Assembly: GCA_025531455.1 (NCBI GenBank)
Contig: JAMYHL010000006.1
Coordinates: 62,001 to 126,000 of the forward strand
Direction: 5' to 3'
From: Apiotrichum sp. Y4204
Taxonomy: Eukaryota > Basidiomycota > Tremellomycetes > Trichosporonales > Trichosporonaceae
DNA length: 64,000 bases
The notes below the pieces were generated by a model. The model saw only the letters and a list, made by a program, of their open reading frames with translations, searched no databases and was not told where the DNA came from. The position numbers and the translations under genes are program-made. Positions 1 to 64,000 of the stretch are shown here, one piece after another; positions within the stretch are counted from its first letter, which is position 1; every line of letters begins with the position of its first letter.

Positions 1-3000
1 TACCGGTGACGCTACTCGTGCGCCCCCAACCGACGTCTCCGCACTTGGCACTGTTCTTCCTCCTGCCTTTGCCGACACTCCTGCCACTGGTTCCACTCTT
101 CCTTCCGCTGCTGGAACCGCTACAGACGCCACTACCATGCCTGCCGCCGGTGCTACCAACCTTGCCTCGGTCCCCGGTGCTGACGCCACTGCTCCCACTG
201 CCGCCAACCCCGCTGCCGACGCTTCTAGGGGTGTCGCGACCGACGCCGCTACCGGAGCAACTCCGGCAACTGCTGACGCTACCAACCTCGCCGCCACTCC
301 TGCTATGAGCGAGCAGGCCAAGCCCGAGTCGGCTACCGCCCCCGCCGCGTCTCGTGGCCTCCCGTCTGGTGCCCTCATGGGTGCAGCCGGTGCCGGTGCC
401 GCTGGTCTTGCTGGCCTTGCCGCGGCCGCCGGTATGAAGAAGTCCGACGCCCCTGCTGCTGACGAGAAGGCTGCTGCGGGCTTCACCCCTCCTGCTGGCC
501 TCAGCAACTTCGCTGCTCAGGTTCCTGGTGCTGGTAACGCTTCCACCGCTTCTGGTGCCGATGCCACTGGCGCGGCCCCGGCTGCTGGTGGCCTCGGTGG
601 CTTTGCTTCCAACCTCCCTTCTGGCGTTACCGGCCAGGTGAACAACTATGCGACTACCGCATCCGGTTCCATTAACGACGCCTCGACCCGCGCCACGGGC
701 GCCATCACCGACCTCTCGGGCCAGGCTCCCGCGCCCCTTGCCGGTGCGGTCGGCTCCATGTCCGACCAGGCAACTGGTGGCATCAACAACCTCGCTACCC
801 AGGGCACCAACACCCTCGGCGGCCTCACGGGCCAGGCTGGCGCTGTCCCCGGTCAGGCTACAAGCGCGCTTGGCGGCATCACGGGTCAGGCGACCGATGG
901 CGTCAACAGCCTCTCCAACCAGAGCACCACTGCCCTCGGCGGTCTTTCCAACCAGGGCACTGCTGGCATTAGCAACCTCTCTAACCAGGGCACTGCTGCG
1001 CTTGGGGGCCTCTCCACACAGGCCGGCGCCCTCCCTGGTCAGGCTTCTGGCGCTTTTGGTGGCCTCGCTGGCCAGGGCACGGACGGTCTTAACAACCTCT
1101 CTGGCCAGGCTACATCTGGTCTCACCAACGTCTCTGGTCAGACCACTGACGGTATCAACAACCTTGCTGCCGGGGGTCCTGGCCCTGCTGCCGGTGCCCT
1201 TGGCGGTGTGACCGGACAAGCCACTGATGGCATCAACAACCTCTCTACTCAGGGCACCGCTGCCCTTGGCGGCCTCACCGGCGCCGGCGCCGGCGCCCTC
1301 GGTGGCCTCCAGACTCGTGCGGGCGACGTCACTGGCTCCGCTCCTTCGTTCGGCAATGTTGGTGCCTCCAACACTCTTGCCGCCGATGTACCCAGCACCG
1401 CCGGCGCGCCTTCCCTCGGCGGTGCTTCTATGAACGCCCCTTCGTCGGTCAGCGACATCAAGGCGCCCGAGGGAGTGTCCAACCTGAATGCCACCGCTCC
1501 GGAATCGCGCTCCATTCCCCTTGGTGGCATCGCCGCTGGCGGTGCTGCCGCTCTCGGCGCTGCCGGTCTCACCGGTGCTGCCCTTCACCGTGACACCAAG
1601 TCCGATGTCCCAGGTCCCACAAGCGATGTCTCGGCTCCTGCCACCCTCGCGACGGACGCGTCTACCGTTCCTGATCTTTCGTCCACGACGAACGTCCCTG
1701 ATGTCTCCTCGACTGCCCCCGGCGTCACCGGCGTCACCGGCGTCACCGGCCCCACTGGCATCGGTGGTGACCTTCCCACTGCTGGCGGCCTTTCCGGCCC
1801 TATTAGCTCTACTGGCCCTACTGGTATTGGTGGTGACCTCCCCACTGCTGGCAGCTTCACTGCGCCTACTGGCACTGCTGGTGACCTCCCCGCTCCCGGT
1901 AGCCTCACTGCTCCCACTGCCACCGTTGGCGGTGTCCCCATTGAGGGTGACTTCAACAGCCACACTGCTAACGTTGGTGACCTCCCCGCTACTGGCGGCG
2001 TCACCGCTCCCACCGGCACCGTTGGTGACATCCCCTCTGCGGGTGGCATTGCAGGCCCCACTGGCACCGCTGGTGACTTCTCCACTCAGACTGCCGGCAT
2101 GTCCGCTCCCGGCACTGCTGGCAACTTCTCCACTGACCGCTCGCTCGACCTCCCCTCCGGCGCCATTAACAACTTCTCTGCCCAGCCCACCGACAGCACG
2201 GGCCTGAACGCATCCGCCCCTGCGGACAGCAACGTCCTTGCTTCCGCTCCCACTTCCAGGTCCATCCCCGTCGGTGGCATCGCCGCTGCGGGTGCCGGAG
2301 CCCTCGCTGCCGCGGGTCTCACCGGAGCCGCGCTCTCCCACTCCGACAAGAAGGACGTTTCCTTCCCCGATGCGACCACGGCTGGCGTTTCCGGCCCCAC
2401 CGCCTCCTCGCCCACGTTTGCCACCTCCGCCCCCGGCATTGCGGCCCCTGCTGCTGCTATCCCTACTTCGCCGGGCACCGCACCCGGCGTTGAGAATGCG
2501 TCGCTTCCTACTTCGGCTCCGACCGCTTCCATTCCCGGCGTTGATGCCACCCCTACAGCCACCGCCCTCAACGTCGACGCTCCTGGCACCGCTCTCCCCG
2601 GAGCTGACTCGGTCCCGGCTGCCTCAACATCGACTGGCGCCCCGTCTTTCGGTAACACCACTTCCGAGTCGACCTTTATGGGTGCAGGCCCCGATGTCAC
2701 TGGCGCTTCTCGCGGTGTGCCCACCGCCGACCTTTCCGCTGTCGGTGCCCCCGCTGCCGCTATTCCCGTTGCTGCGTCCACTGGTACAAGCACTGACGTT
2801 CCTGCGGGTCTTTCTCGCGATCTCCCTGGCGCTGGTGACTACACCTCCTCAGCCCAGGCGCCTATGGGCGGAGCTTCGACTTTCAACACTGTTCCTGGTG
2901 TGGATGCTGCGAAGGATGGACAGGCCCCTCGTAATATCGACATTCCAGGCGAGTTCCCCGGCGAGTTCTCCGGTTCCACGGTCCAGGCCGACACGGGTCT

Positions 3001-5767
3001 TCCGAGCGGCTCCACCACAGCGGCGTACACCACGCCTAACGAGGTCCTGCCCACGACGCTTTCCAACACTGACAATGTCGCCGCACCTCAGTCGCAGTCG
3101 CTGAACGTCAACGCCTCGCCCTCCGGCCTCGACCAGAACAGCCTCACTGCCGCTATCCGTGACATTCCTGTGACTGGATCGTCCAACAAGTACTCCCCCG
3201 GTGCTGTCGCTGGTATGGCCGCCGGCGGTGCCGGTGCGCTTGCTGCCGGTGCTGGTCTCGGCGCCTACGCCGGTGGCGCCTTTGACAAGAAGGACACGAC
3301 TGTTCCTGCCGGTTTTGAGAAGCCGTCGACGGATGCCCTTGACGCTGTCTCCACCACGGCCACCCCTGGCCTTGACACTGCCAGCGCCAGCACTATCACC
3401 GGCCCTGCTCTCAGCTCTACTACCGACAACACGACCGGTGCCATGGATGCCACTCGCTCGCTTGACACTTCCGCCCCCTCCGCCCCCGGTGTCTCCAGCT
3501 TCGCGGCTGCACCCGGTGGTGCCATCGGTGGCCCCGAGACGACTCTCCCCACCCAGGACAGGACCACCACCTCCACTGGCCTTGGCAGCGACCTTCCGGC
3601 TCTCGGCACGGACTCCGCTGCCAACCTGGGCGCGAAGGACACCTCACTCACTGGCACTGGTATGGATGCCCCCCAGGTTGACGAGAACTTGCGGGGTGCC
3701 AACAGCCCCACCCCTATTCCTTCCGTTGGCGCGTACCCCGTCGCTGGAGCGGCTGCCGCTGGTGCTGGTGCCGGCGCTCTTGGAGCTGCTGCCCTTCACT
3801 CTTCGGGCCCCTCCGCCGATATCTCCAACACCGACACCTCCCTTCCTTCCGCTGACGCCTCCGTTCCGTCGGTTGACGCGCCCTCCGCGCTCGACCGCTC
3901 GGTCCCGGGTGTTGGCGCGTCAATTCCCTCGGTTGACGCTCCTACTGTTGACGCCAACGCTCCCTCGGTTGACGCTCCCAACTTCGACGCTACTGTCCCC
4001 TCCGCCAGCGCGCCTACCGCCGCTGGCTCGCTTCCGTCTTCCGACGCCCCCGGTTTCGCAGCCCCCTCTGCTGATGTCCCCTCAGCCTCCGCTCCTGAGG
4101 GTGCAATGAACCTCGCCGCTGCTCCCGTCGGCGTTCCCGCTTCGGACTCGACCACCGGCACTTTCGGAGACGCCACCACTGGTGTCTCGGACTCTCTTGA
4201 GAAGGCCCCGGCTGCTGACGCTTCTGTCCCTGCCGTTGGCGCTTCTGCCCCTGCTGTCGACGCTTCTGTTCCCGCTTCTGACAACCAGGGTCTCAGTGGT
4301 GGTGCCATTGGCGGCATTGCCGCCGGCGTCGGTGCTGCTGCCCTCGGTGCTGGAGCCTTTGCCGGTTCCAAGTTCAAGTCTGGCGGTGATGCCGCTACGA
4401 CCGCCACGAACGATGGCTCTACTGCTGTCAAGGGTGGCCTGGGCGGCTTCAACGACAAGATCGGCTCGTTCTCCACCCAGGCTACCGACGGCGTAACCGG
4501 TGTCCAGAACACGGCCACCGGCGCCATCGGCAACGCGTCGACCTTTGCCAACGACAACATTTCCAAGGTCCCCACCACGGGCCCTCTTGGCTCCGTCGGC
4601 ACCTTTGCCAAGGACACCTCCACCAAGACTACTGGCGCTGCCACTGGCGCTGTTGACCAGGCCTCGACCGCTGCCACCGGTGCGATCGGCAAGGTCCCGT
4701 CCATGGGCGTCGCGTCTGGCAAGGAGGCATCGGCTTCTACTGGGGACGGTGCCGCGCCGCAGAAGATGGGCTTCGGCCGTCGTCTCTCCGGTGTCTTTAA
4801 GGGCCTCGGTGGAAAGAAGCACCAGGACGAGCTCGCGGAGGCTAACGCTGCTGGTGTCCCGGCTCTGCCTGCTGGTGTCGCTGCGGGTGGTGCCGCCGCC
4901 GCTGGCGCTGGCGCCACTGCCGCCGGCCTTGCTGCGTCGGGCAAGGACAAGGATGTTGCTGGTGCTCCCACTACCGACACCTCGGTCACCGCCCCCTCGG
5001 CCACTGCCCCTTCGGCTACCGCCCCCTCGACCACCGCTCCCTCCGCGGACGTCACTGCCCCCGCAACTGACGCTTCCGTCAGTGCACCTGCTACGGAGAC
5101 ACCCACTGCGGGTTCTGGCCTCGGCTCGTCGTTCAACAAGATCCAGGACTCCACCACTGGCGCCGTGACTGGTGCTACTACTGGGGCAACTGGTGTCGCT
5201 ACCGGCGCCGCTCAGTCTGCCAACGACTTTGGCACCTCGACCGTCTCGTCTGGCAAGAACCTCGCTTCCGACACTGCCACCTTTGGCAAGAACTCGGCGT
5301 CCTCTGGCATCGACTTCAGCAAGGACATTGGCAAGCAGTCATATGCCTCAGGCCTCACCTACGGCAAGGACACCGTTTCGGGTGCCGGTAACCTGGCCAA
5401 GGGCACGACCGACTCGGCCACCGACTTTGGTAAGAACACGACCGACTCGGCCACCAACTTTGCCAAGGGCACTGTCGGCAAGGCTGGTAATGTTGGGTCG
5501 TCGGCGCACGGCGAGGGCAACAACTTTGCCAAGGACACCTCGACCGCCTTTGGCCTCTCGTCGGCTGCCCAGACCCCAGGACAGACTCCCGACCAGACCC
5601 CTTCGCACTCGCGTTTCGCTTCGACTTCGGTCCCCACCACGCCTGTCACTCCGGCAGCCGCGCGGCACAATGCCGAGCCGTCGTCCTCGTCGGCCGTCAA
5701 GAAGCGCAAGTCGGGCTTCTTCCACAAGCTCAAGCAGGTGTTCAAGCACGACAAGAAGGCTGTTTAA
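1..5767 (+). CDS. Giant Ala/Gly/Ser/Thr-rich repeat protein, 5' end outside the window
   Basis: The frame is open from the first bases and ends with TAA at 5765-5767; the first in-window ATG (137) is probably internal. More than 1,900 residues are visible and no intron is needed. Composition is almost entirely A, G, S, T, P, D, V. Visible architecture: (1) about seven Gly/Ala-rich hydrophobic segments resembling glycine zippers, each preceded by an SRSIP-like or similar lead and most followed by a charged Lys/Asp patch, near 350-445, 1505-1600, 2255-2350, 3160-3300, 3715-3800, 4290-4385 and 4855-4950; (2) a block of GQAT/NNLS/ALGGL repeats at 700-1300; (3) PTGTxGD repeats at 1730-2110; (4) SVDAP repeats at 3830-4000; (5) LEA-like FGKN/AKGT/DSAT repeats at 5220-5560; (6) a basic C-terminus rich in K, F and H (5695-5764), echoed by a GRRLSGVFKGL patch near 4780. 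No enzyme domain is seen. A structural or stress-related, membrane-associated role is only a guess. Confidence 0.8.
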   Translation, partial: TGDATRAPPTDVSALGTVLPPAFADTPATGSTLPSAAGTATDATTMPAAGATNLASVPGADATAPTAANPAADASRGVATDAATGATPATADATNLAATPAMSEQAKPESATAPAASRGLPSGALMGAAGAGAAGLAGLAAAAGMKKSDAPAADEKAAAGFTPPAGLSNFAAQVPGAGNASTASGADATGAAPAAGGLGGFASNLPSGVTGQVNNYATTASGSINDASTRATGAITDLSGQAPAPLAGAVGSMSDQATGGINNLATQGTNTLGGLTGQAGAVPGQATSALGGITGQATDGVNSLSNQSTTALGGLSNQGTAGISNLSNQGTAALGGLSTQAGALPGQASGAFGGLAGQGTDGLNNLSGQATSGLTNVSGQTTDGINNLAAGGPGPAAGALGGVTGQATDGINNLSTQGTAALGGLTGAGAGALGGLQTRAGDVTGSAPSFGNVGASNTLAADVPSTAGAPSLGGASMNAPSSVSDIKAPEGVSNLNATAPESRSIPLGGIAAGGAAALGAAGLTGAALHRDTKSDVPGPTSDVSAPATLATDASTVPDLSSTTNVPDVSSTAPGVTGVTGVTGPTGIGGDLPTAGGLSGPISSTGPTGIGGDLPTAGSFTAPTGTAGDLPAPGSLTAPTATVGGVPIEGDFNSHTANVGDLPATGGVTAPTGTVGDIPSAGGIAGPTGTAGDFSTQTAGMSAPGTAGNFSTDRSLDLPSGAINNFSAQPTDSTGLNASAPADSNVLASAPTSRSIPVGGIAAAGAGALAAAGLTGAALSHSDKKDVSFPDATTAGVSGPTASSPTFATSAPGIAAPAAAIPTSPGTAPGVENASLPTSAPTASIPGVDATPTATALNVDAPGTALPGADSVPAASTSTGAPSFGNTTSESTFMGAGPDVTGASRGVPTADLSAVGAPAAAIPVAASTGTSTDVPAGLSRDLPGAGDYTSSAQAPMGGASTFNTVPGVDAAKDGQAPRNIDIPGEFPGEFSGSTVQADTGLPSGSTTAAYTTPNEVLPTTLSNTDNVAAPQSQSLNVNASPSGLDQNSLTAAIRDIPVTGSSNKYSPGAVAGMAAGGAGALAAGAGLGAYAGGAFDKKDTTVPAGFEKPSTDALDAVSTTATPGLDTASASTITGPALSSTTDNTTGAMDATRSLDTSAPSAPGVSSFAAAPGGAIGGPETTLPTQDRTTTSTGLGSDLPALGTDSAANLGAKDTSLTGTGMDAPQVDENLRGANSPTPIPSVGAYPVAGAAAAGAGAGALGAAALHSSGPSADISNTDTSLPSADASVPSVDAPSALDRSVPGVGASIPSVDAPTVDANAPSVDAPNFDATVPSASAPTAAGSLPSSDAPGFAAPSADVPSASAPEGAMNLAAAPVGVPASDSTTGTFGDATTGVSDSLEKAPAADASVPAVGASAPAVDASVPASDNQGLSGGAIGGIAAGVGAAALGAGAFAGSKFKSGGDAATTATNDGSTAVKGGLGGFNDKIGSFSTQATDGVTGVQNTATGAIGNASTFANDNISKVPTTGPLGSVGTFAKDTSTKTTGAATGAVDQASTAATGAIGKVPSMGVASGKEASASTGDGAAPQKMGFGRRLSGVFKGLGGKKHQDELAEANAAGVPALPAGVAAGGAAAAGAGATAAGLAASGKDKDVAGAPTTDTSVTAPSATAPSATAPSTTAPSADVTAPATDASVSAPATETPTAGSGLGSSFNKIQDSTTGAVTGATTGATGVATGAAQSANDFGTSTVSSGKNLASDTATFGKNSASSGIDFSKDIGKQSYASGLTYGKDTVSGAGNLAKGTTDSATDFGKNTTDSATNFAKGTVGKAGNVGSSAHGEGNNFAKDTSTAFGLSSAAQTPGQTPDQTPSHSRFASTSVPTTPVTPAAARHNAEPSSSSAVKKRKSGFFHKLKQVFKHDKKAV

Positions 5768-6271
5768 GCAGTAGTGCGTCGCGGCCGAGCCACACGCCTC
5801 ATCCATCTCTATCTATACCCCTGTTCGATCTCAATCTCAGTTCATCTCCTGTTTTACTTGCGGTGCTGCCGCGTAATCGATTCCAGAGTAATACGTACGC
5901 GTACGAACACTGTGCCCGGAGCTAGGAGCGGAAGTATGTTTCCACGTTTTGTTTTTTCTTTTGTCGCCTTTCGCTTTACTTTCGCTTGCTTGCCGCAATG
6001 ATCACACAATGGCCCAAGGGCTGTTGTCTTTAATTACTTGGATGCAGATACATGAGTTTCTACTGGTGCCGTCGCTGTGAGCTGAGCAGTTTATTTAGTG
6101 GCAAGGAGAACGAAGTTGGAAGTACCGTCGGAGATGCTCCGCTACAGTTTTCTCCTCCCCGATGAAGGGCAGTAGATACACTTGGTCCTCACGTATGTAC
6201 ACTAACTGCATAACGCTCTTCACTATCATCAACATCTACCCTCACTGTCACTACATTCGCCAATCACTAAT
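5768..6271. other. Convergent 3' intergenic region
   Basis: This stretch separates two convergent genes (the giant repeat protein and the Med19-like gene). It should hold both 3' UTRs. It is pyrimidine- and T-rich around 5940-6000; no coding exon or RNA gene was recognised. Confidence 0.5.
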
Positions 6272-7344
6272 CTACATGGGTTCCTCAGTACGCCGCTTAA
6301 ACACAGCCTTGACGCCAATCTCGCTCCCTCCACCAGCCCCGGTTCCAGTGGCGGGACTCGCGCTCCGGCTCGCACCCCCCTTGACGCGCTTCACAGAAGG
6401 GTACTCTCCCGGGGGCGCGGGCCGCTTGAGACCGGACGGCGTGCCCGGCCGCGCACGGTTCGGCGCGAGCGTGAACCCCGGCGGGCGGGACGGTGTTCCC
6501 GGACGCGCAGGCGTCCCCGGTCCGCCGGGGGTTCCTGCGCGCGGGGTGTAGTTTCCGCTTGTCGGGGGCGCCGACGCACGGGGGAACGGGGGACGGACGG
6601 GGGTACCTCCCGGCCGTCCACCGCGGGGGAGGAAGGGGGTCCGCGGGCCGCGCGGCGGGGGCGGATTCGGCGTTCCCGGCGCAGCGGCGCCGGCTGGCAA
6701 ATCGGGGAGATCGGGGGCAAGGCTCTGTGGCCTATTTGCCTTTTTGCGGCGGCGGCGCTCCTCGGCCTCCTTGACGCCCAGCTTTTCGCCGCCAGCGTAC
6801 CCCTCTACGCGGGTGCCCTGCTCGAGCCGTGCGGACGCGAGAACCTCGGAGGTTATGGGCACCAGCGGGCCTTCCCATGCCGGCGCGGCTGTCAGGAGGG
6901 GGAGGAGCGAGTGCTCGGCCTGGTTCCCCATCGGGACGGGATCTGGACGTCAGTTTGTGGAGTTATGGGATGGATGGGCGGGTGATGCACTGGACACGCA
7001 CCGATACAGTCCTCGATCAGGCCGACGTAGCCCTTGCTCAGTCCTTGCTTCTTCTTCGCGCGCGGGCGCGCAGCATCGGCCTCGTCGTCCGTCTCGGGGA
7101 CGGGGTCAAAGTATGGTCGCACATAGGTGTTGTACAGGCCATCCAGGTGAAGAAGGGAGATGAGATCGAGAGACGCGTGCAGATGTTTCTGCGGCGGGTC
7201 TTGTTGTCAGTGACTGCCCGGTCGCTCGTGCTCACCATCCCAGACAGGGAGAATCAGCTCGGCGGAGCCTGCAGCCGTTGACGGAACTGTTGCTAATGTT
7301 TGTTCCGGTAGGCGACTGCTCTCTCCGTTCTTGGGGACGTCCAT
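6272..7344 (-). CDS. MED19: Probable Mediator complex subunit 19 (Med19/Rox3-like)
   Basis: Three exons on the minus strand: 7344-7236, 7199-7002 and 6942-6272, with a 36-nt first intron. The spliced frame has a short N-terminus, then a block reading DLISLLHLDGLYNTYVRPYF, a basic KKKQGLSKGY stretch, a hydrophobic/charged block with LEQGTRV and LGV, then ERRRRKKANR. This order (D-L-I x-L x-L x-x-Y-x-x-YVRPY, a GY-containing element, then a Lys/Arg-rich tail) resembles basidiomycete Med19, a head-module subunit of the RNA polymerase II Mediator. The last ~120 residues are Pro/Gly/Arg-rich with many SP/TP sites and look disordered. The start MDVPKNG was chosen because upstream in-frame sequence looks like leader. 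Med19 is poorly conserved, so the family call rests on pattern memory and is moderate. Confidence 0.5.
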
Positions 7345-7823
7345 GATGGTTTGTGTGATAGTGATAAAGTGTGCAAGTGGAACAACAGAGCCGACTTCAC
7401 AAGTGTAACCGTGCAGTGCAGTCGAAATGGGAGCTTGGGCGTGATGGACTTCGGCTGTGCCTGAACTGAAAGTGGCCAAGTGGCCAAGTGGCCAAGTGGT
7501 GTCCATCGCCACGTGTGGCCTGTGTGGCATTTGTCACTCCCTGATTACCTTAGGTACTGGTAGCACTACAATACAACTTGTTGGACACGAGGCACCATGT
7601 CGCAGACTGCAATTGCACACAACAAGCATCGGATACACAAAGTTCATAGAGAACAGAAGGGGGTCACTAATGAAGAGGGCTACGGACGATGGAGAAGGAC
7701 AAGGTGCAGAGTCCTTCGTCCGAAAGAAAACTTAGAGGAAACTCAGACTAGGAGCGGCATCTGAGGATCAGCAGGTGTCGACTATCCAAGTGGTAAGTGG
7801 TTAACGCTCACCTTGTCTGATGT
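7345..7823. other. Intergenic region upstream of the Med19-like gene
   Basis: Lies between the Med19-like start and the 3' end of the secreted repeat gene. It contains an 8-bp tandem repeat (7471-7499). No gene was recognised. Confidence 0.4.
7471..7499. repeat. 8-bp tandem repeat (AGTGGCCA)n
   Basis: About 3.6 perfect copies of AGTGGCCA just upstream of the Med19-like gene. Visible directly; function unknown. Confidence 0.85.
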
Positions 7824-8979
7824 TTACGAAGCAGAAGAGAGAAGGACCTTGTCGGCGTTTGGAAGTGGGGCACCTGAGGGTCAGATAAGGAAAGATTAGA
7901 CGCTCACCGTCAACCTGTCCAGCGTGGCTGGTGAGCCCGCTGACACTGACGACAGCTTCCTGGACAGCCTTGGCAAGGTTGCCAAGACCGGCGTCGGAGG
8001 TATCACGGCGACGAGGAGGGTCAACAGGGAGAGGTGGAATGACTAACGGGTTAGTGAAGTAAGACGAACTCCAGCTTACTGCTACCAAGGTCATCAGCAA
8101 GCTCGCCAAGGTCGGGGATCGATTGACGGGTGTTGAGGGGGCTGCGACGAACAGGGGGCTTGGGGACTTCGACGGGGGAGCCGCTGAGGCCTGAGGATTA
8201 GCTGCTGAAGTACACCATTGTTAACTTACCTTCAAGAACCTGGTCGAGAACCTTGCCCAGCTGGGTGAGGACATCCTGGAGGCTGGCGGGAACCGGGACA
8301 GGGCCGCGACGAACAGGAGGTTCGGGGACTTCGACGGCGGAGCCGCTGAGGCCTGAGGATTAGTTGCTGAAGTACACCATTGCTAACTTACCTTCAAGAA
8401 CCTGGTCGAGAACCTTGCCCAGCTGGGTGAGGACATCCTGGAGGCTGGCGGGAGCTGGGACAGGGCCACGACGAACAGGGGGCTTGGGGACTTCGACGGG
8501 GACGCCACCGAGTGCTGAGGGTTAGACGAATGCGAGGCATGTACCTACCTTTCAGAACACGGTCGAGGAGCTTGCCAAGCTCACCCAAAAGGTTCTTCAC
8601 GCCATCTTGGACAACAGCGGGGGCGTCTCGACCTTTAGCATAGACGTATGGAGGCAACGTGCGGGAGAGGTCGAAAGAACTCACCAGTAGGGTTAGGTAC
8701 TTTGACGGGAGGCTTGTCCACCGTTCCGACGACCTCCTTAGCCGTGTCCACCGCATCGGTGAGAGCAGGCGGGGCACGCTCAACTGCTGGTTAGCGGTTT
8801 AGAGGTACACAATAGCAGGTCCGACGACCTGCGGGAATTTTGGGAATGATGAGAGCCAAGCTCAGACCGTGATCGGGGGAGAAGAAGAAAAAAAAAAAAA
8901 ACTCACGATTGTGGACGGGAGCGGCATTCACTGTCGCGAGAACAGCGAGGCCCGCAAAGAGAGGGGTGGTGATGCGCAT
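7824..8979 (-). CDS. Small secreted protein built from tandemly duplicated phase-1 exons
   Basis: Spliced by eye into eight exons: 8979-8907, 8786-8685, 8632-8549, 8514-8392, 8352-8230, 8190-8086 (or 8080), 8042-7908 and 7873-7824 (stop TAA), giving about 264 aa. Exon 1 encodes a signal peptide (MRITTPLFAGLAVLATVNA, with AAP at the likely cleavage site). Every intron falls in phase 1 and every internal exon is a multiple of three (102, 84, 123, 123, 105/111, 135 nt), so exons can be duplicated or skipped without frame damage. Exons 4 and 5 are near copies, each encoding a VEVPxPPVRRGPVP linker plus a probable amphipathic helix, LQDVLTQLGKVLDQVLEG; exon 3 and exon 7 carry diverged helices (NLLGELGKLLDRVLK; LGNLAKAVQEAVVSV). 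Exon 6 repeats only the linker half. No family recognised; a cell-wall or extracellular role is inferred from the signal peptide. The 3' end is the least certain part. Confidence 0.75.
8191..8514 (-). repeat. Tandem 162-bp exon-plus-intron duplication
   Basis: Two adjacent 162-bp units (8514-8353 and 8352-8191), each a 123-nt exon followed by a 39-nt intron. The introns differ at only two positions, and the 3' two thirds of the exons are identical. A third partial copy continues into the exon beginning at 8190. Confidence 0.9.
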
Positions 8980-11691
8980 AGCGATCAAGTAAAGTTGTGG
9001 AGTATTTATCGGAAGGCAGGGAGAACAGAGCAAGTAAGAGAGAAACGAGTGAGAGGTAGGAACGAAGAAGAAGTGGGGAGAAGAAGAATGGAGAAAGGGA
9101 GGTGAAGTGAAGAGAGAAGACGCAAGGTTGCTGGTCTTATATACCTTTCAGCCCATTCCATCGGTACCACAACAATCACAAGCCTGCGTTCATCGAATGG
9201 GTGGTGCGAGAGAGGCCTGAGGGGTGCGGCGTGAGGGCAGCCGCCTGAGGGGAGGGGTGCGAGAGAGGTTTGAGGTGAGCGGTTCCGAGGGGCTTACGAC
9301 GTGAGGCCTATGGACGACAGCGAGGGGGCAGCGTCCTGCAGAAAACCAGCAGTGCTGCGGAGAGATCGGTGCGAGCAACTAGTTCGACGATGAAGCAAGG
9401 GGAGACGATAGCGCTCTTCGCAATCTCAAGCCAACTGCGAGCGTCGGACGCGACGCGTAAGCAGCTCGATCCCATCGGATGAGAAGGACGGAATATTTGG
9501 GGACAGTGCTGGGGAGGCTGAACGCGCTAGTGTGTCGCGGATCTTCCTGAGAGTTCGCGCAAGGCCTCGCACTGCGCAGCTGGGCGTGTGAGACCCGCGG
9601 TACGGACGTTGGATGACTGGACTTTGTGATGACCCGCCTCCCTGAGGATCTGAGAGTTGAGAGTTGACGAGCTACGAGAGAGGGGCCATGACCCGAGGTG
9701 GAAGACCGCTGCGAGCTGTAAGGCGCGAGGATGGCGTTGGCGTCGCGTTAGCCTTATCGTTGGATCGTCGGTTAGTAATCAGCGAGCAATGGCTCCTAGC
9801 CCCGATCGTCTCTGCTTCCTCGACAAAAACAATTACTACGGCCTGTAAGATCGATATTGTACCTTCATGAAATCGTATCAGTGACCTGTGAGATTCATCG
9901 TTCACCATCTTTTGTACTATCGTAGTGTTCTGCAACATCTCTGGTCCTACTTGCTGTCGGGCCTATCGCACATTGCAGGTGGTGACAGCCAATTTACATG
10001 AGAAGGTGCTCGTCCGCCGGTATCAATGAAGCTGAGTCTTAAGAGATGATTTGCGCGGTGACAGATCCGATGAGACAAGCAGGTGGACGGCCGTACCGCT
10101 AATCTGTATGCCACTTGCCGTCACAGAAGCACGCTAATGCGCTAGCGCCTTAGTGCACTAGCGCGTGCGATAGGAGTTTCAGTCCCCGAGTGTCCCAACC
10201 ACTGTCCTAGAGCAACGCGAGAGGATCGCGACGCCAATGCTCTGGCCGGCCCTGTGGCCCTCTGGCGATATCCAGCTGTTCCCAGACCGAGACCCAGCTG
10301 CATCCTCAGATCTTCACAGTCTTCTTTTTCGGCTTGGGACGCGTCATCGTTGCAGTTTCTTTGCGGCGTCCTCCTAACGTCGACTTCCCGATCGATCGAT
10401 TTCCTCAGGCGCGTCACGCGCCTCACGCGCAAGCGCGCTACTTCGCGCTCCGGAATCTGGGGCTCGTGCGCATGTTGTTAATTGATTGGCGGATCAGCGT
10501 CACTAGATTAGCCCCTGCACGATCAAAGGATGAAGGACAGTCCTTTTGTGTTCCGGGATCTGGATAAGTTCGGATCGCAGCTCATCCGCCCTGTCAGCCT
10601 CGTAAGAGCCACAGGCATCCCCGTGCTGTCGCTCAATGGGTTGAGGCCACCAGGTTCTCCCAGTAGGCCAGTAGCCTGCCCCTGCGGTTTGACCACGGTC
10701 GACCAAAGGCATCCGCTGCGTGGTATGGGGCCGTACCCCGCAAACTCAAATTTGTGTCCACTGTACAGTAATGCAGCATGGCCTCGGGTGAAGTCAGCGC
10801 ACAAACACACTAGCGTCCTAGTAAGTAGATCAGGCCGATCAGAGTGGCGATTCGCAAGGGGGTCCGGCTTCTCCACCGGTGATCTGGCTTCTCAGCCAGT
10901 CATCGCGTGAATCACCCTGAACATCATAAATATGAAGGGCCCGAAGCGGAATTACTGCGCTTGCTGCTCTCTGATGGCCGATGTGCGCGGTGATATGTGA
11001 CTGATGATCATTCACCACCAATCGGCGGGCCGGTGGATCAGTGGCGATATTATGGCCCACGCCGAGCGGCGCGGGGCAGCCCCATCTCCCTCCTGCCATC
11101 ACCATAACCCAGCACCTCATGCGGGAAGTGAGAAGTTCTCGCAGTCTTCGAATGGCCTGGTTTTTGCCCTACATGTTATAAGAACTTAAGCCTGCCAACG
11201 TTTGCCGATGCTTCTCGAGATCTCATTCCTTAATCAGGTCGGCGCCAATCCGCGTTGCCCAGTGATTGCGCAGCCTAGGGCAAGAGGGAAAGCGAAGCTA
11301 TTGTTGTCTGCCCTCCGTCAGCTGTACAGCTATGTGGCCAGTAATCACGAGCGCAATCAGAAGCTTTTCACCACGATTGGTCCCTGTGGCCCGTTCATCG
11401 CGCGCATCGCGTTTGTGGTGTCAGTTGCTAGGTGTCAGTTGCTAGTTGGTATAAGCAGGTCACGTGCAGCAATAGCCAGTGGCCATTAAAGATTCGACGG
11501 ACCGTCGGCGAACACCTCCGCTCCTGCAAACAACTACGCGGACGCCCTCGCTGGTAATACACTGCTGATGTTTGCGAAAGCCTCGTGCGCAATCAGAACC
11601 AACTTCCTCTCACACCGGACTCCGAACATGGTGATGCATGTCCCAGGCCCGGCTGTACAAAAACCACTGGTAAGCAGATGGAAAGAAACGC
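8980..11691. other. Intergenic region with no gene recognised; TATA box for the secreted gene
   Basis: About 2.7 kb. The proximal part is the promoter of the secreted repeat gene, with a TATATAAG-like box on the minus strand near 9137-9144, about 160 nt upstream of its ATG. The rest shows only short open frames with no recognisable domain. It holds a CGCG-rich cluster (10405-10445), two CTGTACAG palindromes (10761, 11332) and a 14-bp direct repeat (11418-11445). Confidence 0.4.
11418..11445. repeat. Perfect 14-bp direct tandem repeat
   Basis: GTGTCAGTTGCTAG occurs twice in direct succession in noncoding DNA. Seen directly; no function inferred. Confidence 0.85.
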
Positions 11692-12986
11692 TTAGTCGCG
11701 GTCGGCCTTGAAGGCGGCGATCTTCTCCTCGACGCGAGCGCGGCGCTCCTCGCGGGTGAGGCGGGCAGGGCGCTGCTTGGCGGACTCGGCCTTCCACTTG
11801 GCGGTGTCCTTCTCGGTGGGCTTGAACTCGGGGTTCTCACGGATGGCCTCGAAGGCGTTGGTGTACATCTCCTCGATGTCCTCCGATCCAATGTCGTCGG
11901 CAAGGTAGGTCGAGAACTGCTTCTTGAAGCGCTCGTCGTCCTCCTCCTCAAGGTCCTCCATGTACTCGGCGATGTGGCCACCGACGATGTACTTCTGGAG
12001 AACCTCCGAGTCAAGGAGCTTGGTCTCGGGGTCGAAGCCGGGGAAACGCTTCTCCGAGTGGGGGATGAAGATACCACCGTCCGAGGCACCCTTCATGGCA
12101 CCGAAGACACGGTTACCGGTCGAGGTGCGGCGGAGACCGACATCGAGGTAAGCCTTGAAGGGGCGGGGCTCGTCGTCACCGAGAGCCTCAACGAGCTCGA
12201 GCTCACCGGAGGGCTCGGTGAAGCCCTCGTACTTGTCGGCGAGGCCGAGCTTGGTGAGGGCACGACGGGCAACGAGGAGACCAGTGGCGTAGGCAGCGGT
12301 CCAGTTGGTAAGACCGTGCTTGATGCCGTACTTGGGGAGCTCCTTCGACGAGGCGTGAGCGAGAACGAAGTCGCCCTGGAGCTTGGCGTAAACGATCTGG
12401 CAGATGACCTGACGGTTGGTGAAGCGGACGACGAGGCGGTACTTGGGCGAAGCGTACTTGTTCTTGGCCTGCAATGGTTAGCTTCACTGAATCTCTGCAA
12501 GTGCGCGCCCAGACCAATCCGAGCTTCCATCTCCAATCGACATCTTCAGAAGCTCGGACCAGCATGTAGCGCATGTCCGAGGAAACTCGCCTGAGCAACA
12601 AGACGCTTGCGGGCGTAGTAGTCGGTCTTGCCCTCACGACGACGACGGGGCTTAACCTGGAAGCGGCTGAGGGGTTAGAATTCACTGTTCCATCTCCACG
12701 ATAATCTTCGCTAGCTCCGAGGAGCCATAGTGCCGCCAAGATGCTAACCTGTAGTACGCGCTGTTCTTCACGCTGTGGGGATCAGTATTCTGCCAAATGT
12801 CGTTCAGTCCTTCATTGCGACCACCGAGCGGACGACACTGGCGCGCCAAGGAAATTTCGGGACATCTTTCGACCTCGCTGGTCTCCGCCCATCCCTTTCC
12901 CGCGCACCAGTCGTCGATCTTCGTCGTCTCGTCCGTTGTCGCCGCTCGGTGTCGTGCGCGCGTACTCACACCTTGACGAAGGGCAT
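11692..12986 (-). CDS. RPL5: 60S ribosomal protein L5 (uL18)
   Basis: Four exons on the minus strand give about 297 aa, the same length as animal and yeast L5. The N-terminus is MPFVKVVKNSAYYSRFQVK, followed by [17 protein letters not shown], NKYxxPKYR, RFTNR, ELPKYGxxxGLTN, AAY-TGLL-ARR, [18 protein letters not shown] and [12 protein letters not shown], all hallmarks of uL18, the large-subunit protein that binds 5S rRNA with L11. The start is ATG at 12986; the first exon is only 17 nt and the second about 23 nt. Intron 3 (12590-12469) uses a GC donor (CAG|GCGAGT), required to keep the conserved RLVAQAKNKY junction. The C-terminus ends [12 protein letters not shown]. This call is essentially certain. 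Confidence 0.97.
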
Positions 12987-13757
12987 TGTTGCTGGCCTTT
13001 TTGGGTTGAGGGATGTCGACAAGCGATCACTCGACAAGTTCGAACCAGGCCAGGCAGTCCGCCCCCAGCCAGTCCCAGCGAGGCCACAGCCAGCAGCGCA
13101 CCAACCAGTGCCCATACACTCTGTAGCTGTTCCACTCAGCCAGAGCCATCACAGCGATACCCCCGCCTGGCCAGTGGCCAGTGGTAGTGTGCACAGCACA
13201 TTTTCACCTACAGCCAGGGTAGTGCCGGATGACGGGAGCAAAATTTCCAAATTTTGCGCTGTTGGTGCAGCGGAGAAAAGCCCCCACCTCCTCGGCGTTA
13301 TCGTCCACGAGTGTGGCACTCTTCAACCGTTCAAATCTGACCAGCCTTGGAACTCAACGTGCTCCTGAAAGTGGTGATCTGCATATGATCTGCGTCCGAC
13401 GTACAACTTTAAGCGATCAGCGACGACCGTTGGGACGACCGTTGACGAGATTGAGGATCAAAAGCGGCTGCAATGCCGTTTGCACAAGCTGCACAACGAC
13501 GACAAAGTCTTCCATTCTTCTCTTCATCCTCTTCTATCTTCTCGCTGACGCTGAGGACGGTGCTCATGTTGTCCAAAGCTCACTTCCAGCCTCGAGTCTC
13601 GTGGTCAAAATTCCTGCCCATTGTGACTTTCATGACGTCAGCACACGCGACCATCAGTCGGAGCCACAGGCCCGCGATAGATAAGGAATGCTCACGGCGT
13701 CCTGATACAGTAGTGTTACACTCGTTGCCCCATCATCCACTCGCCACTTCGACTACA
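12987..13757. promoter_or_regulatory. Divergent intergenic/promoter region between RPL5 and the P-loop kinase gene
   Basis: 770 bp separate two divergently transcribed starts. There is no convincing coding exon; a pyrimidine-rich tract lies around 13500-13550. No specific factor site is claimed. Confidence 0.4.
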
Positions 13758-14291
13758 ATGCCTCGAACGCTATTCATCAACGGCACCGTAGGGGTAGGGA
13801 AGACGTCTGTTGCGGAGGCGGTCAGCCGGCTCCTCGAAGGGCGTATCCCTCACGCTACGATCGACACTGACGCGCTCCGGCGGCGGTGGCCTGTCCCTTC
13901 AGACGACCCCTTCGATCTCGAGCTCGAACTGCGAAACCTGTCTGCCTTGAGCGATAACTATCGAGAAGCCGGAGCGGAGCTCCTCGTCGTGTCTGGGGTG
14001 ATTGAGTCGCGAGAAGTGGTGCCACGCTATTGTGCAGCAACCGGCGTTGAGGACAATGACCGTGATTTTGTGCTCGTCCGTCTCACAGCAACACACGAAA
14101 TGATTGTTCGGCGCATACGGGAGCGTCACAACTTTGATGAAACGAAGGAGTGGGAAGAGTGGCATATTCGACGGGCCCCGGAACTGGACGCTATACTGGA
14201 TAAAGCTGGCCTTCCGGGGACCAGCGTGAGCGCCGAGCTCCCCGTCAACAGCGTGGCGCGCCTTGTCATCGAAGCACTGGGCCCACGTTAA
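13758..14291 (+). CDS. Intronless P-loop kinase-like protein, probable bacterial acquisition
   Basis: A single 177-residue frame from ATG 13758 to TAA 14289-14291. It begins MPRTLFINGTVGVGKTSVAEA, with a Walker A (GTVGVGKTS) directly after the first beta strand, then a DTDALRRRWP element (the D-x-D typical of substrate binding in small-molecule kinases), LELRNL, a second hydrophobic strand with SGVIESRE, and RLTATHEMIVRRIRERH followed by WHIRRAPELD, typical of the Arg-rich lid. This layout matches a group of small AAA/zeta-toxin/shikimate-kinase-like P-loop proteins known to me mostly from actinobacteria, where the ING-VGVGKTS start and the LELRNL motif are usual. Substrate unknown. It lacks introns while neighbours have many, which fits horizontal transfer, but that remains an inference. 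Confidence 0.75.
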   Translation: MPRTLFINGTVGVGKTSVAEAVSRLLEGRIPHATIDTDALRRRWPVPSDDPFDLELELRNLSALSDNYREAGAELLVVSGVIESREVVPRYCAATGVEDNDRDFVLVRLTATHEMIVRRIRERHNFDETKEWEEWHIRRAPELDAILDKAGLPGTSVSAELPVNSVARLVIEALGPR

Positions 14292-14934
14292 TTTCGAGCT
14301 CATAAGATCTCGTCCTTTATTGTTCATTGTGTCCCAGAACATTATGCACCGCGTTAAACTTCGGAGCGACTCTAAGCTTCCAGGAGGTTGCAACATGTCT
14401 CCGAGTTGGGCCACAACTGGGCGAATGTCGCCTGGCGGTAAGGTTCAAGCCCCCCCAAGCCTCACTCAAAATCGCCGCCACTGAACTCAACACTGAACTC
14501 ACGCTGGGCTTACGATCCGACGGGAACTCTAACGACGAGCAGCCCGAAGCCATCGGTCCCCAGGGAGTCGTTGATGACCCGACTTGGAAGGTGATTCAAG
14601 TACACATGACGGCATCGAACATTGTGGGGCCGCTTATTGAAGGCTAGCCAGATCCCTTCTGATGTTCTCTGACACGGCGTGCGCCCTGGAACGATGATCT
14701 GCACACAACTCGCGTTCGCGTTCGATGAAGTGAAACATTCAACAGCTTAGCAGTCTGCCCATCGTCCTCTGCCCATCGTCCCGAGTCACATAAACGATTG
14801 ATGTCGCACACTCGTATACTGTACCTGGTTGACGGTCAAGCGATGTCATATGAATGTGCATCCACCGACTTTCATGAATTAGTCGCTTAAGCGACCCTTC
14901 TGTTCTCTCTGGCTCGTCATCGAGTTGAGCACCG
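14292..14934. other. Intergenic region, nothing recognised
   Basis: About 640 bp between the kinase gene and the tRNA gene. It holds only short meaningless open frames; 3' UTR of the kinase gene is expected in its first part. Confidence 0.35.
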
Positions 14935-15032
14935 ACACGTATAGTCTAGTGGTTAGGATGCTTCTCTTCCATGTCCTCGCAGCAGCGTGGTCGCAAGAAG
15001 AAGCGGCCGGTGTTCGAATCACCGTACGTGTA
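14935..15032 (+). tRNA. tRNA-Gly(UCC) with a 26-nt intron
   Basis: Folded by eye. Acceptor stem ACACGTA pairs with TACGTGT (15025-15031), with A as discriminator. The D arm is GTCT-AGTGGTTA-GGAT, the usual eukaryotic Glu/Gly-type box A. The anticodon stem CTTCT (14961-14965) pairs with AGAAG (14999-15003). The loop is CTTCCA plus A, giving anticodon TCC at 14968-14970, with the intron (14972-14997) at the canonical place one base 3' of the anticodon. The variable loop is CGGC. The T arm is CGGTG-TTCGAAT-CACCG. A T-run follows at about 15040, fitting a Pol III terminator. The A1:U72 pair is unusual for glycine tRNA, so either unusual identity or a diverged copy is possible. Confidence 0.8.
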
Positions 15033-15685
15033 GCTCTCGTTTTTCTCTTCCGGAACAAGTTTCATGAAGGTGCAAGATCGCGAAGATCGAGATGCTGCGA
15101 TCTTGACCTGGCTTTGCGCACCCGGGGTCGAACAATAGACCAGAATACCGAGACGATACCAACCCCCGTTTTGGAATATTCACCAGTCGGAGACCTCTCA
15201 CCGTCGCTCACAGGAGGTTTCGGTGCTGCGGCGCAACAAAGTGCGAGCTGGCATTGAAAGGATCGGGTGGCGTTGGTTAGTGGTAACTTTGTCGCGGTTC
15301 CCAACGATTGAGGTCTGGTTTTGTTGCCTGCACTGCGCTCAGAATGTTCCATGGTGAGCGATGAGATGGAGTTCAAGAGAGGAAAAAAACGTAAGAAGTG
15401 GACCACGGGTCAGGGTATCCGAACTTGAGAGGATCTCTGAGGGCGGAATTTGTTTGCTTTCAGCTTTTTCTTTGCCAGAGGCTCGCGGGCTGCCGGGCAA
15501 ACGACAGAGGACAGTGCAGGTGTCGCGGTGTTTCTCGGCCCTTCCACAAACACAATCTGACCCGAATCAGACATGCAATAATCCATCACCTTGCTTGACC
15601 GCGGAGATGTACGACGCTTGTTTCTATGCGTTGCTTGAGATCTTGAGGTCGTGGGTAGTACGTTGGGGTTGCCACAAGAACCGCC

Positions 15686-15705
15686 GGGGCGGGGCGGGGG
15701 TTGGG
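15686..15705 (+). other. G-quadruplex-type tract
   Basis: Four G runs (4, 4, 5 and 3 G) separated by loops of 1-2 bases, on the plus strand. This fits the G4 consensus; in vivo folding is inference. Confidence 0.7.
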
Positions 15706-18700
15706 TGGTGCAGATTTAGGGTTTAGGCTTTGTCGCACGTACGGACGGCAACTGGAATAGCCTGCGCGTTCCTCACTTGTCTCTAGGGCTCTGGAGCTCA
15801 CGTTTTCCTAGGGCGTTGGAGCTAGCCTGTGCGAATTAGCGGTTCCTATTTACCATCTCGACATGCCTGCAACAACGTACAAATTATGGCAGACCCAAGG
15901 TCCCCGGCCTACTGGTAAACAAGCTTCACAAGTGCTTCCGCAGAAAGTTTATCGTCAAGGGTGAAATCCTGAATGCTCCTCAACGTGCACCTAGTGCGTT
16001 TGAAGCAGCTGTCAGTGTTCTAGAACAATTTCCTTCAGCAACAGGCCAGAGTCCGCAATCTCCCTCTTCGTCCGAGCAGGGGTAGAGGGGTCAAAGTTGA
16101 GCGCAGGGGCAAAGTCACGCCCTCTCCCTTTACAGTCTAAAGCTTGGCCCAAGGCCGACGTTGGAAGGGTAAACATGGATGGAGTGTCAAGCGGGAGCTA
16201 GTGGGCTGTATTCGTACTGTACAGTAACGTCCTGTACGATGGTCCGGCGAACGGAGACCTCTTCACATGAGATTGGCGGCGGATGTGAAGACAACAGAGC
16301 CAAAAGCATGGGAGACCCAGAAACCTATACCACTTGAGAGTGCCTCCGCCGCAGTCTTTTGCAGATGCGCGGCGGAGCTCGGTCGCCTGAGAAAGGCCAC
16401 GAGGGCTGAGAGCCGTTCAACCAGTAGGGCCACTGTATGTATGTTCTCTCGGGCTATTCCTCCTACCGTGTAAGCCGTCTTAGAATACGATTCCAGCAAT
16501 ATCATAGACTCGCTGTGCTTAACTCCCTGAGATCCACGCTCCCTGAGAGCCAAGAATGGCTGTTAGGCATTTATGCATTCTACCTGAGATGTACATACAG
16601 GATGCCCGGTCGCGCTCGGTGAGAAATCTTACTCATACAACGCAACAGGGAGACTCTCCCTGTCCTTCATCTACGCCCACCTTCACTCGATGCAGGAAGA
16701 GGAAGGCGAACACTCATGGGTCAGTGGTCAGATGGAGCGACCGAGTGAGTCATTTGCGCGTTGCAATGATCTGGGTAAACAGTTGTGATGACGAATGCTG
16801 CTCACACGGGCTTCGCGAACAGGGCTACAGCAAGGGCAAGCTCAGTTCGCTAATTACAGTGTCCAAATGGCTTCTCGGCGGAGGCCGTAGGCCGGCAAGA
16901 TGGCTTTGTCTTATAAGCGTTCTTAGCGTACGCCTCTGCTCATCGCTTTCAGGGAGAGAAAACGACTGGGTGGATCCACCAGTAGACTGAGAAGCTCCCA
17001 GCCGTTCCTCATTGCGTCACGAAGTGTAAGGGCGTTGATATCAGGGGCAACACGGCCGATCAACCCGTCACAGAGCTAGCCCCAGACCGCGTGACAGAAA
17101 GTCGAGGCATTCCCATTCTGTCCATTATGATGGCGCAGTTGTTCGATGTGCTGCGAATATGGCATGCTCGTGCGACAGACGCAAGCGCAGTCACGTCGAT
17201 GCTGAGCGGGGCAGCCTGCGTCTGAGGTAGGCTAGGGGGTATACAGCTGCTTGTGTTGGTGCACCGGTGCCTATGTTCCTGGCTTCCATATCGGCGAGGA
17301 GGCCAGGTACCGTGTCTGTGCTTGATATCTTCGTTGCTACGCGATCTCCACCTTTGGCGGACAGCAGACTGGCTTCTACGTTTCGAAACGATCGGCCTTC
17401 TTGCAGTATACAGCTTCTAGAACGGGCATATCTTGCAGAAGGCTGAAGAGAGGTGTTGTGATGAGCACACAGTCCGTCTCATTCCGTTGAGGGGCATGTG
17501 GTGTTCGGGCGCCTTGGTGTACTCCTGAGATCCCGTCAATTATCGGGCCCTCTGCCCTCTGCCCTTGGAGTGAGGGACGTTAGCGCCGACTTCAGTTACT
17601 TCGGTTGCCTAGACACGGGGCATTGTTCGACGAGGTCGACGCAGCTGGGCTGATCGCGTTGTCAACTTCCCGACCAAGCGACGCTTGGACAACGCGTGCC
17701 AAGTTCCAACCTAAAGGAACTTCAAGCTCTCGAGAGACATATCGTGTTGTGGTTGTCAGTGTCAGTGGGTATCCACCTCCACACACCTCCACAGCATCCA
17801 CGCCGTACCTTTGTCGGCGTTCTAGCTATGGCGCCCACCGCTGTTTCGGCACAAGCCACCGAGGCGGACCCGATATGAGCACCTGAGCCAACGTGAAACG
17901 GATCAGATTAGCGTGTTCCTTGCCCAGCGCCCATCGGATACAAACCCCGCCCACGTTCTGCCAGTTTGTGCTTTAGAGTTTCGGAGGTCCTGGCCAACCA
18001 AGCCATGGCGTATAGGGTACAGGCTCGGAAACAGGTGGCCCAGGGGCAGCGAGGAACAAGCCCCTTGCTGATAACCATTCCACCAGGACCACGAGGCCAC
18101 TAATGCTTTTTGTCAATGGCCGTCGTTCTGGTACCACTGGGGAGATTCTCGCCTAGTCGCATTTGTGATGGGGCTATTGGTCTACGTTAACGGCAGTAGA
18201 GGGTAGGTATGCTCGCGACCACTGTACGTAACGCTTGGCGGGGACATTTAGCAAGTGATCGTCACAACAATGGGACAGTAACCACCCTCCAACGTCGTCT
18301 CAAGACAATATTACCGCAGGATTTGACAAGACCGTCTGCTGTTGGTCACATGGCAGCACCGTTGGTCTGCCAGGCCGCAGAGCTCTGAGTTTGTCTTCAG
18401 ACCCCGGTTTCATAGCGCGCCGGCTGTAGGCAGGATGACAGTCGGAGAGTCGATGCTATCTGTAGCTGCGGCGGACAGAATGCTACAGTTCGCGAGCCTG
18501 TGGAGTGAGCGATCCCCACGCGAGCTCCAAGACCCAATTGACCTCGTGTCCTGTGGCATTGTACTTGTGTCTCTTGGATGTGGCCTTCCCTGCAACGCCT
18601 CTGCCGAGATGATTCAATTCTAGGGAGCTTTTAGTCGGTCCTCAACCCTCACGGTTGTTTGACCTGGCCATTCACGTGTACCGTACAGCAGTCCGACAGA

Positions 18701-20465
18701 GCTCTGATTGCTTCTTTGAGGAGCTGGTCAAATCTGCAGGAATCTTGTTGCTAAGGTTTGCTGCGTGTGGGGCGCACACCGAAACATGTGTGAGCACCAC
18801 GTCCTGAGATTCCGGGGCGTCTCTCGACCCGCTCCATCCTTCCCCCTCACCTGTATTCTCCTTCTATCTTGGATTCCCCGGGATACGCCGGTCGGGACCT
18901 GCAAGTGAGCATGCGGCCCCCGCAGCATCAAAGGCCTTATTACAAGGACTAAGTTGCACTAGTGTCGGCGGGCTCGCATGGCTCGTCATTGTCTGGTTCG
19001 TTATTCCGAGTCAAGTGTCGTCGACGGGATGATGGGCCGCTGCTTTGCTCTGAGGGATTCCACGGACCGGGGCCTTTCAATAAAGAACAATTGAAGGGTA
19101 GAAGTGAGAGAAGCGACATTGGGAGTCCGAGCCCTCAGGACACAGGCCGTGAGCACAGGTGGTGACTCTGAAGGGTATTGAGTCCTGTATCAAATGGCCG
19201 CCAGCGTGCTAAGCCCCGTCCACTTCGGCGCACCCTGGTTGCGTTGCTCAGCTCATAAGTGCAGGGTACTCCATTCCTGGGGCACCTTCTCCACGGCTGT
19301 TCTGATCCGCTTGCGGCTTCTGCTCTGGCAAGGCCTCTCTTGCGATTCCTCGGTGACTGTGCTGAGGTGCCTGACCCCCATCACAGAGGTCGTGCAACCA
19401 TCCTGATCGTGCTGGCCATACCTCACGGCCGCCGGTTAACCTCGCCAGCACGCGTCGCCCACTCCTCTTAGCTTCCATCGCCGTTCCTTCTTCTGCACAT
19501 ACACGTTCGCAACAACTACTGTGCCTCACTTCTTCTTCATCTTAGGAACGTCGAAACTCTCGCATGGGCGGCAACGTGCAACGACGGAGTCCGTTATCAT
19601 CACCCGTACTCCTAACTTTGTCGAACAAGCGAATGACATTGCGACCAAGTCGAACCAGACCCACGAGGTGAACACAAGCTTCGCTCCAAGCCCAAACCCC
19701 CCTTGCCGCAGCTTGCCGACCGCTGGTCCCCATTCCACATCGTAAGTTACGCACTGTGATCCTCACAGGCACGGTGGCGTCTTCGGACACTGAACCTCTA
19801 GGCACAGACTTACGATCGCCCCACAATCTAGGGTAAACTGTGCTGATCCCACGGGCTGGACAGCTTGTCCGCGCATTCTGTTCGCCGTAGTCGCCGTAGA
19901 GTGGGTCCGGCGGGTGTGGGCGTGTGCGGTCTCGACGCACCCAAATAGTTCTCGCGGCGCAACACAAAAGTGAGGACAAGGCACCGACGACACTGTGGGC
20001 AACTCGCGAGGTGGGTGTCCTCATGCCAAGGTACTGAAGCTGCGTTGTCTCTCCTCCTACGACATTACCTGTCTGAGGTCTGAGGTAATGCTCGGCGGTC
20101 TCCTGTTTCTCTTGGACCATCTGAGGGCCTTCTGCTCTCCTCCTCAGTCGTCGGCGGCGTGTCTATTGTCATGTCCGGCCATAATGGGTTGCGTAATGGT
20201 CGTTACGCCTCAAGGCTGGAACGCCAATGCCCTGTTCCTTGTTGTCCCGTTTCTTCTCGATCTCAAAGCTGATATGTTCAAGCTCACCGTCGTTGTCTTG
20301 GGTTATTGCTCTCTGCCGAGCCGCTGATTACGGGTAGGATCCCGAACGCTGCTGCGGTTAGCTCGCGTGCTTCCTCTCTCAATTGCCGGTGACTGGTCCG
20401 CTTTCTCTCGTCGTCCCCCTGCCTAGTCGCTCGCGAAACCGGTGGATCATCAACCTCCTGAACGA

Positions 20466-20472
20466 TATATAA
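20466..20472 (+). promoter_or_regulatory. TATA box of the repeat-peptide precursor gene
   Basis: TATATAA lies 113 nt upstream of the ATG at 20579, followed by a CT/CA-rich leader typical of highly expressed fungal genes. Confidence 0.6.
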
Positions 20473-20578
20473 CCCGTCCCTCATCAGACTCCATTCGTTT
20501 CATCAGCAACAACAGATCCACTCCCTACCTCAAATCCCTTCACCTTCAATCCTCTTTCCCCATCCAACTCTAGCCACA

Positions 20579-21109
20579 ATGAAGACCTCCTTCGCCCTCG
20601 CTGTCGCCATCCTTTCGAGCGTCGTCATGGCCGCTCCCGTCCTCGAGGAGCGTGAGGCCAACTCCGGCTGGGGCCAGGGTGGCTGTGGCGGCCACGCCTG
20701 CTGGAAGCGTGAGGCTGAGCCTGAGCCTGTCGTCGAGCGCGACAGCTGGGGCCGCGGCCCGTGCAGCGGGGAGGCCTGCTGGAAGCGCGAGGCCATGCCC
20801 GAGCCCGTCCCGGAGCCCGAGCCCATTCTCGAGGAGCGTGAGGCCAACTCCGGCTGGGGCCAGGGCGGTTGCGGTGGCCATGCCTGCTGGAAGCGTGAGG
20901 CTAAGGCTGAGCCTGAGCCTGAGCCTGTCGTCGAGCGCGACAGCTGGGGCCGCGGCCCGTGCAGCGGTGAGGCCTGCTGGAAGCGCGAGGCCATGCCCGA
21001 GCCCGTCCCTGAGCCCGAGCCCGTTCTCGAGGAGCGTGAGGCCAACTCCGGCTGGGGCCAGGGTGGTTGCGGTGGCCACGCCTGCTGGAAGCGCGAGGCT
21101 GAGGCCTAA
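20579..21109 (+). CDS. Secreted Kex2-processed repeat-peptide precursor (alpha-factor-like organisation)
   Basis: One 176-residue exon. Residues 1-19 form a signal peptide (MKTSFALAVAILSSVVMAA). The rest is an alternating A-B-A-B-A array. Peptide A (residues 26-42, 88-104, 154-170) is EANSGWGQGGCGGHACW; peptide B (55-68, 121-134) is DSWGRGPCSGEACW. Each copy is followed by a Lys-Arg Kex2 site and then an Glu-Ala-starting acidic spacer rich in Pro-Glu that ends in a single Arg, like the EA spacers trimmed by Ste13 in yeast alpha-factor. Each peptide has two Cys separated by four residues and ends CW, suggesting a small disulfide loop. The array repeats at 62 and 66 residues with near-identical DNA. 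This fits the KEP class (Kex2-processed repeat proteins) and recalls alpha-pheromone or dikaritin RiPP precursors. No Cys-aliphatic-aliphatic-X end is present, so it is not a canonical basidiomycete lipopeptide pheromone. The receptor or product is unknown. Confidence 0.85.
   Translation: MKTSFALAVAILSSVVMAAPVLEEREANSGWGQGGCGGHACWKREAEPEPVVERDSWGRGPCSGEACWKREAMPEPVPEPEPILEEREANSGWGQGGCGGHACWKREAKAEPEPEPVVERDSWGRGPCSGEACWKREAMPEPVPEPEPVLEEREANSGWGQGGCGGHACWKREAEA
20642..21097 (+). repeat. Tandem coding repeats of 186 and 198 bp
   Basis: The CTCGAGGAGCGTGAGGCC start of the unit recurs at 20642, 20828 and 21026. The 12-bp length difference comes from extra Glu-Pro spacer codons in the second unit. 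Copies are almost identical even at silent sites. Confidence 0.9.
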
Positions 21110-22232
21110 ACGCTTGATGCGGCCTTGATCCCGGCATTGGCGATCGACGTCCGGACTGGCTAACGTTTATCGCGTTTAACCATGGTGAGTACCCAGGCCT
21201 GTTACGTGATTGCCAGTCCACATGCTGAGACCATCTCCCAGATAGGCAACTCGCCAATTTTTCGTCTGCCTCCACCATCTTGATCGACATCGTACCGTAC
21301 TTTGGTCCACCCCTTCTTCCCAGACCCGTAGACACGTCACCATACTTGCCTCCATTGTCGTCTTCACTCTTGCCAACAGCCCTCTGCGAGACTGTTGTTA
21401 GTGATTTAAGTTGTTAGAAATCTTTATGCTAGGAAATTACTATCCATGTCGCACGTACGCATTCCAGCATTGAAACGGTCCTCCACCGGCTTTGGGCTAG
21501 ATCAGTGCGACCTGGCCAGATGACAAAGCCAGGATCATGCCGCGATCATCTCAAACACTCGAAGGAATGTCAGTCAGTGGTCGCGCTGCACTACCATAAC
21601 GCCACCCTTTGGCCTCCGCCTCTCCGATCTACACAACCCGAGACATTGTGAGATGCAAGCTTGGGACAATTTAGAGCAGCGGGGGCGTTACCGAGTCCCC
21701 GCGCTGACATGCTTGAATCCCAACCACTCAGCTTCACAACCTACTGGTCTCAGCCAGCGCCTTCTCAGAGTCCGGCTGGAACGGTGGCGGCGGAGCTGGA
21801 ACAGCGAACCTTAAGACACAAAGACTATGATATAAGAGCGAGCAGATCAGCCCAGCAATTCTGATCAGCCGCCAAGTAGTTTTGGAATTTACGAGCCCCA
21901 ATATTTCGAGAGAGCAAGCAGCAACACACTCATATGTCGTTCAAAACCCGAGTTCCTAGTCAGGCAGATGCAGATGGTTAGTGATTTGCGGGTGCTGTCA
22001 GCCGGTGAGGTAAGTAGATCATTATCCGTATCGTTTGAGGAGGGTGTTGAATGACATTGGTGCGACTGCGAGTGCTGGGAGGCTTTGACACGGATAACAG
22101 CTGATTGGTTGGTCAACGACGCGGAAACGACTTGAAGACACTTACAGATACAACATACATCACATTAGTTGCAATACAACATGGCTTGGTCCCATAATGA
22201 AAGTATGCAGCACAGCAAGAGCGAATGTCATT
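21110..22232. other. Intergenic region, nothing recognised
   Basis: 1.1 kb between the repeat-peptide gene and the 3' end of the Zn2Cys6 regulator. No domain or RNA gene was seen. Confidence 0.4.
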
Positions 22233-24557
22233 TCACACAGGTGCGGTGTTCAGAAAGTCGAAAGCCTCGCTGAGGTCGATGGGCCATTCTAGAATCAGGT
22301 CGTCGGGCAGTTGGAACTGGAACTCGTTTCCGTCGGCGGGCATGGGGGGAGGGTTGATCTTCAGCAGGTCAGCCCCCACGCCCCCTGAGGGAAAATCGCC
22401 GGGAGGGAGTGCTGCTACATCGTTGGGGGCGGACGGCGTCACATTGCTCGATGTCGCCGACCACGGCTGCGTTTCCGGCGAAACAGATACTTGCGGACGA
22501 TGTGCCCGTGACTCCTTCGTGCTAGTACGCATATTACTGTCCATGGACCCGGGAACGACTGGCGAGGTGGACGACCAAGCGGATGCGGGCAAGGCTGTAT
22601 GAAAGACCTGTTCCCGTCGAGACCTGTCTAATGCGGCAGTGGTCATATACTGATCGATACGGTAGACGTGGTCACGCAGCTTATCAGCAATACCGGGAAC
22701 AAAGCTGAGTGTCGACTCTAGTGAGGAGAGCAAATCGGCCATAGCGAGGAGGACATGGCGAACCTGGAGATACGACCAGTGTGATAGCGGCGACTGGATG
22801 ACGCTACCGAGAAGGTGCCCAACTCCAGCAAGATGGTGGAGCTACGTTGGTTAGCCAGCCCATCGAGGAGCCCGATAAGGGCACTCACAATTGGAGACGA
22901 AATAGCCTGTATGTACGCGGTCGGTACAGTAGAGAGAGCGTCAAGCAATTTCCCGGCCACAGCGCATCGCTTCTCTACCGTGGAATCCTGCAGAGCCATT
23001 ACGACCATCTTGACCGTCTGCATCGTCACAATAATATCCGCAGCTGCGGTCAGCCCACAGGTGGCAACGGACACCCACCTTGAAAGCCGAAACGATCCTC
23101 ATCCAAATTTCCCGTCACCGCCTTGGCCGTTTTGAACTGTGGTGGGAGCTCGTCGTAGAGCTTCTCCACCACATCCAACACCTCGTCAGGTGATGGTCGC
23201 GCGCGATCCAAGAACAAGGCTGTCACTCGCGACGTGTCGTTCGGAACCCGGCGTTGACGGACCTGATCAAGTGCGTGCTCGAGGATCCTATACAAGTCGT
23301 TGGTGAAGTTCCATCCCTGGATCCAAGAGATACGCGGCTCGCGGCCAGTCACAATGCCGTTTTCGGTGATATCCTCATCGTCCACCGCTGTAGGATACAG
23401 GACGGTACTTTGCAGTTCACGATGGCGGACAAGAAAACCCCATGTGGTGGCGGAGTAAACGTCGATACTGTACGCGCCCCAGAACAGTCGTCTCCGCTCC
23501 TGGATCTCCGTTTCGGGGAGCCCTGCTGGCCACCGTGCTTCGTTGTGAAACGCGTCACTCGCGCAGATTGTCATGTAATCGCCGAGATTCGTAGCCAACT
23601 GCGATACATGTCCATACTGGATGCACAACATGGCAAGAATGACCTTGGCGCGCTTGTAATCAAACGCAGTCGCTTGAGATAGATCGGACGGAAACGCTCG
23701 AGTCGCGGCGGTGTAGAACTTTTCTGAGATGGGCGCGTTGGATGGGAGCGCCCATGAATCACCCATGCTGCCTGCGCCATCTCGGAGGCGAGCCTCAGCA
23801 ATCGCGCAGACACTCATCACTGTTGCAAAAAAGGCGCGATCTTTAGTGTACCTCTGTGCTCTGACCTGCACTATGAAAGTGGGCCAGTGAAAGTACGGCA
23901 GCCTGTTGTTAGACGGGGCATGAGGCAAGAGACATCCATTTTACACATCTCTGACGTACATTGGGTAGACAATGCGATGGTAAGCATCCACAAGGTGTTC
24001 GATGACATCTGGGGCCGCGACGGCCTCATACGTCCATGTATCCGGGTCAACAGTCGTAGCCGCTCCATTGCCGTCCTCTCCAGAAGTGGGCAGAGTCCGG
24101 GGCACCGGCTGAGGATAGTGGTCAGCACCGACGGGCGGAGCAACTCACTCCGCGTCGCTTGACAGGGCGATTGTATGTACATTCTGACCCAAATGCAAAG
24201 CAGGGGCCGCACGTTGCTGGGTCAGCGGACGCCGAGCACTGTGAGTAGGATCAGTGCCAGCACTCGTGAGCATGGTTGTAGGTGTCAAGGAGGAGGTCAG
24301 ACTTTACAGAATGAGAGGAGGTCCAAAGGTTCGGCTCATCCCCTCACTGGTTTCCCGGAACCCGGATCCCGCGGCCGAAACACGACATGACATACCTTTA
24401 CGCCGCTTCGATGGCATCGGTCACACGCGCGCTGTAAAAGATTAGCAGACGCCTTGACTGGATTGTCTATCTGACGCACAGTGATTCTCCTTCGCTTCGC
24501 AGGCTGGGTGTTCGAGTCTTGGGGAGACGACGACTCGCGCGACGCGGATGGCGGCAT
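22233..24557 (-). CDS. Zn(II)2Cys6 transcription factor with fungal-specific middle domain
   Basis: Multi-exon gene on the minus strand, ATG at 24557. After a basic KRRRIT stretch comes a zinc cluster assembled across an intron: C-DR-C-HRSGVK-C-(8)-C-GP-C-FAFGSE-C, the canonical C-x2-C-x6-C-x8-C-x2-C-x6-C binuclear cluster, followed by an Arg-rich RPVKRRG linker. Further exons (about 23890-23080) encode the fungal_trans middle-homology region, with PYFHWPTF, AFFATVMSVCAIAEARL, RAKVILAMLCIQYG, and ERRRLFWGAYSIDVYSATTWG near the usual W-G/Y-D core. The 3' exons carry helical sequence, then a Ser/Pro-rich acidic tail with PDDLILEWPIDLSEAFDFL, a plausible activation domain. DNA-binding and regulatory function are established for the family; targets are unknown. 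A 51-nt intron just before the zinc cluster has no stop and is a multiple of three, so retention would still be in frame. Confidence 0.88.
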
Positions 24558-25096
24558 GGCCGTCGAACGGATATTGGGTCAAGAGATGAGCAGAGGATAG
24601 ATGCAGAGATGAATGGAAGTGTGTTACTTGGCTATTTGCTCTGTATGGCTTGTCCTCTGTACACAGTCCTCCTGTTGTGCTTGCCGACTTGGGGCGGGGC
24701 TCCCCACACTAAAAATCACGTGATCAACGAGACCGAGCACTATCCCACGGCAGTTGAGATCGTCAAAACTTGTCGGCAATGACCGAAAGATTGATTGCTC
24801 TGGCTTGCACTGCCGTCCTCTGGCCTCTGGCTGGGCCTTGGTGCCGACCGGTTACTCTGGCATCATGCACAACCGGGCGGGACGGCAATTTACACCGCAC
24901 CTGCAACACGAGGCCCACTCACTGTCCATGTCTGTAACACGGACAATCGTCGTCTCGTTTCTTTCATCTCATCTCACTTGCATATCCATCTCTCGAGCAA
25001 ATAACCATAAAAGCGCAAGCTGATACTTGTTTCGTTCCTGCCTCGGTCTCCATCTCAAATTCATCCTCTCGATCAACCCTCGCAAACGCTTTCAAG
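24558..25096. promoter_or_regulatory. Divergent promoter region, regulator and enoyl-CoA isomerase genes
   Basis: 539 bp shared upstream region. The part before 25097 is CT-rich (25030-25090), fitting a transcribed leader. No specific operator identified. Confidence 0.45.
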
Positions 25097-26142
25097 ATGG
25101 CTACTACCCACATGACGCTCTCGCGGCCCGCGCCCGCCATCTGGCAGATCTCGCTGCACTCGGGACAGGACAACCGTCTCTCTCCCGAGCTCCTTACTGA
25201 GCTCAGCGGCCTGTTGGACGTCGTCGAGGCCGAGTGGCGCAAGTCTGGCGGCGGTAGCCGCAAGTCCGCCGAGGCGAGCCCGACCAAGGGTGCCGGTGCG
25301 CTCATCCTCACCTCGGCTGTTCCCAAGTTTTTCTCCAACGGCCTCCACCCCAAGTCGCTTGGCGATGTTGGTGGCTTCTTCGAGAGTGAGTGGTGTGCGG
25401 GAAACTCAGACCGGAACCGAAGCATCTGAACCGTGGCCTGGTCCACCATGGCTAGGGTGCCCCGTAATGTCAGCGGGCCCCGCCGGCTGTCGTGGAAGCG
25501 GAAAGCAATACTGACCTCCACCGCAGATGTCTACGACCCTCTCATGTACCGTCTCATCACCTTCCCCCTCATTACTATCTCGGCGATTAACGGCCATGGT
25601 GAGTGCGCCATGTATATCGCGATCACTAACGGCAGCCTTTGCCGGCGGCATGGTCCTCGCGCTCTGCACTGACTTCCGCGTCATGACTGCTCACCGTGGC
25701 ATGATGTCGATGAACGAGATCTTCCTCGGTGTTCCCCTTCCCAACTCGTTCAACACCTGGCTTCGCCTCCGCCTGCCGTACCCTGCTCTCCGTGACACTC
25801 TTCTCGGCAAGCGCTGGGTCCAGTCCGAGCTCCTCGAGCACGGTATGATCGACGAGGTCGTCGACGACGCCGCACCCAACCAGAGTGCGCTTATCGACCG
25901 TGCCATTGCCATCGGCAAGGCTGAGGGCCCGAAGATTGCTCTTGGCGCCTGGGGCGGTATCAAGGTGAGAACTACAGGCCACAATAGAGGAGCAGTACTG
26001 ACCAGTACAGGAGGGCATGTTCTACCAGGTTCAGGACTCGTCGCGCGAGCAGCGCCAGCTCCTGCTGCCGCACATGCTCGAGAAGGCCTTCTGGGACCGT
26101 ATGGAGCGCCAGAAGGCTTCGGCTGCCCAGGCGAAGCTTTAA
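25097..26142 (+). CDS. Peroxisomal enoyl-CoA hydratase/isomerase family protein
   Basis: Four exons; splices at 25386/25527 (A|AT = N), 25600/25637 (G|CC = A) and 25963/26012 (phase 0). The crotonase fold signatures are clear: the oxyanion-hole element KFFSNGLHP, INGHAFAGGMVLALCTDFRVM (second oxyanion loop) and MNEIFLGVPLP, which carries the acidic residue used by delta3-delta2-enoyl-CoA isomerases. The C-terminus is QAKL, a type 1 peroxisomal targeting signal variant (A-K-L). The family catalyses double-bond shift or hydration of enoyl-CoA in beta-oxidation; peroxisomal location is inferred from the tail. The lack of a second catalytic Glu in the GHAFAGG region favours isomerase over hydratase, though not decisively. 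Confidence 0.87.
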
Positions 26143-26453
26143 GGCGGCCAAGAACTCATCTGCGCCATACCAAGCCCGCTTGTTGTACAAAGTTTCAGAG
26201 GTTCAGTAACGGAGTCGATCGTACCGATGCAACAGTTACGAAGCTGTGTTGTCCGTTCGCAGTGAATGGCCATGGACATTATGCGTCGGCTCCGCAGTTG
26301 GCATACGAGCATTCAATGTTGATCTTCAATGTGGGTCTATGCATCTTTAACGACCTTGGACGATAAGCCTCGATCTACCGCCAGCACGAGAGAAGGGATG
26401 ACTCCTGATGATGTCCCAGAAGTTTCCCCGCGCCAGCATCATTGACACTTGTC
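26143..26453. other. Convergent 3' region
   Basis: 311 bp between convergent stop codons; expected to hold 3' UTRs of the isomerase and ERG28 genes. Nothing else seen. Confidence 0.4.
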
Positions 26454-27158
26454 CTAAAGACCAAGGTAGTAGTTGCGCTGGGTGAGCATCCAGATAACGC
26501 CGGACGCTGTGTTGTCAGTCACTGCGGCATGGTAACTTCGCGGTCCAGGGGATGGTTCCCGTCTCATCGCCAGTGGACCACTATGCCACAGTAGTTCCAC
26601 ACTCACAGCCAATGATAAGAGGACCGATGCTGCCGCGGTTGGGCTTGACGGTGCCGAATACAAGCCACTCGGAGACGAAGTGAACGGTCGCGACGCCGAA
26701 CGCGCAGATCGCGAGCGTGTACAGTCTGCTGTCAGACGGGCCGCTGCCAGGCCACTCACCCAGGGTTCGAGATGTCGTATGCGGCAAGAGCACGCACCAC
26801 GGCAGCCATGGCAGTCCATGCGCTGAACAGGCGGCCTGCGAGCGGCGTCACTGCGGTGTGAGCGTTGCCTCCCGTGCCGTGCATAAAAGCCTAGAGGAGA
26901 TGGAACCGGCCGTCTCATCCAGCGGCCCGGCACCACGCACTCTGGTCAGGGTTGCCGCCGTACACCTCCTTGCTCTGCTTGAGCGTAAAGTAGTTCTGCA
27001 CGACATTGTACACGCTCGCAACCGAGGTGATCAGCAGCCAGTACGGGAGAACGCCGCCGCCAGCCGGGATCGAGGGAAGATCTGGTGTGAGTGTGACTGC
27101 GTTACGCGGCAGCCGGGGCTATGCAGAGCGATCTGCTCGTAGACGTACAGGCTGCCAT
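26454..27158 (-). CDS. ERG28: Ergosterol biosynthesis protein 28, scaffold of the C-4 demethylase complex
   Basis: About five small exons on the minus strand (ATG 27158; stop 26454-26456). The spliced protein contains LPYWLLITSVASVYNVVQNY, FTLKQSKEVYGG-NPDQ, TPLAGRLFSAWTAMAAVVR, AAYDISNPG, LYTLAICAFGVATVHFVSEW, LVFGTVKPNRGSIGPLIIG and VIWMLTQRNYYLG, which follow the Erg28 family in order and length. In yeast Erg28 is a small ER membrane protein that tethers Erg25, Erg26 and Erg27 in sterol C-4 demethylation. Four hydrophobic segments are visible. The first exon is only ten coding bases (ATG GCA GCC T), so the exact start is the least sure part. Transcribed head to head with CTU2 across 292 bp. 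Confidence 0.93.
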
Positions 27159-27450
27159 CTTGAGGAAGGTGAAGTGGTGAAGAGAGAAGTGTTATCTGGG
27201 TTGCACTTATGGCCCACCGCGAGCACGGTCGTACCATCGTTGTCGACGTGCATTCGTGCGGCACGGTATCAGCCGCGACGCGTGGCGGCAATGATCGCGC
27301 GATCGCGCTCAGTGCGCTCACTGTACTGTGCGCCACCAGATCAGCAAACCCGTCAATATTTTGGCCACCTCCACTTTTCAGGAATCACCAAATCTCCTTC
27401 ACGAACAGCAATCACCTTCATCACCACACCCTCGCTTCGGCCGCTACACC
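27159..27450. promoter_or_regulatory. Compact bidirectional promoter, ERG28 / CTU2
   Basis: 292 bp between two divergent start codons; no other gene can fit. CA/CT-rich toward CTU2. Confidence 0.6.
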
Positions 27451-29077
27451 ATGTCGTGCGCAAACCCCGATGAGGCTGCTGCAAAGCAGGTGATGCCTCG
27501 TGAGTGTGCTTTGAATCAAGGCGTTGCATACATTTGCTGACTCCAGGTCGCGAGCCCGTTCCCAAGGGCAAGTGTTCTCGTTGTCGTGAGGCCAGAAGCC
27601 TGTTTATCGTGCGCAGCGTCACGTTTTGCAAGTATGTCTACTGTTCTTGCAATCCTTAATTTCCCTCTTGCTGACGCGCCGCAGGAGCTGCTTTGAACAC
27701 AATGTCGGAACACGGCTAGCGCGCGTCCTGAACCCATCCTTGTTGCCGACTGGAAGCCAGAAGAAGGCATTCAATCTTCGCCCGACGCCACGAGATTCCG
27801 GAGTGGTCATCGCGCTCTCTGGCGGAGCAGGGAGTACGGCTTTATTGGAGCTGCTGGCTGATCGCGACTACTTTGCCAAAAACGAAGCAGCAGAGTTCGA
27901 CTACCGCAAGGGCGGCCGACCGCCGGTGTGGACGAAGGGGTACGCGGTCCATGTCGACTTTTCGGGCGTGGCGGCTGTCGCGAGTCAGACGGAGCGACTG
28001 CGGGCCTTCGTCGAAGACCGTGGATTGAGCTTTGTGGCTGTCAAAGCTGAGGACGCTTTTGATCCGGCCTTCCGGTCCCGCATCGCTCACAATGCGGATA
28101 AGGAAGCCGCGCGGAGCTTGAGCGTCAATCTGGCGGAGTCTCAGCTGCCGCTCGTATCCACTTCTTGCTCGACCTCTTCAACGACGCCGCTGGGGCAACT
28201 CCAGGCGCTACTCGCAGCGCTCCCGCCGCCCTCGCGACCGGCATTCCTGGAGAATATCCTCGACGCACTGCTCGCGAGTGTCGCGGAGACACTTCCGAAC
28301 ATCTCCCACCTTCTGGTCGGCGAGACATCCACCAGGGAGGCTCAGCGCGTCATATCGGGGACAGCATCCGGGCGCGGATGGGCACTCCCCCTTGAGCTGG
28401 CGCGGAGCCGCGCGCTGCCGAACCACGTTGTGCGCATCAAAGCAATGAAGGAAGTGTCGTTGAAGGAGGCGGCGATCTGGTGCCATGGCCGTGGTCTGTC
28501 CACGTTCAATGAGCGGCGGTGGGATTCTACTGCTGGTGGAGCACGGAGAGATGCGAGAGGCAAGGGTACTATTGCCAGTATAGAGGCCCTCACAGAACGT
28601 ACGTCGAGATTGCTTCACAGCTGCTGACTCTCAGGCTTCGTTGCGAGCTTGAGCGTCACCCATCCGTCGACCGTCACGACCATCAACAAAACAGGCGACA
28701 AACTGCGATTCACAGGCGACTTGAACGGACCCATCTGTCCCGTCTGCGAGATGTGGGTTGTGCAACATGTGCGACGCTGACATTGCAGGCCAGTTGACCC
28801 ATCCGCAACGGAGTGGAAAGCAAATGCGGCTCTCACCTCCCTCCCTGGCCGCGGACTACCGGCCGACGAGCCTGCGCAGACCTCTGAGAAGACCAAGCTG
28901 GCACCGTTGCTGTGCTATGCCTGCTTGACGACGTTCACACCCCTGTCAGCAGCGCAGCGCGACCGGCCGACAGACCAGGCGGTCGCCCTCCCAGTCTGGA
29001 TCGGCGAGCGAGTTTTTCACCGCTCCATGACCCGGACCGAGATGAAGGCGCAGGTGGCGGAGTTTCTGCTAGAGTAG
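27451..29077 (+). CDS. CTU2: Cytoplasmic tRNA 2-thiolation protein 2 (Ctu2/Ncs2)
   Basis: Five exons. The spliced N-terminus MSCANPDEAAAKQVMP leads to a C-x2-C (KGKCSRCR) and, across an intron, C-KSCF, as in Ctu2. A degenerate PP-loop follows (VVIALSGGAGSTALLELL), then a long Rossmann-like ATP-pyrophosphatase domain with HVDFSGV and LLVGETSTREAQRVISGTASGRGWALPLE. The C-terminal exons contain a second zinc-like cluster (GPICPVCEMPVDP ... CYACLTTF). Ctu2 partners Ctu1/Ncs6 to thiolate U34 of tRNA Lys, Glu and Gln in the cytosol. Splices verified at 27499/27547, 27630/27685, 28599/28635 and 28752/28789 region. Stop TAG 29075-29077. Confidence 0.92.
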
Positions 29078-29756
29078 CAGCAGTTGTACATGTATGGCAT
29101 GTAGTTTAGTGCATGGAGAGTGCGTTGAGCGAGGACACTCTGGCAACATACGAGGTTAGCGATCTCTACGCTCGCTGTTCGAGGTCCTGCCAAGAGTGAT
29201 CAGGCTGAGCCTTGAACACCCTCGACTCATGCATGACCTATGACCGAGAACCCGACCAGCCCCGACCAACGCCAAACCTTCACCAGGAGACCAGGAGCCA
29301 GGAGACGCGGAGGCGCAAGCTCAGTAGTTCGGGAGGCGATCGCCGCCCTTACCCGCTGATCCGGCTGATCCTCCTGATCGGCGTGGGCGCGTGGGCAGGC
29401 TGCGGAATCTGATTCCGTTTATTGGCGCATTACATAAAATCCCAACCCACAGACTCTGGCGCGTCTAGACTCGACCCGAATGATTTCTTTTTCACAGGAA
29501 GCGGCCCAAGTGTGGCCCCCTTGCGGCTCGGACCAGTCGGATGGCAAAAACAACCAGCCCCCAAACAACAACTCGCAACTCTTGCACCTTCTCACACCGT
29601 TCTCGCCACCACCATCCCATCCATCCTCATCATCACTTTCGACGACACATCTCACTCTAGAATTTCCCAAATCTCGTATCCATATCCATATCCCTCCGAA
29701 ATCTCACTCTCCCCTACTCCCCACCCATCCCCACTCGTGAGAGAGGGCCGGATCCC
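29078..29756. promoter_or_regulatory. Upstream region and CT-rich leader of the alpha-actinin gene
   Basis: 679 bp. From about 29560 to 29740 it is strongly C/T/A-rich with few G, like a fungal transcribed 5' leader. No other gene recognised. Confidence 0.4.
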
Positions 29757-32518
29757 ATGCCCTCCATGATCTCGTCGCCGCCGTCTACGCCCCTCTTTGG
29801 CGGTTTCAGCAGCTTTCCCATGTCTGCGCCCGGCACCCCGGCCCGTGGTCAGAGTCTCGAGCGTACCCGGTCTGTAGGCGGTGGTGGCCTGCGTGGCAAC
29901 GGTCACGGAGGCCACGGACATTCCCGCGGACAGAGCATCTCGGCGATGCCCGGCCCTAACCCCCAGCCGACACACTCGAGGGGACAGAGCTTCTCGACCA
30001 ACATGCCCATGAGCCCGATGAGCCCCTCCCCGGCTATGCGGTCTGAGCTTGCATGGTCGGAGATTCAGAACAGGACGTTCTGCAAGTGGTAGGTTGTTGT
30101 GGGAGACTCGGTCCATGCTGAACTCGACAGGCTCAACACAAAGCTCACAAGCCGCGGCCTCGAGCCCATGTCCTCCCTTGGCAACGACTTCTCGGACGGC
30201 GTAAAGCTGATTCAGGTGGGTGCTGGGAAGCTTTGGACTGATCCACGGTGCTAACATCACTAGCTTCTTGTGAGTTGAGCGCCAGTCTTTGAGACGGCAT
30301 GCCTTGAAAACCCATCTCACATCCAGGAAATTATCTCGGAAACTAGCTTGGGGCGATACACATTGAAACCAAAGATGCGCGTTCAGAAGGCAGAGGTGCG
30401 TTTTCTGTTGGACGAGCTCGACACTGACAATCAGAATGCACAGAAGGCACTCCAGTTCATCCGTGATAGGGGCGTCAAACTAACCAACATCGGTGGGTAC
30501 CTGACTGGTAAAGAATCCCTCTAACCACCTAGGTCCGGAAGATATTGTTGATGGCAATCTGAAGCTCATCCTCGGCATGGTGCGCTGATTTTCCTCGCAT
30601 CCACTGACATCAGATCTGGACCCTCATTCTTCGATTCCAGATTTCTGGCATCACGTATGTGCATACATATGAAATGCGCTCACATTCAGCGAGGAAGGCC
30701 TCTCGGCCCGCGAGGGTTTACTTCTGTGGTGCCAGCGGAAGACAAACCCGTATGATGAGGTCGACGTACAGAACTTCAGGCAAAGCTGGTCGGACGGATT
30801 AGCCTTGTACGCGTATATGTTCTGCTTTTGCTGACATCTAGCTGCGCGATTATCCACCGCCACCGCCCCGAGCTTATTGACTGGGACAAACTCGACAAGC
30901 ATGATCGCCGCGGGAACATGGCACTGGCGTTTAAGGTGGCGGAGGAAAGCCTTGGCATTCCTGTGAGCTCTGGGGTCCAGACTATTCAACTGACATCTTC
31001 AGCGTCTTCTCGAGGTCGACGATGTGTGCGACGTTCCTATTCCTGATGAGCGATCGGTCATGACTTATGTTGCTGAGTTTTTCCACAAGTTTTCCTCTGA
31101 GGGTGGGTCGCCCAGGCTAGGTTTCCCCTGACATCCAGATAAGGCAGAGACAGGTGCCCGTCGCGTTGAGAAGTTCGCCGAGGTCATGCAGAGCGTCTGG
31201 ACCTCCCGTAACGACTTCGAACGCCGTATGGCTGCGCTGTTGAATGCCCTGAACCAGACTCGTGCTGCGTGGGCCTCCGCCTCTCGTCCGACATCCTATC
31301 AGGAGGCCATCGACCATTTGTCCCAGTTTGCGGAATGGAAGAAGACCGACAAGCGAAGCTGGGTGCGGGAGCGGCAAGAGCTTGCGCAGTTGTACAGCAA
31401 CATCCAAACAAAACTCAAGACATATGCGCTCCGCCCGTGGGAACCGAGCCCGGGACTGGGGCTCAACGACCTGCAGGCATCATGGGCGGAGCTCACTACG
31501 GCTGAGGTTGCCCGCAGCCGGGTGATAAACGCGCGAATCCGAGAGTAAGTGTTGAGTAGTGCGAGGAACCGGCTCTGACTATCAGGATTAAGGAGGTTCT
31601 TCGTAAGGAGTTCGCGCACTTGGCCGAGACCTTTATCGAGCATGTGAAGAAGATTGGCCAAGCTATTGGATCCCTCAGAGGGTCGCTTCAGGTGAGCTTC
31701 CCTTGACTTTCATTCGCTAATGAACCAGGACCAGAAGCAGTCGCTGGCGCAACTGTCCGCGGAGCTGCCGGCAATGCGTGCCGCCCTTACTCAGCGTATC
31801 GCGGCCGCTAACCAGCGTTGTGTGGAAGCCAAGGTCGACGAAAACGATTACACCGCGTTCACATATGACGACCTTGAGTTCGAGCTGGAGATCGCTGAGG
31901 ATGGTCTGAGGAAGAAGATTGCTTTTGTCGACAACCAGATGGTTTCGGCGGCCCACACCAACATCACGCCTGCTAAACTGGAGGAGTTTGAGTCGACATT
32001 CAAGCACTTTGACAAGGATGGCACAAACGTCCTCACTGTCTACGAGATGCACTCGGCTTTGGCCTCTCTGGGCATAGTGTACCCAGATGAGGAGGTGGAG
32101 GCCATTTATTACCAGCTGGAATCTCAGTTTGGAAGCCTAACATATGAGGCTTGGCTTACGCTACTGGTAAGTGCCCATACTGATTTGTCACTGACGAGAA
32201 GGTTGAGATTACCAAGGACGACGCCTCGTCAGCAGATCAGCTTCGCGAGGCGTTCCGCGACTTGGCGAGGGACAAGGGTTATGTGACCCAGCTGGACCTC
32301 AAATTTGCCAACCTTCCCTCCGAGACTGTGCGCTTCCTGTCCGAGGTCATGCCCGTTGTCACAGAAGAAGCGCCGGAGGGAGAAGAGCCTAAGGGCAACA
32401 CGAATATTCTAGGTTACGATTGTGAGTTGCTCATTGTGTTCAACGTTGCTTCGTCGGCTGACGTACAGACCATGCTTTCCTTGAGGAGGCCTTCGCGTGG
32501 CGCACAACGGAAGCGTAA
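29757..32518 (+). CDS. AIN1: Alpha-actinin, actin cross-linking protein
   Basis: About 15 exons, roughly 700 residues. An N-terminal ~95-residue Ser/Pro/Gly/His-rich extension precedes two calponin-homology domains: CH1 with [52 protein letters not shown] and [20 protein letters not shown]2 with [40 protein letters not shown] and [14 protein letters not shown]. Next come two spectrin-like helical repeats, each with Trp-containing helices (about 31150-31990), and a C-terminal EF-hand region with [17 protein letters not shown]. This matches fungal alpha-actinin (S. pombe Ain1), which bundles F-actin at the cytokinetic ring. The LL of LIQLLEII is encoded by a 6-nt microexon at 30264-30269. Stop TAA at 32516-32518. 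The EF hands are partly degenerate, so calcium binding is uncertain. Confidence 0.94.
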
Positions 32519-33522
32519 TACGCGCGGTTGTCGTCGCTGCTGGTGCTGCGTGCTGCGCAACTGTGGCCCTTATGAGGCCGTCGCGTCGTCGATCGCATTG
32601 GCACCAGCCATCTTGTTATGTATGACCGTTGATACGATACAAGGATACAAGGGACTTGCAATCGCTTCACTGTCAAGCAAGCTAGTCTCAGTTTGCGGCC
32701 GGGGTTTCATACATTAGCGCTTGTCTCAACCCGGATAGCCCTTTAGTGTGCAGTTTGATGCGTTGTGCACTTGGGGCACTGGGTATTATGTAGAGGTCGT
32801 ATGGATGATGTTGTTCTTGTCGTGTGCTCCATTAGATTTTGTCGATCTTCTTGTCCTGAACGTCCTGAGATTCATGTGGTGCATGTGGGGTGTCGAGCAA
32901 TCGAGTGCTCGAGTGCAACTACCGTTAGCATCTCGGGCATCTCGAAAAGTGCCACACGGTGTGGTCGGAGATATCAATGGCGGCATGTGCATGCTGCCCA
33001 GGTGGGATCCCCCGAGAAGCGGGGTAAATCCGGGGTATAACAACCGCCGACGAGGTTGGGCAGCTCTGGATGACGCGCCTGCGAGAAAAAAAAAGGGTGT
33101 GTGGGTGCGGGGAGGACCCGGCGCAGCCGAGTGTGCAGTTCACTGCACTGCAAATGAACTGTCAATCACAGTGTGTTTGCACCCCCCTCCTTTTGACCCT
33201 GGCACCCTGGCTGGCATGGCTGGCTCGCTAGCGCTGGCTGGTGCTGTGCGCTGTGCGTGCTGTGGGCCACCCAAACGCCACGCCAGCACAGCCAGCGTAC
33301 ACACACGCCCCCACCACCCCACATACACACACACCACTCGACACGGTGAGCGGGGGAGTGCAGCACCGCTAGTGTCGCCGTCGTCGTCGTCGTTTACTTT
33401 TCGACATTATACACACTTTCTTACAACCAAACACCTTGCGTTTCTCTCCCTCTCTTCCCATCCACATCCCTCTCACCGTCTCTCTTCGTCCCCTTCACCC
33501 CGCATTCTAGAAAAGATCAATC
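32519..33522. promoter_or_regulatory. Intergenic region with CT-rich leader of the cofilin gene
   Basis: 1.0 kb. Contains an A-run (about 33086), CA-rich stretches (33290-33345) and a CT-rich leader (33400-33520) before the cofilin ATG. No gene recognised. Confidence 0.4.
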
Positions 33523-34804
33523 ATGGTAAGCACGATAGCCGAGAGCGGGCAACAACATGCCGCTCAAGAGCAGACGACAGCCCCTAGCCGCAAGATGCTG
33601 ACCCCCGCAGTCGTCCGGTGTCAAGCCCGTACGTGTTTGGTTTGGTGATCGCCCTGCTCGTCATACTGACCTAGATCCGAATCTTCCTCGCTCTTACAAC
33701 ACCTCTGGCTCCCACCCTCCATCACCACGCCTTCATGATGCTCCGCCGAACGCACGACCGACATGACACCACATCAACTTACGCTGCCCCCATCTGTTCA
33801 CCACTGTCTGTCCAAACGCCGATGCTTGACATGGCGCTCGCCTTTCTTTGCGCTTGCCTCTTGGCCTTGGATGCGCTCCATTCCGCACACCCGCTTCCGC
33901 CTTTACATCGGCGCGTGCACTCGTCCCCATGCCCCGTCTCGTTTCGCGATCACGGATACCTTGCGCGGCCACACTTGCACCTTTGAACCCGCCATCCACA
34001 CTGCTCCCCGCTCGCCTCTCTCACTCTGAACTCATCTCGTGTGCATCAATCTCGCATCTCACGACGTACAACAAACAGTCCCATGAGTGCATGGAGAAGT
34101 TCCAGGAGCTCAAGACCGGCAAGAAGCTGGCTTACGTCCTCTACGGTATCGCCGACGACAAGAAGTCGATCATTGTCATCAAGACGTCGGAGAACCACGA
34201 CTTTGAGGAGTTTGTCGCCCAGCTTCCGGAGAAGGAGTGCAGGTGGGCCGTCTACGACTTCCAGTACGAGCTCCCCGGGGGCGAGGGTATCCGCAACAAG
34301 CTTGTCTTTGTTCAGTGGTGAGTACGGGAGAAGTGAGATGCCCTGCGCGGTTGTGTGTCCGCTGTGTCCACCGTGTCCGGGCAGCAATCACATGTGACAC
34401 GCCTCGTCGTGGAATCACAGGTTTGCCTTTGACACAGCGCCGCTGCGAACCCCATTGTTGCAGCCACAGCATCATGCGACATCTTCAGTCTACAGCCACT
34501 GCAAGAAGCGCAGTGTAACAATACACCCATGTGGCGACGAACAACTCTGAAGGATGGCCACATCCCTGGCTCGAATGCATGGCACTGACCAACACAGGTC
34601 GCCCGACGAGGCCAACGTCCGCAACAAGATGATCTACGCCGCGTCCAAGGATGCTCTCCACCGCCGCCTCGAGGGCATCCACATTGACGTCCAGGCCACA
34701 GACTACTCGGAGATCACCAAGGAGGCCCGTACGTGTAGCTTGTTTTCCGCAGTTGAGCCAAGACACTAACACCTCTAGTCCTTGAGAAGGCCATGCGTCG
34801 GTAA
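33523..34804 (+). CDS. COF1: Cofilin, actin-depolymerising factor
   Basis: Five exons: 33523-33525 (the ATG alone), 33611-33628 (18 nt), 34079-34317, 34598-34728 and 34779-34804, giving 138 aa. The sequence runs [36 protein letters not shown], then [40 protein letters not shown] and [20 protein letters not shown]. This is the ADF/cofilin fold with the WSPD element and the KDALHRRL actin-binding helix. The N-terminal MSSGV includes the Ser that is inhibited by phosphorylation in many cofilins. Intron 2 (33629-34078) is 450 nt, far longer than the other introns here. Cofilin severs F-actin; it lies directly downstream of another actin-binding gene, alpha-actinin. Confidence 0.96.
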
Positions 34805-35519
34805 ATTGATCAATGCGAAACGTGCGAGCAGACCACACCTGTTATCAAGATACCAAGCTAGCCAACAAGCTCTGCAGGACGCCCTCGTCTGGTAGTTCTT
34901 CCCCCTTTGTCCCCCTTCCCTCCTGCTTTCCAACCTGCTAAGCAACCACAAATATAACGTCTAGGCCTTGACTACGCCCCAGCGACGCGCCTGCACGCAG
35001 TGGCATGTAACGAGATGTTCTGGCCGGTCGGATTGATGACAATGACTGATCGAGTCAATGGCTGCACTCGGAGCTTCATAAACTGACATTTGATCACCTT
35101 GGAATGATTCAAAGCTGCTCGGTCAAGGCTTGCGGTGTTGGCTTGGTGCTCGCCGGTTAAGCTCGAAGATTATGGTCACTGCGACATTCTGAGGGTCCCC
35201 AGCGCTCACCAACTGAATTGCACCTGCTCCATGGTTCCAACACACCCTTCCAATTGAACTATACACTCACAAAGCCCTGTGAAATGGAAAGAAAGTAGAA
35301 ACTAAGCTATATACATGCGGTGGCCACCGATAGCCATCACGTTCTGGGTGTTTTCTTCTTGCGGTCGGAAACGGGAGTGCGAACATACAGATTTTACCTA
35401 ATTACAATATGAAGAAGCCGGAATGTATGCCAAAACGGGATGTAATGATACTGTTACTATGCTGATCCATCGGATGACGGAACTCGAAACGTTGAGAGAC
35501 GAAAATGTCACGAACAAAA
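34805..35519. other. Convergent 3' region
   Basis: 715 bp between the cofilin stop and the OPT stop; 3' UTRs of both expected. No coding exon recognised. Confidence 0.4.
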
Positions 35520-38500
35520 CTAGACTTTCCCTGCAAGTGTCAATGGGGGACCGAACAGCGGAAACGTAGTTGTACGCACATGTTTCTGGCCCAAAACCAC
35601 CGGGGGGCGTCGGTGTAACTGATGTGCCCATCCAGTCCTTGGCTGCAAACGTTCAGGAATTGCTCTGCACATTGTAGCAAGAAAACTCACTGTTCCGGTA
35701 GACGGTGTTGCCCCACCAGTTCAATTTGGCATTGGGTAGCTTGAGAGTCACGAAGACGAAAATAGCAGCCAACATTGTACCGACATCGAGTGCCGCACTC
35801 AAGACATAGTTGTACTTGGACCACCAGGCGAAGTGGTAGCGACGAATCCAGTACTGGAAAATGAAGCCGAAGACGAGGAAACTCGATATGTTGATACCGG
35901 TCGCGGGCGGCGTGAAAATGGCCACACAGAAAATGAGAGTCACGTTGATGTTGCGTAGGAACGACTTGGGATACTTGCGACACCACAACCAGAAAGGCAC
36001 TGGGAGGACAGCGCCAACGAGCAACATGTAAAGTTGAGGGTTGTAAATGCCACCTTTGCTAAAGAGTCGCTCGGGTCCGATAAGACCCCAGATAATCGAA
36101 GCCGCAAAGCCGACTCGCTGCGACGAACAAGTGAGGTAATCCTTTTGGCGGTACGTGCAGATGTCCGGGATGGTGGCGAACATCCACTCCTTGACACCAA
36201 CTTGGACAAGGGTGCAGATTGCACAAGCCGACATTTGTGCAAAGAACATTGACCGCGGGGGAATCTTCATGTAATGACCGGCCTTCATGTCCTTGGAAAA
36301 TTCCATTGCCGAGCCCAGGGTTGCGACGCAGAAGGTCTTGAAGATCATACCGGACAAGGGTCGACCCTGGAAAATGTATCCCGGAATAAGCTCGGCGATT
36401 AAGTTGATAGACGGCCGAAGGTTGGATAGGGCGTACATGATGCAGGCCGGAAGAATGTAGATAAACGCCAGGAGGAGGGAGACAAGGTAACCCCATACTG
36501 GCAGATGGGTAGGAAATACCTCGACGGTGATAAGGCCCAGAATGACGAATATGGTCAGCGACAGAAGATACCACCACTGTGGAATCTCTGGGTAAGCCTT
36601 CATGAGCCGCATGTGAATGTCCTCGGGCTCAGTCGACGCCTTCTTGACGGTAGCCACAATTCGAGGACCATGAACCAGAGCGGTATACACAATGAGGGAC
36701 GTCACAAGGGCATACGCCAACATGTAGGTCATCGTAAATGACGCGGTCAGGTATACGGGCGAGTATTGGGCGTAGGCAGTTGTGTTGAGCGTGTAACCAC
36801 TTGTAAGGACATTGGACACATTGAAAACGTTGCCAAATCGGTCCGCAGCCTGGAGAGACGAAATCGGGACGTATTGTGTGTACCACGCCTGTATGATCAG
36901 CAATGTCGCGAACTGTAAACGTACGTTTGTGTAGTAGATAATTGGCACAACAACCCAGTAAAACAACACAAAACCAATGGCAACGTTGACTTGTGCCCAC
37001 CAAGGCGCGGCGAGAGGCGATCCAATCCAAGCAATCTGAGCCCAATCGAATGTGAGGAAGCCCATGCCAAGGCCAGTACTAACACCGAACAACTGGTTCA
37101 CAACATTACTGTCCGGGAAAATCCAACAAACCCAGGAGAAGTACGACAGCGCGGTGAACAGGAAGCCTGGATATTAGTTTTCCCTCAAGATAATGAAACT
37201 CGGCGGGCACTCACCGGGCAGGAAGTAATAGGCGAACGCCAGACTTGTGAAGAGCGTGAAGAACCTCAAGCGCGTCATGCTGCCTGCGCCGGCATCTGCC
37301 TCGGCATGCAAAGTGTTAATGTTCGTGGTGGACACGAGCACGCCGGGCCAAATCATCGAGGCAGGCCAAACCACAAATTGACGCGCAATACCGGCCATAG
37401 ACAGCCCAATCAATTGGGACGTAAGACCGTAAAGGAAGTTGAACACTACCGAGAGTGGCTTGTGGTAGAACTTGTCACTAATAACGATCGTGTTCAATGC
37501 GTATGGCGCCGCGATCGAAACGTTCGCCATCATCATGATGATTGTATGTTCCTTGACATTGAAAGGGCAGGGGTTGAGGCTGAATTTCCGTCCGCCAAGC
37601 CATCGAGGTAATGTCCATTCGCGCATTGGCAGACACCAGGCGAAGAAACGGCCAATAGGGTAAGCGACGACCTGAACGACAAGTAGAGGCAGATTAGGAC
37701 TGGGGTTGCGGAACAGGAAAAACACGTTTGTTCCTCCAGCAGCTGCGCAGAGGAAAATACCAATGAGCCAAGAACGTAAGGTGAGGGCCGGCATGTCGGG
37801 GTCGTCAATGTTCGACACCGACGCGCGAACTTCCGCGTAGGGACTGTCCTCGTCCATCCAATCGAGTGTATCGTCTGGGTCTGTGGATGACTTCAACTCG
37901 CCACCGACACCGTCACCCCAAGTGGTAGCTCCGTCGGGTACCGTCGCATCGCCAGTCAATTCCGTCATACGGCTCTGTATGGTGTGAGGGCGATACTGCG
38001 ACTCGGTTTCGTCTGTCCCGTCGGTCCAATCGGACATCATCGTTGACGGCCGTCCTGTTGACGGTCGCCCTGTTGATGGTCGTCCCGTTGATGGACGTCC
38101 AGTCGATGGTCGAGCCGATGATTTTCCGGTGTTGAGTCGGGACATACGCATAAAGCGGCCACCGAGGTTGCCGAACAGGTGGTTTCCAGTCCCAGGACCA
38201 TCAGACGCTTCTGTCGACAGAGTATCCGCGGTATCTGGGGGCACCTTGTCGGAGTTGAGCGGTAGTACCTCGGTTGAGCCGTATGTATGCCGTTGTCGCA
38301 GCCCACCGAGTGAAAAGGCAAAAACACCGTTGTTTAGATTGTCTCGTCCACTATATGGAGGCGGGTGCGATGTGTTGTATCTTCTCCCCTCCTCAAACGT
38401 GTAACCAGTGACCGAAGCAGGCTCCATCATATTGTGCTCGGCGTCAAATGAAGACACCGGAGTATCCGCTAATGTCCCCGAGGAAGTGGTGTCACTTGGT

Positions 38501-39156
38501 CCCTTTGGAGCGGTCGGTGGCCGCTGGAAGGCGAATACGCCGGCGACAGACTCCTGGCTGAGGCCCACTGGCTCCTGTTCGGCGGTTCTCGCCTCCACAC
38601 CAGAGCGAGAAGCATGGTCTGGCCGATCTGCTGGCTCAAAACGCACTTCTCGTTGGGTACCGGTATCGCCGCGAACGGGCAGCGTAATGGAGGCAGGTGA
38701 CGCGGATCTGTCTGAGGTCCTGACTGTTGCCGCGTTTCCAAACGCGTAGTCGTGAGCGTGAAGATCCCGAGGCTTCGCAGTCTCATCTGCCGAGGGTGTG
38801 TCCTGCGGTGGTAATAATGGAGGTTGTTCTCGCCGTGTGAATGATGGTCGGACCTGGGAAGAGAGGATGGAAACCGGATGCAACTCGATCCCTTTGTCGT
38901 CCTCGTCGTCGTCTGATCCCAATTCACTGGACGCATCGGAGTCGGCTCCCGCAAACGCGAATGGTGATGGAGTTATAACCCCAATGCCTGGTGAGGGTAT
39001 TGGCGCGTCATCGCCCTCAGCTGTCGACGTCAGGGGAGCGGCTCGTAGCAAATCTTGGCTCGCATCATTAACGGTCGTTCCGGTCGATTCTGTGGGGGAA
39101 GCCGGATTTGAAGGGGGTGGCGACGGCCCTGGACTGGAGGACGGTAACATGACCAC
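35520..39156 (-). CDS. OPT-family oligopeptide transporter with a long N-terminal extension
   Basis: Four exons, about 1,160 aa. The first ~440 residues are hydrophilic, Ser/Pro/Thr-rich and probably cytosolic, with five RPSTG repeats (about 38043-38112). The membrane part starts near LRSWLIGIFLCAA and has many transmembrane segments. Family marks are NPCPFNVKEHTIIMMMANVS (usual NPG is changed to NPC), ISDKFY, FVVWPASMIWPGVLV, GHYMKIPPRSMFFAQ, DICTYRQKDYLTCSSQRVGF and IIWGLIGPERLFSKGGIY. The last two tiny exons restore the conserved end LNWWGNTVYRNTKDWMG ... GGFGPETWKV; without them the protein would read into intron sequence. OPT proteins are proton-coupled importers of oligopeptides or metal-peptide conjugates in the plasma membrane. 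The substrate is not predictable. Intron 1 sits at 37215/37171 after YYFLPG. Confidence 0.95.
38043..38112 (-). repeat. 15-bp coding minisatellite (RPSTG)n in the OPT N-terminus
   Basis: Five tandem 15-bp units encode RPSTG repeats in the OPT N-terminal extension. The repeats differ mainly at silent positions, so the protein repeat is older than the most recent DNA copying. Confidence 0.85.
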
Positions 39157-42100
39157 AAGTTTCCGAGGAAGGCGTCTTGAGAGTTGAGTCCGACGCGCGG
39201 GGTGTGCGGAAACACCGATGGACGCCGAAGAGGAAAAGCGACGCGATTAGAAGTTGATAAAAACCTTGTGCAAGGTGAATGGTAGTATGCGCAACGATGC
39301 ACGTGTCGATACTGCCACTCGGCGACCTGCAAGAACGATGTGCAGGCTACTGGAAGCGATGGCGAGCGACGTGTTGAGACCCAATGGCAAAACCTCGACG
39401 ACAGGCAGGGATCGATGGCCTCTGTAAAGCCTCCTCAGCGGCGACCTTCTGAAAGAGGTGCTGGAGGCTTTGCGAACGCGCTCGATGGAGGGGCAACCAG
39501 TCTGCGTGAGGTTGTGGTCGAGGAGTGTGTTGTGGAAAGATGATGGATAAGAGTGTGGAGGATGCAACGACGAGGAACACGATACCGTGAGGTACGAGGG
39601 AACTGCGAGAGCGGAGAGAGGCAGGATGGCTCCGGGTGCTCGGGAGGTTGCAGGCTTGCACGAGGCAAAGGATGCAGGGGTGGTACGGGTGGTAGATGGC
39701 CCAGGCGCAGAGGGGCGGAGCCTAGCACAGGATGAGGAGGGTTATGGGTGTTCAAGGTTTTGATGCACCACAGCCGAGCCAAAAAAATAATAATAAAAAA
39801 ATCCCACAATCACGGAAGAGTGTTTAGAAAGGAGCCTGAAAGAGCAGAGGAAGAAAAATAAAAATTAAATAAAAAAGAACAGAAAATGAGGGAAAAGGGC
39901 AAGGCGAGACCCAAAAGCTCTTTGGCAAAGCTACCGCTCGAGTGCAGTGTCGCACAAGAAAGCAATGTCGGAGGCACGCGACGGTAAAGAACAGGGCCTG
40001 AACGCGGAGACGAGTGTTCGGTCGGCGAGAGCTGGGGCAAAGGTTTTCGGAGCGAGATAGACGATGGCCGACGATGGTGGATGGCGGAGATGGCAACCGA
40101 CAGAGTCCAGAGAACGAAAAGGGGAAGGCCAGAATGGAAGGGTCGACAGGTGGGGGCTCAGAGGTTCAGAGCCTTCAGAGCGCTCCAGAGCAGAGGCTTT
40201 TCCAGATGCCAGGGAGCCAAAGACAGGAGTCAGGGGCCAGGGGCAAAGGAAGGCCGAGGCGCCGAGGCGAATTCCGGGGCTACACCGCAAGAAAGGAACC
40301 GTGTACGTACAATGCCGATCGCGCCAGTTCACTTTCTGCTCCCGATTGAACTTTAATACTCCGTCTACAATAAAATGACAGGAGCACCGAGAGGACAGCG
40401 GTCGGGACAATACAACGGGGGCTTTGAGACGGTGGTGCAGGTGACGATAGTGGTGGTGGGAATGTTCCAGCTCAGAGTGGAGGAACAGATCTTGTCCTAA
40501 ATGGGGGCTGGTACACACGAGTTACCGAGATTCGGAAGCAGGGAGGATAGAACCTGGTCGTCTGATGGGATTGGCGGTGATGACAGTGGCGGAGATGGAG
40601 ATGGTGATGGAGATGGTGATGGAGATGGTGATGAAGATCGGACTAGGTATGATGATGACACTACAATTCTGCAGGAACACAATCAAAGAAAGTTTGTTCC
40701 TGGCCGAGTTGAATTGAGCACAGAACACGCCGTGTCCAGCAATCCCTGTCGAGCAAGCTTAACCACTCGAGCTAGCCGCTGGAGAAGTTCTGGTACTGCT
40801 ATATACTCTGCACTACGCAGAGCTGCAGGAAGGGTCACAGATCAACCGGGAAGAATAGGAAGAAGAAGCTTTGCGTTCAAACTTGCCGTGGAGATGCCCT
40901 GGGCCTTATGTATCCAAGATCCGGAGGGCAGAGATCCAGAGATCCTCCTCCCACCCTCCTTGTTGTCGACCATCGTCCTGGTCTTGCCTCGCTGGATCGC
41001 TGGGCTTGTCTCGCCGATGATGATGAGGGGCTCGCACTTCACGCCTCTTTGCTTGGCAGCGTGATCCTGCCGAGTAAAATCACCCCATCTCTCACGGGCT
41101 GCCGCTCTGTGGCGGAATCGCGGAATTGCGGACTTGATTGATGCCATGAGGAGGAAATGTTCTGAAGCCACAGGAACGAGTGATGCCGTGCATACCGCGC
41201 AGCTAGCGCAGCTCAACCTGTGATCTGTGACCCTGGTTGAGTGTCCAGTCCTTTGGGACAGTAACTTTGAACTCTTTCATTTCTCAGACCTCAAACATGC
41301 TTCTCCGCATGTGCCTCTCCGTCCCGTCGCCCAAAACGGACTGTTTCTCGTTCCACTGGTGTTCCAGTTCTGTATCTTCGGACTATTGTTCTCTCTATAT
41401 CCCGGTGCCTTCTGTCTCTTCCGGACAGTCATGCGGCTTTCTCCCAGAGAACAGAGTCGGAGGTCGACGCTCTTGACACAACGAGCAGCTACCTAGAAGC
41501 GACAAGTTTCATCCGCTGGATGCATTCCTCTCCCCTAATGGAAGATCTCTGATTGCAATCAAACAAGCTGGGGAATGGAAAAAGAAGAAGGTCGAGCTGG
41601 AGGTTCAGTGCAAGGGGGAGACCGAGCGGAAGGGGCGAGGGGAGTGCGCGAGAGGGCCAAACATCAACGCTCCACACAATTCCCAAGACGCCCGGTCCAA
41701 GGGGATCCAGTTCGGCCAGTTCCCGGGTGTTACTTTGGAGAGACCTGCAGATCAGCAGTACCAGGACAAGTTCCTGATCGCGCAAGTGAACGGGTCATCA
41801 GGTCATGCAAGTCATGCAAGAGAACTCTTGCGGGGAAGAGGCGGTCAGTGTTGCGGGGAGGCAATCCGTAACTTGACCCCATTTCCTCGAATTACCGTAT
41901 ATTCTCACTTTCGATATCCGCACACGTTGAGGACCGCATGAAGTGCCCGATATGGTATAGGGTGATATGGTGTCCCCATACGCGTCATACACGCCGCAAA
42001 GGCGCAGGAAGTTGTTTATCATACCGCGGAGCACGGTGACAACGCCTGATGTTACCGCCCTAGCCAGCCAGCATCACCTTACATACCGGGTTACCACCTG

Positions 42101-45100
42101 TCATCGTTCTGCTGATGTGCGGTCAGCTCCTCACGCTTTCACTGATGCGCCACTGTTTGGGTCGGCGCGGGCGGTTGGGCGTACATGTGGATGTGTGTTG
42201 TGTGCATCGGCGTCGCGCCATTGCGCCTCAAGTCCTCAAGCTTGCGCCAAGTCAGGAATGAAGAGGCACACATCAAACTTGATCAACCTGATCAGACTCC
42301 CGCTGTTTAGTCTGAGACAAGCCGCATGTCCGCCCTGAGCTCCGCGTCTCCTCGCGACTTCTTACTCGTTTCTGATCCGATGTACCGCGTTCGGATCCTT
42401 CATGCCGGAATGTTCAAGCGCTTTCAGGCTTCCAAATTCCATACAAGGCATGCACGGGGCGTGTCTGTGTGCGCGGCGTCAAGAGGAATGTTGCGGAATG
42501 GAGGCTGTGGATCTCGAACCTGAGATCATCTGACCGGTCTTACCGGCACGAGTTCAGACTTCACGACGGTTTAATCGCAAAGTTGCACCGCTCCGTTTCT
42601 GCACAGACAGGAAACTCCGGGGTGCGAACTCGGTCTCCCGGAAACGGCTGGAGCACGAACAAGAACCCAAGCCATGCAAGCCACATACACACAAGCATAC
42701 ATGGTGACCACATCAACACACGCGAACGGCATGCCTCTCCTGCCTCGCAGGGTGGCGTTTGGCAGAACGTCACGGAAAACCACAGTCTCAGAGGTCACAC
42801 GACCAGAGGAGCTGGCCAGTGCCACATGACACCGGAGGGTGCACGGTGCTGGACGGCAACCAAGCAGCATTATTGGAACGTTAAGCGCTTGACACAGACT
42901 GGCTGATCACCAACTACGGAAAAAGTCCTTCCATTATCATTCACGTAACGCGTCGCCGTGTCTTTCCTTATCGCCCTATCGATCTGTGCGCTGGGTGCAT
43001 CTCCGGGCCGGGACTGACTTGGAGCGCAGAGGAGCAATGCATATTATGCATTCCGCCAATTCCAGCTCAAACACGCCAGAGGGTGCCTAAATTCAGGGTG
43101 GCGCAGGAGACATGCCGTACAAGCGCCCAGCAAAGTAGACAAGCTTGAAAGTAAGGACAGCAGAATGATCGAGAAATGCACCGAAAAGGAGGAAAATCAG
43201 TAAAGATGCAGAGACCTCCCCCTCAGGTGGCGTGCCCTTTGTCTCTTGTTATGGCGAGTGACCACAGTGGGGGACGGAAGGAAGTGCAAACCTTGCTTGA
43301 GGAGAGTAGAAACTGAACATGTTCGGGGGCAAGCTTGCACCGAGTCGCGGTATCAGACAGCGCGCTCGTTGCGCCAGCCGGACAGCATGGGGCAATTGGG
43401 ACAGACACTTCAGCTGTGTTCTCCGGAGCTTGAGCTGGACCCAAACCCAACATTATGTGTGCGGCATCTCGGTATAGTGGTGTGCCAGTAGATAACTGAA
43501 GGACTGCACCCACGCCAAACAGAATTCAGTGCGCCAGTCCTGGCCATTGCCCTTGGAGTGATCTCACCAGTCAGAATGTGTTTCGCATATCGTGATCATC
43601 GTGATGCGATCGCCAGGACTAGTGCTGATCTAGGCGCCGATCACCATCACTGGATCGTCGGAAACTGATTCTGCCGTCATGTCAAAGTCTCCCACCACTC
43701 CCATTCTCGGCATTGTCCAAATCCATCAGCATCCGTCAGGAACTGTGGTTAGGGAGATTTGGACTCGGGGATGCAATGAAGAATTCCAACTTGATACCAG
43801 ACATCCTCAGTCTCGCAATATCCTGCCCTTCTGAAGTCCTCTTAACGCTAGATTCCTCTCGCACCAGGTCAGGAGGCCAGCGAGGCATCACTTCCCATCA
43901 AAGAGATCCCTATGTAATGTCACAGCGATCCCTGATTTGCGGCCGGGCCCAGACCCAGCTGCGGATCGTCTTTTCTTAATCAGTTGCCCGCGGTGTTCAG
44001 CTGGGCACTCTCGGACTCATACGCGAACATTACTGCTCCTGTCGGATGTTTCTAGCGCTCCTGTCTCCTGGCAGCTGGTAGCCGCGGCGGGGAATGACGC
44101 AGGAACGCAATGGTGCACTGGAGGCTGGCCAACGGGGACTACTGGCCATTGCGCCCTCCCCGATCAGGATCTTACTACATAAGAGCAGGCGATCAGCCCC
44201 GCTGATCATCAAGGCACACTTGAGAAGGACTAGTGGCATGTCGGTGTGGCACTATTTCATTGCAGGTACATCCGCGAAAGACGACGGGCTAAAGGCAAAT
44301 GAAGCTGAAGAAGCTAAGGAAGGTCTCACGCGGTGCGTTTCAGCTCGAACCCTTCCGGTAGCTGATCCGCATGTACCAAGGACATGGGACATGCATGGGA
44401 CAAGCTATTGGTGTGCGGAAACATTCCTCAGCTGGAAAGAGCCACAGCCTAACTTTTCATGCTTTTTAGTCATGCAGTCATGCCCGATGGGCAGGCAAGA
44501 CTTGTGACCTTCGAGCTGTGACTTGTGAACTTGTGTACTTGTGGCTTGGACTCGACACAGTGATACAGAGGGACACACAACATTCCCCAGAATCGGGGGG
44601 GGGGGCGCGGTCTGTGCGCGGAACATGTGTATTGCGCGCATTGCGCCCAGGGCACGAACTGGCGTTGGATCATTTTGCAGAATTGTTAGAGGTGAGGAAT
44701 GCGTCTCTATGCGGAATTGGGGAGAGGAAGGACGGGGGGTACCCGGGCCGGAGTGAGGTTGACTCAGGAACCTCAGGACGGCTTGACGGGGGGCGCATTC
44801 CGTGTATTCCTTCTGGGCCCTTGGGCATTCGGGCGAGCCCACAGAAAGGCAGGCGGCCGCAGGGGAGGGGTGGCGCCTTTGTGAGGGACGGGGTGGAGAT
44901 GGGAGATATGTGCACGAGCAGGGACAATCGGACGTTTGAACTCGTGCTTAGCATGTGTATGCTTGAGACGGTGCGAGACAAGTAATTTGTGGCGGAAAAC
45001 AGAGAAGACACCATGTGTGTGTGTGGCGGCGCCACATGCACTCAACACTGCTGGTTTGAGCTGGGATGTTTGGAAAGCGGTTGTTCTCGTGCTCAGAAGC

Positions 45101-45976
45101 GGGGCGAGGTGACGATACAGAACCTCGCTGTAAAGGGGAGCCGTATATATGTCTGACTGCCTTTGGATACTGAGACACTCGTTTCGACGGTATGTCAAGC
45201 TTTCCAGCTAACGTCTCGTCTCCTGGATCGACGATATCAGTTGCCACAGACCCCAGTTCTGAACAAAGATGTCTGACTTCTCTTGTTCTGGACGTTGTCT
45301 GGGATATACCGGCCCTCATGTCAGCGGCGGCCGCAAGCCCCAAACAGGTAATGTACCAGGGCGGGCAGTGACACACTGGAATGTAACGAACCAGAGTCGC
45401 TGAACAGATCGAGGCCGATACATCATTTGATGAAGAGAGAACGTTGATAAAAAGACAAATTACTGTAAGAGTCCAGCCGCGTCGCCGTCTGTGAAGTTAG
45501 CATCAGGCTTTGGGAAGTGAAACACCGGCAAATGCTTTCGCCTGACTCCGGTGTGATGAAACGGTATGGACGCTAAAGGGATCTACCTTCCGGCCTCGCA
45601 GGGGGGCTGCATTTATTCTCGTGAGTGTGTTGATGACACCGAGGACACAAGCCGACCCGGGCCTCGGCTCATCGACCGCCGTCGTCACCATTCCTCAGTA
45701 CGCATTTCCGAGTTCCTAGCAGACCGAACCCCAAAGTCTGTGCGGGGAGCTCAGATCCATGCCAAAAGCCATTCGTCATGAGGACTTAGTAGTCGATGCC
45801 CGACACTCCACACCTCATCCCAATTGCGGTCAAGTCATACATGGTCACAGCAGTGCGGCCCTCTACGCCGCCCGATTCTATGTGCAGCTTTCGCTGGCCT
45901 GTTGATATGGGGATGGAACGTCAAAAGTGGCAAAGGAAAAAAGTGAGGGATTAATGAGCACAAGAAAGCAGAACCA
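39157..45976. other. Gene-poor 6.8-kb region
   Basis: Only short or low-quality frames on both strands; none shows a domain or a good splice chain. The first ~700 bp is presumably promoter and 5' UTR of the OPT gene. Other contents are A-rich runs (39780-39880), a 12-bp minisatellite (40591-40638), a run of 11 G (44595-44605) and a small hairpin (42510-42527). No tRNA, rRNA or transposon was recognised. Confidence 0.4.
40591..40638 (+). repeat. 12-bp minisatellite
   Basis: About four copies of a GGAGATGGTGAT unit with minor variants, in noncoding DNA upstream of the OPT gene. Confidence 0.85.
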
Positions 45977-47541
45977 TTACTGGTGGCCGTCAAAGTCGTA
46001 GTCAATGCCTGCGGCCTTGATTTTTTGCCTGCGCTCCTCCTGGCGCTTGAGGATGTTGGCATTCGCGCGCTCCTGCTCATCCTTTGTCCTGGTCTTGTTT
46101 GTCAGTAAAGATTACTATTAAAGACAGAAGAGAGAGAGTAGGGTTTCAATGAAAGGGTACCGCGGGATCAAGCATTCGAGGACACCCTCCTCAGTACTCC
46201 ATCACTCACCTTATCTTGGCGGACCTTCTCGAGACGTGCACGCGGCACAAGACGCCACTTCTTGTTGGCACCGACCCAAAGCTCGGGGTGCACCTCGTCG
46301 GCGGGAATCACGTTGCAGCGCAAAAGGTGGCCCATGAGCAGGTAGTTGTTCATGGTCTCGGCAACAATCTCAGCGACGGGCTCGGACGAGAACTCGATGT
46401 AGGCGTAGTGCCTGGACGCGCCGGTCTGAGGTACAGGTTAGCGCCGATCGCCTGTAACTGAAGCTGGTACACATACCTTGGGGTTGCGGGCAAGACGGAG
46501 ACGGGTCACATCGCCGAACTGCTGGAAGTACTCCCTCATCTGCTCCTCGTAGAAACCGTGAGGAATACGGCCCAGGAAGATGGTACCGCGCGGAACACCC
46601 TACATGTCAGCCATATCTCGGCATAATCTGAGAATTCTTACCCTCTTCTTAGCAGCCTTCTTCAGACGGGCAGCCACCGCCTTGTCGTCCTTGGAGGCGG
46701 GAAGCTTGGAAACGTCGATCTCGCGACCAGCGCGGGCGATAGCGGCGTCGTCGTCGTCCGACTCGTCGTCGGAAGAGTCGGCACCACCCATGTCGTCGTC
46801 CGAGTCGAACGCGCCAATGAACGATGCCTCTCCCTCAGACTCCGACTCAGGCTCCGGCTCGACGGCCTTCTTGCCCTTGCCCTTGGCTGCCGGTGCCGTC
46901 TTCTCGATGGCCTTGCTGGCGACGGCCTTGGCCTTCTTGCCGGTCTTCTCAATCAGCCCACTTGCTTCACCAAATTCGCGGACGACGCCGCTAAGCGCTT
47001 CACCGACCTTGTCGGCCACGCTCGTAACGGCCTTCTCCGCCGTCTCCATAAAGTCCTCGGCGGTCTTGCGCTTCGTTCCGCGTGGTGCCTCGGGTGCCGC
47101 GGCAGCCTTCTTGCCCTTCTTCTTCTTCTCCGGCTCGGGAGCAACGTCGTCGATCAAAAGGTCGCCGGCCTTGTCCAACCCAGACGCGATGTCCGCGGCA
47201 GCCTTCTTGGCGCCCTTCTTGACAGAGTCGATCACGGTAGGCTCCGGCTTAGCCTTCTTGCCGCCCTTCTTCTTCTTCTCGGGGGCGGAAGCCACATCGT
47301 CGATGAGGAGGTCACCAGCGTTGTCGAGCGCCGTGTCAATGTCGGCGGCAGCCTTCTTCGCACCCTTCTTCACCTTCTCAGCGACGACCTCGACGGTCGA
47401 CTTGTCCTTGGCCGCAGCCTTCGCCGGAACCTTGGCCTTGACGACCTTGCCGCCCTTTGTGACCTTTGCGGCGGCGGGCTCGGCCTTGACCTTCTTCGTC
47501 TTGGCGGCGGGGGGCGAGGCGGGGGCAGGGCGTTTCGGCAT
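45977..47541 (-). CDS. NOP15: Nop15/NIFK-like nucleolar RRM protein, ribosome biogenesis
   Basis: Four exons on the minus strand, start [11 protein letters not shown] at 47541. The first ~300 residues are Lys/Ala-rich and acidic, with a duplicated module ([11 protein letters not shown] ... DLLIDDVA ... EKKKKG) at about 47385-47120. The RRM begins [20 protein letters not shown] (RNP2), continues [32 protein letters not shown] (RNP1), [17 protein letters not shown] and [13 protein letters not shown], and the C-terminus ends [10 protein letters not shown] after a charged helix. These are hallmarks of the Nop15 (yeast)/NIFK (human) family, nucleolar factors of 27S pre-rRNA (60S) processing. The long Lys/acidic N-terminus is a lineage extension and probably a nuclear/nucleolar targeting and phosphorylation region. 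Stop TAA 45977-45979. Confidence 0.92.
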
Positions 47542-48317
47542 GTCGGCGATGGCGGTGGATGGGAAAGATGTGGGAGAGGCAGATACGGCGACGCAGGTCA
47601 CCAGACCCACCCAAATGAGCACTGGACGTCATGTTGGGCCCGGCACTGTGCACTGTGCATGCAACCTGCAAGATTTCTCAAAATTATTTCTGCCTGCCAG
47701 GGAATTTGATACTGGAAGTAAGCTCTTACATAATTTGTTTGTTGACACGGGGCACGGAATACGATTTGGAGCATCAATTATGTAGACCTGATAGAGCCCT
47801 TCAAATGCATTTGGGAGCGATGATGTCACATTGATGTGGTACTTAATAGAAAATGCTAATCGCATTGTCGACCCCTTCCTGGAGGCCTGGATATCCTGCT
47901 GCACATAGCGTCCTCCCCGCGCTCCCCGAACCTCCACTCGACCGGTGCTCAGTCAGCAGAGAGGAAAAAAACAGTCCTCCACCACTTTGGTCGGCGTCGG
48001 CCGAGGAACGTCCAACCATCATTGGGCATGCAAGCGAGCACTCTTTGGTTTCCCCCCTTGCCACCTCCACAAACAGGTACTCTCCTCCATCACGACTCGA
48101 ACGAGATCAAGGACAGGAAGGTCTCTTTCACTCTTGACTCTTCTCTTCTCGTCGCAACAACAAACGACAGGCGAGAACGTTTCAAGAGCCGTTTTGGAGC
48201 TTTTGAAGCCACTCTTCTATTGAGACCGGCAGTGAACGTGGCATTGCGAATTCGTTCCGCTCCGTCGTACCCTCCCCATCGCAACGTCGGCCGCGCGGTC
48301 CTGGCTCCATCGCAACC
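47542..48317. promoter_or_regulatory. Divergent promoter region, NOP15 and ABC transporter genes
   Basis: 776 bp between divergent starts. CT/CA-rich leaders are visible near 47870-48050. An upstream noncoding exon for the transporter cannot be excluded. Confidence 0.4.
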
Positions 48318-51300
48318 ATGGTGTCGCAGTGGGTCGTCACCGCCACTGCCGCCGCCGCCCTCGCAAAAGGCCACCGCAACCCTGGCGAGCCGCGGTGCTC
48401 GTGGCCGGTTCCGATTGTCTCCCGCGATCGCGATTTTGATTTCACGGAATGTTTCGAGCTCGTCGTGGTGCTTCCCGCACCGCTCCTTCTTGCGCTCTTC
48501 ATCGGCCTCCTGCAGGTCTTTGTTGTGACGCGCAAGCTGGCTAAGACGGGGCCGGGGTCCCTCGACTGGATTACCCGGTCGTCGAGGAGTGAGCGCGTCG
48601 CCCGGACCAAGTCGGTGAGCTGCGGAGCGTGGCTGTTATGGCCCGTCTTCCGATGTCGGGATCTCTTTGTGATGCTGACAATTCACAGTTCCTTCTCGGG
48701 TTTGCCGCTCTTCTCGCTGCCGGTGCAGCTGGACTTAGTGCCAAGCAGATTCACGTTTCCCCTTGGCCGCTGATTCACTATGCCTTGTTGACCGTCGTCA
48801 TGGCGATGTTCGCCCATCTCGTGTGGCTAAACCACCACACATCGCGCACGTCGTCAACACTCGTCCTTCTGTTCTTCCCCATGTATCTTCTCGGCACGAT
48901 AATCAGCGTCCGCACCGCAGTCCTGACGGGGGCATTGTCAGACGAGCTGAAGAAGACGCTACCGGGTCGGCTAATCATTGCTCGTGAGGCCCTTTGGTTC
49001 GCCTCCATTGGCTTTGGTCTTATCGCCTTTGTGCTCGAGCTCTACTCTCCGGAAAAGCACTGGACTGCATGGCGCGCACCGTGGGCTCACCGTGGTATCC
49101 GTCTCGAGGACGAGGAGGAAGAATCTTTGAACGGTGACGGGGCGCTTGTCAAGGAAAATGATGAGGTGGAGAGCCCTGTTGCCACCGCCAACATTTACGA
49201 ACGGTATGTGGCAAAGAAACATCGCCGAGTGACTGACTTGATCTAGCCTCACCTTCTCTTGGCTTACTCCGCTGCTGCAGCTTGGAACTCGCAAGTTCCT
49301 TGGCGAAGAGGATATTTGGATGCTGCCCCCCGCTGACTCGGCCGAAGCGCTTTCCAATCGCCTCGAGAAGGCCTGGCAGCGCCAGCTGGAACTCGTCAAG
49401 CAGGGCAAGAAGAAGCAGGCTTCGCTCAAGATTGCTATCGCGCAAGCGTATGGCCTCCCCTACTTCATCGCCGGAGTCTTGAAGGGCACGTACGATTGCT
49501 TGAGCTTCTCGCAGCCACAGATGCTGCGTTTGCTGCTTGCGTTCGTGTCAAGCTACGGTACGGACCACCCGTGGACCCCGCTCGCTGGCTTTGCCATCCC
49601 CGTCGGCATGTTCATTCTGGCCAACCTGGCTACTGCGATGCTGCACCAGTACTTTGACCGCTGTTTCCAGACCACCATGCGTGTCAAGACGGGTCTCATC
49701 ACACTCATCTACCGCAAGTCTCTCCGTCTCAGCCAGGGCGAACGTTCCGGTCGCACGTCAGGAGACATTGTCAACCTCCAGAGTGTTGACGCCGTCCGCA
49801 TTGGTGACATCGCTCAGTATGGCCACATCGCTTGGTCTGGTCCCTTCCAGATTGTCCTCTCCTTCGTGTCGCTCTATCAGCTCGTTGGCTGGCAGGCTTT
49901 CATGGGTGTGGCCGTCATGCTCATCAGCTTGCCTATCACCACCTTCCTCAGCAGGATTCAAAAGCGTCTCCAGCGCCGCCTCATGTCTATCAAGGACGTG
50001 CGCACCCGTCTGATGAGCGAGATCCTCAACAACATCAAGTCGATCAAGCTTTATGGCTGGGAGAATGCCTTCGCCGAAAAGGTCTACGACGCGCGTAATA
50101 ACAACGAGCTCGCCATGCTGCGTCGTATTGGCATTGTCATGTCGTGCAGCAACTTCTTCTGGGCGACGATCCCCTTCCTTGTCGCCTTTGCTACCTTCAG
50201 CACCTACGTCGCCACCTCCGACAAGCCACTCACAAGTGAGATGATCTTCCCGGCCATTTCGCTGTTCACTCTTCTCGCCTTCCCTCTGAGTGTCTTCTCC
50301 AACATTATCAACAGCATAATTGAGGCCCTCGTATCAGTTGACCGTCTCGAGAACTTCCTCGCCGCAGACGAGATCGACCCTTCCGCGCGAACCATCACCT
50401 ACCCTGACGAGGACCCTCATGGCGAGGCCCAAGTTGGCGACGAGGTCGTGAGCATCAAGGACGGCGAATTCAGCTGGGTCCGCAACTCCATGGAACCCAC
50501 CCTTCAACACATTGATCTCTCCGTCAAGAAGGGGGAGCTCCTTGCGGTTATCGGTCGTGTCGGAGACGGCAAGACCTCCCTTCTGGCAGCTATGCTTGGC
50601 GAGATGACCAAGACGGAGGGGTCTGTCAAACTCCGCGGCGATGTGGCATACTTTAGCCAGAACTCTTGGATTCTCTCGGCGACTGTCAAGGACAACATCG
50701 TGTTTGGCCACCGTTTCGACCCCGTTTTCTACGACAAGGTCCTTGATGCGTGTGCCCTACGCGCAGACCTGGCTGTTCTTGCCGACGGCCACATGACTGA
50801 AGTTGGCGAGAAAGGTGTTTCGCTGTCGGGAGGACAGAAGGCGCGTATTTGTCTTGCTCGTGCGTGCTACGCGCGTGCCGACATCTACCTCCTCGATGAC
50901 CCGCTTTCCGCGGTCGATGCCCATGTTGGACGTCACATCTTTGACAATGTGATTGGTCCTAACGGTCTCCTGAAGAACAAGGCCCGTATTCTCTGCACAA
51001 ACGCCGTCAACATGCTCCCTCAGACCAACCAGATTATCATGCTTCGCAAGGGTGTGATCATCGAGCGGGACAACTATAACGCGGCCATGGCCGACCCCTC
51101 TTCAGAGCTGTACAAACTGATCACTGGTCTTGGCAAGCAGTCTGCCCAGGGTGAGGGCCAGGAGTCCGGAACCGTTACCCCGACCATTGTTGGCAGCTCG
51201 GACGAGGACGACATCGAGGACGCCGACACTGTTGACGAGACCGACTCTCTCAAGAAGCGTCGCGCTGACCGTCGCGCGAGCACTGCCACGCGCCGCGCTT

Positions 51301-53347
51301 CCGTGCTTTCTCTTCGCCAGCAGAAGCAGGATGCTATCCGCGACCTCCGCGAGTCAGCCAAGCCCAAGGAGCACATGGAGAAGGGCAGCGTCAAGCGCGA
51401 CATTTACTGGCGCTACCTGTCGGCAGCCTCCATCACCGGCGTTGTTGTCTTCCTCCTTTGTCTCATTCTTGGCCAGGCCGCGGGTATCTTCTCCAACTAT
51501 ATTCTCCGCTGGTGGGGTGTCGCGAACTCAAGAGCGGGGAGAAATGTGGATGTCGCCAAATACCTCATCGCGTACGGTATCATGGGCTTCTCTTCTGGCG
51601 CTTTACAGGTCCTCTCCACTGTCACTCTGCGTCTCTACTGCGGTCTTCGTGCTGCACGGATTATGCACGACCTCAGCTTTGGCGCTCTCATGCGCTCGCC
51701 GCTTGCCTTCTTCGAGATCACTCCCGCCGGCCGCGTGCTCAACCTCTTCTCACGCGACATCTTCGTCATCGACGAGGTTCTCAGCCAGGCTCTTGGTGGC
51801 TTCTGTCGAACAGTGAGTTATCGGTGTAGATCAAGCTCACACGCAGCTCATCCAGGTGCTTGGTGTCGTGGCAGTTATTGCCATGGGTGCCAAGTCGGTG
51901 CTCATCGTGTTTATTCCACTTGCGCTGGTGTACCGCATGGTCATGAAGTGGGTTTGCTAAGATGCCAGGACTAACGTCAGGTACTACCTTGCAACCTCGC
52001 GTGAGCTCAAGCGTCTCGATGCCGTGTCGCGTTCGCCGATTTTCTCCTTCTTTGGTGAAACGCTTGCCGGACTCTCTGTAATCCGTGCCTACCACCAGTC
52101 ATCGCGCTTTATTGCCAACAACGAGGCCCGTGTGGATCGCAACCAGGCCTGCTACCAGCCTGCCATGGCCATCAATCGCTGGCTTGCTGTTCGTCTCGAA
52201 TTCCTGGGCTCGTGTCTCATGTTCTCCACCGCGCTCGTCTCGGTTGCGGCCCTGCTGTACGGCACCCCCGGTGCAGTCGACGCTGGTCTCGTTGGTCTAC
52301 TTATGAGCTACACCATCTCGGTGACCGGCTCTCTCAACTGGCTTGTGCGCATGGCCTCGGAGGTGGAACAGAACATTGTCTCCGTTGAGCGTGTGATGGG
52401 CTACGCCAACCTTGTCTCAGAGGCTGCCGAGGAAGTCCCGGAAACGAAGCCGTCTGCTTCGTGGCCCGAGCACGGCAACATTGAGTTTGACGAATTCTCG
52501 ATGCGCTACCGCCCTGAGCTCCCTCTGATTCTCAAGGAAGTCTCTGTCAAGATCAAGGGCGGCGACCGCGTGGGTGTCGTCGGCCGCACTGGTGCCGGCA
52601 AGTCGTCGCTTACGCTTGCCTTGTTCCGCATTCTCGAGGCGGGTGGTGGTCGTATCCTGATTGACGGGGTTGACATTGCGACCATTGGCCTCCGTGACCT
52701 TCGCAGTGTTGTGAGCATTATTCCCCAGGACCCACAGCTCTTTGAGGGTTCGTTGCGGAGCAACATCGACCCCACAAACAAGTCTTCCGACGCAGACATT
52801 TGGCGCGCACTCGAACAGGCTCATCTCAAAGACCACGTCATGATGAAGATGGGTGGTACACTCGACGCAGAGGTCGCCGAGGGCGGATCCAACCTCTCTG
52901 CCGGCCAGCGGCAGCTTGTCTGCTTTGCCCGCGCACTGCTTCGCCGTACGAAGATTCTGGTCCTCGATGAGGCGACGTCGTCTATCGATCTCGAGACCGA
53001 CGACGCTGTGCAACAGGTGAGTAATAGATGACTCGTGAGGAAGACCTTAACATCAGATCCTGCGCGGACCCGACTTCGCGGGCGTCACGACCATCACAAT
53101 CGCACACCGCATCAACACAATCATGGACTCGGACATGGTGCTCGTGATGGAGCAGGGACGTGTGGCCGAGTACGCCACGCCCGAGACCCTTCTCGCCACG
53201 CACGAGTCGCTGTTCGCCAGCCTAGTGAATGAGGCCGGACTGGGCGCTGGCCCAAGTGTGCCTGCCAGCCGGGCGGCGAGCCGACCTGCCAGCCGTGCCG
53301 CCAGTGTCAAGGGCGGTAAGGGCGGTAAGGGCGTTAAGGGCGAGTAG
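48318..53347 (+). CDS. ABCC (MRP/YCF1-type) full-size ABC transporter
   Basis: Six exons give 1,601 residues. An N-terminal TMD0-like domain starts with DRDFDFTECFELVVVLPAPL, followed by TMD1, NBD1, TMD2 and NBD2. NBD1: Walker A GRVGDGKTS, signature LSGGQKARICLARA, Walker B DIYLLDDPLSAVDAHVG. NBD2: Walker A GRTGAGKSS, signature LSAGQRQLVCFARAL, Walker B ILVLDEATSSIDLETD. The regulatory linker (about 51130-51380) is acidic then Arg-rich, with two RRAS-type PKA consensus sites (ADRRAS, ATRRAS). The C-terminus ends in SRAAS and GGKGGK low-complexity repeats. The order and length match YCF1/BPT1-like vacuolar exporters of glutathione conjugates and heavy metals; the exact substrate and membrane are inference. 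Splices at 48614/48689, 49203/49247, 51812/51847, 51947/51981 and 53016/53057. Confidence 0.95.
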
Positions 53348-53762
53348 GAGTCCTTCATAAAGAGTAGAGTTTTTGCACACCATATGTTTACTTAAATACT
53401 TAACTATCATGCGTCGACGTTCTGTCCCGCCCCTCTTGATATCTTGTCATGCACATTATCGGGCATCCTGCCCTTGGGCCGTCCCCAGCGTTTGTGTGTC
53501 GTTGCCAATGTTTGTGTATGTCGGTTGAAAACCGTGAGCTCTAGAGACAGCTTTCCACGGTATCTCTTGCAGACTTGCACATGGTACATCGCATTACGCA
53601 TACTACCTGTAAGCTACAGTACAGCATCATATCCCGACCGACTCCAATATCGAACATCAACTCCATGGAATATGTCGACCCCAATGGTGGCTCCCGTGCC
53701 CAATCAATCTTTCGCAGCAGCTTCTCAATCTTCTCCGCCTCTGGTACTGGCTCCAATGCCTA
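53348..53762. other. Convergent 3' region
   Basis: 415 bp between convergent stops of the ABC transporter and the F-box gene; 3' UTRs expected, nothing else recognised. Confidence 0.4.
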
Positions 53763-55157
53763 CTACTCCTTCTCTCGCGCCTGCGCTTCCATCCTCGCCT
53801 TACGCGCACCGTCGAGAAGAGGGCGCCTGTTGGTCCCCGGCTCGTCCAGCATCGCGGCCGTGAAACCCGTCTCCAGAAGAAACTGCTCTTCGCCCACTTG
53901 GGTGAAATACACGTCGGCATCGACGAAAGTGATGTAGTCGTTGACCGCGGGTGGGTGGGGTAAGGGTGCGAAAGGGGGGACGGCGTCGTCCGAGTCCCAG
54001 TCAAACTCTTCCTGATACGTTTCGAAAAGGGAATGCACCGTTTGCTCACGGTTTACCAGAATGGTCGGAAAATCCACAAAGGGCAAGACGTTAACGAACG
54101 TGCACTTGGGTGGCGGCTGTTGACGAACGCCAAACTCTATGGCGAAGAAGTACAGATCCTCGGGGTCAATGAGAGGCTGCCACTGGCTGTCGTCGTTCCA
54201 ATGCGGCTGAGGTTTCTTTGGTATCTTGCGGTCGCTGAGAAACGTAACCCGCCGAAGCGAATCAGGATGTACAAACCACCTCCGAAACCAAGAAGGCAAA
54301 GGCTCCGCTTCGGTTGGAATGTAAGGCATCATGATAACCAAGTCCGTGAGTCCCTTGGAAAGGATTGCAGGACGATTCGGAGCGAAAAACTGCTCGGATT
54401 TGGCGACGTAAATGAGCTTGTTTGCAGTGAAACCGTCATAAGACGTGTCCGTAGAAGGAGTGCCGCGAACGCGCAGCGTGTGAAGGCGGGTGAAGGCCGT
54501 TCTGTCTTCATGATGGAGGTGGGGCGTGACGGCGCCGCAGACGTCCAGAATACGAGTGTAACGGAGATAAGGACGCCAATGGTCGAACTCGCCCCACGCG
54601 CCGTCCTGCGCCGAGAAGCGATAGTCGCGCTCAAAGAGATAGGGCACGACATGGAGTTTTTGGCGCTCCTTGTCCTTGAAGCGAATGACGAGGTGGTGCG
54701 CGAGCTGCGCGTCGACGCGGTCACGAAGTGCCCGGCACGTTTGACGCAGCGACATCAAGTCTTCGAGGCTGTGAAACTTGAGAATTTCGTCGAAGAGATG
54801 AGGATACATGTCCGGGTCCAGTGAGGGGCCTTCATGGGGGAGGCTTGGCGGGCCGAAAGCCGCCTTCGGAACATCGAGTTCGCTCTTGCTTTCGATCCTG
54901 TGGGCAGGCCGCGTGTCGAGATTGTCCGCCCCTTCCTCTGGTTCATTCTTGACGCGGGGCTTGTTTTCCTTCGTGTTGACTCCCTTGTTTTTCTTCGTGC
55001 CTTTCGTGGTTTTGCTAGGCTTTGCCGACTTCGCGGGCTTCGTGACCTTTGCAGACTTTGAGGGTTTGCTGGCAGTTGCTGCCGCGGACGTGGACGCCGC
55101 CGTTCCAATTCCTTCCTCCTCGTCGTGCGCGCGCTTCCGCGATCTCGTCACCGGCAT
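53763..55157 (-). CDS. F-box-like protein with a Lys-rich N-terminus
   Basis: Single exon of about 464 residues; MPVTRSRKRAHDEEEG (55157) was taken as the start. Residues ~20-90 are Lys/Ser/Thr/Pro-rich (SKPSKSAKVTKPAKSAKPSK-like), suggesting nuclear targeting. An F-box-like motif follows: MYPHLFDEILKFHSLEDLMS then LRQTCRALRDRV, with the usual L-P/H-L and Leu/Cys spacing. The remainder is a leucine- and aromatic-containing region of unknown fold, ending near a Glu/Ala-rich tail. F-box proteins act as substrate adaptors of SCF ubiquitin ligases; the substrate here is unknown. Short basidiomycete F-box proteins form large, poorly named families, so no symbol is given. Confidence 0.7.
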   Translation of the reverse strand: MPVTRSRKRAHDEEEGIGTAASTSAAATASKPSKSAKVTKPAKSAKPSKTTKGTKKNKGVNTKENKPRVKNEPEEGADNLDTRPAHRIESKSELDVPKAAFGPPSLPHEGPSLDPDMYPHLFDEILKFHSLEDLMSLRQTCRALRDRVDAQLAHHLVIRFKDKERQKLHVVPYLFERDYRFSAQDGAWGEFDHWRPYLRYTRILDVCGAVTPHLHHEDRTAFTRLHTLRVRGTPSTDTSYDGFTANKLIYVAKSEQFFAPNRPAILSKGLTDLVIMMPYIPTEAEPLPSWFRRWFVHPDSLRRVTFLSDRKIPKKPQPHWNDDSQWQPLIDPEDLYFFAIEFGVRQQPPPKCTFVNVLPFVDFPTILVNREQTVHSLFETYQEEFDWDSDDAVPPFAPLPHPPAVNDYITFVDADVYFTQVGEEQFLLETGFTAAMLDEPGTNRRPLLDGARKARMEAQAREKE

Positions 55158-57855
55158 ATCCCAGAGTCGGGTTTGGGGTCGACGGAAGGATAATAAGAAA
55201 AGACGGAGAAAAAAAGGCAAAGGAGAGTGAAGGGTAGTCAGAGACTGTGAGGGGATGAGACTGTGAGGGGATGAGAGTTCGAGACGTGGGATCCGAATGG
55301 ACGAGGTAATGGACGAGGTGTATCGTGAGGATCAATGTGCGCGTCTGGGTGACCTACGAATTTGCGGGGTCCCACAGTGAGAAGCACGCGTCAAGTCGCG
55401 TCAACTCGAAAGAATCTTGGTCTCGCTGTCATGTCCCTCACGTTACGGGCTGTCCAACTTGCAACTTTGCAACTTGATTAACTTGGCAATTGACAACAAC
55501 GCGACAGTACGACTGCAACAGCAGACAGTCCCGTGCTGATAGCGAGTGGGGGGATTGGTCACCGACGTGTCGCGATTAGATATCAGATGTAAATTTGCAG
55601 ATAACCGCTCACATTGACTTCATTCTACAGCCATGCATCTAGTGGCGTCTCGCTTTTGAATCCATATGTCCGACACGGACTTATGCTAAGAAAGATTTAC
55701 AGTCAAGTTCTCACACCAGCCATTCCCCAATCACTTGAAGTCGTTAGAAGGGCCATGCTTTCCGCCGCGCACAGCCGGTCGGCTCATCTGGGGGGAACGT
55801 TTGTGCCGATGTGCCAACGAACGGACTTTGTGTATCCGCTGCACGCCCGACGGCACACGGGACATGGGACGGATCTCCAGGGCACCCAGGATACAAGCCT
55901 GCAGGATGGGTCAGGAGGATGGCCAGGAGTGAAACGCCAGCGATTAGGATTTAGAGTGTGCCAGACAGGTCAGACACCGTATAAGCGCGATCCTTGCATC
56001 TTCGCCCCGTCATTGCAGATTTGCATGTCTGACTGCGTATGCGTCTGCTGCCAGCTCCAGTGCCCAGTGCCAATGTCCGCAGCCCTGCTTCTCGGCGATG
56101 TGGACAACAGGGATGATGGACACAGCGGTGCGAGGTTCACGGCCGCTCTACTCCTGAGGCCACTGTACCACTGTACAGCTTCCAGCGTTCACACATCGGG
56201 CACACATAGGGTCCCTCAGCTCCACTCGATCCACTCCGGCAGTCCGCCATGAGCGTCATGAAGCTAGAGACAGCGCAGTGATGAACACGCGGAGCCAAAT
56301 GTGCGTGACACATGTATGACATGGTTACAGTGGCGCAGACGTTGTACACCCAGAGTGCCATCCCAGTGACCCACCATCCAAGCCATGGCAAGTGGAAATT
56401 GAGTGTTTACCCGCAGTTCCCGCAGGCGGCGAGGACCGCCTACGTAAATTATGGAAAGTCGACATTCCCTTGCTCGTCATCCCTTCTCACGAGTTCAGTG
56501 ATCAGTGAAAGGGTCTGAACTGTGGTCGACCGCTTCAGCTCCATAGAGCGTACAGTCAGCCGCATGCGGAATCAGCCTGTAGAAAGCACTACTGACGATG
56601 GTGCATAAGAGCGAGCTACTACTATTCTGCGAGGCAGACTGTAAATGTCGAAGAATGCAATCAAGTGAGCAGCATCCAGACGATCCACATTGGTGTAAGA
56701 ATTGAGGAAGTGGATCGAGTAGTGGAACATGATGCAATCGGGCGGCTCGAGGCTCGAAGCTCGGGGGCTTGGGCGTGGTCCGCGTTGTGGAACGCAGTTG
56801 AAGCCGTCCCTGGATTCCTGGACCGCGGGGCGAGCGCAGAAGGGCAGAGGAGGCATGGGTGGAGGGAGAGGGACAGAGGCAGGAGGGCAGAGGTGGACGA
56901 CGCACACGACCCTTTGTGGCCCCTTGTTTTAGTCTTATTATAACATCTGCTTCCAGACTTTCCTCCTTTGCACACTACCGCTGCGGATCCTCCAGATCAT
57001 TCTCAGATCTGCAAACGACTTGGCAGATAATGGCGCTTCCCTTGTTTGGAATTTCGGTACAGAGGTGCATGCAGCATGCCGCGGTCCGCACTGCCAAAGT
57101 AGAAGCGCTTTGTACGCAGAACGCACACGACCATAAGAGTTGACGCATCTGCTCATCGTCCGTCTCTCCTCGTGTTGCCATTCGCATTGTCTCTCGTCCA
57201 GCTCGGCCACTGTCGATTGACTGACACACACACGCGCGCCCCCTGCTTGCAACCCGATCGCCACAGGAACGCGATCCTCGACGCGCGTACAGGCTGTGTG
57301 CCCTTGCGCCCCTCGATCCCTCGACCGCGCCAGGTACAAGGTGCTAGCAGAGCTCCGCATTGTCTCATCCATAGATCTACCGGGCCGCGCCACCAGAGGC
57401 CACCGGCCACCAAGGACGACAAGGCCGCTTCCGGAGACATTCCGCACCGCTCAAGTCGAGATTTCTCGCACGGGCCGCTCTGGCTGTGCAGCTAGCAGCA
57501 TTTCAGAAAAAAAGGCAGCCAGCCGGCAGCCAAGATTTGAGACAGCGACAGCGCGATTGCGATTGCGATTGAGAAATTGCACTCTTTGCACCGGCGAACA
57601 AAGCTCAAGCGGTCCAGAAGCATTTGTAGATTGTAGAAGGGTACCGCGCGTCCACTGCCTCCACCACGACGTCCGCGACTGATATCTCGACATCTCAAAA
57701 CAGAAGGGCTGTAGCTTGCGCTCGGAACCCCGATTCTCGTCCTCGACACTCCTCTCTTGGCCTGATCACCTCGCGGCTACTGTTTAATAGCTTGCACATT
57801 GTCCTCACCTTCAGCTCTCCGTCCCCACGTCACCACCCGTTTGACCGTAGCAAAG
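55158..57855. other. Intergenic region with no gene recognised
   Basis: 2.7 kb between divergent starts. It holds short meaningless frames only, including a GATTGC microrepeat near 57555-57572 and a CTGTACAG palindrome at 56171. The 3' end is the promoter of the BTB-like gene. Confidence 0.4.
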
Positions 57856-58786
57856 ATGCTCACTGCGTCCACTCCCGTCTCCGCGCTCCACGGCGTCCAG
57901 GACCAGGACTTTGCTGGCTTTGACGTCAATGTTGTGTCCCGCGAGGGCGTGATGTACCGTACTGATCGCCAGAAGCTTGCGGCCGCGAGGTGAGCTCGAT
58001 CGGGCGGGAAAAGACGAACGTTTCGCTCATGCTGACCTCTAGCACCGTGCTGCGCAACCAGTTGCTTTCGAACCCAGGGCGCATTCACATCAATGCGCCC
58101 TCCGCGACCCTCGGGCCGTTTCTGGACATTGTCCTTGGCGACGCGGACCTCTTCCCCGTGGTGAACGACCGCGCGTCCATCCTCGGCGCCCTCGACATTC
58201 TCGTTCTGCTGAAGCAGTATGACTGCGCCGCGGCCCTCACGTACGCGCTCACCGCGCTCAAGTGCCTTGCGATGGAGCACGACGTGTGTCCGCTGGAGAC
58301 ATTTGTGCTCGGCGCCGCGCTTGACGACGTCGCCCTCTGCCGCACTGCGATCGTGTACGGCAGTGACGCCGATATTGCCGCGCTGGAGACTAGCCCAGTC
58401 GCCAACTTTTGGCCCTCCGTTCCCGCTCACTATCGCACGGCTCTTGCGCGCGCCTGGGAGACCAAGGACCCCAAGGACCGTGGGAACCGCTTCATGCAGG
58501 AAATGTGTCTCGAGGGTGAGTGTGAGATCATGTCGCGCATCGAAGAACCAATCCTCCCCCCAGCCGGCACCCTCAAATCGCGGAGATCCTGTTACTGATT
58601 GCAGATGAACGCACCGACCTCGAGTCCAAGAATGTCAACGGAATGTGGTGCGTCGCTGAGCTGGTCGCCGACAGCAAGATCGCCACCACGCGCGTCGAGG
58701 TTCGGCCCGTCGAGGCCGTCGAGAGCCGCGCCACCCCTCACTTTCAGATCGACGAGGACCCCTTCTACTCGGACGACGAGGAGTAG
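57856..58786 (+). CDS. BTB/POZ-like domain protein
   Basis: Three exons (splices AG|C = S at 57988/58042 and G|AT = D at 58515/58605), stop TAG 58784-58786. The N-terminal half reads FAGFDVNVVSREGVMYRTDR, then LAAASTVLRNQLLSNPGRIH, ATLGPFLDIVLG and ILGALDILVLLKQYDCAAAL. This is the BTB order of beta-strand, helix and long hydrophobic helices found in fungal BTB proteins. The C-terminal half is an alpha-helical region of unknown fold ending in acidic DEDPFYSDDEE. BTB proteins dimerise and serve as Cul3 adaptors or regulators; a specific role cannot be given. No kelch or zinc finger partner domain is seen. Confidence 0.65.
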
Positions 58787-59268
58787 CAGGCCATTCCTGC
58801 GCGTAACAGTGACACCCCAAAACTGCTCTGTCTACAGGGCACATCAATCGCGCCACCAGCTAAAAGGATAGCACCCAGCCGACGTAGGGTCAAGCCACCC
58901 CAACCATTGTTTCAATCCCATCACGTTCACTTCACGCTCTCTCATAGTTCGCGAGCCATCTTCATCCTCGTGACAAATCATTCTCTGTATGCATTCTTCA
59001 CCTGTGTTTGTAAACTGTTGCTCTGTTGAACGACCCGCTCCGGTCGTAATGCTAAATGTGGCAATGTGGCAAATTGATCAACCTGCCTTCTGACCGTGCT
59101 ATCCTCACTGATTTGGCATGCGCATCATTATCTCCAGGATCCAGGATTTGTGACTACTACGAAAGACTATTCTTGGAATTAGCGTAATCGACCTGAACTT
59201 GCGGCCGGAGGATCAAGGATCATGTTTGCACCGGCCGGGTGGGCGATCCCCTAACGAGCCGCTGGGAA
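58787..59268. other. Convergent 3' region
   Basis: 482 bp between the BTB-like stop and the 3' end of the uncharacterised minus-strand gene. Nothing recognised. Confidence 0.4.
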
Positions 59269-60396
59269 TCACATTTGAGTGTCCTCCCAGTCCGGGTCAA
59301 CATCTGGAGACTGCTGCTGAGGCTCTGGCTGCTGCTGGGGCTCTGGTGGTTGCTGAGGCTCTGGCTGCTCAATAGGCGCAGGATATTCACGCCTCTGGCG
59401 TACACAAAGATGCCGAAAGTCAACGGGTGACCAAAGGCGTTCGTAGGGGATCTCATTCCGTCTGCGAGTCGTTAGCAGATGATCGTCCGCGGAACCGCAG
59501 TACTCTTGTCTGGCTGTACTGTAGACACCCACCTAATGCGGCGACTGCGGTTCTCAGGGTCGAATTGGTGTGCAGCATCAGGACCCAAAACCTTGACAAG
59601 GAGCCGTAACCGGGCATTGATAATGTCGGTGATAGGGAATGGCGTCGGTACACCGCGGCGCGCGCGGCCCAGGAGGTGTTGCGCGGCGCGGAACGGATAG
59701 TCGGCGATCCCTCCGTTGTACGTCTCAGGCTCAACTCTCCAGAGCTTGAAGGGGCGAAAATCGAAGGTAAACGGGTGTGCAGTAAAATCCTCAGAAGTGT
59801 CGCGAAACCATCTGATGGAACAAGTACGGCGTTTGAAAGGGCGCTTGCGGTGCTCCCAGTCTGCAAAGAGGTTGAGAAACATGCCAAAGTGTTCTGCGAG
59901 TACGCGAATCAGTGCCAGGTTTCAACTCCAGCTTCTAACAACACTCCACCTCCAGGTTCCACTTACTGGCAGCGTAGAAGACTTCATGATCGACCTTCTC
60001 CAGGTGGAAGCCGCCTTCCCAGCCGCCGTACTCGTGACCCATGCCTTTGACCCATGCAGACACGTGGTTGGCGAGGACGAGTAACTGCTCGTATCGTTCC
60101 ACCAGGATTTCAAAAGTGTCAAGGAGATCTGTGCGGGAGAAAGTCTGCGTGTGACCGTTGTCGTCGGTCCAGTGGAACGCGGTGATGAAGAAGCGGCTCG
60201 CACCAAAGATTCGCAGAAGCCAAAATGACCAGCGTGGACGCGCCTCGAGGTACGTGACGACCGGCGTGCCCTCGTGCAGATGGACGCGCTCGGTGACGTC
60301 TGTGAAGAAGGATGGCTGTGGGGGTTGAGATACGGCAAAGTCGTACCTATCGAGCCATTCGGGGTGCTCTGGCCACCGTGGAAATAAGAACCACAT
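59269..60396 (-). CDS. Uncharacterised fungal protein with a C-terminal Pro/Glu/Gln repeat
   Basis: Three exons on the minus strand, ATG 60396. Splicing at GTAAGT (A|AA = K) and at GTGGGT (AG|A = R) gives one continuous protein. It is rich in aromatic residues and has no signal peptide or transmembrane segment. Distinct blocks are WFLFPRWPEHPEWL, EARPRWSFWLLRIFGASRFF, HEVFYAAKHFGMFLNLFADW and WRVEPETYNGGIADYPFRAA. The C-terminus carries about four PEPQQ/PQQQ repeats before DVDPDWEDTQM. I do not recognise the family. The protein may be specific to this lineage. Confidence 0.65.
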
Positions 60397-60872
60397 TTGT
60401 GCGTGACTGTGTGAGAGTGTGTGGGGGCGATCAAAGTGAAGGTGGTCAATGCTGCGACTCTTCTAGATGTGCTTAAATAGCACATAGCCATGGCCCGCCA
60501 CCAGATTATCAGAGGCCAGAGAATCAGTTTATCGGAGGCCATGAGACATTTGTTAGACGCTTCCGTCCTCGTCAACTCAACTTTCCGCAACTAGCTGGTT
60601 GTAAAGTGGTCCCCCCCGATGTCTGGCATTTCCAGTTGCGGTACGTCGCGAACTGAGCGCATGTCAATCATGGATCGAATGCACCACCTGATTGTTCATA
60701 GTCTCGCCAAACGATGGGGCCATTGATCCACTGAGCTCGTGAGACTTGTGTTCATCAGAAACTCACAATATGATCTGTAGCCCCCATATGCATGGTGTTT
60801 GGACAGGCAGAGGGATATTTCGATATAAAGCGCACTCGTAGGGCAGGATTTTGCCCCATCGACAACAGCACC
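60397..60872. promoter_or_regulatory. Divergent promoter region
   Basis: 476 bp shared by the uncharacterised minus-strand gene and the small membrane protein gene. Nothing specific was identified. Confidence 0.4.
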
Positions 60873-61492
60873 ATGACTCGTCCTGGCGATCACGTTAGTT
60901 CTTTTCCCTCCTGCCTCCAACTTCCGTTGCTTACTTCCTAGACCGTGGTCGCGGGCTACAATCGCCTTTTCCTCGCCCTCTGTCCTGCCATGGCTGGCGT
61001 TGCGTTTGTGGCCGGCTGTACGATAGCGATTCCTGCCACGATGGAGATTGAGGATAACGAAAGGAAAAGGAAGTAAGTCGTACGAATCAATGATCATGAT
61101 CAAGAGGGCCAGTGCCATCTCTGGTGTCTATCATATATCCCATCAATCATAGCTATCATGTGCTCACCACACCCAGTATACACGTTGGAGCTTTGGTGCT
61201 CTTGGCTCTTTGGGCCAAAGCATCGACGGCTGGCGGAAACCTCCTGTCGCAGTACTGTGTGATTCACGACCGCCGCTTTGGCCCACTCGCACTCCTCGCC
61301 ATCGTACTTGGGGGCCCGCCTCCCTTTACTGCCATTCCCATCGTTTCCCGTACTTCCGGTCCTCCTAGCCGTGACACTTCGATTGCTGAAAACGAGATCA
61401 ACTCCAGTGCGCCAGAGGAGCCAGTGGACAGCATTATGATGGACCGCGACGACTCTCGTTCCACTCAGATCAGCATTCGCCACGTCGCATGA
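60873..61492 (+). CDS. Small membrane protein, unknown family
   Basis: Three exons. MTRPGDH is joined to TVVAGYNRLFLALC, then NIHVGALVLLALWAKASTAG. Splices: CAC|GTTAGT...CTAG|ACC and AA|GTAAGT...CAG|T (giving AAT). Two or three hydrophobic segments (around residues 10-35 and 50-90) suggest a membrane protein; the C-terminal third is acidic and Ser/Arg-rich. No domain recognised. Because no homologous motif confirms it, the gene is supported mainly by the good splice signals and frame continuity. Confidence 0.55.
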
Positions 61493-61550
61493 ACTTTGTA
61501 GATATCATAATGCAATGCCAGTAATGCGTGCATTCACTGTGAAGCTTGTG

Positions 61551-63169
61551 CTACTGTGAGAACTGAGCAACCAAGTACTGGCTAACTGATGTCGGGGATA
61601 GCGGCGACCCGAGGTCGGTGATAATAAAGTCAATGAGGTCCGGGTACGTGATGTCGTACGGCGGCTGGTTTGCAATCATGTCGCGGGACATCTGCAGGTC
61701 CGCCGTGAGATTCGGCGTGGCTGCTCCAGACATGATTTGGGGGCGGTCGAGGGACGGACGCCGGGAGTGGGCGGGCGTCGTCGGAGGGAAGGAAGCGGTC
61801 GAGGGCAGGTCGGTGGGGAACGAGAGCGGCAGTTTGTCTTCAAGGGCGCTCGGCATCGGGAGGTCGGTCTGCTGCAGAGGGTAGTATCGCAAGAACTTGT
61901 AGGATTCAGCGAGCGCGAACACCGGCTTCTGGAGCGCCTTGGCGATCAACGCGACCTGAGACGTGCCGACGGACGAGACGAGCGCTCCGCTCTCCACCAC
62001 TGCTTCGCAGCCCAGCAGCACCATGTCCACACGCTCCATCACGTATCCAACTGCACTGTCCAGGACAACGGTGCACGGAATGCCCATCTCGGTGAGCTTC
62101 TGGTATGTGCGCAATCTAGAGTCAGTTCGATAATTAAGACCACGTAATGATGTGTCCCGCACCACCCAGACGCAATGTGGTGTCCGACAACAGTGTCACC
62201 TGCCACTGGCGCTAAAGCGCCAGTTGACTGCCACCACAGAGCAGATCTCAGACGAGAGACCCAGTTTTCTAACAGCCAAAACTCACCCAAGACATCTTGG
62301 GCGCGCCTCGGTCACGTAGACGCTGATGCGCTTGTGCTGCTTGTGGGCTTTGATGATAGAGTCGACAACCGTGCGCGAGTAGGAGTGAATGAGGATCTGG
62401 TGCTGTCAGCAACTGCGGTGACTATCAAGGCTCCATATCTCGACACTCACCACAGCGTCATCGCGAAGGAAGTCGACGGCGACATCGGTAATCTTCCGGC
62501 GAAATGTAACGGATTCCTTGTTGCAGAAGTCGCGTCCCTGCTCCAAAAGTCGCTTCTTGTACATCACAAAGTCCTGGGGAGGTTAGTGCCCGAGAGCTGA
62601 GGTCAAGATGGCCGCTGTGTCACAGTCGGCGCTACCGACAACTCCGCCAAGTCCAAGCGAACAAAGCCCACGATCCAAGCAGATATGGGAGACACCATTC
62701 GGCGAACTCTCAACACACTCACCGATCCACCGTGCTCAGCCGAGATAAACCGCTCCCACAGCTGACATCCCGCACGAACACCAAGACTGGTCTGGGTGTC
62801 CATGAGCGCCTGGCGGCCTTTCCTGAGCTCGAGCATGAGTCCTGAGATGGTCGTAGCTAAGGAGTCAGCGAGGACCTTGTGACGAGCTGATATACGCACC
62901 AGTGGAAGCAGCCATGAGCTCAGTCAAAGCGCGAATAGCAGCGATGGGATGCGGGTCCTGGTCGTCAGCAGTAGCTCTTACTCGAACTCGGAGTGCTTTC
63001 GGGGGAGCGTCAGCACTCAATGCTGGCGACGCACCTGCTGCGCGGCAAGCTTGTACGCCGCGACGACGTCAAAGCCGCCGGAAGCCGACGAGGACGCCGC
63101 ATCGGGAAGCGTGCTCGCCGTCCCTAGTGCCGGACTGCTGTTTGCAGGTGTCGAGGCTGCTGTGGACAT
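61551..63169 (-). CDS. GCN3: Translation initiation factor eIF2B subunit alpha
   Basis: Five exons on the minus strand, ATG 63169. The N-terminal helix region reads DPHPIAAIRALTELMAAST, then LELRKGRQAL and CQLWERFISAEHG. The conserved catalytic-like core follows: ILIHSYSRTVVDSI, VTEARPRCLG, MGIPCTVVLDSAVGYVMERV, DMVLLGCEAVVESGALVSSV, GTSQVALIAKALQKPVF, ALAESYKFLR and the closing IITDLGSPLSPTSVSQYL. These define the eIF2B alpha/beta/delta fold of the GDP-GTP exchange factor for eIF2, where the alpha subunit mediates inhibition by phosphorylated eIF2. A ~45-residue Ser/Pro-rich insertion (with RRPS) sits between FPTDLP and the final helix and is absent in yeast Gcn3; it is probably a flexible, phosphorylated loop. 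Confidence 0.93.
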
Positions 63170-63645
63170 TGTGTTATGGATTGTGGAGATGGGACAATGG
63201 ATGGAGAGTTTTGTGTGGGTGTGCAGGAGATGGAAATATCGAGTTGCACTTTTGGATGCTGGACGCGTGCCTGGCTGGCTGGCTGGCTGGCGGCTAGGCG
63301 GCTTTGATTTGAGTGGGTAAGAGTGGAGGGGGATTTAGAATTGAGTGAGAGAGATGAAAGAGATAGAGGGTGTGTTGGATGGTTCCTTCGCGGACATGTG
63401 GTTTTTGAGGGCATCGCAGCCGACGCTCTCATTGACCAAAAGGAGAGAGACCCTCGTCGCCCCCTCAAGACTTCTCTTCATTCTCCAGCACATCCAGCTC
63501 AACTATCCATCCACAGCAACGCGTGTAGAAACCAATCTTGAACATTTCATTAATCAACGCCCGGCGCCCCACCACACGAGTACAGCATTCACCTGACGAT
63601 CCTACGATCTCCATCCCACGGCCTCGAGGCAGCATCCTGGTCACC
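63170..63645. promoter_or_regulatory. Divergent promoter region at the right edge
   Basis: 476 bp between eIF2B alpha and the next gene. Contains a CTGG(C) microrepeat near 63272-63292. Nothing specific identified. Confidence 0.4.
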
Positions 63646-64000
63646 ATGTCCGCCCGTGACTACACCGACTCAGAGTCCGAGACTGAAGCTGCTCTTCTCT
63701 CCATGGCCCGCGAAGACTCTACAATGTCCACACCAGCGCCAAAGTCCCCCGCAAAGTCCCCCTCAAAGGGCGAGGCCGCAGCTGGCGAACGCACGGGGCA
63801 GTCACTCAAGATCACGGTACGTATCGCACAGAATCTTGATGCCTAAAGGTGTCCCATGCCGGCCCGCGTTATTGTGCGGTGCGAGTGGCGTGCAGTTCAC
63901 AACCCATCCATTGTTGTGTCTATCCCATACTGACGCTTGCGTATTTCTTTATGCCTCCTCTCGCGACTTGCAACATCTTGTTCCTCCATCCAGCTCCGCC
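63646..64000 (+). CDS. 5' end of an unknown gene, truncated by the window edge
   Basis: The first exon (63646-63816) encodes MSARDYTDSESETEAALLSM and a Ser/Pro/Lys-rich region (KSPAKSPSKGEAAAGERTGQ) before a GTACGT donor at 63817. An acceptor (CAG, 63991-63993) leaves a few bases of a second exon. The acidic-then-SPxK composition suggests a nuclear protein, but the product cannot be named. Confidence 0.5.

What the first reader, a model, noticed from the sequence alone, without database searches (positions are those of the whole stretch)
20579..21109. Alpha-factor-like repeat-peptide precursor with two alternating disulfide-type peptides
Seen: signal peptide; five Cys-containing peptides in strict A-B-A-B-A order (three of type A, two of type B); each followed by a Lys-Arg cleavage site and then an EA-starting Pro-Glu spacer, the layout of yeast alpha-factor. 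Known: basidiomycete pheromones are normally short farnesylated CAAX lipopeptides, while this Kex2/EA architecture belongs to ascomycete alpha-pheromones, KEP signalling peptides and dikaritin RiPPs; many ascomycete alpha-pheromones also have two Cys and end in CW. Inference: the gene may encode two distinct small cyclic peptides released together, possibly a signalling system or an antimicrobial not previously described in this lineage.
Basis: partly seen in the sequence, partly recalled or inferred. Interest (0 to 1): 0.88.

Follow-up and report, generated by a model that had tools for sequence, protein, structure and literature searches.

The report
Alternating two-peptide alpha-factor-style precursor gene
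This fungal gene encodes one protein carrying three copies of one short two-cysteine peptide and two of another in strict alternation, likely cut out and secreted as signals in the way yeast makes its alpha mating factor, and it is one of at least ten such genes in a genome where no alpha-factor receptor was detected.

Summary
Window 20579-21109 (+) is one open reading frame: signal-like start, then peptides A-B-A-B-A (A = NSGWGQGGCGGHACW, B = DSWGRGPCSGEACW), each followed by Lys-Arg. It is a Kex2-processed repeat protein (KEP) with the Ste13-type X-Ala/X-Pro spacer of ascomycete alpha-pheromone precursors. The same genome (two collinear subgenomes) holds at least ten such precursors; their predicted peptides end in Trp, and 5 of 11 share a W-G-x-G-x-C-x-G-x-x-C-W core. 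The homoeologous gene on contig C94 encodes only type B. Copies within arrays differ almost only synonymously (13 of 14 variable codon columns). A Kex2-type domain, DPP-IV-type protease genes and STE3 genes are present in two copies each; no STE2 or UstYa match was found (neither search had a positive control). The closest named relative, from Vanrija albida (Trichosporonales), has a similar mixed layout. A published precedent exists: a Trichosporon oleaginosus KEP giving QSWGGCGGRGTPCW (PMC6339444). So this is a new member of a known but functionally unexplained kind. Best reading: secreted non-mating signalling peptides. The cyclic RiPP reading is not supported; an antimicrobial role is untested. 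The lineage (probably Trichosporonales) is inferred.

The parts
20466..20472 (+). TATATAA box, 106 bases between it and the ATG, also present in the C94 homoeologue
   Evidence: read directly; role inferred
20579..21109 (+). precursor gene, single open frame, 176 aa plus stop
20579..20632 (+). predicted signal peptide MKTSFALAVAILSSVVMA (followed by AP, as in all seven precursors aligned in A1)
   Evidence: sequence by eye and alignment A1; no predictor was run
20660..20704 (+). peptide A copy 1, NSGWGQGGCGGHACW
20705..20710 (+). Lys-Arg predicted Kex2 site
20741..20782 (+). peptide B copy 1, DSWGRGPCSGEACW
20783..20788 (+). Lys-Arg predicted Kex2 site
20846..20890 (+). peptide A copy 2
20891..20896 (+). 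Lys-Arg predicted Kex2 site
20939..20980 (+). peptide B copy 2
20981..20986 (+). Lys-Arg predicted Kex2 site
21044..21088 (+). peptide A copy 3
21089..21094 (+). Lys-Arg predicted Kex2 site, followed by terminal EAEA

Best explanation
The gene encodes a precursor with a signal-like start holding peptides A, B, A, B, A separated by Lys-Arg and X-Ala/X-Pro spacers, which is likely secreted, cut by Kex2 and trimmed by Kex1 and a Ste13-type dipeptidyl aminopeptidase, and would release two short Trp-ended, probably disulfide-closed peptides that likely act as non-mating cell-to-cell signals. Shown by the sequence: the order of parts, the Lys-Arg sites, the dipeptide phase of the spacers, a family of at least ten precursors, and near-purely synonymous variation among copies. 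Inferred: secretion; cleavage at Lys-Arg; cleavage after the single Arg of VVER/EER just before each peptide (supported because the first copies on C106 and C6 carry EER in the place where C152 carries EKR, and only a cut there would give the same mature peptide as the later copies); the disulfide; the signalling role. The receptor is unknown: no Ste2-type gene was detected, so either another receptor or re-import by an oligopeptide transporter would be needed.
For: Architecture. Lys-Arg follows 26 of 28 peptide copies in the ten precursors; the two without it end the protein (C153, C57). Spacer phase: in tails following a Lys-Arg, A or P stands at the second place of the dipeptide in 93 of 106 positions against 14 of 109 at the first place, counting the 18 distinct tails only (140 of 155 against 29 of 158 for all 28 tails). 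With spacers delimited by my own core pattern, 26 of 28 copies are fully consumed by X-A/X-P steps (here I chose the boundary, and four copies of C94 and two of C139 have an empty spacer after the ER site). Selection: 13 of 14 variable codon columns among copies are synonymous-only, expected about 0.2. Family. Machinery: P_proprotein domain (Kex2-type) on C114 and C149; DPP-IV-like genes with DPPIV_N and Peptidase_S9 domains on C57 and C153, the C57 copy with a hydrophobic N-terminal stretch and GWSYGG by eye, best PDB matches DPP4. Homologue: Vanrija albida P0001, GWGxGG- and DSW/DNW-type peptides ending in W before KR/RR. KEP peptides have been detected in basidiomycete fruiting bodies with Ste13-type trimming, and products made in Pichia pastoris suggest cuts after single Arg (PMC9769878, passages). 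The authors of PMC6339444 propose hormone-like roles for Ste13-signature KEPs (section 15).
Against: No expression, peptide or phenotype data. Six KEP knockouts in Coprinopsis showed no phenotype in axenic culture, and its authors prefer a role towards the biotic environment (PMC9769878, passages). One precursor (C102:537465, QWGGFGGGQRDPQW) and the Vanrija peptides have no Cys, so the disulfide is not essential to the family. The ER cut is non-canonical. No word of 8 or 9 bases is shared by 3 or more of the four paired promoters. 2 of 28 spacers (C153, C57) contain ES, which breaks the dipeptide run. No receptor candidate was identified.
Confidence: 0.6

Rival explanations
1. The peptides are secreted antimicrobial or effector-like peptides aimed at other organisms, made from the same kind of precursor.
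For: Small two-Cys peptides in a multigene family; the Coprinopsis KEP authors favour interaction with the biotic environment after knockouts gave no phenotype (PMC9769878 passages); PMC6339444 section 15 lists an effector role as a non-exclusive hypothesis.
Against: Peptides are Gly-rich and only 12-18 residues with little net charge, unlike cationic antimicrobial peptides (recalled; no charge was computed); near-absolute amino acid conservation among array copies; the Ste13-type signature is otherwise typical of alpha pheromones (PMC6339444 sections 8 and 9).
Confidence: 0.2
2. They are true sexual alpha-type pheromones working through an undetected or very diverged Ste2-like receptor.
For: Architecture and CW ends as in Neurospora-type CCG-4, found by profile search (P0003, P0005); C102:478131 encodes RWGGGCGGQPCW, close to ascomycete ...GQPCW ends (the GQPCW ending is partly recalled, one copy in P0003 has it).
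Against: No STE2 candidate (no positive control); STE3 on two contigs; passages of PMC6730849 say that each Trichosporonales MAT allele they examined carries STE3 and a single pheromone precursor gene close to it; T. [quoted passage not shown] no precursor match or 39 lies on the STE3 contigs C13 and C51. A CaaX gene was not identified here, so the usual pheromone of this strain is not shown.
Confidence: 0.08
3. A dikaritin-type RiPP: the cores are cyclised by UstYa-like oxidases into modified natural products.
For: Dikaritin precursors have the same signal peptide and Kex2-separated repeats; and 17 of 76 KEPs homologous to six putative basidiomycete pheromones (one of them the T. oleaginosus protein) had DUF3328 genes nearby (PMC7329392 passages).
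Against: No PF11807 match in the genome (no positive control); no Tyr in any of the eleven predicted peptides; no UstYa-type domain in the ten window frames scanned, of 43 frames of 200 aa or more.
Confidence: 0.05
4. A structural cell-wall or surface repeat protein that is not cleaved (or a Rep1-like surface peptide).
For: Repetitive, low complexity; weak sub-threshold Pfam similarity to acidic repeat proteins.
Against: Lys-Arg follows 26 of 28 copies; dipeptide phase of the spacers; Rep1 lacks the Ste13 signature (PMC6339444 section 15).
Confidence: 0.05

Closest known systems
Trichosporon oleaginosus KEP giving QSWGGCGGRGTPCW (Le Marquer et al. 2019, PMC6339444)
   Same: order of yeasts (as inferred here), Kex2 sites, Ste13 signature, Trp near the start, two Cys, CW end
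   Different: one repeated peptide named; Cys spacing C-x6-C against C-x4-C here; a pattern built on its core found nothing in this genome. Its full precursor was not seen here.
Vanrija albida hypothetical protein Q8F55_000669 (P0001)
   Same: signal-like start MKTS, KR/RR sites, D/E-A/P spacers, one precursor holding a GWGxGG-type and DSW/DNW-type peptides, ending in W
   Different: no Cys in the cores (APRW ends); different copy number and order
Ascomycete alpha-pheromone precursors of the CCG-4 kind (P0003, P0005 Copromyces/Neurospora; P0008 Amphichorda)
   Same: Kex2 sites, XA/XP spacers, two Cys, CW end; found by profile search
   Different: core WC-x6-CW in most copies against WGxGxC-x4-CW; used with Ste2 (recalled), for which no match was found here; essentially one peptide type
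Agaricomycete KEPs shown to be processed (PMC9769878)
   Same: Basidiomycota, Ste13 signatures, Trp-ended peptides such as -AADW and QYKAPSW; cuts after single Arg suggested by products made in Pichia
   Different: described as linear peptides; no Cys or disulfide is mentioned in the text; knockouts without phenotype
Cryptococcus Qsp1 quorum-sensing peptide (PMC7537855, start of abstract only)
   Same: secreted signalling peptide in the Tremellomycetes; imported by oligopeptide transporter Opt1
   Different: precursor and sequence were not compared here; no shown relation

Membership tests
KEP (Kex2-processed repeat protein) | secretory signal peptide | tested here: inconclusive
   typical hydrophobic start with VMA|AP by eye, aligned in seven precursors; no predictor available
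KEP (Kex2-processed repeat protein) | repeated peptide units separated by dibasic Kex2 sites | tested here: met
KEP (Kex2-processed repeat protein) | release of the peptides in vivo | not testable with these tools
   needs mass spectrometry
Ste13-signature (alpha-type) KEP | XA/XP dipeptides after the Kex2 site, in phase | tested here: met
   93 of 106 against 14 of 109 (distinct tails of all ten precursors)
Ascomycete alpha-pheromone | WC-x6-CW-type core | tested here: not met
   A and B are WGxGxC-x4-CW against WC-x6-CW in most copies of P0003, P0005, P0008
Ascomycete alpha-pheromone | cognate Ste2 receptor in the genome | tested here: inconclusive
   PF02116: 0 candidates, but no control genome rang
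Basidiomycete a-type pheromone | short precursor without signal peptide, C-terminal CaaX | tested here: not met
   ends in EAEA after the last KR; has a signal-like N-terminus
Dikaritin RiPP | UstYa-type oxidase gene nearby | tested here: inconclusive
   PF11807: 0 candidates in the genome, no control rang; none in ten window frames scanned
Dikaritin RiPP | aromatic Tyr-containing core for cyclisation (recalled) | tested here: not met
   no Tyr in any predicted peptide
Pfam MF_alpha families | profile match | tested here: not met
   six precursors, no match over cut-off; the CCG-4 relative P0003 does not match either, so this is weak evidence

The most novel reading that the evidence does not exclude
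A basidiomycete yeast lineage runs an alpha-factor-style peptide hormone system without Ste2: a multi-locus family of Trp-ended ligands, two of them co-released from one alternating precursor, whose mature sequences differ between the two parental subgenomes at all four paired loci, read by an unknown receptor or by re-import through an oligopeptide transporter.
Probability: 0.3. Interest if true: 0.8.

Novelty: new member of a known kind. Interest (0 to 1): 0.52.

Why it matters
Alpha-type pheromone precursors are regarded as an ascomycete matter. A case in Trichosporon was reported in 2019 and left unexplained. Here a single genome shows a family of at least ten such genes with related cores, conserved copies and matching processing-enzyme genes, so ligand, processing and receptor questions can be tested directly. 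If the peptides are signals, a second, non-Ste2 peptide-signalling system exists in basidiomycetes, and a genome carrying two versions of each ligand is a natural test bed for ligand-receptor divergence.

Tried and rejected
Rejected: chance ORF (synonymous-only variation, family). Antisense ORFs of 169-171 aa over the gene were taken as a by-product of GC-rich codon phase. UstYa/RiPP reading. Ste2 pheromone reading. Shared promoter motif: no word of 8 or 9 bases in 3 or more of the 4 paired loci; 14 seven-mers in 3 or more loci, above the mean (6.6) and the maximum (13) of 100 controls that did not keep words contiguous; not pursued. A CaaX pheromone gene next to STE3: a scan of 10 kb on C13 and C51 gave three frame pairs, none convincing; the gene may lie outside those stretches. 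A pattern on the T. oleaginosus core found nothing. Protein search with the window protein alone found nothing; alignments did, but only the roughly 8,000 candidates sharing most words were scored. Of the 13 hits, P0009-P0019 (a mushroom KEP, a Paraconiothyrium precursor, unnamed KEPs, two unnamed proteins with yeast alpha-factor Pfam domains, a prawn protein) share mainly the spacer composition, judged by eye, and were not counted as relatives of the core. The phage-record search was empty. Ribosomal L5 against the PDB did not fix the lineage. One search translated the protease gene in a wrong frame; two searches gave the right one. Structure prediction was not run: peptides of 14-15 residues.

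Rows dropped or cut: the C152 precursor reads on mechanically past KRDE to 190 aa, possibly into an intron; I cut it at KRDE. C20 is truncated by the contig end. C1:856289 (78% to C102:537465 over 50 aa, stops in the match) and C79:136558 were not read. In one search, 18 of 26 matches lie in precursor genes; the other 8 were read and show no KEP-like frame.

Full report
What is there. Window 20579-21109 (+) is a single open frame of 176 aa. After a signal-like start (MKTSFALAVAILSSVVMA|AP) come NSGWGQGGCGGHACW (A) three times and DSWGRGPCSGEACW (B) twice, in order A-B-A-B-A, each followed by Lys-Arg. The protein ends in KR-EAEA. A TATATAA box lies at 20466-20472 and is kept in the homoeologue.

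Is it more than chance. Seven sets of peptide copies were compared within their own genes; five of them vary, at 14 codon columns in all, and 13 of the 14 vary only synonymously. A random change would be synonymous about 0.2 of the time (binomial 1.7e-8 with 0.21, treating columns as independent, which gene conversion may violate). The one exception is a Gly-to-Pro change in one copy on C94.

The genome. G000 has 48.9 Mb in 182 contigs. Window 10264-30569 aligns along C94:331001-351000, mainly in two long pieces of 87.8% and 92.2% identity with overlapping repeat matches at the precursor itself; C106/C6 (87.8%), C13/C51 (93.5%) and C152/C20 (82-93% over pieces above 1 kb, less in one short one) are paired too. 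So the assembly holds two collinear subgenomes, from a hybrid or a very heterozygous diploid. Hybrid species are known in Trichosporon and Cutaneotrichosporon (PMC6642101 and PMC6730849, passages). I infer Trichosporonales from this, from the nearest named relative (Vanrija albida) and from the T. oleaginosus peptide; no rDNA or multi-gene test was made.

The family. Ten precursors were read. C139 (window): A-B-A-B-A. C94: B four times, once as DSWGRPPCSGEACW, and no A. C152: QWGAGTCSGKACW x5; C20: QWGAGTCGGKACW x4, cut by the contig end. C106: QHGFGGGGCGGGHNPVCW x2; C6: GFGGGGCGGGHNPVCW x2. C153: QWGSGGCGGNACW once, at the very C-terminus; C57: QWGTGDCSRNACW likewise. C102:537465: QWGGFGGGQRDPQW x3, without Cys. 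C102:478131: RWGGGCGGQPCW once. That is 28 copies of eleven distinct predicted peptides; all are read here as ending in Trp, and ten of the eleven have two Cys. Five of the eleven fit WGxGxCxGxxCW exactly. A further partial match on C1 was not read. A DNA pattern for WGxGxCxGxxC gave 26 matches against 1 for the reversed control; 18 of the 26 lie in these genes and the other 8 show no such frame. At all four paired loci the predicted peptides differ between subgenomes: A present or absent, Ser/Gly, QH lost, and 4 of 13 residues at C153/C57 against 6 of 74 in the rest of that precursor (Fisher 0.039). That last contrast is suggestive only.

How it would be processed. Tails following Lys-Arg are built of X-Ala/X-Pro dipeptides in phase: A or P at the second place in 93 of 106, at the first place in 14 of 109 (18 distinct tails). 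In C152, C20, C106, C6 and C102 the run leads exactly to the peptide. In C139 and C94 it stops at VVER or (I/V/A)(L/V)EER, immediately before D of peptide B or EA-N of peptide A. In C106 and C6 the first copy follows EER-DA.LA.EA.(D/E)P and the second follows KR-EA.EA...; both give the same peptide only if the single Arg of EER is cut, and C152 has EKR there. So I infer a cut after ER. Products suggesting cuts after single Arg were seen when Coprinopsis KEPs were made in Pichia pastoris (PMC9769878 passages). Machinery: Kex2-type P domain on C114 and C149 (only this domain was searched and its DNA was not read), and DPP-IV-type proteases on C153 and C57 with both DPPIV_N and Peptidase_S9 domains, best PDB matches DPP4 (C57 copy), with a hydrophobic N-terminal stretch and GWSYGG read by eye in the C57 copy. 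Kex1 was not searched.

What it is not, as far as tested. No STE2 (PF02116) and no UstYa (PF11807) candidate was found, but neither search rang in any control genome, so absence is not proven. STE3 (PF02076) is present on C13 and C51, in two matching pieces each, which shows that the method can find a split fungal receptor. In the window I scanned 10 of 43 stop-to-stop frames of 200 aa or more against Pfam; 8 matched (ribosomal L5, AAA domain, fungal transcription factor domain, enoyl-CoA hydratase-like, two pieces of an OPT transporter, ABC transporter, eIF2B-like), and none suggests a peptide-modifying cluster.

Relatives. The window protein alone found nothing. The profile A1 found 8 proteins, A2 found 13, in each case among only the roughly 8,000 candidates sharing most words. 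Closest in design is Vanrija albida P0001: RGWGTGGSAPRW, KDSWIKGGGAPRW and KDNWTKGTGGSAPRW in one precursor, which suggests that a two-type precursor is older than this species and that C94 lost type A. Unnamed P0006 and P0007 carry QSGGFGGCGGWGSPACW- and QGFGGCGGWGGGPQCW-type units like C106. Two unnamed proteins (P0002, P0004) carry GWGCGQRGQPCG units. Neurospora-type CCG-4 pheromones (P0003, P0005) and an Amphichorda protein (P0008) also match; with such short, biased sequences I cannot separate common descent from convergence.

Prior knowledge. Le Marquer et al. 2019 (PMC6339444; sections 8, 9 and 15 read) reported QSWGGCGGRGTPCW with Ste13 signature in T. [quoted passage not shown] Umemura 2020 (PMC7329392; passages; the author name is recalled and also) found 76 KEPs homologous to six putative basidiomycete pheromones, the T. 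oleaginosus protein among the six, and lists a KEP type shared by Yarrowia and Cutaneotrichosporon (five KEPs in four strains); its sequences were not seen here, so close relatives of these genes may already be in that survey's tables. The same survey gives an average of 1.00 KEP per Tremellomycetes strain and 46 strains of that class without any; ten in one genome looks high, though two subgenomes and my search are not comparable with that count. Six core words of the peptides described here occur in no paper of the held library (supplements are not searched). Searches showed, by title, no follow-up on Trichosporon or Vanrija alpha-like peptides among the papers listed (2 of 2, 8 of 112, 10 of 32).

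Judgement. The kind is known, its function is open. I commit to secreted non-mating signalling peptides made by the alpha-factor route (0.6), with antimicrobial or effector use the main rival (0.2). Interest is moderate: the precedent lowers novelty; the family, the two-peptide alternation, the subgenome-specific peptides and the undetected Ste2 raise it.

Noticed in passing
window 35653-39246 (-): OPT oligopeptide transporter gene about 15 kb from the precursor; in Cryptococcus the secreted peptide Qsp1 is imported by Opt1 (PMC7537855, abstract start). The link here is only proximity.
   Followed up: partly
L070 (C153:164529) and L071 (C57:79861): The DPP-IV-like (Ste13-type) gene lies on the same contig as the QWGxGxC precursor in both subgenomes, about 69 kb away; may be coincidence.
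   Followed up: partly
L006/L060 and L061 (C153, C57): The precursor of the single-copy QWG peptide carries a second candidate, CRGTQCW-KR, unchanged between subgenomes while the main peptide changed at 4 of 13 residues; the only codon changes in it are those four, all nonsynonymous.
   Followed up: partly
L019-L022, L030, L031 (C13, C51): Both subgenomes carry a STE3 gene in a 10 kb stretch 93.5% identical, suggesting the same STE3 allele class in both parents.
   Followed up: no
window 1488-5774: Long overlapping open frames on both strands, rich in Ala, Pro and Ser, of a repetitive GC-rich region; gene content not resolved.
   Followed up: no
window 27590-28627 (+): ORF with an SGGxxS-type ATP-binding look (CTU2/NCS2-like, recalled); no Pfam match at 0.001.
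   Followed up: no
P0013 (Paraconiothyrium brasiliense): An ascomycete precursor that also mixes two peptide types (NCRFPGMPCS and AWHSGFRRLPGQPIG), so mixed precursors are not limited to this lineage.
   Followed up: no
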